This document shows positions 1 to 41,475 of a stretch of DNA of 41,475 nt, in pieces; position 1 is the first letter of the stretch, and the number at the start of each line of letters is the position of its first letter. A model generated the notes under the pieces. That model was not told the DNA's origin. It worked only from the letters and a program-made list of their open reading frames with translations, and did not search any database. This DNA comes from an uncultured Traorella sp. (lineage in GTDB: Bacteria > Bacillota_I > Bacilli_A > Erysipelotrichales > Erysipelotrichaceae), in the NCBI GenBank assembly GCA_944324265.1, contig CALUVS010000020.1:1-41475 (forward strand), written 5' to 3'. The position numbers and the translations under genes were made by a program.

Positions 1-239
1 CACAAGCATTTTAAATGATTATCTCTTTTTTTAACAATTTTTATTCAGTTATTTGTTTCCATGAATATTTCAGGTAAAATTATCATTCCTAATAATTAGT
101 ATAAAGGTGTATTTGTAAAAAGTAAACCGATTAAAAAAAGGTAATAATACTAATTATTGGAAAGCCTTTCACAAATTTTCACATTACTCTATATGTGAAG
201 TATGTTATAATTACTAAAGTAAAGGAAGTGATTGAATCA
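1..239. other. AT-rich intergenic region upstream of ftsE
   Basis: No gene is visible in these 239 bases. The stretch is very AT-rich. It contains a 12-base perfect inverted repeat (AATAATTAGTAT at 91-102 and its complement at 147-158) and, near its right end, the ftsE promoter and ribosome binding site. In many Bacillota prfB or secA lies upstream of ftsE, but nothing of either is seen here. Confidence 0.6.
203..211 (+). promoter_or_regulatory. Extended -10 promoter of ftsEX operon
   Basis: TGTTATAAT at 203-211 is a perfect extended -10 element (TGnTATAAT), 29 bases before the ftsE ATG. No good -35 hexamer lies 17 bases upstream, as is usual for extended -10 promoters. Ribosome binding site AAAGGAAG (221-228) follows. 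Confidence 0.55.
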
Positions 240-923
240 ATGATTTATTTGGAAAATGTTTCTAAATGTTACAAAAACGGAGTAAATGCTCTGGATAATA
301 TAAATTTACAAATCAATGATGGGGAATTCGTATATATTATTGGTTCTACCGGCTCAGGTAAATCAACATTAATAAAATTATTGGATGGTGAAGAGATTCC
401 GACTACCGGAACAGTTTCTGTAGAAGGGATTGATGTAGGAAGATTAAAACACAATAAAGTACCTTATTATCGGCGGAATATCGGGGTAGTTTTTCAAGAC
501 TTTCGTTTGCTGCCGGAAAAAACTGTATTTGAAAACGTTGCTTTTGCATTGGAAGCTATCGGCAAAGACAAAGTTGAAATCAGAAGAAGAGTGCGTGAAG
601 TACTTGAACTGGTCGATTTATCAGATAAAGCCAGAAGCTTTCCGCATGAATTATCAGGGGGACAGCAGCAGCGTGTGGTCATTGCCAGAGCGATTGCCAA
701 TCGTCCGAAAGTATTGATTGCGGATGAACCGACCGGAAACTTAGACCCAAAAATGTCTCATGATATTTTGGAATTGCTTGAGAAAATCAATCGAGAACAG
801 AAAACAACAATTATCATGGTCACACATGATGAAAATATTGTCGAAAAATATAAAAAACGTACAATTTCCCTCGATCATGGAAATGTCAGCGGGGATAGCT
901 TAAAAGGAGGATATGTGCGATGA
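240..923 (+). CDS. ftsE: Cell division ATP-binding protein FtsE
   Basis: ABC-type ATPase that works with the membrane protein FtsX to switch on a septal peptidoglycan hydrolase outside the cell. The 227-residue protein has a Walker A motif GSTGSGKST at about residues 35-43, the ABC signature LSGGQQQR at 138-145, Walker B with DEPTGNLD at 162-169 and the H-loop THDE near the C-terminus, the compact FtsE layout. I chose ATG at 240 over the upstream GTG at 195: it has AAAGGAAG 11 bases upstream, the family starts with MIxxxNVSK, and the GTG lies upstream of the likely -10 element. The stop overlaps the ftsX start by 4 bases, implying translational coupling. Identification is very secure. Confidence 0.96.
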   Translation: MIYLENVSKCYKNGVNALDNINLQINDGEFVYIIGSTGSGKSTLIKLLDGEEIPTTGTVSVEGIDVGRLKHNKVPYYRRNIGVVFQDFRLLPEKTVFENVAFALEAIGKDKVEIRRRVREVLELVDLSDKARSFPHELSGGQQQRVVIARAIANRPKVLIADEPTGNLDPKMSHDILELLEKINREQKTTIIMVTHDENIVEKYKKRTISLDHGNVSGDSLKGGYVR

Positions 924-1837
924 TTCAGTTTTTCAAGAGTCTGCCTTATCATATCAAGGCAGCTTTTAAGAGTATCTTTCGTCACATGGCCTTATCAATC
1001 AGTGCAGCCAGTGCAGTAACTGTAACTTTGGTGCTGGTTGCAACTTTTATGCTTGTGGCGCTGAATATCTCAAATTTCACAAGAAATATTGAAGATAGTG
1101 TAAAAATTCATGTAAAGATTGAACAGACATATGAAGATGATGAAATTGCGGCTTTAGGAAACCAGATTCATCAAATTGATGGAGTTTCAAATGTACAATA
1201 TTCGGATAAAGACAGTGAAATGGATGCCTTTTTGGAATACATTCAGGAAACTGGAGGAACACCTTCTTTCTATGAAAGCTATCGCGGAGAAAACAATCCT
1301 TTGCGTGATGCCTTCATTATTGAAGTAGATGAACCGGAAAATATTGAACAGATTGCTGATGAAATACGGGCACTTGATGGCGTGGAAACGGCTGAATATG
1401 GCGGTGCCAGTGCTAAAACAATGCTGGATGCTTTTGATTCTATTCGTGCCGGCGGTGCGATATTTATCATTGCTTTGTCTGTATTGGCGATGTTTTTGAT
1501 TTCAAATACGATCAAGATGACAATTTATGCGCGTATGGAAGAAATTTCTATTATGCGTAATGTAGGAGCAGCCAACTGGTTTATCAAGACACCGTTTATG
1601 ATCGAAGGTATGGTCATAGGACTTGCCGGAGCAATATTGCCGATCTTATTTACTATTTTTGGCTATAATGCTTTATACAATATGATTGATGGTGTTTTAT
1701 TTACTGAAATGTTTGCTTTATATCCAACAATTCCATTTACTTTGCAGGTATCAGGTATTTTGGCATTGATGGGAATGCTTGTCGGTTTATTTGGAAGTTT
1801 CTTCTCTGTAAATAAATATTTGAGGTGGAAACGATGA
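920..1837 (+). CDS. ftsX: Cell division permease-like protein FtsX
   Basis: Membrane partner of FtsE; it carries the ATPase signal across the membrane to an extracellular peptidoglycan hydrolase. The 305-residue protein has the FtsX topology: a cytoplasmic N-terminus, a first membrane helix at about residues 24-48, a large outside domain of about 125 residues, then three more helices at about 178-197, 222-247 and 272-297. The motif NTIKMTIYARMEEISIM after the second helix is typical. ATG overlaps the ftsE stop by 4 bases, and the stop overlaps the next start by 4 bases, so all three genes are coupled. The outside domain is where the hydrolase coiled coil is known to bind in streptococci. Confidence 0.95.
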   Translation: MIQFFKSLPYHIKAAFKSIFRHMALSISAASAVTVTLVLVATFMLVALNISNFTRNIEDSVKIHVKIEQTYEDDEIAALGNQIHQIDGVSNVQYSDKDSEMDAFLEYIQETGGTPSFYESYRGENNPLRDAFIIEVDEPENIEQIADEIRALDGVETAEYGGASAKTMLDAFDSIRAGGAIFIIALSVLAMFLISNTIKMTIYARMEEISIMRNVGAANWFIKTPFMIEGMVIGLAGAILPILFTIFGYNALYNMIDGVLFTEMFALYPTIPFTLQVSGILALMGMLVGLFGSFFSVNKYLRWKR

Positions 1838-3216
1838 GAAAGATTGGAAAAGCTGCATTGGCTTTCTGTATGGTCACAACAGTGTTTTCAAGCCATGCAA
1901 TGAAAGCCTATGAATTCACGGATGCAGATATTGAATATTATAATGCTTTCTGTTCAAAAACATTAAGCACACAGGAAGAAGCAAATTTATGTGCTGCCTA
2001 TAAAGACTGGATGCGCGAAAGAGCGGAAAATTTCCAAAGTCAGGCAGATGATTTACAAAATCAAATTAATTCATTGACAGGTTCGATTGAAGAAATGGGA
2101 TATCAGATTGAACAACTGCGTCTTCAGGTCGTTGAATTAGAAAATCAGATTGCCTCTTTGGAACAAAGCATTGCGATTGCAGAAGATGAAATCAACAAAC
2201 TGAATGCGCAGATTGAAGAAAAAGAAGCAGATATTGCAGAAAAAGATGAACAGATCAAACAGCGTATGGTGGATACTCAATCCTTTATTGGGGTCAATGC
2301 TTATATTGATGTCATCATGGGTGCCAGTGATTTAGTGGATTTGATTCGCCGAGTTTCTGTTTTGGAAGATATTACTGCTTATGAACAAGATCAGATTGAA
2401 GAATTGAATCAAATGATTGATGAATTGGAATTTGACCGATCAGAAAGTGAACGTATCCGTCAGCAGGCAGAAGATGATAAAGTGATTGTTGAACAGACAA
2501 GAGCTGCCGTTGAACAGCAGCAGGCAATCATTGAAGCCAGACAGATGGAATTAGTATCTGAGGCAGATGCTTTAGCAGCTGCAATGCGTGAAGCAGAAAC
2601 AGCCAGCAGTGATATCTTGAATATGCTTCCGACATTGAATGATACAGTGTTTGATGCCATTCAAGGAAATTCAGGCTTTACTCATCCAATGCAGTCCAGT
2701 TATGTAGTTTCAGCTCATACATGGGCTTATCCGGATGGAGGGCTTCACTTAGGAATGGACTTTGCAGTACCGGTAGGAACCCCTGTATATGCACCTGCCA
2801 ATGGATTGATTCTGTATGCTAACAATCCAACTTCATCAACCAATGGTTATTTAGGTAACTGGGTTGGCTGGCCAAGAGGCGGAGGAAATACGATTTCTCT
2901 TGTAGGGGTAGTCAACGGAACAACTTACATGTTCTCCTTCTTCCACTTATCACAAAGTCCATGGTATGTCAGTGCCGGACAAGAAGTCAGTGCCGGACAA
3001 GTGATTGCCGCAACCGGACATTCCGGAAACTCTACAGGACCGCATCTGCACTTTGAAGTTATCAATATGGGCAGCATGACGATTCAAGAGGTTTACAATC
3101 AATTTAAATTGGATGCGGACTTCTCAGGAGGTACAGGATGGTCATCTACAAGCACAGCTTGCAGTGTCAAAGGGTATGCACCTTGCCGTGAAAGACCGGA
3201 GGATTTAGGATTCTAG
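1834..3216 (+). CDS. FtsEX-linked secreted coiled-coil M23 peptidoglycan hydrolase (PcsB/EnvC-like)
   Basis: Secreted LytM/M23 metallopeptidase likely to cut peptidoglycan cross-links at the septum under FtsEX control. The 460-residue protein has a signal peptide (about residues 1-26), a long coiled coil from about 55 to 265 rich in Glu/Gln/Ile repeats, and a C-terminal M23 domain with both zinc motifs intact: HLGMD at 305-309 and HLHFE from 404. ATG 1834 is preferred over GTG 1825: it has GAGGTGG just upstream and leads straight into the signal peptide. Overlap with ftsX by 4 bases supports a functional unit. Unusually for an exported Bacillota protein, it carries a Cys pair before the coil (C-x12-C) and another at the C-terminus (C-x7-C). 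Confidence 0.88.
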   Translation: MRKIGKAALAFCMVTTVFSSHAMKAYEFTDADIEYYNAFCSKTLSTQEEANLCAAYKDWMRERAENFQSQADDLQNQINSLTGSIEEMGYQIEQLRLQVVELENQIASLEQSIAIAEDEINKLNAQIEEKEADIAEKDEQIKQRMVDTQSFIGVNAYIDVIMGASDLVDLIRRVSVLEDITAYEQDQIEELNQMIDELEFDRSESERIRQQAEDDKVIVEQTRAAVEQQQAIIEARQMELVSEADALAAAMREAETASSDILNMLPTLNDTVFDAIQGNSGFTHPMQSSYVVSAHTWAYPDGGLHLGMDFAVPVGTPVYAPANGLILYANNPTSSTNGYLGNWVGWPRGGGNTISLVGVVNGTTYMFSFFHLSQSPWYVSAGQEVSAGQVIAATGHSGNSTGPHLHFEVINMGSMTIQEVYNQFKLDADFSGGTGWSSTSTACSVKGYAPCRERPEDLGF

Positions 3217-3237
3217 AGAGCGTTTGCTCTCTTTTTT
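3216..3237 (+). terminator. Terminator after the ftsEX operon
   Basis: Stem GAGAGC / GCTCTC with a four-base GTTT loop (3216-3231), followed by six T. It begins at the stop codon of the M23 gene and is a standard intrinsic terminator. Confidence 0.85.
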
Positions 3238-3264
3238 GTTCTTATGGATAGAATGTGGTATAAT
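3236..3264 (+). promoter_or_regulatory. Promoter of the Fem-type gene
   Basis: -35 TTGTTC (3236-3241), 17-base spacer, -10 TATAAT (3259-3264) preceded by TGG, making an extended -10. The -35 overlaps the T-tail of the preceding terminator. Predicted transcription start is near 3271, only about 2 bases before the first ATG. Confidence 0.6.
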
Positions 3265-3272
3265 ACCAAGGT

Positions 3273-4520
3273 ATGGAAAAGAATATGCAATTTAAAGAAC
3301 TTAATGAAAATGAATATACCAGCTTTGCTTTAAATCATCCTTATGCTTCATTCCAGCAAACACCGGAAATGATGAAGGTCAAGCAAATGGAGGGGAGAAA
3401 GACATGTTATCTTGGCGTGGTAAAAGATGATGAAATTGTTGCAGCCAGCTGTTTCACGCAATTGCCGGTCATGAAAACATTCACTTACTTATATGCGAAC
3501 AGAGGTATTTTGATGGATTATGAAGATGATGAACTTGTTCATTTCTATTTAGAAGAATTAAAGAAATACGGACATAAGATCAATGCTTTATATTGCCGTA
3601 TTGATCCAAATGTACAGCTGATTCAAAGAGATCTGCTGGGGAATGTCGTAGAAGGGGGATTTGACAATCATTCTCTTGTGCAGAAAATGATTCAGAATGG
3701 ATGCCGATACTGCGGTGAAACGATTGGCTTTGATATGCGCTCACAAGTCCGCTTCATGTTTAATCTCAACTTGAAGGGAAAAGATGCGCTGACACTTTTA
3801 AAGGAAATGGATTCACGGACACGCTGGTCAATTCGAAAATCACAGGAATTTAATGTTTCGATTCGCGAAATAGCGATTGATGAATTAGATATTTTTAAGA
3901 AAATCATGAATCATACAGCTCAGCGCAATGGCTTTACGGATCGTGATATGACATATTATCAGAATATGAAAAAAGCTTTCGGTGATAAATTCAAAATATT
4001 GATTGCTGAATTGGATCCGCAGGAATTGTGTCAAAAGCTGCAGGCAAAAGAGAACACGTTCATGCAGGAAGAAAAGGAATTGATGGATAAAGAAACTTTG
4101 ACCAAAAAGCAAAAGGCAAGACTCATCGAAGTCAGAGAAATCTTGCAGGGAACTCGAAAGCATCTGAAGGAAACACAGGAATTATTCAGTGATGGGAAAA
4201 AGCAAGTGCTTTCGGGAGCTTCTTTTATTACAACGGGCAAAGAAGTTGTTTATCTCAGTGCCGGATCTTATGATAAATATATGCATTATTATGGTGTTTT
4301 TGCGATTCATTGGACTATGATCCAATGGGCGTTGGAACATGGCTATGAACGCTATAATTTTTATGGCATCAGCGGAAATTTTGATGAAAATTCAGAAGAT
4401 TATGGTATCTATGAATTTAAGAAGGGCTTTAATGGTGTTGTAGAAGAATATGTGGGTGACTTTATATTGGAAATGAACCCAATGTTCAAAGTGTACAATA
4501 AAATGAAGAAAATTGTGTAG
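3273..4520 (+). CDS. Fem-family peptidoglycan interpeptide-bridge aminoacyltransferase
   Basis: FemABX/MurM-family enzyme that transfers amino acids from aminoacyl-tRNA to lipid-linked peptidoglycan precursors, building the interpeptide bridge in the cytoplasm. The 415-residue length, the two GNAT-like halves and the inserted charged helical arm (about residues 245-310, the tRNA-synthetase-like coiled arm) are diagnostic. The C-terminal motif RYNFYGISGNFDENSEDYGIYEFKKGF, written here as key residues F-Y-G-I-S-G-N-F about 365-372 and F-K-K-G-F about 385-389, is characteristic. Two starts are possible: ATG 3273 (almost leaderless from the predicted promoter) or ATG 3285 (MQFKELNENEY, matching the family start, with weak GGAAAAG upstream). 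It is the only Fem gene in the window; the bridge amino acid cannot be read from sequence. Confidence 0.88.
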   Translation: MEKNMQFKELNENEYTSFALNHPYASFQQTPEMMKVKQMEGRKTCYLGVVKDDEIVAASCFTQLPVMKTFTYLYANRGILMDYEDDELVHFYLEELKKYGHKINALYCRIDPNVQLIQRDLLGNVVEGGFDNHSLVQKMIQNGCRYCGETIGFDMRSQVRFMFNLNLKGKDALTLLKEMDSRTRWSIRKSQEFNVSIREIAIDELDIFKKIMNHTAQRNGFTDRDMTYYQNMKKAFGDKFKILIAELDPQELCQKLQAKENTFMQEEKELMDKETLTKKQKARLIEVREILQGTRKHLKETQELFSDGKKQVLSGASFITTGKEVVYLSAGSYDKYMHYYGVFAIHWTMIQWALEHGYERYNFYGISGNFDENSEDYGIYEFKKGFNGVVEEYVGDFILEMNPMFKVYNKMKKIV

Positions 4521-4528
4521 AGGTGCTT

Positions 4529-6010
4529 ATGAGTGAAGAAAAAAAAGTAGTGAGAGTAAAATTAGTCAAACATGAATGGCCGGATGAAAGAGCTGCTCGT
4601 CATAAACGCCAAAGAAATATCATGCTTGTGATATTGCTTTGCGGTGCTTTTTTTGCGGGCGGCTTCGGATTATCAGCTTTAACTCGTTCAAGTCTTGGAA
4701 ACGGCACTGAGATGGATGCCAAGTTTTCCATTGTTCAAGAAGTGATGCAGGAACTTTGGTATTTCGGCAAGGATGCTGAAAATTTGGATGAAACTCTGCT
4801 GAATGGAGCTATCAGCGGTATGGTTGATGCCGGCGGAGACATTCATACACAATATATGGATCCAGAATATGCAGAAAGCTTTATTTCTTCTATGGAAGGC
4901 AATTTAGTGGGAATTGGGATCCAATATACTTCTGCTTTGGATATCAACCGAATTTATCATGTGTTTCCGGGTTCACCGGCAGACATCGGCGGCTTAAAGA
5001 GCGGTGATGTGATCATTGCGGTTGATGGTATTGATATCCGTGATAATGATACGGTGGATTTAGCTGAACTAGTGCGTGGAGAAGAAGACAGTGAAGTTGT
5101 CATTACGGTGGATCGTGATGGCGAAGTGCTGGATTTTACGATTACTCGAGGCAGCTTTGATTCTTCTGTATATGCGTATACGCTGGATGATGTAGGTATT
5201 TTGGAAATCAATACTTTTGGTGAAACGACAGCCAATGGTGTCGGCAGTTATCTTTCACAGATGAAAGAAAATGGAATTGAAAATTTGATTATTGATCTAA
5301 GAGATAATACAGGCGGTTATTTGACAACGGTTGTGGATATCGGCAGTTATTTATTGCCGGATGGTGATTTGATCTTACAGGAAGAAAATCGCGATGGATC
5401 CGTTGTTCAATATTATTCCAAGGATTCTATTGAAACGATTCCTTTTGAAAATATTGCCGTGCTGATCAATGGCAATACAGCCAGTGCATCTGAAGTACTG
5501 ACAGCCGCTCTGCGTGAGAATCTGGGAGCGACGGTTGTCGGAACATTGAGCTATGGAAAGGGTACAGTACAGACAAGTATTCCATTTAATGATGGAAGTA
5601 TTATCAAATATACAAAGGCGGAATGGCTGACACCAAATGGAAATAAGATCAATGGTGTAGGAATTACACCGGACATTGAGGTTGAATTGCCGTTAGCAGT
5701 ACAATATGGCATTCCGGATGAAACAGCACAGACGGTTGCTTTAGATTCTGTGTCACAGGAATGTATGCTGGCTCAGATCAATTTGGATTTCTTGGGCTAT
5801 GATATTGACCGTACAGATGGCTATTTCTCTGAACAGACATTGAGTGCCCTGCAGCAATTTGAAAGAGATCATGGTTATGAAGTCAGTGATGAATTGAATG
5901 CAGAAGTGCTTCGACAGACTTCCATGCAGGTATTTGATAAATGGTATGATGACATCAATGAGCTTGATCCGCAGCTGAATGCGGCACTAGAGGTTGTTCA
6001 TGGAAGATAG
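4529..6010 (+). CDS. Membrane-anchored carboxyl-terminal processing protease (S41) with PDZ and peptidoglycan-binding domains
   Basis: S41-family serine protease of the CtpA/CtpB type, acting outside the cell on exported proteins. The 493-residue protein has a cytoplasmic basic N-terminus, one membrane segment (about residues 30-52), a PDZ domain (about 110-195), the S41 catalytic domain (about 200-390) and a C-terminal peptidoglycan-binding domain of the PG_binding_1 type (about 410-470). The Ser in TASASE (about residue 319) and the Lys in SYGKGTVQT (344) form the Ser-Lys dyad. ATG 4529 is used rather than the in-frame GTG 4523, which lies in the AGAGGTG ribosome binding site. It starts 8 bases after the Fem gene and is likely co-transcribed. 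The substrate is unknown; in sporeformers CtpB paralogs act on SpoIVFA. Confidence 0.9.
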
Positions 6011-7976
6011 AAAATTTGAGTTAGTTTCCCAATATCAGCCTCAAGGGGATCAGCCTGAAGCAATCAAGCAGCTGGTCGAAGGCATCAAGCAAGGAAAAAA
6101 GACACAGGTGCTTTTGGGAGCTACCGGTACTGGAAAAACCTTCACTGTCAGCAATGTGATTCAGGCAGTAAATAAACCTACATTGGTTTTTGCTCACAAT
6201 AAAACACTGGCTGGTCAGCTCTATGCGGAGCTGAAAGAATTTTTTCCGCATAATCGTGTGGAATACTTTGTTTCTAACTTTGATTACTATCAGCCGGAAG
6301 CTTATATTCCAAGTTCAGATACTTATATTGATAAGACAGCGACAACTAATCAGGAATTGGATATGTTAAGAATGGCAGCCACAAACTCTGTTCTTGAAAG
6401 AAGAGATACAATCATTGTCGCTTCTGTTGCCTGCATTTATGGGGCCAGCAATCCGGCTCAATATAAAGAAATGTTTTTTACTTTGCGTGTCGGTGAAAAA
6501 ATCGACCGCAATGTCCTTTTGAAACAATTGGTAGATCGTCAGTACAAGCGCAATGACATCGATTTAGTTCGTTCCAGCTTCCGTGTGCGCGGCGATGTCA
6601 TCGAAATAGCTCCCGGTCATACCGACAGTTATGTTCTGCGCATTGAATTATTTGATGATGAAATTGAACGAATCTGCGAAGTAGAACCTGTCACCGGAAA
6701 AGTATTGAATGCCTACAGTGTCTATGTTGTCTATCCGGCCAGCGGCTATGCAACACAAAAAGACATTATTCTGCGTGCTTGTCAGACCATTGAAGATGAA
6801 CTGGAAGATCGTTTGTCAGAATTGGATATGCAAGGCAAACTATTGGAAAAACAGCGCTTGGAACAGCGTACACGCTATGATATTGAAGCATTGCGTGAAT
6901 TTGGTTTCTGTTCAGGCATTGAAAACTATTCCCGTCATATTGACGGCCGTAAACCTGGAGAAAGACCATATACTTTGCTGGATTATTTCCCAGATGATTA
7001 TTTATTGATCGTGGATGAATCCCATGTATCTTTGCCGCAGATCCGCGGTATGTATAATGGGGACCGTGCCAGAAAAGAAACACTGGTCAATTATGGCTTC
7101 CGTCTGCCAAGTGCCTTGGATAATCGTCCGATGCGCTTTGAAGAATTTGAAAGCAAGATCAATCAAGTTATCTTTGTTTCCGCAACTCCGGGAGATTATG
7201 AACTGGCTTCTACTCATGGAGAAATTGTCGAACAGATCATTCGTCCGACCGGCTTATTGGATCCGCTCGTAGAAGTACGTCCGACAACAGGACAGATTGA
7301 TGATCTGATTGATGAAATTAAGATCCGTATTGAACGCAATGAACGTGTTTTGATTACTGCGTTGACAGTGCGCATGGCAGAGGAACTCAGCGGCTATCTG
7401 AAGAAACTTGACTTTAAGGTGGCATGGCTGCACCATGAAATCAAAACAATTGAAAGAAGTGAGATCATCCGTGATCTGCGTAAAGGAAAATATGATGTAT
7501 TGATCGGTATCAACTTATTAAGAGAAGGATTGGATATTCCGGAAGTCTCTTTGATTGCCATTTTGGATGCGGACAAGGAAGGCTTCTTGCGAAGCGAACG
7601 TTCTTTGATTCAGATCATCGGACGTGCAGCGCGTAATGCGGATGGCCGTGTTATCATGTATGCAGATAATATGACCGATTCGATGACTAAAGCAATTCAG
7701 GAAACAAATCGTAGACGTTCCATTCAGATGCAGTACAATAAAGAACATCATATTACGCCGAAAACGATTATTAAACCAATTCATGAAGCAATGCATTCCA
7801 AAGAAACACAGGAAATGGCTGCAAACTACATGAAGAAGAAAAATAAACTCGGCAAAAAGGATAAAGAAAAACTATTGGCAAATCTTGAAAAAGAAATGCG
7901 TGCAGCTGCTAAAGAGTTGGATTTTGAAAGAGCAGCTGAATTAAGAGATATGCTTATTGAGTTAAGAGGTGAATAA
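6000..7976 (+). CDS. uvrB: Excinuclease ABC subunit B
   Basis: Nucleotide excision repair helicase-like subunit that is loaded by UvrA, verifies DNA damage and recruits UvrC. The 658-residue protein is full length: Walker A GATGTGKT near residue 40, the beta-hairpin region with [10 protein letters not shown], the helicase motif DESH, the IIGRAARN motif VI, and a C-terminal UVR domain (final 35 residues, [11 protein letters not shown]) that binds UvrC. ATG 6000 overlaps the end of the S41 gene by 11 bases and has AGAGG just upstream. uvrA, the common neighbour, is not next to it; an M28 peptidase gene follows with a 1-base gap. Confidence 0.97.
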
Positions 7977-7977
7977 G

Positions 7978-9204
7978 ATGAAAGCATGGGAATTACTGAA
8001 TCAGCTTTATTTTGAGAGAGTCAGCGGCACGGATGAAGAAACAAGAGCCGCTCATCTGATTGCGGATGCCCTGAAAGATCTTGGGGTTGAAGCAGTATGT
8101 GAAGCATTTGATGTGACTCGAAATCAAGTGCAGAAAGCATCCTTAGAAGTGTTGGAACCTTATCAGAAAACAATAGAAGCAACAGCTTATATGGGATGTC
8201 CGGATACAGATGAAAACGGATTGGAGCTGGATCTGACTTATTTTGAAAGTGATACACCGGTTTCACGCCGAAAGGCTGAAGGAAAAATTGCTTTGGTCAA
8301 TGGGTATTTAGGACGCAAAACATACAAAGCATTGATTGAAGCCAATGCCAAAGCATTTATCAGCTACAATGGCAATATTGATTATCCAATCAATGATCTG
8401 GATGATCGTGAACTGCGTCAGCCTCTGCAGGAAATCGGCAATATTCCGGGAGTCAATATCTTGGTCAATGATGCTATGGAATTGATTGAGAAAAAAGCCA
8501 GCAAAGTACGCATTACAACCAAACAAGAAGTCATGCCGGCTCATTCCCACAATGTTATCTGTGAACTGAAAGGTGAAAGTGATGAATGGATCGTATGTAC
8601 AGCTCACTATGATTCAGTGCCGAATTCCAAAGGGGTCTATGACAATGCCACAGGAGCCGTATGTTTGTATGAAATGATCAAATATTTCAAAGATCATCCG
8701 CACAAGCACAATCTGCGCTTTATCTTCTGCGGAAGTGAAGAAAGAGGATTGTTAGGCTCTAAAGCTTATGTGGAAGCCCACAAAGAAGAAATGGAAAAAA
8801 TTAAGCTCAATGTCAATATAGATATGATTGGTTCAACAATGGGCAGAAGAATTGCTGTGGCAACCAGTGATATGTCATTAGTTCATTTCACTGATTACTT
8901 TGCTAAGATCAAAGGCTTCCCGATGGAATGCAGTCAAGGCGTTTATTCCAGTGATTCAACACCATTTGCCGATGCCGGAGTGCCTGCTGTATCATTCGCA
9001 AGAATTACAACTTCAGGAACCGGTGTCATTCATTGCCGATATGATGTCATTGAACGCTTGAATGAAGCGATGCTTTTGGAAGATATTGCCTTTATTCAGG
9101 ATTATGTAGAGGAAATGGCCAATGCTTATGTCATTCCGGTTGTAAGAGAAATGCCGGACAACATGAAAGAAGAATTGGATAAATACTTGGGAAGAAAAGA
9201 TTAG
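7978..9204 (+). CDS. M28-family zinc aminopeptidase-like protein
   Basis: Predicted zinc-dependent exopeptidase of family M28. The metal-binding pattern is visible in order: H-Y-D in CTAHYDSV, D-N-A-T-G, E-E in GSEERGLLGS, D in NIDMIGS and H in GVIHCRYD. An inserted PA-like segment lies before the catalytic half (about residues 70-190). The 408-residue protein has no signal peptide, so a cytoplasmic role in peptide turnover is likely. ATG 7978 follows the uvrB stop by one base, with AAGAGGTG upstream; the in-frame GTG at 7969 is part of that site. Co-transcription with uvrB is positional only, with no known functional link. Confidence 0.87.
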   Translation: MKAWELLNQLYFERVSGTDEETRAAHLIADALKDLGVEAVCEAFDVTRNQVQKASLEVLEPYQKTIEATAYMGCPDTDENGLELDLTYFESDTPVSRRKAEGKIALVNGYLGRKTYKALIEANAKAFISYNGNIDYPINDLDDRELRQPLQEIGNIPGVNILVNDAMELIEKKASKVRITTKQEVMPAHSHNVICELKGESDEWIVCTAHYDSVPNSKGVYDNATGAVCLYEMIKYFKDHPHKHNLRFIFCGSEERGLLGSKAYVEAHKEEMEKIKLNVNIDMIGSTMGRRIAVATSDMSLVHFTDYFAKIKGFPMECSQGVYSSDSTPFADAGVPAVSFARITTSGTGVIHCRYDVIERLNEAMLLEDIAFIQDYVEEMANAYVIPVVREMPDNMKEELDKYLGRKD

Positions 9205-9223
9205 CCTATAAATATACACAAAA

Positions 9224-9266
9224 ATGCGTAAGTTCTTTGTATGAAAAGAAGTTTACGCATTTTTTA
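9224..9266 (+). terminator. Terminator after the M28 peptidase gene
   Basis: Long imperfect hairpin with arms ATGCGTAAGTTCTTT (from 9224) and AAAGAAGTTTACGCAT (to 9260), followed by T5. It closes the Fem-S41-uvrB-M28 transcription unit. Confidence 0.85.
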
Positions 9267-9287
9267 TGTGAAAACAAAAATGAAATA

Positions 9288-9316
9288 ATGACATCAAAAA
9301 AGAATCTTCTTATAAT
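9288..9316 (+). promoter_or_regulatory. SigA-type promoter of the lipoprotein gene
   Basis: ATGACA (9288-9293), exactly 17 bases, then TATAAT (9311-9316). This is one of the best consensus matches in the window and lies between a terminator and the lipoprotein start. Confidence 0.75.
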
Positions 9317-9347
9317 TAGTACAGATATACTAAAAAGGAGAAAACTT

Positions 9348-9953
9348 ATGAAAAAATTATTTTGCTGCTTAGCTGCAGTGTTATTATTAGGAGCATGCAG
9401 TTCTTCTAGTGAAACAGAATGTGAACCTTGTCCAGAAACAACTATTTCTTATGTTGATAGCTATACTTCAGCTTCATTGACAAAATCTACTTTGTCAGGA
9501 GATTCTTTGACTAATGCAGAAGAAGATCTGGTAGCTTTATCCAATGACTTAGCAACTTTAGCTGAATCTCAGGTAGAAGGCTATGTAGAACCTGAATCAT
9601 CAGTAGCTCAATTAATGACAGTTAATCCGGATGGTTCTGTTGGTTTCTCTACCATTCATGCATGGCGTTATGATCCTGAAAATGATACAGTGACGATTGT
9701 CGTGACTCACGGTCAAAATGCTTTGAATATCAACGAAGCAGGAGACCGCGGAAGCTTATTGATTCACGGAAAAGCTTATTATCTGCTTCATGTAGAAACA
9801 ACAAATACAGTTACTTTGGAATATTCTGATGAAGCTTATGAAAATGGTGAATTTAATATGGCTTATTCAGGAAAAGACAACCAATTCAGTGAATATACCA
9901 TCACATTGGATGTTATGTCCATTGAAAGCACTCAAGTTGCAATGTTTAACTAA
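9348..9953 (+). CDS. Secreted lipoprotein, possible FMN-binding split-barrel fold
   Basis: 201-residue predicted lipoprotein. A signal peptide ends in the lipobox LLGAC, so Cys19 should be lipidated and the protein tethered to the outer face of the membrane. ATG 9348 has AAGGAG upstream; an in-frame upstream extension to 9237 runs back through terminator and promoter and is not a start. The stretch from about residue 85 (MTVNPDGSVGFSTIHAW, then NDTVTIVV, then N-A-L-N-I-N and GKAYYLLHVE) resembles pyridoxamine-phosphate-oxidase-like split-barrel proteins, but this is judged by eye and tentative. It has its own strong promoter and a terminator, so it is monocistronic. Confidence 0.72.
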   Translation: MKKLFCCLAAVLLLGACSSSSETECEPCPETTISYVDSYTSASLTKSTLSGDSLTNAEEDLVALSNDLATLAESQVEGYVEPESSVAQLMTVNPDGSVGFSTIHAWRYDPENDTVTIVVTHGQNALNINEAGDRGSLLIHGKAYYLLHVETTNTVTLEYSDEAYENGEFNMAYSGKDNQFSEYTITLDVMSIESTQVAMFN

Positions 9954-9974
9954 AAGACCGCATGGTCTTTTTTT
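9952..9974 (+). terminator. Terminator after the lipoprotein gene
   Basis: AAAAGACC-GCAT-GGTCTTTT hairpin (9952-9971) continuing into a T-run. It starts within the stop codon. Confidence 0.85.
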
Positions 9975-9990
9975 CTGCCTTTTTTCAAGA

Positions 9991-9996
9991 TATAAT
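9991..9996 (+). promoter_or_regulatory. -10 element of the TetR-type gene
   Basis: A perfect TATAAT at 9991-9996; the -35 region lies in the T-tail of the previous terminator and is poor. Predicted start of transcription is near 10003, with AAGGTG just downstream serving as ribosome binding site. Confidence 0.5.
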
Positions 9997-10013
9997 AGAA
10001 AAGGTGATGTATC

Positions 10014-10601
10014 TTGATTTCAAAAAAAGAGATTTTATATCAAGCAAAAAAACTATTTAATGAAAAAGGTTATTCTCATGTGACTATGCGGGATATTTCA
10101 GATTCATTAGGAATAAGCGTAGGGAACTTAACTTATCATTATGCAAAAAAACAAGATATCCTGCAAGCAATCATGACAGAGACATTGAGCGGATTGCTTC
10201 TGCCTGAAATTAAAGATTTATATAGTCTTGATTTATTCATGGATAATTTGATCGGTTCATTGGAAACAGAGAGATTTTATTTTTCTGAATATGTGGAAAT
10301 GCGTCAATTTCATCCAGACAGTGACCAAAATATCGCAAAGTTAAGTCAGCGATTTCATGAGGGCCTCAATTTTTTGCGTGAGCAGGGATTGTTTCATGAG
10401 ACATTTACTCCAACTGTGCAGAAAAGCTTAGTAGATATGATGTTTCTGGCACATTTGGCTTGGATTTGTGAGCCAGAAAGAAAAAAGAGCGAATTTATTC
10501 AATCTCACTGGATTCTTTTCTATTCCTATCTCAGTGAAAAAGGAAAGAAGGAATATGAAGAAGAAATTGCACCAACAATAAAGATGAAAAACGAAGGTTA
10601 A
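10014..10601 (+). CDS. TetR/AcrR-family transcriptional regulator
   Basis: 195-residue DNA-binding regulator. The N-terminal helix-turn-helix is clear: AKKLFNEKGYSHVTMRDIS at about residues 11-29, then LGISVGNLTYHYAKKQDIL, the standard TetR pattern. The C-terminal ligand domain is not recognisable and its effector is unknown. The start is a TTG codon at 10014, supported by AAGGTG 8 bases upstream and by the family N-terminus; no in-frame ATG precedes the HTH. No intact partner gene lies downstream, only a decayed ATPase remnant, so its target may be itself, the neighbouring lipoprotein, or a distant gene. Confidence 0.88.
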   Translation: MISKKEILYQAKKLFNEKGYSHVTMRDISDSLGISVGNLTYHYAKKQDILQAIMTETLSGLLLPEIKDLYSLDLFMDNLIGSLETERFYFSEYVEMRQFHPDSDQNIAKLSQRFHEGLNFLREQGLFHETFTPTVQKSLVDMMFLAHLAWICEPERKKSEFIQSHWILFYSYLSEKGKKEYEEEIAPTIKMKNEG

Positions 10602-10666
10602 TCAATAAACTTGTATCAAGCTTAGAATTGGTATTATTTTAATGATGTTTGCAAGCAGAATAAATC

Positions 10667-10711
10667 AAAAAATGCCAAAATGCCGAACAAAAAAATGCCA
10701 AAGCGCCGAAA
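10667..10711. repeat. Two tandem copies of a ~22-base repeat
   Basis: Two adjacent near-copies with the core AAATGCC-AAA-[A/G][T/C]GCCGAA, at 10667-10688 and 10689-10711. They sit in the degenerate region between the TetR gene and the ATPase remnant. Only two copies exist and there is no spacer, so it is not a CRISPR array. Confidence 0.5.
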
Positions 10712-10771
10712 AAGAATATGCTTTAAGCAAGAGAAAGAAAATATAAGTATATCATAGAACGGGAGGCATAA

Positions 10772-10950
10772 GTGAAAATATGAAGCAAGAATTGCTGATA
10801 CAATACTGGAAAAACGCCTTTTTGGGAAAGGGCTGTTTTGATTGAAGGACCTAAATGGTGTGGAAAACTACAACAGCTGAGCAAATTGCTGAAAGTATTT
10901 TTGGTATGGCAGAGTCAGAAAAAATTCTGCTGGTATCTCAATTTAATCGG
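10772..10950 (+). pseudogene. Remnant of a DUF4143/AAA-type ATPase gene
   Basis: Decayed 5' piece of an ATP-binding protein. One frame reads ARIADTILEKRLFGKG (about 10785-10831) and, after a one-base shift, VLIEGPKWCGKTTTAEQIAE (from about 10834), which is the N-terminus and Walker A motif (GPKWCGKTT) of the DUF4143 AAA ATPase family. A strong GGGAGG ribosome binding site at 10761-10766 still precedes a GTG. After about residue 55 the similarity ends and the rest of the roughly 400-codon gene is missing. Frameshift plus truncation make this a clear pseudogene; the beta-glucoside operon promoter lies directly after it, which suggests the operon arrived by replacing the rest of the gene. Confidence 0.72.
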
Positions 10951-10974
10951 AAATTAAATAATTTCAAAAACATA

Positions 10975-11003
10975 TTGATAACGCTTACATAAATTGTTAT
11001 TAT
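10975..11003 (+). promoter_or_regulatory. Promoter of the beta-glucoside PTS operon
   Basis: -35 TTGATA (10975-10980), 17-base spacer, -10 TATTAT (10998-11003). Transcription should start near 11010, just before the antiterminator target. A catabolite-repression site overlaps the -35. Confidence 0.7.
10976..10989 (+). promoter_or_regulatory. cre site (CcpA operator)
   Basis: TGATAACGCTTACA matches all fixed positions of the cre consensus TGWNANCGNTNWCA. It overlaps the -35 element and spacer of the PTS promoter, a position at which bound CcpA would block RNA polymerase. It predicts glucose repression of the operon. Confidence 0.75.
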
Positions 11004-11025
11004 CATATTGTAATAAAACTAAACA

Positions 11026-11097
11026 AGGATTGTAACTCTCTGAGGCATTACCTTGAAAAGCATAAGGTTTTTCAGGTGAAGTTTAGAGAGTTTTTTT
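11026..11097 (+). promoter_or_regulatory. LicT/BglG-type RAT site overlapping a terminator (leader of EIIA gene)
   Basis: The 29-base element at 11026-11054 begins AGGATTGTAACTCTC and ends GCATTACCTT, matching ribonucleic antiterminator (RAT) sites (GGATTGTTACT...GCA...ACC). Its own hairpin uses GTAA/TTAC and AAGG/CCTT. A competing intrinsic terminator pairs AACTCTCT (from 11034) with AGAGAGTT (to 11092) before T7. The two structures share bases and exclude each other, so a LicT-type protein bound to the RAT would permit read-through into the operon. Confidence 0.82.
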
Positions 11098-11116
11098 GTG
11101 GATAGGAGGAGAAAGT

Positions 11117-11602
11117 ATGTTTGACTTTTTCAAAAAGAAAAATGAACCATTGTTATATGCTCCTTTAGAAGGAAAATGCATTCCTTTAGAAGAAGTTCCT
11201 GACAAGGTCTTTGCACAAAAGATGATGGGAGATGGGGTAGCATTTATTCCAGCTTCAAATCAAGTTTTTGCTCCATGTGATGCAAGCGTATCTATGATTG
11301 CAACAACGAAGCATGCAATTGGATTAGTAAATGATGATGGTGTAGAAATATTGATTCATATTGGTTTAGATACTGTTAATTTTCAAGGAAAAGGCTTTGA
11401 AGTTCATGTTAAAAAACAGCAGCGAGTGAGAAAAGGCGAATTATTAGTCACATTTGATAAAGAATTTTTTGAAAAGGAAAATGTAAATTTGACAACACCT
11501 ATGATTTTGACAAATCATACATTATTTAATTTGGAAGTTATGAATATAAACCAAAGTGTTCGAAAGACAGATGCTATTATCAGATATGAGAAGAAATCAT
11601 AG
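11117..11602 (+). CDS. PTS glucose/beta-glucoside family EIIA component
   Basis: Stand-alone EIIA of the PTS glucose-glucoside superfamily, passing phosphate from HPr to the EIIB domain. The 161-residue protein carries the full pattern: APLEGKCIPLEEVPD at 15-29, GDGVAFIP at 38-45, then the active-site pair His66 (TKHAIG) and His81 (LIHIGLDTV), the latter being the phosphorylated residue by homology with EIIA-Glc. ATG 11117 follows AGGAGGA; the longer in-frame TTG start at 11096 lies in the terminator tail. In most bgl systems EIIA is fused to the transporter; here the EIIBC two genes downstream lacks it, so this is its partner. Confidence 0.92.
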   Translation: MFDFFKKKNEPLLYAPLEGKCIPLEEVPDKVFAQKMMGDGVAFIPASNQVFAPCDASVSMIATTKHAIGLVNDDGVEILIHIGLDTVNFQGKGFEVHVKKQQRVRKGELLVTFDKEFFEKENVNLTTPMILTNHTLFNLEVMNINQSVRKTDAIIRYEKKS

Positions 11603-11613
11603 GGGAAGTAGAT

Positions 11614-12432
11614 ATGAAACTCATAAAAAAACTAAACAACAATGTAGCTGTTGGAATTGACAATAACCAACATGAGTGCATTGTATTTGGTAAAGGTATT
11701 GGTTTTCCTTCTATGCCATACGAACTAAATGATTTAAGTAAAATTAATCGTACTTACTACGATGTAGATGCAAAGTATTTAGGTTTGTTGGAAGAAATTC
11801 CAGATGAAATATTTTCGGTATCAGCTAAAATTGTTGAGAAAGCTAAAATGAGTCTCAATTGTGAACTGAATCCGAATTTATTGTTTACTTTAGCTGATCA
11901 TTTAAATTTTGCAATTGAAAGATTTAAAAAGAGAATCGATATTAGGAATCCATTATCTTACGATATTGAACATCTTTATTCAAAAGAAATGGTTATTGGA
12001 TATAAGGCATTGGAATATATTCAGGAAGCATTGAATATACAGCTTCCTCGTAATGAAGCAACAAGTATCGCCATGCATTTAGTTAATGCAGAAGCTGGAA
12101 GCAATAACATGGATGAAACAATTCGAAATACAAAGGTACTGAAAGATATAACCGAAATTATTTCTGAAACACTACAGATACAAATTGATGAAGATAGTTT
12201 CAGTTATTCAAGATTCATTATACATCTTCGATATTTGATGAAACGAAGACAAAACAATTCGAAAATTTCATCAGATAACAAAATGATGTATGATTTAATG
12301 AAGGTGAAATATCCAGATACATATAAATGTATCGTTAAAATCGAAGATTATTTTAACAAAAATTTAAATTGGCAATGTGATGAAGAAGAACTACTTTATT
12401 TAATGTTGCATATTAATCGTTTATGCGCTTAA
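11614..12432 (+). CDS. licT: BglG/LicT-family transcription antiterminator
   Basis: RNA-binding antiterminator controlled by PTS phosphorylation. The 272-residue protein has the N-terminal CAT RNA-binding domain (about residues 1-55, KKLNNNVAVGID then FGKGIGF) and two PRD domains (about 70-170 and 175-272). The regulatory histidines are visible: ADHLNFAIER and IEHLYSKE in PRD1, IIHLRYLMKR and LMLHINRL in PRD2. It sits between the two RAT/terminator elements at 11026 and 12433, its presumed binding sites, so it is likely to control its own operon: phosphorylated and inactive without substrate, active during uptake. Confidence 0.92.
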   Translation: MKLIKKLNNNVAVGIDNNQHECIVFGKGIGFPSMPYELNDLSKINRTYYDVDAKYLGLLEEIPDEIFSVSAKIVEKAKMSLNCELNPNLLFTLADHLNFAIERFKKRIDIRNPLSYDIEHLYSKEMVIGYKALEYIQEALNIQLPRNEATSIAMHLVNAEAGSNNMDETIRNTKVLKDITEIISETLQIQIDEDSFSYSRFIIHLRYLMKRRQNNSKISSDNKMMYDLMKVKYPDTYKCIVKIEDYFNKNLNWQCDEEELLYLMLHINRLCA

Positions 12433-12505
12433 AGGATTGTTACCGAAAGGGCATTACCCAAGCATAACACAACTTTTTTCGTGTGTGTCATGTTTGGGCT
12501 TTTTA
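12433..12505 (+). promoter_or_regulatory. Second RAT site overlapping a terminator (leader of EIIBC gene)
   Basis: AGGATTGTTACC at 12433-12444 and GCATTACCC at 12451-12459 form a second LicT-type RAT, starting directly after the licT stop. The overlapping terminator pairs CCCAAGCATAACACA (from about 12458) with TGTGTCATGTTTGGG (to 12498), then T5. As in the first leader, the two folds exclude each other. Confidence 0.82.
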
Positions 12506-12576
12506 TTTGGCAAATACAGAAAGCGTGCACATTTCTGTAATGCATATATGGGATTTATGAAAGGAAGGATATAAAT

Positions 12577-13971
12577 ATGGCCGACAATAAAAAATTGGCT
12601 TCTGCTATTTTGGAAAAAATAGGCGGAAAAGAAAACATTGAATTTTTAGTACATTGTATGACACGTTTACGCTTTAATCTGAAAGATCAAAGTTTAGCGA
12701 AACAATCAGAAATTGAAGAGATTCCTGGTGTTTTAGGAACAATGATACAAAATGGACAATTTCAGATTATTATTGGTGAAACCGTTCCAGATGTCTATGA
12801 AGAAATCTGTAAGCAAGCGGGTATTGCTCAGGAAAAAGCCATTGAAGAAAATCTGGATGCAGATCTTCCAAAGAAAAAATTTGGTTTCGGGGTAATTTTT
12901 GAAGTTATCAGTGGTGTTTTTGCACCAGTAGTCACTGCATTCGCTGGTGCAGGTATCTTGAAAGGACTTTTGACATTATTAACTAACTATGGCTTGATGG
13001 CTACTGATACAGGCCTTTATTTGATCTTAAATGCTGCTGCCGACTCTGTATTCTATTTCTTACCATTTGTTTTAGCGTATACAAGTGCGAAGAAATTTAA
13101 AACAAACGAAGTTATGGCAATCGTTATTGCAGGTATTTATATGTATCCGACTGTCATTGAAGGTGCAGGAACACAAGCTTCTTTATTCGGTATAAATTTC
13201 TACCTTGTAAAATATTCTTCAACTGTATTGCCAATTATCGTTTCAGTATGGCTGATGAGTTATGTTTATAAGTTCTTTAGCAAGCATACACCAAGCTTCC
13301 TTCGTGTAGTTGTAGTTCCAATTGCTACTTTATTAATTATGGCGCCACTCAGTTTAGTCGTTATCGGGCCATTGGGATATAATGTAGGTATTTATGTTGG
13401 GGAATTCTTTAAATGGTTATTTGATGTGGCTCCATGGTTAGGTGGATTAATTGATGGTGCAACACGTCCATTGGTTGTGTTTACAGGAACTCACATGATG
13501 TTGTCACCTGTTATGATTAATAATATTGAAACATTAGGTTATGATATGCTTGGCCCAGTTCACTGTGTGGCTACGATGGCTGCAGCTGGTATGTGCTTTG
13601 GTGCATTCCTGAAGGCTAGAAAAGAAAATAATAAGACAGCTATTTTCTCATCATTCATCTCTGCTTTCATCGGAATTACTGAACCAGCGTTATATGGTGT
13701 AGCATTTAGATTTAAAAAGCCTTTGATTGCTCTGATGATTGGCGGCGGTGTATCTGGAGCATTAGTAGCTATGATGGGAGCAAAAGCTATTAGTTTCGCA
13801 ATGCCTTCTATTATTTCATTACCAGTTTATACAGGTTCTATTCCAACTATCCTAATTGGTTTATTAATCGCGTTTGTACTTACTGCGGGTTTAACTTACA
13901 TGATTGGCTTTGATGAAGGCATTGAAAAAGATGCAAAAGCAATTGAAGCAGAAAAGAAGAATATCATCTAA
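12577..13971 (+). CDS. PTS beta-glucoside-type EIIBC permease
   Basis: Membrane transporter that imports a beta-glucoside-type sugar and phosphorylates it at C6. The 464-residue protein has an N-terminal EIIB domain (about 1-80) with active-site Cys27 in VHCMTRLRF, a linker, and an EIIC domain (about 110-450) of roughly ten hydrophobic segments with the typical GITEPALYGV motif. It ends after EIIC, without the C-terminal EIIA found in many BglP/BglF proteins; the EIIA is supplied by the first gene of the operon. ATG 12577 has AAGGAAGG upstream. EIIBC family members take arbutin, salicin, cellobiose or related sugars; the actual substrate cannot be assigned. Confidence 0.92.
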   Translation: MADNKKLASAILEKIGGKENIEFLVHCMTRLRFNLKDQSLAKQSEIEEIPGVLGTMIQNGQFQIIIGETVPDVYEEICKQAGIAQEKAIEENLDADLPKKKFGFGVIFEVISGVFAPVVTAFAGAGILKGLLTLLTNYGLMATDTGLYLILNAAADSVFYFLPFVLAYTSAKKFKTNEVMAIVIAGIYMYPTVIEGAGTQASLFGINFYLVKYSSTVLPIIVSVWLMSYVYKFFSKHTPSFLRVVVVPIATLLIMAPLSLVVIGPLGYNVGIYVGEFFKWLFDVAPWLGGLIDGATRPLVVFTGTHMMLSPVMINNIETLGYDMLGPVHCVATMAAAGMCFGAFLKARKENNKTAIFSSFISAFIGITEPALYGVAFRFKKPLIALMIGGGVSGALVAMMGAKAISFAMPSIISLPVYTGSIPTILIGLLIAFVLTAGLTYMIGFDEGIEKDAKAIEAEKKNII

Positions 13972-14532
<561 letters not shown>

Positions 14533-14578
14533 TAAGAGCTTCAAATTATGGTAATTTATAAGGGAATTTGATTAAATA

Positions 14579-14607
14579 TTGATAATAAAAAAATCATATG
14601 GTATTTT
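14579..14607 (+). promoter_or_regulatory. Putative transposase promoter
   Basis: -35 TTGATA (14579-14584), 17-base spacer, -10 TATTTT (14602-14607). The -10 is weak. Transcription would begin near 14614, after the 5' arm of the start-codon hairpin at 14595-14640. Confidence 0.4.
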
Positions 14608-14637
14608 CTAGTTGGAAATAGAAAGGAAAATAACCAT

Positions 14638-14640
<3 letters not shown>
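14595..14640 (+). promoter_or_regulatory. Hairpin covering the transposase start codon
   Basis: CATATGGTATTTTC (14595-14608) is complementary, with one bulged base, to GAAAATAACCATATG (14626-14640), which contains part of the ribosome binding site and the transposase ATG at 14638. RNA entering from outside the element would hide the start site. Confidence 0.6.
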
Positions 14641-16932
<2,292 letters not shown>

Positions 16933-16933
<1 letters not shown>

Positions 16934-17850
16934 TGAAGATCGTTTGTTTAAAAGAATATCTGATTCAACCTTTGATTGAAGCGTTTCCAGATATTTCAAT
17001 TGTTTCACATATATGTCAGGATGCCGAGATATTTATTGCAGAGGCTTCACAATGCAGTGAGGATAATCTAAAGCATATGCCGAATCTTAGGTATATTCAA
17101 AGTGTCCGTGCAGGTTATGATAATGCTGATTTAAAATACATGGAACAACACAATATTATATTTGCAAATGTAAGGGGACTGTATTCAGTCCCCATTGCAG
17201 AAGATATCATTAATAAAATTTTGATATATGCGAATCACTCTCTGCAATATTTAGAACAAAAAAATAAAAAAATTTATCAGCCAATTTATCATCGTACTTG
17301 TTTAAATAAACTTTGTATCGGTTTTTTAGGAACAGGTTCAATCGCACAAGAAACTGCGAAAAGGTTACATGTATTTGAATGCAGAATTATTGGATACAAA
17401 CGCAAGTATGTCGATGAATTACCTTATTATGACCAAATTTATTACCAAGATCAACTGAATGAATTTTTGAAACAAATTGATGTTTTGGTAGTTACTGTTG
17501 ATTTAAATAAAGAATCGGTATATATGATTAATGAAAAAACGATTAATATGATGAAAAAAGGAAGTGCAATTATTAATGTTGCAAGAGGATCGGTCATTTG
17601 TGAATCAGATTTAATTCAAGCACTGCTGGACGGAAGAATCAGTTATGCTGGTTTAGATGTATTTGAAAATGAACCATTACAAGCAAAATCAAAGCTTTGG
17701 GAGTTGCCAATGGTATATTTAACTCCTCATGCATCCGGTATTTGTGATGAGAACCATACAAGACTTTTTGAATTTATCAAATGGAATATTTCGCAATATC
17801 TGAAAGATGAAATGATGGAAAATTTAATTCTGGGAAGGAGAGAGATGTAA
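16933..17850 (+). CDS. D-isomer-specific 2-hydroxyacid dehydrogenase family protein
   Basis: 305-residue NAD(P)-dependent dehydrogenase of the phosphoglycerate/D-lactate dehydrogenase superfamily. The nucleotide fold has GFLGTGSIAQETAKRL (about residues 137-152); the catalytic residues are the Arg in NVARGSVI (about 219), the Glu in DVFENEPL (about 248) and the His in TPHASG (about 267). Its ATG overlaps the GH1 stop by one base, so it belongs to the beta-glucoside operon. The substrate is unknown; the catalytic core is intact. A dehydrogenase of this type is not a standard bgl gene and suggests that the aglycone or sugar product is an unusual hydroxy acid or lactone. That is inference. Confidence 0.86.
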
Positions 17851-17851
17851 T

Positions 17852-18577
17852 ATGGAATTAATTATTGCAAAGGATTATGAAAATATGAGCCGTATAGCTG
17901 CCATGAAGTTGATGGGATGGATAGCTCAGGGGAAAAGTAAGAGAGTTAATTTGGCAATTACGGGTGGAACCACTCCCGTGAGAATGTATGAAATCATTGA
18001 AGACTTTCTTAAAGATAATGCATTTGAAAATGTACATTATTATAATTTTGATGAAATACCAGTTAAAGATGGAACAAATTTGACAATTGATTCTTTGTAT
18101 CGATTATTTTATCAGCCTTGCAACATTGATGAAAAACAAATAGAAATATTTAATGAAAAAAACTTTGAAAATTATGATTTGAAAATTGCACAAGACGGCG
18201 GAATTGATATGATCATGCTTGGATTAGGAATGGATGGTCATTTCTGCGGAAATCTCTCAGGAACATTGAATGGTTTTGAAGAAGGTTGCCGCGCAGTAAG
18301 CAATCATCTAAATGAAAAAATTGAAGCACGATTAGCATTTTTAAGTGGCGGTATTGACAAGATGAGCGAATATTATGTGACTTTTGGCCCAGCAACAGTA
18401 ATGGAAGCAAAGAATATTATCATGATTGTGAGTGGGGAAAAGAAAGCAGAAATTTTAAAACAAGTGCTGGAAGGCCCAATATGTAAAGAAGTACCTAGTT
18501 CATTGCTTCGCCTGCATCCAAACTTTACTGTCATTGTTGATGAAGATGCTGCAAAAAACTTAAATAAGCAAAAATAG
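17852..18577 (+). CDS. NagB/6-phosphogluconolactonase-family protein
   Basis: 241-residue member of the glucosamine-6-phosphate deaminase/6-phosphogluconolactonase superfamily, usually acting on phosphosugars. Family motifs are LAITGGTTPVRMYEII (about 34-49), NFDEI with Asp67, and GLGMDGHF with Asp128 and His130. In true deaminases the ring-opening triad includes a Glu five residues after the His (DGHIAFNEP); here that place is Leu135, so deaminase activity is doubtful. The gene lies one base after the dehydrogenase stop, with GGAAGGAG upstream, and ends the operon. It could be a lactonase, an isomerase for another phosphosugar, or a deaminase with changed chemistry. Confidence 0.82.
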   Translation: MELIIAKDYENMSRIAAMKLMGWIAQGKSKRVNLAITGGTTPVRMYEIIEDFLKDNAFENVHYYNFDEIPVKDGTNLTIDSLYRLFYQPCNIDEKQIEIFNEKNFENYDLKIAQDGGIDMIMLGLGMDGHFCGNLSGTLNGFEEGCRAVSNHLNEKIEARLAFLSGGIDKMSEYYVTFGPATVMEAKNIIMIVSGEKKAEILKQVLEGPICKEVPSSLLRLHPNFTVIVDEDAAKNLNKQK

Positions 18578-18603
18578 TTGATAAATCATTCGCGAAAAAA
18601 TGA

Positions 18604-18632
18604 AAAAAGCCTTGCAAAATAAGGCTTTTTTG
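18604..18632 (+). terminator. Terminator after the beta-glucoside operon
   Basis: AAAAAAGCCTT / AAGGCTTTTTT stem with a seven-base loop and T-run (18604-18631). Confidence 0.87.
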
Positions 18633-18640
18633 TTTATACT
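18612..18640 (+). promoter_or_regulatory. Promoter of the rpsF operon
   Basis: TTGCAA (18612-18617), 17 bases, TATACT (18635-18640). The -35 lies in the loop of the preceding terminator. Predicted start near 18647 gives a leader of about 72 bases. Confidence 0.62.
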
Positions 18641-18644
18641 AGAT

Positions 18645-18710
18645 GAGCGAGTAGATATTTTATATTTACTCCTTGCTCCACTACTCTGGGGCCAATTGAC
18701 CACAAGGAGG
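18645..18710 (+). promoter_or_regulatory. Structured rpsF leader, candidate S6:S18 autoregulatory element
   Basis: Two alternative folds are visible. Fold 1 is a bulged hairpin pairing GAGC/GCTC and AGTA/TACT (18645-18678). Fold 2 pairs CTCCTTG (18669-18675), part of the 3' arm of fold 1, with CAAGGAG (18703-18709), the ribosome binding site of rpsF, enclosing a small TGG/CCA stem. In many bacteria the S6:S18 complex represses rpsF by binding its leader; the CCG element known from that motif is not obvious here. Confidence 0.5.
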
Positions 18711-18718
18711 TGTACTCA

Positions 18719-19006
18719 ATGAAAAAGTACGAAATTATGTACATTTTGAAAGCTAATCTTGAAGATGCAGTTCGTCAGGAAACAATTGATGGATTACATT
18801 CAATCATCACTAGCCACGAAGGTACAATCGACAACGTTGATGAATGGGGAATTAAAGAATTCGCTTACGAAATTAATAAGGAAACAAAGGGATACTACAT
18901 GGTTATTACAGTAACTGCTAATAACGAAGGTATTGCTGAATTTGACCGATTAATTCGTATCAACGCTAATGTTGTACGTCACATGATCATTAAACTTGAA
19001 GCGTAA
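18719..19006 (+). CDS. rpsF: 30S ribosomal protein S6
   Basis: 95-residue small-subunit protein that binds 16S rRNA with S18. MKKYEIMYILKANLEDA at the start and INKETKGYYMVITV in the middle are typical of S6. ATG 18719 follows AAGGAGG by 8 bases; the in-frame GTG at 18710 is part of that site. It heads the conserved rpsF-ssb-rpsR operon and may be autoregulated through its structured leader. Confidence 0.97.
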   Translation: MKKYEIMYILKANLEDAVRQETIDGLHSIITSHEGTIDNVDEWGIKEFAYEINKETKGYYMVITVTANNEGIAEFDRLIRINANVVRHMIIKLEA

Positions 19007-19017
19007 TTGAGGTTATT

Positions 19018-19482
19018 ATGATCAATAAAGTTGTATTGGTTGGTAGAATTACCAAAGATCCTGAATTAAGAAAAACACAATCAGGTATTTCAACAGTAAG
19101 ATTTACCATTGCATGCAATCGCCGTTTTGCCAGAGAAGGTCAGCAGCAAGCCGATTTTATCAGCTGTGTTGCTTGGCGTCAAAGTGCAGACTTTATGGCT
19201 AACTATGTTAAAAAAGGTGCTTTGCTTGGAGTAGAAGGCAGCATTCAGACAGGAAGCTATACAGACAGTACAGGAAGAACGGTTTATACAACAGATGTCG
19301 TTTGCGACAATGTTCAGATTCTTGAACAAAAACGTGATGCTCAGCCAGCTTATCAATCCAATTATCAAAGTCAGCCGGCACAGAATATGTCAGGTTATCA
19401 GCCAGATAATGAATCTAGCGGATATGAAGCTGATTTTGGCGGAGACATGCTGGACATCGCAAGTGATGATTTACCATTTTAG
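19018..19482 (+). CDS. ssb: Single-stranded DNA-binding protein
   Basis: 154-residue OB-fold protein coating single-stranded DNA during replication, repair and recombination. The N-terminal fold spans about residues 1-105 (MINKVVLVGRITKDPELR; FISCVAWRQSADF). A Gln/Ser/Tyr-rich flexible tail ends in the acidic DDLPF tip that binds partner proteins. It starts 11 bases after rpsF, in the conserved place between rpsF and rpsR. Confidence 0.97.
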   Translation: MINKVVLVGRITKDPELRKTQSGISTVRFTIACNRRFAREGQQQADFISCVAWRQSADFMANYVKKGALLGVEGSIQTGSYTDSTGRTVYTTDVVCDNVQILEQKRDAQPAYQSNYQSQPAQNMSGYQPDNESSGYEADFGGDMLDIASDDLPF

Positions 19483-19500
19483 GTAGGAAGGAGAGAGATT

Positions 19501-19731
19501 ATGGCATTCAAAAAACAGCGTACAGGACGCAAGAAAGTTTGTTATTTTACTAAAAACAAAATCGAAACTATTGATTACAAAGATACAGAATTGTTAAAGC
19601 GTTTCATTTCTGCGAATGGAAAAATTATTCCTAGACGTGTAACTGGTACTAGTGCTAAATACCAGCGTATGTTAGCAACTGCTATCAAACGTGCTCGTCA
19701 GATGGCTTTATTACCATACGTAGCAGACTAG
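19501..19731 (+). CDS. rpsR: 30S ribosomal protein S18
   Basis: 76-residue small-subunit protein. It has the S18 motifs [13 protein letters not shown] and [17 protein letters not shown] and a basic tail. An early Cys (VCYFTKNK) remains, but the CxxC pair of some zinc-type S18 proteins is not present. GGAAGGAGAG precedes the ATG. Confidence 0.97.
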
Positions 19732-19742
19732 TGAATTGTTTA

Positions 19743-19764
19743 CCTCCATCTCAGATGGAGGTTT
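19743..19764 (+). terminator. Hairpin between rpsR and the yybS-like gene
   Basis: CCTCCATC-TCA-GATGGAGG (19743-19761) followed by TTTTCTTTT. Strong stem with an interrupted T-run, so a terminator or partial attenuator that lowers expression of downstream genes relative to the ribosomal protein genes. Confidence 0.75.
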
Positions 19765-19782
19765 TCTTTTAGGAGAGTACCT

Positions 19783-20706
19783 ATGAAAAAGAGTAAGACA
19801 CAAAAAATAACGGAAGGCGCAATGATGGTGGCACTGATTGGAGTGTGCCTATTTTTTAATCGTCAGACAGCCGGTATTTTTGAAGTAGATTTTTATTGGC
19901 TGCTGTCGCTGCCGATATTAGTGTATACAGTCAGAACTGATTTAAAATATGGTGTTATTGTATTTACCTGCAGTATGCTTTTAAGCTTGATGATTTCTAC
20001 ACCTCAGACGATGTTTTATATGTTTTCGGCCGGCTTGATTGGCGTACTCTATGGCTATGGCGTACAGAAACATTGGAATAATCGTAAATTGCTGGGGATG
20101 ACAATTCTGCTGACGTTTCTTTCCCTTTTGATTTCTATGTATATCATGGCAGGATTCTTCGGCTTTGATGTAGCTGCTACCCGCAATGAATTGCTGGGAA
20201 TGATGGAAGGCATGCTTGGTTTTCTTGAAAAATTGCATTTGACTTTGGTGCTTCCGGTATCATTGCATCTGTTTGTATATTGCTTGGATATTCTCATGTT
20301 TATGATCATTGCTGTCCTGCAAAGTCTTTGTACGCACTTAGTTGCTGTGCTTGTTCTGCATAAGCTGAAGATCAAAACAGCGGAAGTAAAGCCCTTGAAA
20401 GATTTCATGCTGCCAAGGTTTTTAGGGTTTCTGACCTTGCTTTTATGGGCCTTGGTTTCATGGGCCGATCTCACATCATTCAGTGAAAATATTCAATTTG
20501 CGATAGTACTTTTGTTTATGTGCAACTTTATCCTGTCGCTGACTTATGGTATGATAATAGTTAGAGAACTGAGGCGCAGATTTAAATGGTGTTGGATTTT
20601 ATATATCCCGCTTTTCTGGAATCTGGTCACAATGCTGGGAGCATGTGATTCATTGCTTCAGGGAAAGATAAGGAAGGTATGCTATGGACAAACTGGAAAA
20701 TTTTAA
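19783..20706 (+). CDS. DUF2232 membrane protein (YybS-like)
   Basis: 307-residue polytopic membrane protein with about eight hydrophobic segments, N-terminus KITEGAMMVALIGVCLFFNRQ and long runs such as LLGMTILLTFLSLLISMYIMA. Position between rpsR and gdpP and size match YybS/DUF2232 of Bacillota, which resembles ECF transporter S components; the substrate is unknown. AGGAGAG lies 7 bases before ATG 19783. The 3' end overlaps gdpP by 23 bases, suggesting translational coupling. Confidence 0.82.
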   Translation: MKKSKTQKITEGAMMVALIGVCLFFNRQTAGIFEVDFYWLLSLPILVYTVRTDLKYGVIVFTCSMLLSLMISTPQTMFYMFSAGLIGVLYGYGVQKHWNNRKLLGMTILLTFLSLLISMYIMAGFFGFDVAATRNELLGMMEGMLGFLEKLHLTLVLPVSLHLFVYCLDILMFMIIAVLQSLCTHLVAVLVLHKLKIKTAEVKPLKDFMLPRFLGFLTLLLWALVSWADLTSFSENIQFAIVLLFMCNFILSLTYGMIIVRELRRRFKWCWILYIPLFWNLVTMLGACDSLLQGKIRKVCYGQTGKF

Positions 20707-22663
20707 GTTTCAGATAAGCGTTCTTGTTTTCTGTGAGTTCATAATTATAGGTTTATTATGGATCTTGGGAGCGGGCTTTGATTTGTTGATTGCGTTGGCC
20801 TGTGCGATTATCTATAATTCATTTTTAGTTATTTGGACAATGATCCGTTATGATCAAGAAAAAAAGAAGCGGGATATTAATTTAGCACATATATTAGGGA
20901 ATGATGCAAAGGATGCTTTGCTTGTCGGTGAGGTAGGAATCATTGTTTATGATGAAACTTACAGTGTGACATGGTTCAATGATTTTTTAGCTGACCGCGG
21001 TTTTGATTACATGGGGAAAAAACTGACACAATGGAGTGCTCAGCTGAATGGATTGTTTGTGGATGATGTGGATGAAATGACCATTCAGGATGGCGATTAT
21101 ACCTACGAGGTGATCCGCAAAGAGGATTCTCAGGTATTGTATGTCAAAGATGTGACAGAGCTGACGAAATTGCAGAAAACTTATAAAAATGAAAGAACAG
21201 TGTTAGGGATCATTCAGTTAGATAATTATCAGGAAGCCAGTCAGTATGAAGATGAAACGACGACTGCACAGATGAATGTAGCTTTGCGTCAGCCAATCAT
21301 GGAATGGGCGAAAGCACAGGGAATTGTCATGCGACGTGTGCGCAATGATCGTTTCTATATGGTACTGAATGAAGAAATCTTTGCGAATATTTTGAAAGAT
21401 AAATTTTCAATATGCAATACAATTCGTTCCAACGCGCAGGAAATCGGTGTTTCAGTAACTGCTTCTATGGCCTTTGCCAGAGGCGGCAAGAGCTTGGCCG
21501 ATATGGATAATACAGTAGTAGAATTGCTGGAATTAACTCAGAATCGCGGCGGGGATCAGATTGCAGTGAAACTAGGCGATCAGGATGTCGTTTATTATGG
21601 CGGCAATACCGAAGCTCAGGAAAGAAGATCTCGTGTTCGTGTCCGTGTCATGGCCAAAGCAATCAAAGAAGCAGTGGAAGAAGCTGAAAAAGTCTTTATT
21701 GTCGGACATAAGACAATGGATTTTGACTGTATGGGAGCGAACCTTGGTGTCAGCCGATTATGTGCGGCTCATGGACGTGAGGCTTATATTGTCAGTGAAA
21801 GCGGCGGTATCGAAGAACAGTGTCAGGAAGCCATGCATACATTGGCAGCTTCTTTTGAAGGGCGTCATCATTTCATTACCGATGAACAAGCCAGCAAGAT
21901 GATCACAGAAAAAGATTTGGTCATTGCTGTGGATTTCCATAATCCAAATCATTGCAATGCTCCAATGACGCTGCAGGCAGCTGAAAAGGTTATTGTGATT
22001 GACCATCATCGAAGAAGTGAAGCCTTTATTGATAATCCGCTTTTGGTTTATGTGGAAACAAGTGCTTCCAGTGTCTGTGAATTAGTGACAGAATTTTTTG
22101 CTTATTCCAGTACAAAATTGGATATTAACAGTGCAGAAGCAACTATCATGTATTTGGGTATTTTGATTGATTCTAATCGCTTTAAAGCACGAACCGGTAC
22201 AAGAACCTTTGAAGCAGCTGCAGTGCTGAGAAGATTAGGTGTTGAACCAAATGAAGCTGAAAATTTATTGAAGGAAGAATATCAGGAATTTGAAGCGAAG
22301 GCAGCTATTATGAAGGATGCTTATCTGGTCAATGACAATATGATCATTGCCGCAGTCTTTGATAAGCGTGTCACACGTACACAGATGAGTCAGGTAGCGG
22401 ATTACTTCCTGACAATCCGCAATATTGAAGCCAGCTTTGTTATTGCAGAGATTGCTGAAGGAACAGTTGCAGTATCTGCAAGAAGCAAAGGTGTTGTTAA
22501 TGTACAGCTGATCATGGAGGAACTTGGCGGCGGCGGACACTTTACAGGTGCAGCCTGCCAGCGTGAAAATACAACGGTAGAAGCCATTAAAGAAGAGTTG
22601 GAAAATGCCATTGTGAAAATAAATGAAAAGGAGAATGAAGATGCAAGTAATATTACTGAGTGA
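20684..22663 (+). CDS. gdpP: Cyclic-di-AMP phosphodiesterase GdpP
   Basis: Membrane-bound enzyme that degrades the second messenger c-di-AMP to pApA, affecting potassium/osmotic balance and wall stress. The 659-residue protein has two N-terminal membrane helices (about residues 8-55), a degenerate PAS domain (about 75-165), a degenerate GGDEF domain (about 170-300) and a C-terminal DHH/DHHA1 module. Catalytic metal sites are visible: [11 protein letters not shown], an AVDFHNP aspartate, DHH at 440-442, and the [10 protein letters not shown] motif near the end. Placement upstream of rplI and dnaC is that of yybT. Start ATG 20684 has AAGGAAGG upstream. Confidence 0.94.
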
Positions 22664-23090
22664 TGTTAAAAAAGTTGGTAAAAAAGGAGAACTTGTTGAT
22701 GTGAGTGACGGCTATGCCAGAAACTTTTTGATCAAACAGAAATTAGCCGTGCCTGCAACAGAAAGAAGCCGTGAAATATTGGCAATCCAGCAGCACGATA
22801 AAGAATTGGAAGAAGCTGCTTTAAAAGCAAAGGCTGAAGAAGTCAAAGCACAGCTGGAAAAGATTACTTTGGAATTCAAAGTAAAAACAGGTGAAGGCGG
22901 ACGTGTCTTTGGTTCTGTCAGTACGAAGCAGATTTGTGAAGAATTGCAGAAAAAGCACAGCATTACCGTAGATAAACGTAAATTCTTAGATACTGAAAGT
23001 ATTCAGTCATTAGGATTTACTTATGTTAAAGTAGATCTATACCGCAATCAGGTGATTGGAAATATTAAAGTACATGTAAGTGAAGCATAG
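22641..23090 (+). CDS. rplI: 50S ribosomal protein L9
   Basis: 149-residue large-subunit protein. The N-terminal domain [17 protein letters not shown], with [11 protein letters not shown], and the long central helix followed by the C-terminal domain ([15 protein letters not shown]) are typical. Three in-frame ATGs exist (22623, 22635, 22641); 22641 is chosen because AAAAGGAG ends 7 bases before it and homologs begin MxVILL. It overlaps the gdpP 3' end by 23 bases. Confidence 0.96.
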
Positions 23091-23102
23091 GAGGTGTGTG
23101 CC

Positions 23103-24446
23103 ATGGCAAGACAGCTGCCATTTTCGATGGAGGCAGAGCAGTCAATCTTAGGGGCTATGCTGATATATCCGAAAGTATTGGAGGATGTCAGAGATTTGGA
23201 TCTTTTAAAAGAAGATTTTTATACTGAAAGTCATCAGCGTATTTTTGATGCTATGATGAATTTGTATGACCATGGAAAGCCCATTGATTTGACTGGACTT
23301 ATCACACGTCTGAATGATACAGCCGAATTGAATCAGGTCGGCGGTGCAGATTATCTGGTAAAACTTGTCGATACAGCCGTCAGCAGTGCGAATGCAAAGC
23401 ATTACATTGATATGATCAAAAACAAAGCTCATCAGCGAAAGCTGATTGAGACAGCTGAAATGATCGTGCAGGATGGTTTTGACAGTGCTGCACAGCTGGA
23501 TGAAATTATGGATCGGGCGGAAAAGAAAATCTTGGAAGTTACGCGTTCTCGCCGAACAACTGATTTTCGCAGCAGCAAAGAAATTGTGCGGGAAGTGATG
23601 GAAAAAATCCAATTGCTTCGCTCCAGTGAAGACCGTGTGACCGGCATCAAGACCGGCTACAGCAAGCTGGATCGCATTACAAATGGATTTCAGCGCGGTG
23701 ATTTAATTATTTTAGCGGCACGTCCATCTGTCGGAAAGACAGCCTTTGCCTTGAATGTGGCATTGCAGAGTGCTCTGCGCAATCCCAATGCCATTGCGAT
23801 TTTTTCGCTGGAAATGCCGGCAGAGCAGCTGATGCGCCGTTTGCTTTCAGCCAAAAGTGAAATTGAAGGGGATAAGCTCAGAAGCGGATATCTGACCAAC
23901 AATGAAATGAATCGTCTGCATGAAACAGCCAATGAAATGAAAGAGACCAAAATTTTTATTGATGACAGTGCAACGGTCAAGATGGGAGATATTTTCTCGA
24001 AATGCCGAAAATTAAAAAGCGAACATGGATTGGATATGATTGTCATTGACTATCTGCAGCTGATTACCGGCAGCGGACGAAACAGCGGTGAAAATCGCCA
24101 GCAGGAAGTCAGTGAAATTTCACGTTCCTTAAAAGCATTGGCCAGAGAAATGGATGTTCCGGTTATTGCCTTATCTCAGTTATCACGTGGTGTAGAAACA
24201 CGTACCGATAAGCATCCTTTGCTTTCTGATTTGCGTGAATCAGGATCAATTGAACAGGATGCGGATATTGTTATGTTCTTATACCGTGAGAAATATCAAA
24301 AACACGATGAAGAAGGAGCAGAGCCTTCTTTGATTGAAGAAGTGGATGTGGATATTGCCAAGCACCGTAATGGGGCTACAGAGCGATTCCAGCTGGCATT
24401 TAATAAAAACTTTAATGCCTTCTATAACATAGATGAAAACAGTTAG
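23103..24446 (+). CDS. dnaC: Replicative DNA helicase (DnaB family)
   Basis: 447-residue hexameric helicase that unwinds DNA at the replication fork (named DnaC in Bacillus, DnaB elsewhere). The N-terminal domain starts QLPFSMEAEQSILGAML; Walker A is ARPSVGKTAF (about residue 205), Walker B MIVIDYLQLI, and the C-terminus has SDLRESGSIEQDAD and AKHRNG. ATG 23103 follows AGGAGGTG by 6 bases; in-frame GTG 23094 lies in that site. It follows rplI as in other Bacillota. No intein or insertion. Confidence 0.96.
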   Translation: MARQLPFSMEAEQSILGAMLIYPKVLEDVRDLDLLKEDFYTESHQRIFDAMMNLYDHGKPIDLTGLITRLNDTAELNQVGGADYLVKLVDTAVSSANAKHYIDMIKNKAHQRKLIETAEMIVQDGFDSAAQLDEIMDRAEKKILEVTRSRRTTDFRSSKEIVREVMEKIQLLRSSEDRVTGIKTGYSKLDRITNGFQRGDLIILAARPSVGKTAFALNVALQSALRNPNAIAIFSLEMPAEQLMRRLLSAKSEIEGDKLRSGYLTNNEMNRLHETANEMKETKIFIDDSATVKMGDIFSKCRKLKSEHGLDMIVIDYLQLITGSGRNSGENRQQEVSEISRSLKALAREMDVPVIALSQLSRGVETRTDKHPLLSDLRESGSIEQDADIVMFLYREKYQKHDEEGAEPSLIEEVDVDIAKHRNGATERFQLAFNKNFNAFYNIDENS

Positions 24447-24457
24447 GAGCTGATGGA

Positions 24458-25990
24458 ATGAAAAAACAGCTGTATTTAATTGCAGGACTTGCCTTTTTTG
24501 CGCTTGCCTTAGCCTTTATTTATCCGCAGAATTCAAGTGCTGTGGATTTCAATGCACAGACAAGCTTGGAAGTGGCAGAGAATGCAATCATACCGCAGAA
24601 AATTATCGCTACAAAAGATCAGGAAGAAAGTGTTCTGTCTATTTATTATCAGGATCGTCTGCTGGGAGTCATTCACGATCGTGAAGAATACGATGCTTTT
24701 TTGAATCGTATTTATGAAGAAAAATATGCCGAAGATTTCCCTGATTCTGCCGTTGGTCTGGGAGAAGATATTCATATCAGTGAAACACTTACTTATTTTG
24801 AAGTAGAGGATAAAGATGAGGAAATTTTTGCTTATATCGAAGAAAATAACCTGTTCTCAATTCTTGGATATAAATTTGAATTTTCAAACGGCAGTATTGC
24901 TTATGTAAAAAATCAAGAAGATTTTATTCGTGCACGCGAAGATTTTGTTATGAACTTTTTGGAAAATGATGGGGTGGATCCTGCAGAAACCTTAAATTTA
25001 TTGAATCGTGGGACACAGCCGACAACCTATTCTGATGATGGCTATATCGACATCAGTTATCATTATGAAGATACCGCTAAGGTTGCACGGGAATTTGTTC
25101 CTTTGAATCGAGTATTGAAAAGCTATGAAGAATGTATGGAATGGCTGTGTTTCGGTTATGACTATGAGCCTAAGACTTATATCGTACAGGAAGGCGACAT
25201 GGTACAAGGGGTTGCCTGGCTGAACAGTATTTCAGTAACCAATCTGATTTATGTCAATTATGATATCCTGCAGTCAGAAAATCAGCCCTTGCAGGTCGGA
25301 ATGGAATTAAATGTCACCCCGATTGATTCACCGCTGGAGATTGAGGTTGTCAAGGAACACGTCTTTGAACAGATTGCCTATCCGGAAGATACCTTGTATA
25401 AATATGATGATACACTTCAGGAAGGTATGCAACGTATAGAACAAGATTATAAAACCGGTACATATCGTGTCATGTATCGTGAAACATACGTCAATGGGGT
25501 TTTGGATGAAGAAAGAACAGAAGAAGTATCTCGTTTGATGATCGAAGAACCTCAGCAGCAAATCATTGTCATTGGTACCAAGGTTATTCCAAGTGTCGGT
25601 TCAGGAAGCTTCCGTTATCCAGTAGACAACGCCATCGTTACATGTGACTGGGGATGCTATGCCGGACATACGGCTGTCGACTTCCAGAACATGTATAACC
25701 GTTGGGGCAATGTCATTGCGGCTGACCGCGGAGTTGTCACAGAAGTAAGCTATGATCCTATCGGCGGCTGGTATGTGATCATCAATCACAACAATGGTTA
25801 CTACACCTACTATGGTCATATGAGCTCAAGAGCTTGGGTCAGTGTCGGTCAAATTGTTTCCAAAGGGGAGGCCATCGGTCCGATCGGTATGACCGGTGTC
25901 GCTACAGGTCCGCATGTGCACTTTGAAATTCGCTATGGTTCAGGAGCTTATGGCAACTCCATTTATCCATGGCCATATATGAACGGGTAG
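24458..25990 (+). CDS. Secreted M23 metallopeptidase with LysM-like and G5 domains
   Basis: 510-residue exported or membrane-anchored peptidoglycan hydrolase. After an N-terminal signal/anchor helix (about 5-25), a region of unknown fold is followed by a LysM-like segment (about 245-290, TYIVQEGDMVQGVAWLNS), a G5 domain (about 290-370, ending EEVSRLMIEEP) and a C-terminal M23 domain with complete zinc motifs HTAVD (404-408) and HVHFE (from 486). Such domains anchor the enzyme in the wall. It sits between dnaC and walJ, where other Bacillota carry purA and the walRK-yycHI genes. It starts 11 bases after dnaC and ends 4 bases before walJ, so all are co-transcribed. Confidence 0.9.
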   Translation: MKKQLYLIAGLAFFALALAFIYPQNSSAVDFNAQTSLEVAENAIIPQKIIATKDQEESVLSIYYQDRLLGVIHDREEYDAFLNRIYEEKYAEDFPDSAVGLGEDIHISETLTYFEVEDKDEEIFAYIEENNLFSILGYKFEFSNGSIAYVKNQEDFIRAREDFVMNFLENDGVDPAETLNLLNRGTQPTTYSDDGYIDISYHYEDTAKVAREFVPLNRVLKSYEECMEWLCFGYDYEPKTYIVQEGDMVQGVAWLNSISVTNLIYVNYDILQSENQPLQVGMELNVTPIDSPLEIEVVKEHVFEQIAYPEDTLYKYDDTLQEGMQRIEQDYKTGTYRVMYRETYVNGVLDEERTEEVSRLMIEEPQQQIIVIGTKVIPSVGSGSFRYPVDNAIVTCDWGCYAGHTAVDFQNMYNRWGNVIAADRGVVTEVSYDPIGGWYVIINHNNGYYTYYGHMSSRAWVSVGQIVSKGEAIGPIGMTGVATGPHVHFEIRYGSGAYGNSIYPWPYMNG

Positions 25991-25994
25991 AATT

Positions 25995-26729
25995 ATGCTT
26001 TTTACAGTATTAGCTTCAGGTTCCAAGGGAAATTGCTGTATTGTTGAGAGCAATGATACACGTCTTGTCATCGACTGCGGAACAACACAAAAATATCTGA
26101 AAGAACAGTTCAAGAATCAAGGCATTGAGTTGACATCACTCAATGCCTGTCTTGTGACGCATACACATACCGATCATATATCTGCCATTAAACTTTTCTC
26201 TCATCTGCCTGTTTATGCGGAAGAAAAGATTGAAGGCGTAAATCAAATCTTTATTCATGAAGATGAATGTTTTCAGATAGGTTCCATGCAAATTGAAACA
26301 ATACGTTTGTCTCATGATGTCAAATGCTTAGGATTTATTATAAGTGATGAAAAAGATAAACTTGTTTATGTTACAGATACCGGTTATTTCAAAGAAGCAC
26401 ATTATGATAAGATTCGCAATGCAGATTATTATATTTTTGAAAGCAATCATGATATTCCGATGCTTGTTCAAAGCAGAAGACCGGAATATGTCAAAAATCG
26501 TATTCGCAGTGCCAGCGGCCACTTGTGCAATGAAGACAGTGCTCATCATTTGATGAACTGCATTGGGGACAAAACCAAAGAAATCGTATTGGCACATTTA
26601 TCACAGGAAGCCAATACAGCAGAAATTGCTTTGAATGTATTGGGAAATATTTTATGTGAAACGGAATATCATCCGATTATCAAAGCAGCTCATCAGTTTG
26701 AATGTGTCAGCGGAGGAGAAGATGATTAA
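25995..26729 (+). CDS. walJ: Metallo-beta-lactamase-fold hydrolase WalJ/YycJ
   Basis: 244-residue metal-dependent hydrolase. The zinc signature THTHTDH (about residues 55-61), the N-terminal VLASGSKGNCCIVE and the later YVTDTGY and SGHLCNEDSA are the YycJ pattern. In Bacillus the gene belongs to the walRK operon, and the protein is linked to DNA repair and coordination of division with replication; it is predicted to be a 5'-3' exonuclease-like enzyme. The kinase and regulator genes are not in this window. The stop overlaps rlmH by 8 bases. Confidence 0.92.
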   Translation: MLFTVLASGSKGNCCIVESNDTRLVIDCGTTQKYLKEQFKNQGIELTSLNACLVTHTHTDHISAIKLFSHLPVYAEEKIEGVNQIFIHEDECFQIGSMQIETIRLSHDVKCLGFIISDEKDKLVYVTDTGYFKEAHYDKIRNADYYIFESNHDIPMLVQSRRPEYVKNRIRSASGHLCNEDSAHHLMNCIGDKTKEIVLAHLSQEANTAEIALNVLGNILCETEYHPIIKAAHQFECVSGGEDD

Positions 26730-27198
26730 AATTGTGGCAGTCGGAAAAATCAAAGAAAAAGCGATGCAGTCTTTGATTGATGAATATAAAAAGCGTTTAT
26801 CTGCATTTACTAAGCTGGAAATTATTGAGGTCAATGATGAAATGATTCCTGCCAACAATTCTGAAGCTCAGAATGAAGCTGCAAAGCAAGCGGAAGGGAA
26901 TCGCATCTTAGCTAAAATAAAAGATCAGGAATATGTGATCTTGCTTGATTTATGGGGAGAATCATTAAGCAGTGAAAAATTTGCGAAAAAAATGGCGGAT
27001 ATTCAAACCTATCATACTTCGCAGATTACTTTTGTGATCGGCGGTTCATTAGGTCTGAGCAAGGAAGTGATCCAGCGTGCAGATTTCCGATGGAAATTAT
27101 CGGATTGTACCTTTACGCATCAAATGTGCCGTTTGATTTTACTGGAACAGATTTATCGCAGCTACATGATTCAAAACAATATGCCATATCATAAATAG
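26722..27198 (+). CDS. rlmH: 23S rRNA pseudouridine-1915 N3-methyltransferase
   Basis: 158-residue SPOUT-class methyltransferase modifying 23S rRNA helix 69. It starts MIKIVAVGKIKEKA and has the SAM-binding knot FVIGGSLGLSKEV (about 104-116) and the C-terminal HQMCRLILLEQIYRSYMI followed by PYHK, the family terminus. ATG 26722 has CGGAGGAG upstream and lies within walJ; a much longer in-frame upstream reading is an artefact. Gene order walJ-rlmH is conserved in Bacillota. Confidence 0.96.
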   Translation: MIKIVAVGKIKEKAMQSLIDEYKKRLSAFTKLEIIEVNDEMIPANNSEAQNEAAKQAEGNRILAKIKDQEYVILLDLWGESLSSEKFAKKMADIQTYHTSQITFVIGGSLGLSKEVIQRADFRWKLSDCTFTHQMCRLILLEQIYRSYMIQNNMPYHK

Positions 27199-27221
27199 GG
27201 ACGAGAGCCATCTCGTCCTTT
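27199..27221. terminator. Terminator between convergent rlmH and ybjQ-family genes
   Basis: GGACGAGA-GCCA-TCTCGTCC (27199-27218) then TTTCGT. A strong stem placed between converging genes; the U-tail is better on the plus strand. Confidence 0.78.
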
Positions 27222-27225
27222 CGTA

Positions 27226-27543
27226 TTATTCTTCAATAAATTTTACTGCTGTGCCGTAAGCAATGATTTCTGCAGCTCCTGCCATCACTGCGCTGGAAGC
27301 ATAGCGCATACCGACAATTGCATCGGCTCCCATTGAAACAGCCTCTTCAATCATTCTCTCGGCCGCAATCCTTCTGGCTTCATTCATCATTTCGGTGTAA
27401 GCTTTTAATTCACCGCCGACAAGTGTTTTGAATGACTGCGAAATATCACGTCCGATGTTTTTGGACTGAATGGTACTGCCTTGTACTAAGCCTAAAGTTT
27501 CCAGTTTTTTTCCGCTGATGTATTCTGTTGTTACTAGTATCAT
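27226..27543 (-). CDS. YbjQ/DUF74 family putative heavy-metal-binding protein
   Basis: 105-residue cytoplasmic protein of the YbjQ (DUF74) family. MILVTTEYISGKK, the LGLVQGSTIQSKNIGRD region and GADAIVGMRYASSAVMAG are characteristic; the family forms pentamers and its metal-binding role is only inferred from folds. It is the only minus-strand gene in the window. The start is at 27543, 8 bases after GGAGG (27552-27556); a longer start at 27558 would overlap that site. It has its own promoter and does not fit the functions of its neighbours. Confidence 0.92.
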   Translation of the reverse strand: MILVTTEYISGKKLETLGLVQGSTIQSKNIGRDISQSFKTLVGGELKAYTEMMNEARRIAAERMIEEAVSMGADAIVGMRYASSAVMAGAAEIIAYGTAVKFIEE

Positions 27544-27566
27544 AATAGAGTCCTCCATTTACTTTT

Positions 27567-27595
27567 ATTATAAGGAAAATAATGATAATTGTATA
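27567..27595 (-). promoter_or_regulatory. Promoter of the ybjQ-family gene
   Basis: Minus strand: TATACA (27595-27590), 17-base spacer, TATAAT (27572-27567), leaving a short leader with GGAGG. Confidence 0.6.
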
Positions 27596-27606
27596 TATTA
27601 CCTGGG

Positions 27607-27634
27607 GAATAATTGACATATTGACACATATACT
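27607..27634 (+). promoter_or_regulatory. SigE-like promoter of spoIID
   Basis: GAATAAT (27607-27613), 13-base spacer, CATATACT (27627-27634). The -10 matches the mother-cell SigE consensus CATACANT at all fixed positions but one. In Bacillus subtilis spoIID is a SigE gene. A TTGACA at 27613 has no matching -10 at normal spacing. Confidence 0.55.
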
Positions 27635-27649
27635 TCATTGAGGTGTCTT

Positions 27650-28546
27650 ATGAAACTTAAACTGAAATTAATCGGTGTTTTTCTTTTTCTGTTGTTTATG
27701 ATTCAGCTGATGCCGCAATTTCTTCCGGTTCAGCTGATTATTCAAAATTCAGTGCGCTTATTTACGGAAGAAGAGAAGATTGTGTATTTAAGCCGCAATG
27801 GAATCGTTGAAGAAATTGAATTAGAAAAATATCTGATGGGAGTTGTTCCCAGTGAAATGCCGGTGACATTTGAATTAGAGGCACTGAAGGCACAGGCTGT
27901 GGCGGCTCGCAGCTTTGTTGTATCCCGCAATTATCAGGTTGATGATACGACTTCTTCTCAGGTGTATAAGGATGAAGAAACACTGCGCAGTCAATGGCAG
28001 GAAAATTATGAAGCTTACGCAGCAAAAATTCAAGAAGCTGTGCAGTCGACAAAAAATGAGATTCTTATGTATGATGAACAAATTGTCAATGCCACCTTTT
28101 TTTCCTCCAGCAATGGCAAAACCAATAATGCTCAGGATTATTGGGTCAGCGCTGTTCCATATCTTGTCAGCGTTGATTCGCCATGGGATCATCAGACAAA
28201 AGAAGATAATACCCGTAGTGCTTCATTCAATTGGAGTGAAGTTAATGCGTTATTGGGGGAAGTCAGTTTGATTGAAATTATGTCGTATTATGACAATGGC
28301 TATGTCAAAGAAGTATTGGTCAATGAAACCTATTACAGCGGAAGAGAAATTCGTGAAATGTTTCAGCTTTCCAGCAGTGCTTTTCAGATTGTTCAAAATG
28401 AAGAAGGTCTTGTCTTCGAAACTGTAGGCAGCGGACATGGCGTCGGCATGAGTCAATATGGGGCATTCGGCATGGCACTGGAAGGCTATAATTATCAGGA
28501 GATACTGAAACACTATTATCAAGGAGCAGAAATTGCTGGTTTGTGA
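27650..28546 (+). CDS. spoIID: Stage II sporulation protein D (peptidoglycan lytic enzyme)
   Basis: Membrane-anchored lytic transglycosylase of the engulfment machine; it cuts glycan strands as the mother cell membrane migrates round the forespore. The 298-residue protein has an N-terminal anchor helix (about 5-25), the SpoIID signature VVPSEMPVTFELEALKAQA with catalytic Glu in SEMP, and the C-terminal GHGVGMSQYGAFGMA. ATG 27650 follows GAGGTG. It lies directly before a spoIIQ-like gene, as in Bacillus and Clostridia, and has a SigE-like promoter. Confidence 0.95.
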   Translation: MKLKLKLIGVFLFLLFMIQLMPQFLPVQLIIQNSVRLFTEEEKIVYLSRNGIVEEIELEKYLMGVVPSEMPVTFELEALKAQAVAARSFVVSRNYQVDDTTSSQVYKDEETLRSQWQENYEAYAAKIQEAVQSTKNEILMYDEQIVNATFFSSSNGKTNNAQDYWVSAVPYLVSVDSPWDHQTKEDNTRSASFNWSEVNALLGEVSLIEIMSYYDNGYVKEVLVNETYYSGREIREMFQLSSSAFQIVQNEEGLVFETVGSGHGVGMSQYGAFGMALEGYNYQEILKHYYQGAEIAGL

Positions 28547-28593
28547 ATAAAGCTGTCAATTCTGTGCATACTCAATTTTGAGGTGAATTTATT

Positions 28594-29190
28594 ATGATAG
28601 CTGAAAAGCGAAACAGAAGACAGCGAAGAAACTGGAGCTTAGGATTAGGTTTTATGCTTATGTTGGTTGTAGGTGCTTTGGCTGTGAGCATGTACAATCC
28701 TGAAATAGAAGAAATTCCGGTATTTAATGAAAAGCTTGTGATTCGATTGCCGCAGACACAAATCAAAGAGGAAACAATTCAGTTGCCTTATGATCAAGGA
28801 GAAGTAGCAGTAGGATACTTTGACGGCATCAGTACGGAAGTACCCACGGTTGTGGAATTTGAAGGCGTTTATCGTCCATCCCAGGGCATTGATATTGTGT
28901 GGCAGAATGAAGCCTTTCCTGTCAAGGCAGCCTTGAGCGGTGATGTTATAGATGTAGTTTCTGATTATTTGCTTGGACAGAGCATTTCGATTCAATCAGG
29001 AAACATGACCATCATCTATCAAAGCTTGGATGGCATTCAATTTCAAAAAGGAGATACAGTAAAACAAGGAGAAATCATTGCCAATGCCGGAAGCAATGTC
29101 TATCAGTCTTCTTTAAATAATCACTTGCATCTTGTCGTAGAGAAAGATGGAAAAGTCATTGATCCAGGCATTGTTTTCAACATGAAATAG
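28594..29190 (+). CDS. spoIIQ: SpoIIQ-like sporulation M23-domain protein
   Basis: Forespore membrane protein whose LytM domain pairs with SpoIIIAH to form the engulfment zipper and feeding channel. The 198-residue protein has one membrane helix (about 14-33) and a short LytM domain. The first zinc motif HxxxD is altered to S96-Q-G-I-D100, with Ser in place of His, while HLHL (177-180) remains, so peptidase activity is unlikely; Bacillus subtilis SpoIIQ has the same loss. The assignment rests on this fold, size and the position 47 bases after spoIID. No clear SigF promoter was found in the gap. AGGTG precedes the ATG. Confidence 0.84.
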   Translation: MIAEKRNRRQRRNWSLGLGFMLMLVVGALAVSMYNPEIEEIPVFNEKLVIRLPQTQIKEETIQLPYDQGEVAVGYFDGISTEVPTVVEFEGVYRPSQGIDIVWQNEAFPVKAALSGDVIDVVSDYLLGQSISIQSGNMTIIYQSLDGIQFQKGDTVKQGEIIANAGSNVYQSSLNNHLHLVVEKDGKVIDPGIVFNMK

Positions 29191-29210
29191 CACGAAAAGT
29201 GCTATTTTTT
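29186..29210 (+). terminator. Terminator after spoIIQ
   Basis: AATAGCAC-GAAAA-GTGCTATT (29186-29206), then T-run. It overlaps the stop codon. Confidence 0.85.
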
Positions 29211-29246
29211 AAATATTGTGAAAAATGTTTTATATTTGGTTAAATG

Positions 29247-29255
29247 TGATATAAT
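29247..29255 (+). promoter_or_regulatory. Extended -10 promoter of mbl
   Basis: TGATATAAT (29247-29255): TATAAT with an upstream TG. No good -35. mbl begins 33 bases later with AAGGAGG upstream. Confidence 0.55.
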
Positions 29256-29288
29256 AGGAATGCGAAATTGTGCTAAGGAGGAGATTTT

Positions 29289-30278
29289 ATGTTGTTTTCT
29301 AAAGAAATTGGTATTGACCTTGGTACCGCAAACTTATTGATATATGTAAAAGGGCAAGGAATTGTCATTGATGAACCAAGTGTAGTTGCAATTGATGCCG
29401 ACACCAAAAAATGTTTGGCTGCAGGTACAGAAGCAAAAGAAATGTTAGGAAGAACTCCGGGAAGAGTTATGGCAATTCGTCCTTTAAAGGATGGAGTTAT
29501 TGCAGATTTTGAAGTAACAGAAATCATGTTAAACTTCTTCTTGAAGAAACTGGCACTGAAAGGTATGTTCCAGCGTCCAACAATTCTGATTTGCTGTCCA
29601 AGCAATATTACATCAGTGGAAAGAAATGCAATTCGTGACTGTGCATATCGTGCAGGTGCTAAGAAAGTATATATTGAAGAAGAACCAAAGGTTGCGGCTG
29701 TAGGTGCCGGCTTGGATATTGCTAAGCCAAGCGGAAATATGGTATTGGATATCGGTGGGGGTACTACCGATGTTGCAGTGCTTTCATTAGGTGAAATTGT
29801 TACCTCTACATCTTTGAAGATTGCAGGGGATACATTTGACCGTGATATTATTAAATTTGTCAAAGAAGAAAAGAAATTATTGATCGGTGATCGTACTGCC
29901 GAAGAAATCAAGAAGAACATTGGTACAGCATGGAAGGGATCAAGTACAACTTCTATGGAAGTAAGCGGACGTGACTTAGTTACAGGCTTACCAACTTCTA
30001 TTTCTATTACCTCTGAAGAAATGGCGATTGCCATGAAAGATTCATTGGTGGCTATTGTCAATGCCTGCCGTACTGTATTGGAACAGACACCTCCAGAATT
30101 GGCAAGTGATATCGTTACTCGCGGTATTGTCTTGACAGGCGGAGGAGCATTGCTTGATGGTATTGATGAATTATTGAGAAATGAATTGCATATTCCAGTA
30201 TATGTAGCTGAAAATGCATTGAAATGTGTAGCTGAAGGAACAGGAATTCTGCTTGAAAATCTTCATGTAGTTGGGTAG
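29289..30278 (+). CDS. mbl: Rod-shape-determining protein Mbl/MreB
   Basis: 329-residue bacterial actin that forms membrane-associated filaments directing lateral wall synthesis. The ATP-binding motifs are present: GIDLGTANLLIYV (about 8-20), LDIGGGTTDVAVLS (about 155-168), and TGGGALLDGID near the C-terminus; VAIRPLKDGVIADFE is typical MreB/Mbl. Its place after spoIIQ corresponds to mbl of Bacillus and Clostridia rather than to mreB of the mreBCD operon; no mreC or mreD is near. spoIIID, usually just upstream of mbl, is absent. ATG 29289 has AAGGAGG. Confidence 0.92.
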   Translation: MLFSKEIGIDLGTANLLIYVKGQGIVIDEPSVVAIDADTKKCLAAGTEAKEMLGRTPGRVMAIRPLKDGVIADFEVTEIMLNFFLKKLALKGMFQRPTILICCPSNITSVERNAIRDCAYRAGAKKVYIEEEPKVAAVGAGLDIAKPSGNMVLDIGGGTTDVAVLSLGEIVTSTSLKIAGDTFDRDIIKFVKEEKKLLIGDRTAEEIKKNIGTAWKGSSTTSMEVSGRDLVTGLPTSISITSEEMAIAMKDSLVAIVNACRTVLEQTPPELASDIVTRGIVLTGGGALLDGIDELLRNELHIPVYVAENALKCVAEGTGILLENLHVVG

Positions 30279-30286
30279 GTATTCCT

Positions 30287-31372
30287 ATGCAGTGGATTCT
30301 TTATGCTTTAGTGCCTTTTTTGATAGCTTTGGTGTCTACGCCAATCGTAAAATGGATAGCTAAAGAACTTAAGGCATATGCAGGATTCAATGAACGTACG
30401 ATTCATACGAAAATTATCGGAAGAATCGGCGGGGTTGCCATTTATGTGGCTTTCATCATCTCAATGGCTATTTTCATGGATTCTGATTTGCAGCTGAGAG
30501 CATTGCTGATTGGATCAACGATCATGTTTATCGGCGGTTTGATTGATGATTTGGAAAATTTATCTCCGAAAAAGAAAATTGCTTTTCAGATTGTAGCAGC
30601 CATTGTCGTTATTTTCTATGGTGATATTACATTGAATAAGATTTATCTGCCATTTAATATTGTCATTGATATGGGGATCATCTCCTTTTTGGTTTCCTTC
30701 TTCTGGCTTATGGGAATTACTAATGCTATCAATCTGATTGATGGATTGGATGGACTGGCTGCAGGCATTTCCTGTATTATCTTGCTGGTCATTGCTTCAT
30801 TGAGCTTTGTAGACGGAAGAACCGATATCACAACAATGTCTTTGATATTGGCAGGAGCTATCGGCGGCTTTTTGATATTCAATTTCTATCCGGCCAGTAT
30901 TTTTATGGGAGACTGCGGTGCCTTATTTTTAGGATTCACAATTGCAACGATTTCTTTAATGGGATTTAAGTCTTCTACGTTTATTACCTTGGGGGTTCCC
31001 ATCTTGATGTGCGGTGTTCCTATTGTGGATACATTAAGTGCCATCTTGAGAAGAAAACTCAGCGGACGCCGATTTGATGAAGCGGATAAAAATCATCTGC
31101 ATCATGTATTGATGAGAAGATTTGGTCATCGCAATACAGTATTAATTTTATATACTGTTACAGCTTTATCCGGCATTATTGCATATGTATACATATTAGA
31201 TAAACGCGTGGGATTATGTCTATTAGCCCTAGAACTGCTGGTAGGAGAACTCTTTATCGAGAAAACACATATGATCTCACCATCGTTCCATCCAATGACT
31301 TCGATACTGGATAAAATTATTTCCAGTGTCAGCAATCTATTAAATGATAAAAATGAACCGGATTCAAAATGA
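30287..31372 (+). CDS. tagO: Undecaprenyl-phosphate GlcNAc-1-phosphate transferase (TagO/WecA type)
   Basis: Polytopic enzyme moving GlcNAc-1-phosphate from UDP-GlcNAc to undecaprenyl phosphate, the first step of teichoic-acid or capsule-type polymers. The 361-residue protein has about ten membrane segments and the family motifs GGLIDDLENLSPKKK (about 84-98), NAINLIDGLDGLAAG (about 145-159), GDCGALFLGF and the C-terminal HLHHVLMRRFGH. It follows mbl by 8 bases, so wall-polymer priming and shape control share a transcript, closed by a terminator. Confidence 0.94.
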   Translation: MQWILYALVPFLIALVSTPIVKWIAKELKAYAGFNERTIHTKIIGRIGGVAIYVAFIISMAIFMDSDLQLRALLIGSTIMFIGGLIDDLENLSPKKKIAFQIVAAIVVIFYGDITLNKIYLPFNIVIDMGIISFLVSFFWLMGITNAINLIDGLDGLAAGISCIILLVIASLSFVDGRTDITTMSLILAGAIGGFLIFNFYPASIFMGDCGALFLGFTIATISLMGFKSSTFITLGVPILMCGVPIVDTLSAILRRKLSGRRFDEADKNHLHHVLMRRFGHRNTVLILYTVTALSGIIAYVYILDKRVGLCLLALELLVGELFIEKTHMISPSFHPMTSILDKIISSVSNLLNDKNEPDSK

Positions 31373-31388
31373 GTCTGGTTTTTTTTTG
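31356..31388 (+). terminator. Terminator after tagO
   Basis: AACCGGATTC / GAGTCTGGTT stem (31356-31380, with two G-U pairs) and nine T. The 5' arm lies in the last tagO codons. Confidence 0.82.
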
Positions 31389-31509
31389 TGCCTTTTATTA
31401 TTACAATTTCTTCGGATTATACGATAAATTGTACGAAATAAAAGAAAATTGAGAAAATAATTAAGTTATTTCATTTTTGGTGCATATTAAAAGAGTAGAG
31501 GAGGTGCTT

Positions 31510-32073
31510 ATGCAAGTAAAAGATATTGAAGCATTTTATGACATCTGTGTAAGTGCAGAAGAATCCACCATTCAGAAAGAATGGAATAAGTTATGGAAAT
31601 GGTTCATGCAGGAAAAGAAAAATGAATATGCCAGCATATCATACAAGGAGGGGGTTCAGCGGCTTGTCAGTGAAAAAAATTATAACACACGGCGTAATGT
31701 GGCCAGTGCGAAAGCCTTAGGTCTGCAGATCGTGCCCGGTGATATTTGTTACATTGACTTTGGACAGGCATATTTATATGAAGCCGGTTATCAGCATTTT
31801 GGACTGGTATTGGCAATTGTTCATTTCAAAGCATTGATCATACCTATGACCAGCAATCCCAATACATATCGCAAATCGCTCAATCAAGAAGAAGGTCAAT
31901 ATTTATATCCTTTGGGATGGATCGATGGATTATACAAAGAAAGTGTTTTATTCTTAAATGATGCGAAATTTATCAACACAGCCCGAATCATTGATGTCAA
32001 AGCCCATTTGGATACAGACTCTGAAATGTTTCTGGAAATTAAAGAAAAATTTAAAAATCTGGTTCTTGATTAA
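31510..32073 (+). CDS. MazF/PemK-like domain protein, no recognisable antitoxin
   Basis: 187-residue protein of uncertain function. The central part (about residues 76-125: PGDICYIDFGQAYLYEAGYQHFGLVLA, key residues PGD..YIDFG and GLVLA, then IIPMTSNPNTYR) resembles the beta-barrel start of MazF/PemK endoribonucleases (GDIV.VDFG...PALVI...P.TS). It has an extra helical N-terminal region of about 75 residues with WNKLWKWF and a C-terminal extension. The usual toxin residues RP before LVI are replaced by H-F-G. No small antitoxin gene lies upstream or downstream. ATG 31510 follows GAGGAGGTG. It is flanked by tagO and spoIIE. I would call it MazF-like, function unknown. Confidence 0.6.
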   Translation: MQVKDIEAFYDICVSAEESTIQKEWNKLWKWFMQEKKNEYASISYKEGVQRLVSEKNYNTRRNVASAKALGLQIVPGDICYIDFGQAYLYEAGYQHFGLVLAIVHFKALIIPMTSNPNTYRKSLNQEEGQYLYPLGWIDGLYKESVLFLNDAKFINTARIIDVKAHLDTDSEMFLEIKEKFKNLVLD

Positions 32074-32074
32074 A

Positions 32075-32108
32075 TTCGACAAGACTTCTTCTCACTTTCA
32101 TCTAAGAT
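32075..32108 (+). promoter_or_regulatory. Spo0A-activated SigA-type promoter of spoIIE
   Basis: TTCGACA (32075-32081) is a perfect Spo0A box that also serves as a -35-like element; TAAGAT (32103-32108) is a fair -10. The gap is 21 bases, too long for an ordinary SigA promoter but the spacing known for Spo0A-activated spoIIG and spoIIE promoters. AAGGGGG and the spoIIE ATG follow. Confidence 0.7.
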
Positions 32109-32128
32109 AGTAAAAAAAGGGGGCAATT

Positions 32129-33982
32129 ATGAATTCGCTGACATCTGCACAGTCTAAAAACAAAACGCAGATTTATTATTTCTTGTTCATTATTGGTTTA
32201 GGGTTAGGTATGTCTGGATTATCCATGGGGATGTTTGTTCCGCTGGTATTGCCGATATTGTGTATGTTTTATTTACGTTCTGTCAACGAAGCTGTTTTAT
32301 TTTTGCTGCCGCTGAGTCTTCATTATTTTATCAGCGTATCCGAAAGCGGATACTTAGCTTTATCTTTGATCATCATCCTTGGATTGATAATGATTGCATA
32401 TTTTCTGAAAGCCAATATTTTAACATTGCTTCGAATGGCAGTGCCGGTCTGTGCGTTTGTCTATATGATGCTTTTCTTTGGTGATGTACTGACAAGCTTT
32501 GCTGTTTTAATCTTTGAGATGATCATCATGAATGAAATTGTGAAAGATTGGCATTGGATGAAACAGAAATTTAAGCTGCCCAGTGCAGTATATGGGATTG
32601 TTGTTTTAGCAATCGGGTGTTTGCTTTACAATTATATGCCCTTAACTCCGGCACTATTCCTGACAGCCAGCTTTATTTTTATCTGCAGCGGATGTGAACC
32701 AATCATTTGCTTTCTGTGCTATGGCTTGATTGCGCTTTTTATGCCTAATGCATTGCCGTTAACGAGCTTTATCGTTATTTTTGTCTTATCTTTACTGAGA
32801 AATCAGAAAAAAACAATGCTGCTTGTTTTTGCTTTTATTCTTTTAAGCAGTGACATTACATTGGCTTTGCTTTCTTCTTATGCAATTTATCTGATTTTAT
32901 TCTTATTGTTAAGCAAAGAAGGGACTCCATTTCAGGAAGAAAAGCAGAGGTCACTTCTGGAACATAATCGCAAGGCTTTGATGCATCGGCAACTGAATCA
33001 TTTTTCAATGATATTTGAAAATTTGGCAGAATATTATGAAACGGTATCAGCCTTGGAATCATCCTTGCTGGAATCCATGGGCAAAGCTTTGGAATATACG
33101 GCAAAGAAATGCAAAGAAGAAGACAGTGAATGTGAGACCTATAAACATCAGATCTTAAATATTTTAGAGGGTTATAAAATTGATTGTGAAGAATGTGAAT
33201 TGGAAATCAGTGATGATGGACGGGTATCCTTATTGCTTTCACTGAATGATTTCCGAAAAAGTGAAGTTAAGGAAGTATTATTGCCGTTATTGAATCATAT
33301 TTTGCCGACAACAATGGAATTGGTTGAAGATGTCTATCGCTTTCATCCGATTCAGCGGAATACTTATCAGTTTATTTCCGGGGCACCGATTCAAATTGAT
33401 GCCTATGCGGATAGTATCAAGCATGATACAGTCTGCGGAGATACATTTTCTATCTTTCGGCATGCACGTAGTGTTTACTGCATGATCAGCGATGGAATGG
33501 GCAGCGGCTATGAGGCGGGCAAGATTTCCAGCAGCATATCCAATATTTTTCAGCGAATGATTGCCAGTGATATTCCGGAATTGGATGCAATCTTCTGCAT
33601 CAATAAACTGTTGCAGAGTGAAAGCTATGCGACAATGGATGTATTAAGCTTTGATCGTTATCAAAAAACAGTGATGATCTGCAAATCGGCAGCTTGTCCG
33701 ACATATCTGATCCGAAATAATGAATTGTATGCCATCAATGGTCATTCATTGCCGATTGGTATCATCACAGAAATTGAAGTTGATCATGTCAAAGTACATG
33801 TAGAAAAAAATGACTGGTTTTTAATGAGCAGTGACGGTGTATTCATGGATGAAATTACTCATTGGATACAAAATAAAAAAGATGGCAGTGCCAAAGAAGA
33901 AGTAGAGAACTTAATGCAGGAACTCTCCCTTCGAATCAGAGAAGATGATACAACTATTCTTTTAGCGAAAGTATTGAGTTAA
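32129..33982 (+). CDS. spoIIE: Stage II sporulation protein E (PP2C phosphatase)
   Basis: Membrane phosphatase that dephosphorylates the anti-anti-sigma factor SpoIIAA and so activates SigF in the forespore; it also localises to the polar septum. The 617-residue protein has about ten hydrophobic segments in residues 14-270, a linker (about 275-400) and a C-terminal PP2C domain with the metal-binding acids in GDTFSIF (about 437), SDGMGSG (about 453), SSDGV and DDTT. It is some 200 residues shorter than Bacillus subtilis SpoIIE (827), the reduction being mainly in the central regulatory region. Upstream Spo0A box and downstream tilS-hpt-ftsH match the classic locus. Confidence 0.94.
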   Translation: MNSLTSAQSKNKTQIYYFLFIIGLGLGMSGLSMGMFVPLVLPILCMFYLRSVNEAVLFLLPLSLHYFISVSESGYLALSLIIILGLIMIAYFLKANILTLLRMAVPVCAFVYMMLFFGDVLTSFAVLIFEMIIMNEIVKDWHWMKQKFKLPSAVYGIVVLAIGCLLYNYMPLTPALFLTASFIFICSGCEPIICFLCYGLIALFMPNALPLTSFIVIFVLSLLRNQKKTMLLVFAFILLSSDITLALLSSYAIYLILFLLLSKEGTPFQEEKQRSLLEHNRKALMHRQLNHFSMIFENLAEYYETVSALESSLLESMGKALEYTAKKCKEEDSECETYKHQILNILEGYKIDCEECELEISDDGRVSLLLSLNDFRKSEVKEVLLPLLNHILPTTMELVEDVYRFHPIQRNTYQFISGAPIQIDAYADSIKHDTVCGDTFSIFRHARSVYCMISDGMGSGYEAGKISSSISNIFQRMIASDIPELDAIFCINKLLQSESYATMDVLSFDRYQKTVMICKSAACPTYLIRNNELYAINGHSLPIGIITEIEVDHVKVHVEKNDWFLMSSDGVFMDEITHWIQNKKDGSAKEEVENLMQELSLRIREDDTTILLAKVLS

Positions 33983-33995
33983 AAAATGATTATTT

Positions 33996-34037
33996 GAAAA
34001 AAAGATAGAAATCAAAAGCTGATTTTTGTCTTTTTTT
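33996..34037 (+). terminator. Terminator after spoIIE
   Basis: Arms AAAAAAAGATAGAAATCA and TGATTTTTGTCTTTTTTT around AAAGC, an AT-rich imperfect stem ending in T7. Confidence 0.7.
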
Positions 34038-34055
34038 ATAAGATTATGGTATGAT
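34026..34055 (+). promoter_or_regulatory. Promoter of tilS
   Basis: TTGTCT (34026-34031), 18-base spacer, TATGAT (34050-34055) preceded by TGG. Predicted transcription start coincides with the tilS ATG at 34062. Confidence 0.5.
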
Positions 34056-34061
34056 ACTGGC

Positions 34062-35252
34062 ATGAATCAATGGCTAGTAGCAGTATCAGGCGGTTGTGAT
34101 TCAATGACCTTGCTTGATCTATGTGTAAAAAATCAAATAAATATTCGGGCGGCACATGTCAATTATCAGAAACGCGCTACCGCAAAAAGAGATGAAATGC
34201 TGGTCAGAAATTATTGTGAACAACACAATATTCCTTTGCATGTAGCCTATTGTCCAACGGAATATCAAGGCAATTTTCAGGCTTATGCGCGTGCTTTCCG
34301 CTATGATTTTTTTAAGCAGCTGGTGCAGGAGTATCAGCTTGAAGGGGTGCTTGTCGCTCATCAATTGGATGATCATTTAGAAACTTATCTGATTCAGAAA
34401 GAAAGAAAAAGTATACCGCTGCACTATGGCCTGCAGAAAGAGATGAGGCAGAATGGACTGCGTGTGGTACGTCCGTTACTGAACATGACCAAAAAACAAT
34501 GTTATGACTATTGTTCAAAGCATCAGCTTGCTTACGGAGAGGATGAAAGTAACTTCTCTGATGATTACTTGAGAAATCGGCTGCGCAAAGAAATTGCTTT
34601 GTGGAGTGAACAAGAGAAAGAACAATTGCTTTTGGAAATCCAAAACAAAAATGAAGAAAAAGAAAAAAAGGATGCATTGATTCAGAAAGAATTGGATCAA
34701 TTTGATGAAGATTTCAATATTGCTTTATTTCAGACAGTAAAAAATCCAAAAGAGGTTTTGCGGGCATGGCTGCATCGTGAACATGTCGGTTATCATTGCT
34801 CTGAAAAGTATTTGTCTTTGATCTGCCGCACCATTCTCGAAAACAAAAAGAACTTTCGATTTAAAATAGATGAGCAGACGGAATTGGTCAGAAGCTATGA
34901 AGTTGCGCAGTTAGTCAAAGATGTTTCATATTCTTATACATTTGCACATATACAGGAATTTGACTGTGCTTATTTTAAGATTCGTACTGAAGGGACATCG
35001 ATGCAGGCAGTGACATTGAGTGAAGAGGACTTTCCGATCACAGTGCGTTCTCCTTTGCCGCATGATAAAATTGAACTTCGCTATGGGACAAAAAAGGTCA
35101 ATCGCTTCTTTATTGACAGAAAAATATCACATAAAGAACGGAAATGCTGGCCAATTGTTGTGAATCGTGTGGGAAATGTTATTTTCGTAGCAGAAATAGG
35201 GTGTGATGTGAAACATTATACTAACAAAGCGAATTGTTTTGTGGTAAAATAA
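34062..35252 (+). CDS. tilS: tRNA(Ile)-lysidine synthase
   Basis: Essential enzyme that puts lysine on C34 of the AUA-reading tRNA-Ile, changing its codon and amino-acid identity. The 396-residue protein has the PP-loop SGGCDS at residues 9-14, AAHVNYQ, HQLDDHLETYLI and RPLLNMTKKQ, then a C-terminal TilS domain (about 315-390). ATG 34062 is chosen: the in-frame TTG 34026 lies in the promoter, although the resulting N-terminus before the PP-loop is short and no Shine-Dalgarno is visible. Order spoIIE-tilS-hpt-ftsH is conserved in Bacillota. Confidence 0.93.
   Translation: MNQWLVAVSGGCDSMTLLDLCVKNQINIRAAHVNYQKRATAKRDEMLVRNYCEQHNIPLHVAYCPTEYQGNFQAYARAFRYDFFKQLVQEYQLEGVLVAHQLDDHLETYLIQKERKSIPLHYGLQKEMRQNGLRVVRPLLNMTKKQCYDYCSKHQLAYGEDESNFSDDYLRNRLRKEIALWSEQEKEQLLLEIQNKNEEKEKKDALIQKELDQFDEDFNIALFQTVKNPKEVLRAWLHREHVGYHCSEKYLSLICRTILENKKNFRFKIDEQTELVRSYEVAQLVKDVSYSYTFAHIQEFDCAYFKIRTEGTSMQAVTLSEEDFPITVRSPLPHDKIELRYGTKKVNRFFIDRKISHKERKCWPIVVNRVGNVIFVAEIGCDVKHYTNKANCFVVK
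35242..35250 (+). promoter_or_regulatory. Extended -10 promoter of hpt
   Basis: TGGTAAAAT (35242-35250) within the last codons of tilS, about 27 bases before the hpt ATG; GGAGG lies between. Same TGGTA.AAT form as the Fem and tilS promoters. Confidence 0.4.
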
Positions 35253-35276
35253 ATAAGACTTTAATGGAGGAACAAT

Positions 35277-35816
35277 ATGCATCAAGATATAAAGAAGATT
35301 CTTGTTACAGAAGAAGAAATTATAAAGAGAACAGATGAATTAGCTCGTCAAATCTGTGAAGACTATAGAAAGGAAGGAAAACTTCCTTTGGTTGTCGGCT
35401 TACTGAAAGGCAGTGTGCCTTTTTTGGCTGAACTGATCAAACATATGGATCTGGATATTTGCTTTGATTTTATGGATGTTTCCAGCTATGAGGGAACAGA
35501 GTCTATCGGGGATGTCAAGATCAACCTTGACTTGCATGCGTCTGTCAAAGATGGTTCTGTGCTGTTGGTAGAAGATATTGTGGATACCGGCAGAACATTG
35601 AAAGAAGTAAAACGTATGTTAAAGAATAAGGGTGCTAGTGATGTGAAGGTTGTATCTTTATTGGATAAACCAGATCGTCGTGTTGTTGAGATAGAAGCTG
35701 ATTATGTCGGCTTTGTAGTGCCAAATGAATTTGTGGTAGGATATGGTTTGGACTATAATCAGAAATACCGCAATTTGCCATATGTAGGAGTATTAAAAGA
35801 CGAAATATATGGCTAG
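35277..35816 (+). CDS. hpt: Hypoxanthine-guanine phosphoribosyltransferase
   Basis: 179-residue purine salvage enzyme converting hypoxanthine or guanine plus PRPP to IMP or GMP. The PRPP-binding loop LLVEDIVDTGRTL (about 99-111) and the KGSVPFLAELI and VGYGLDYNQKYRNLPYVG segments are typical. GGAGG lies 8 bases before ATG 35277. In Bacillus the TilS-HprT pair also activates ftsH transcription; the same adjacency here makes this possible but unproven. Confidence 0.96.
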   Translation: MHQDIKKILVTEEEIIKRTDELARQICEDYRKEGKLPLVVGLLKGSVPFLAELIKHMDLDICFDFMDVSSYEGTESIGDVKINLDLHASVKDGSVLLVEDIVDTGRTLKEVKRMLKNKGASDVKVVSLLDKPDRRVVEIEADYVGFVVPNEFVVGYGLDYNQKYRNLPYVGVLKDEIYG

Positions 35817-35837
35817 TTTTGTTGAAGGAGGATTTTA

Positions 35838-37862
35838 ATGAACAGAAAGCGAATTATAAATATCATTCCTTATTTACTGGCAATGCTTGTATTTATGAGC
35901 TTACTGAATTTCTCAAATACAAGCAATTCAACTCGCTTTGCAGCGAATACATTCATGAATCAGGCAGAAAATATGGAATTCAAAGATGTCAATATCTCCA
36001 TTGGCAGTGTGAAGCTGGATGTCAGCGGGATATATGTAGAAAACGGGCAGGAAATTATGTTCTCGACCTCTATTCCGGCAACACAGGCCAATCAGGATTG
36101 GCTGATGGAAGTATTGGATGAAGGAAATAACAGTGTTGTTGTGTCTGATCCCAACCAAAGCAATTATTGGATGGAGGTATTAGTCAGCACATTGCCTTTA
36201 TTGCTTTTAGCCGGTGCAACGATTTTCTTATTTACAAAAATGAATTCAGGCGGAAATAAACAAGCCTTTGAATTTACAAAATCAAGACATCGAATTGAAT
36301 CTGATATCAAAGTAAGATTCAAGGATGTTGCAGGTTGCGAAGAAGAAAAAGAAGAAGTCAAGGAAATTATTGATTATCTGAAAAATCCAAAGAAATTTGC
36401 GGATATGGGTGCACGTATTCCAAAAGGAATGCTGATGGTAGGTCCTCCGGGAACAGGGAAAACCTTATTGGCGAAAGCTGTTGCCGGAGAAGCGGATGTT
36501 CCATTCTTCTCAATTTCCGGAAGTGACTTCGTAGAAATGTTTGTCGGTACAGGGGCAAGCCGTGTACGTGATATGTTTAAATCTGCGAAAAAAGCAGCTC
36601 CATGTATTGTCTTTATCGATGAAATTGATGCAGTCGGCAGACAGCGTGGTGCCGGTATGGGCGGCGGTAATGATGAACGTGAACAGACATTGAACCAATT
36701 GCTGGTTGAGATGGATGGTATGGGTGAAAACAATGGTATTGTCATCATCGCTGCAACGAACCGTCCGGATGTATTGGACCCTGCATTGCTGCGTTCCGGA
36801 CGTTTTGACCGTCAGATCACAGTCTCTTTGCCGGATAAAAAAGGACGTACTGAAATCTTGGAAGTACATGCAAGAAATAAACATTTGGCCAGTGATGTCA
36901 ATCTGGAAAACTTGGCTAGAAGATGCCCTGGATTCTCTGGAGCTGACCTTGAAAACGTGCTGAATGAAGCGGCTATTTTAGCTGTGCGTGCAGATCGTAA
37001 GGTTATTGAAATGAAAGACTTGGATGAAGCTATTGACCGTGTCATGATGGGGCCAGCGAAGAAGTCTAAGAAATATTCTGATTCAGAAAAAAGATTGGTT
37101 GCTTATCATGAAACAGGACATGCTATTATTGGTTTGAAACTAGAAAATGCCAATATTGTTCAGAAAGTAACGATTATTCCGCGCGGTACTGCCGGAGGAT
37201 ATAACCTGATGCTGCCGAAGGAAGAAAAGATCTTCCCTACAAAGGCTGATTTTATGGCACAGATTACAGGTTATCTGGGAGGCCGTGTATGTGAAGAAGT
37301 GGTATTCAATGAAATCAGTGCCGGTGCAAGCAATGATATTCAGGAAGCTACCAAGATTGCCAAAGCCATGGTTCGTTCTTATGGTATGAGCAAGCTGGGG
37401 CCTATTCAATATGCAGATGATTCCGGCAATGTCTTCTTAGGAAGAGATTATTCAAGCAATGGTGCCAATTATTCAAGCGAAATTGCATTTGAAATTGATA
37501 AGGAAGTCCGCAGAATTATCAATGAATGCTATGAAAACTGCAAGAAGATCATTATTGAAAACCGTGATTTGATTGACTTGATTGCCAATACGTTATATGA
37601 AGAAGAAACATTGACTTATGAACAGATTCAAAACCTAGTAAAATATGGGAGCGTGAATGCTGTGGATCAGAAAAAGATGGAAGAAGTTCCTGCTGCTGAA
37701 GTAGGTCAGCACGAGGAAGTAGTCGATGATTTATCTCATGTACCAAATGCAGGAACTATTGAAACTGCAGAAGAAGGTATGGTAACGACACCAACAGATG
37801 AAATTGAAGGACCTGTGGTTGTCAAAGATGGGGAAGACAAAGACCCTGTCGAAGAAAAATAA
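35838..37862 (+). CDS. ftsH: ATP-dependent zinc metalloprotease FtsH
   Basis: Membrane AAA+ protease that removes misassembled membrane proteins and regulatory proteins. The 674-residue protein has two N-terminal membrane helices (about 8-27 and 110-131) round a small outside domain, the AAA module with Walker A GPPGTGKT (202-209), Walker [11 protein letters not shown] and [18 protein letters not shown], and the M41 protease with HETGH (424-428). A variable acidic tail of about 60 residues closes it. AAGGAGG precedes the ATG, 21 bases after hpt. Confidence 0.97.
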
Positions 37863-37872
37863 AAGAAAACAG

Positions 37873-37895
37873 AAAAGGTGCATCTGCACCTTTTG
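37873..37895 (+). terminator. Terminator after ftsH
   Basis: AAAAGGTGCA-TC-TGCACCTTTT perfect hairpin (37873-37894). The T-run is only four long, so read-through to hslO is likely. Confidence 0.7.
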
Positions 37896-37912
37896 TGATG
37901 TGAGGTGATTGT

Positions 37913-38785
37913 ATGAAAGATGAATTATTGCATGCATTAGTTTGTGAAGGACGTGTTCGTGTAGTGATCAACAACACGACACAGCTATGCGAAGAAGCCA
38001 GAAGACGTCATGATTGCTGGCCGACAGCGGCAGCAGCGTTAGGGCGTGTATTGAGCATTGGCTCTATTATGGGCTCTATGCTGAAAGATGAAAGTGAAAA
38101 AATAACGATCCAGATCAATGGCGGCGGACCTATCGGTACAATTCTTGTGGATTGCTTTTCTGATGGAAATGTGCGTGGCTTTGTAGGAGATCCGCATCAG
38201 TTTTATACTTATAATGATACCGGTAAATTAGCTGTCGGCGTTGCAGTCGGGCATGAAGGTACATTGAAAGTCATTCGTGATCTGGGAATGAAAGAGGATT
38301 TTACGGGAACAGTGGATCTGCAGACGGGAGAAATCGGGGATGATTTTGCTTACTATTTTACAGTCAGTGAACAAACTCCTTCTGTTGTCAGCTTAGGTGT
38401 TTTAGTGGAACCGGATAATTCTGTCAGTGCAGCCGGAGGTATGTTGATTCAGCTGATGCCGGATGCGAAGGAAGAAGATATTGTCAAAATTGAAAATATT
38501 GTAAAAGAATTGAAGCCGATGTCAGAAATGATTCATGAGGGCATGAGCTGTGCGGATATTTTAAATAAATATTTTGATGATGCAGAAATTTTGGAAACAA
38601 AAGAAATTGCCTTCAAATGTCATTGTTCAAAAGACGGTATGAAACAGGCATTGATGACTGTCGGCAAAGAAGAATTGCAGAAGATGATCCAAGAAGATCA
38701 TGGTTGTGAAATTACTTGTCATTGGTGCAATGAACATTATAATTTCAGTGAAGAAGAACTGAAAGCCATTGAGGAGTTTCTATGA
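37913..38785 (+). CDS. hslO: Redox-regulated chaperone Hsp33
   Basis: 290-residue holdase chaperone switched on by oxidation. The C-terminal zinc centre is complete: C-x-C in FKCHCSKDG (about 238-240) and C-x-x-C in EITCHWCNEHY (about 271-274). N-terminal residues match Hsp33 (ALVCEGRVRVVINNTT, GPIGTILVDC). GAGGTG precedes the ATG. Adjacent to ftsH as in Bacillus (ftsH-coaX-hslO), but coaX is missing here. Confidence 0.95.
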   Translation: MKDELLHALVCEGRVRVVINNTTQLCEEARRRHDCWPTAAAALGRVLSIGSIMGSMLKDESEKITIQINGGGPIGTILVDCFSDGNVRGFVGDPHQFYTYNDTGKLAVGVAVGHEGTLKVIRDLGMKEDFTGTVDLQTGEIGDDFAYYFTVSEQTPSVVSLGVLVEPDNSVSAAGGMLIQLMPDAKEEDIVKIENIVKELKPMSEMIHEGMSCADILNKYFDDAEILETKEIAFKCHCSKDGMKQALMTVGKEELQKMIQEDHGCEITCHWCNEHYNFSEEELKAIEEFL

Positions 38786-39777
38786 AAATCGGCAATGTAG
38801 AAATTGCCAATCCAGTTTTTATTGCGCCGATGGCAGGCATCACAAACTCAGCATTTCGAGGAATATGCAAACAATTTCAGGCTGGACTTATTTACAGTGA
38901 AATGGTTTCAGATAAAGCAATTTGCTTTGAAAATAAGAAAACATTGGAAATGACCCAAATTGAACCGCATGAGCATCCTATTGCCATGCAGCTATTTGGT
39001 CATGATATTGAAAGTATGGTAGAAGCTGCTAAATATTTAGATACACAGACAGAATGTGATATTATCGATATCAATATGGGCTGTCCTGTACAGAAAATTG
39101 TTAAAGCACAGGCCGGCAGTGCCTTGATGAAAGATGAAGATCATGCAGTTCGATTAGTTCAGGCAATTATTGAGAATGTACAAAAACCAGTAACAGTGAA
39201 AATGCGTTTGGGCTGGGATAAGGATTCCATCAATTGTGTTTCCTTGGCCAAAAAGCTTGAAGCTGCAGGGGTAGCTGCTATTGCCGTTCATGGCCGTACA
39301 CGCAATCAGATGTATGAAGGAAAAGCTGATTGGTCTTATATTAAAGCAGTGAAAGAAGCCGTTTCTATACCGGTTATCGGCAATGGTGATATCACAAGTG
39401 TACAAGCGGCGAAGAAAATGCTGGAAGAAACAGGATGTGATGCCATTATGATTGGCCGCGGTGTATTAGGAGACCCATGGCTGATTCAGCGCTGTGTTCA
39501 TTTTCTCTCAACAAATGAGGTATTGGAAGAGACTTCTGTGGATGAAAAGTTTGAACTGGCACTATCCCATGCCAGAAACTTAGTGGAATTAAAAGGCGAG
39601 CGCATCGGTATGAATGAAATGCGTGGACATGCAGCCTGGTATATGAAGGGAATAAAATATTCTCATCGTGTAAAAGATTTTATTTCAGCGATGAAAACTT
39701 ATGATGAATTTGTTATAATATTAAAGAATTATAAGGATTCGCTGATAACAGATAATTGGGATTGGCTAAAGGAGTAA
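38782..39777 (+). CDS. dusB: tRNA-dihydrouridine synthase DusB
   Basis: 331-residue FMN enzyme reducing uridines of tRNA to dihydrouridine. The TIM barrel starts IANPVFIAPMAGITNSAFR; the catalytic Cys is in NMGCPVQKI (about residue 100) and FMN-binding segments are VKMRLGW, IAVHGRTRNQMYEG and VIGNGDI...IMIGRGVLGDPW (key residues only). ATG overlaps the hslO stop by 4 bases. dusB-lysS is a conserved pair. Confidence 0.95.
   Translation: MKIGNVEIANPVFIAPMAGITNSAFRGICKQFQAGLIYSEMVSDKAICFENKKTLEMTQIEPHEHPIAMQLFGHDIESMVEAAKYLDTQTECDIIDINMGCPVQKIVKAQAGSALMKDEDHAVRLVQAIIENVQKPVTVKMRLGWDKDSINCVSLAKKLEAAGVAAIAVHGRTRNQMYEGKADWSYIKAVKEAVSIPVIGNGDITSVQAAKKMLEETGCDAIMIGRGVLGDPWLIQRCVHFLSTNEVLEETSVDEKFELALSHARNLVELKGERIGMNEMRGHAAWYMKGIKYSHRVKDFISAMKTYDEFVIILKNYKDSLITDNWDWLKE
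39711..39719 (+). promoter_or_regulatory. Possible internal extended -10 promoter for lysS
   Basis: TGTTATAAT at 39711-39719, identical to the ftsE element, inside the last codons of dusB and 62 bases before lysS. No -35; it may be chance in AT-rich coding sequence. Confidence 0.3.
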
Positions 39778-41277
<1,500 letters not shown>

Positions 41278-41302
41278 TAAAATTTAAATTCATTAAAGGT
41301 TG

Positions 41303-41350
41303 AAAAAGCTCGTTATAAAGTGATGTAAACACATAATAATGAGCTTTTTA
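41303..41350 (+). terminator. Terminator after lysS
   Basis: AAAAAGCTCGTTAT (41303-41316) pairs with ATAATGAGCTTTTT (41336-41349), with one G-T pair; a loop of about 19 bases and T-tail. Possibly bidirectional. Confidence 0.75.
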
Positions 41351-41418
41351 TTTATTTCATAATAAATATAGAATGTATAGAATGACAATATTTAAATATG
41401 GGAGTTACTGTATAAAGG

Positions 41419-41475
41419 GTGGTTTACGCTACCTACTACATTACATCGGCTGACGGTTCATTTGTGGCAAAAGTG
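41419..41475 (+). other. Possible start of a partial reading frame at the window edge
   Basis: Right of the lysS terminator an AT-rich gap leads into 75 bases of higher GC. From GTG 41419 one frame stays open to the end and reads VVYATYYITSADGSFVAKV after the start, protein-like in composition. GGGAG at 41400-41404 is too far for a good ribosome binding site. Only 19 codons are visible, so no family can be named, and it may not be a gene. Confidence 0.2.

Follow-up and report, generated by a model that had tools for sequence, protein, structure and literature searches.

The spoIIE gene of an uncultured Traorella sp. is very probably (about 93%) preceded by a predicted sigma-A promoter in which a 0A box takes the place of the −35 element and which would be activated by Spo0A~P, as in the B. 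subtilis promoters that it resembles. This promoter joins a known promoter class and is not a new kind of system.

Layout of the predicted spoIIE promoter

The features surrounding the promoter are listed in Table 1, where positions are those of the window, the whole 41,475-nucleotide stretch of DNA that was analysed. On re-reading, the exact TTCGACA heptamer and the TAAGAT that follows it 21 bases on were found to be correctly placed in a preliminary description of this DNA, and the ribosome binding site reported there after TAAGAT corresponds to the G-rich AAGGGGG, whose GGGGG run spans 32119–32123. The spoIIE ATG begins at 32129. The upstream open reading frame ends in a TAA at 32071–32073, which leaves a single base between this stop codon and TTCGACA and an intergenic gap of 55 bases.

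Table 1 Features of the spoIIE locus in the window
Feature	Positions	Strand	Basis or remark
PemK/MazF-like upstream neighbour, function unknown	31510–32073	+	PF02452 hit at E 0.09, short of the cut-off
0A box TTCGACA (reverse complement of TGTCGAA), replacing the −35 element	32075–32081	+	Reading and relatives
21-base spacer; length kept, sequence not	32082–32102	+	Upstream regions of relatives
−10-like TAAGAT; weak, 4/6 versus TATAAT	32103–32108	+	Reading and relatives
Predicted transcription start, ~7 bases past the −10	32115	+	Inferred from the −10 position
Ribosome binding site AAGGGGG	32117–32123	+	Reading; similar GGGG(G) in same-genus relatives
spoIIE, 617 aa	32129–33982	+	Multi-pass N-terminal part (by reading), C-terminal PP2C-type SpoIIE domain
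tilS, downstream neighbour	34026–35252	+	

In B. subtilis, the box-to-(−10) spacing at spoIIE and spoIIG is 21–22 bases, and Spo0A targets usually carry several 0A boxes. The Traorella region has the features of the Spo0A-activated sigma-A class: a 0A box (TGNCGAA or its reverse complement) separated by 21–22 bases from a sigma-A-like −10, and no usable −35 at 16–18 bases. A promoter scan found no sigma-70-like promoter with 16–18 spacing on the + strand near 32075–32108. Within 200 bases of spoIIE, one 0A box with at most one mismatch is present besides TTCGACA; it faces the other way, at −134, and falls within the upstream gene. Weaker boxes are beyond judging, and the Traorella genome shows only one clear 0A box close to spoIIE.

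The assignment of the downstream gene as spoIIE is upheld by its SpoIIE phosphatase domain (PF07228, 74.9 bits versus a cut-off of 25). The protein misses the NCBIfam equivalog cut-off of TIGR02865 (135.1 versus 490.8 bits); this cut-off is narrow, since all 296 class genomes searched fall short of it and the B. subtilis control alone passes. Orthology is suggested by the domain, the length, the location and the co-occurrence with Spo0A.

By analogy with B. subtilis and C. difficile, a sequence of events can be proposed. The sigma-A-type promoter would be weak unaided because a −35 element is missing at the normal distance. Spo0A~P, with phosphorylation probably needed as in those species, would occupy TTCGACA at the −35 position and touch sigma-A RNA polymerase held on TAAGAT 21 bases downstream. 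In this way spoIIE would be switched on as sporulation starts, and SpoIIE may then dephosphorylate SpoIIAA, with sigma-F being freed. Given the B. subtilis-like anatomy and an unchanged DNA-reading helix in Spo0A, the same mechanism is the best explanation.

Conservation of the layout and alternative explanations

The evidential weight of the motif is its conservation in relatives. Of 32 Erysipelotrichales genomes, 18 from the family of Traorella (f1) and 14 from a second family (f2), 28 have the pattern GACA-N21-TANNNT ahead of spoIIE; the genomes are related to one another, so that these counts are not independent. In 300 dinucleotide-preserving shuffles, the same search matched a mean of 0.25 and a maximum of 2 genomes, and each gap other than 21 (range 12 to 29) occurs in at most 5 of the 32; the spacing in G054 is 20. 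The exact TTCGACA precedes spoIIE in 8 of the 18 f1 members, namely all five of the genus together with G028, G023 and G016. Other Erysipelotrichales carry TACGACA, AACGACA, TATGACA and similar boxes; the −10 elements of relatives include TATAGT, TAGAAT and TATAAT, and the spacer sequences vary freely between genera. Outside the order, among 27 usable class genomes from other families, 16 have the looser ACA-N21-TANNNT, and any other gap occurs in at most 5. For these comparisons, the upstream regions of G237, G155 and G148 were excluded as too short or masked, and the start codons of G031 and G319 were set by hand, the automatic picks being wrong. The 21-base gap and its presence in 28 of 32 genomes support the membership in the Spo0A-activated SigA class, with its over-long spacing, that had been put forward in the preliminary description.

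The PemK/MazF-like gene upstream of spoIIE, though not annotated, is apparently a core gene of the family: it occurs in most f1 (Erysipelotrichaceae) genomes, including 14 that have no spoIIE match. A role for it as a sporulation gene was rejected on this ground. In most spoIIE-less f1 relatives tilS directly follows this gene, and in none of the 14 does GACA-N21-TANNNT occur in the 120 bases past it. The element thus travels with spoIIE and not with the neighbourhood. One spoIIE-less genome, G015 (L273), has an exact TTCGACA 9 bases past the upstream gene, beside a terminator-like hairpin; this heptamer lacks the 21-base layout and is possibly a relic or a chance occurrence.

These neighbouring genes bear on whether most spoIIE transcription is read-through from the PemK/MazF-like gene, with the box acting as a minor modulator. 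The stop codon lies one base from the box, the terminator scan detected no hairpin in the 55-base gap, and the two genes stay paired across the family; read-through could, on these grounds, also feed spoIIE. As the main source it is nevertheless very unlikely, as f2 preserves the box-N21-(−10) layout although nearly all of its genomes lack the upstream gene, which makes the layout independent of that neighbour, and as spoIIE-less genomes retain the upstream gene without the element.

Less likely still is an ordinary sigma-A promoter of odd spacing, in which the match to the 0A box would be accidental and reflect the −35 consensus TTGACA. In f2, the element does resemble a −35 hexamer: it is ATGACA or GTGACA, followed by a perfect TATAAT, and at spoIIG it is TTTGACA. 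However, the conserved length of 21 bases is too long for unaided sigma-A, and TTCGACA keeps its C, a letter foreign to the −35 consensus, throughout the genus and in several other genera. Moreover, the exact TGTCGAA before spoIIA stands in the opposite orientation, and the element is confined to genomes with Spo0A.

That TTCGACA is a chance 7-base word can be regarded as refuted by the position-specific conservation of GACA-N21-TANNNT before spoIIE and the absence of this element from all 14 spoIIE-less loci, even though the frequency of TTCGACA in both the window (6 observed versus 5.1 expected) and the genome is at chance level. The exact match emphasised in the preliminary description is real, but the bare heptamer is no evidence in itself. 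Genome-wide, TTCGACA-N20-22-TANNNT gives 20 matches versus 37 for a reversed control pattern, and heptamer plus spacing was dropped as a genome-wide search tool. Because heptamer, spacing and −10 together do not exceed the control, the case for a Spo0A-activated promoter rests on comparison.

Spo0A, further predicted sites and divergence of the boxes

The Traorella Spo0A scores above the TIGR02875 equivalog cut-off (266.9 versus 200 bits), and its SRVERAIRHAIEVAW stretch, the recognition helix, is identical to that of B. subtilis Spo0A in PDB 1lq1. Wherever the helix could be located in a Spo0A, it reads SRVERAIRH(A/S)IE(V/I)AW. Among 59 relatives, 27 have both Spo0A and SpoIIE, 31 have neither, and one, a 79% complete genome, has SpoIIE only (Fisher p ~6e-16, with relatedness ignored); in further SpoIIE-bearing class genomes that were checked, Spo0A is present in 30 of 30. 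A genuine Spo0A with an unchanged recognition helix agrees with the proposal that the sporulation switch is conserved here. A second, partial Spo0A_C-like protein (34 bits, a frame of ~230 aa) is encoded at G000:C17:29463-29690 (L002), and weak Spo0A_C matches of similar size also occur in several relatives.

The 21-base layout is also found before spoIIGA-sigE, in 25 of 31 Erysipelotrichales genomes and in 15 of 24 outside the order. Since SpoIIGA was undetected by Pfam in the Traorella genus, spoIIG was located there via sigma-E; its upstream region in Traorella reads ATCGACA-N21-TTTAAT. The check suggested in the preliminary description, a comparison of what precedes spoIIE and spoIIG in relatives, is thus strongly positive for both genes. 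Upstream of spoIIAA, a TGTCGAA in the opposite orientation lies at −60 or −61 in the Traorella genome and in a number of relatives. Upstream of the Traorella spo0A (G000:C1, L001), CTCGACA and TTAGACA lie 20 bases apart before a TATAAT, and these paired boxes suggest that spo0A may be autoregulated. Across spo0A upstream regions, the gaps cluster near 20–21 and 30–31, with a few at 11; these clusters would fit action from one helix face, although gaps of 8–13 are populated as well. With the sites at spoIIE, spoIIG, spoIIA and spo0A, a small and consistent putative Spo0A regulon is visible.

The relative quality of the box and the −10 differs between lineages. The Traorella genus combines a perfect spoIIE box with a weak −10; f2 combines weak boxes, most of which have lost the counterpart of the contacted G5 of TGTCGAA, with a perfect TATAAT. 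Across the order, box score and −10 score show a Spearman correlation of −0.58 (n = 32), which is confounded by relatedness; the negative correlation is not seen within f2, and a trade-off between the two elements is only a lead. In f17 (L180, L182–L185) and f4 (L186), the spoIIE box is eroded to TTTTACA, while the 21-base spacing and the Spo0A helix are unchanged. In f6, the spoIIE box lies 11, not 21, bases from TATAAT in five of nine cases (L188, L255, L257, L263 and L264), approximately one helical turn closer; the shifted boxes are mostly TATGACA, and the f6 spoIIG promoters retain the 21-base spacing. Since every Spo0A whose recognition helix could be located has the same helix, an altered Spo0A specificity was rejected as the cause of the changed boxes of f2 and f17. 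We tentatively suggest, as a reading that is possible and somewhat doubtful, that across the class Bacilli helical geometry, with its 21-base spacing, is conserved while the box letters erode under an unchanged Spo0A helix, that a weak box is offset by a strong −10, with f6 showing a shift of about one helical turn, and that promoter strength and the Spo0A threshold may thus be tuned by trading box quality against −10 quality.

Significance and comparison with known systems

The Erysipelotrichales are a gut lineage in which spore formation is patchy, and no promoter work on this order was found in the searchable literature. The present analysis gives a comparative footing for an Erysipelotrichales Spo0A regulon. 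It also provides a usable search rule, in which a box, 21 bases and a −10 are sought together in co-location with a spo gene, and never the bare heptamer. The range from a perfect box with a weak −10 to a weak box with a perfect −10, all under one fixed helix, constitutes a natural data set on the evolution of the sporulation threshold.

In B. subtilis, Spo0A~P activates the sigma-A promoters of spoIIG and spoIIE through contact with the sigma subunit (York 1992 and Schyns 1997, as cited in PMC12090719). The Traorella promoter resembles these in the genes concerned, the box at −35, the sigma-A-like −10 and the over-long spacing. It differs in that a single clear box is visible and in that this box matches the heptamer perfectly; B. 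subtilis spoIIE has only near-consensus boxes, and neither spoIIE nor spoIIAA of that species has a perfect 0A box (PMC3485338). The perfect box stressed in the preliminary description is therefore present here but is not needed for membership in the class, most relatives also having imperfect boxes. The Spo0A of C. difficile binds in vitro to the region preceding spoIIE (PMC3485338; PMC13395437), and the predicted box likewise lies close to the −35; this box is degenerate, unlike that of Traorella, and a CamA methylation site overlaps it (PMC3485338; PMC13395437).
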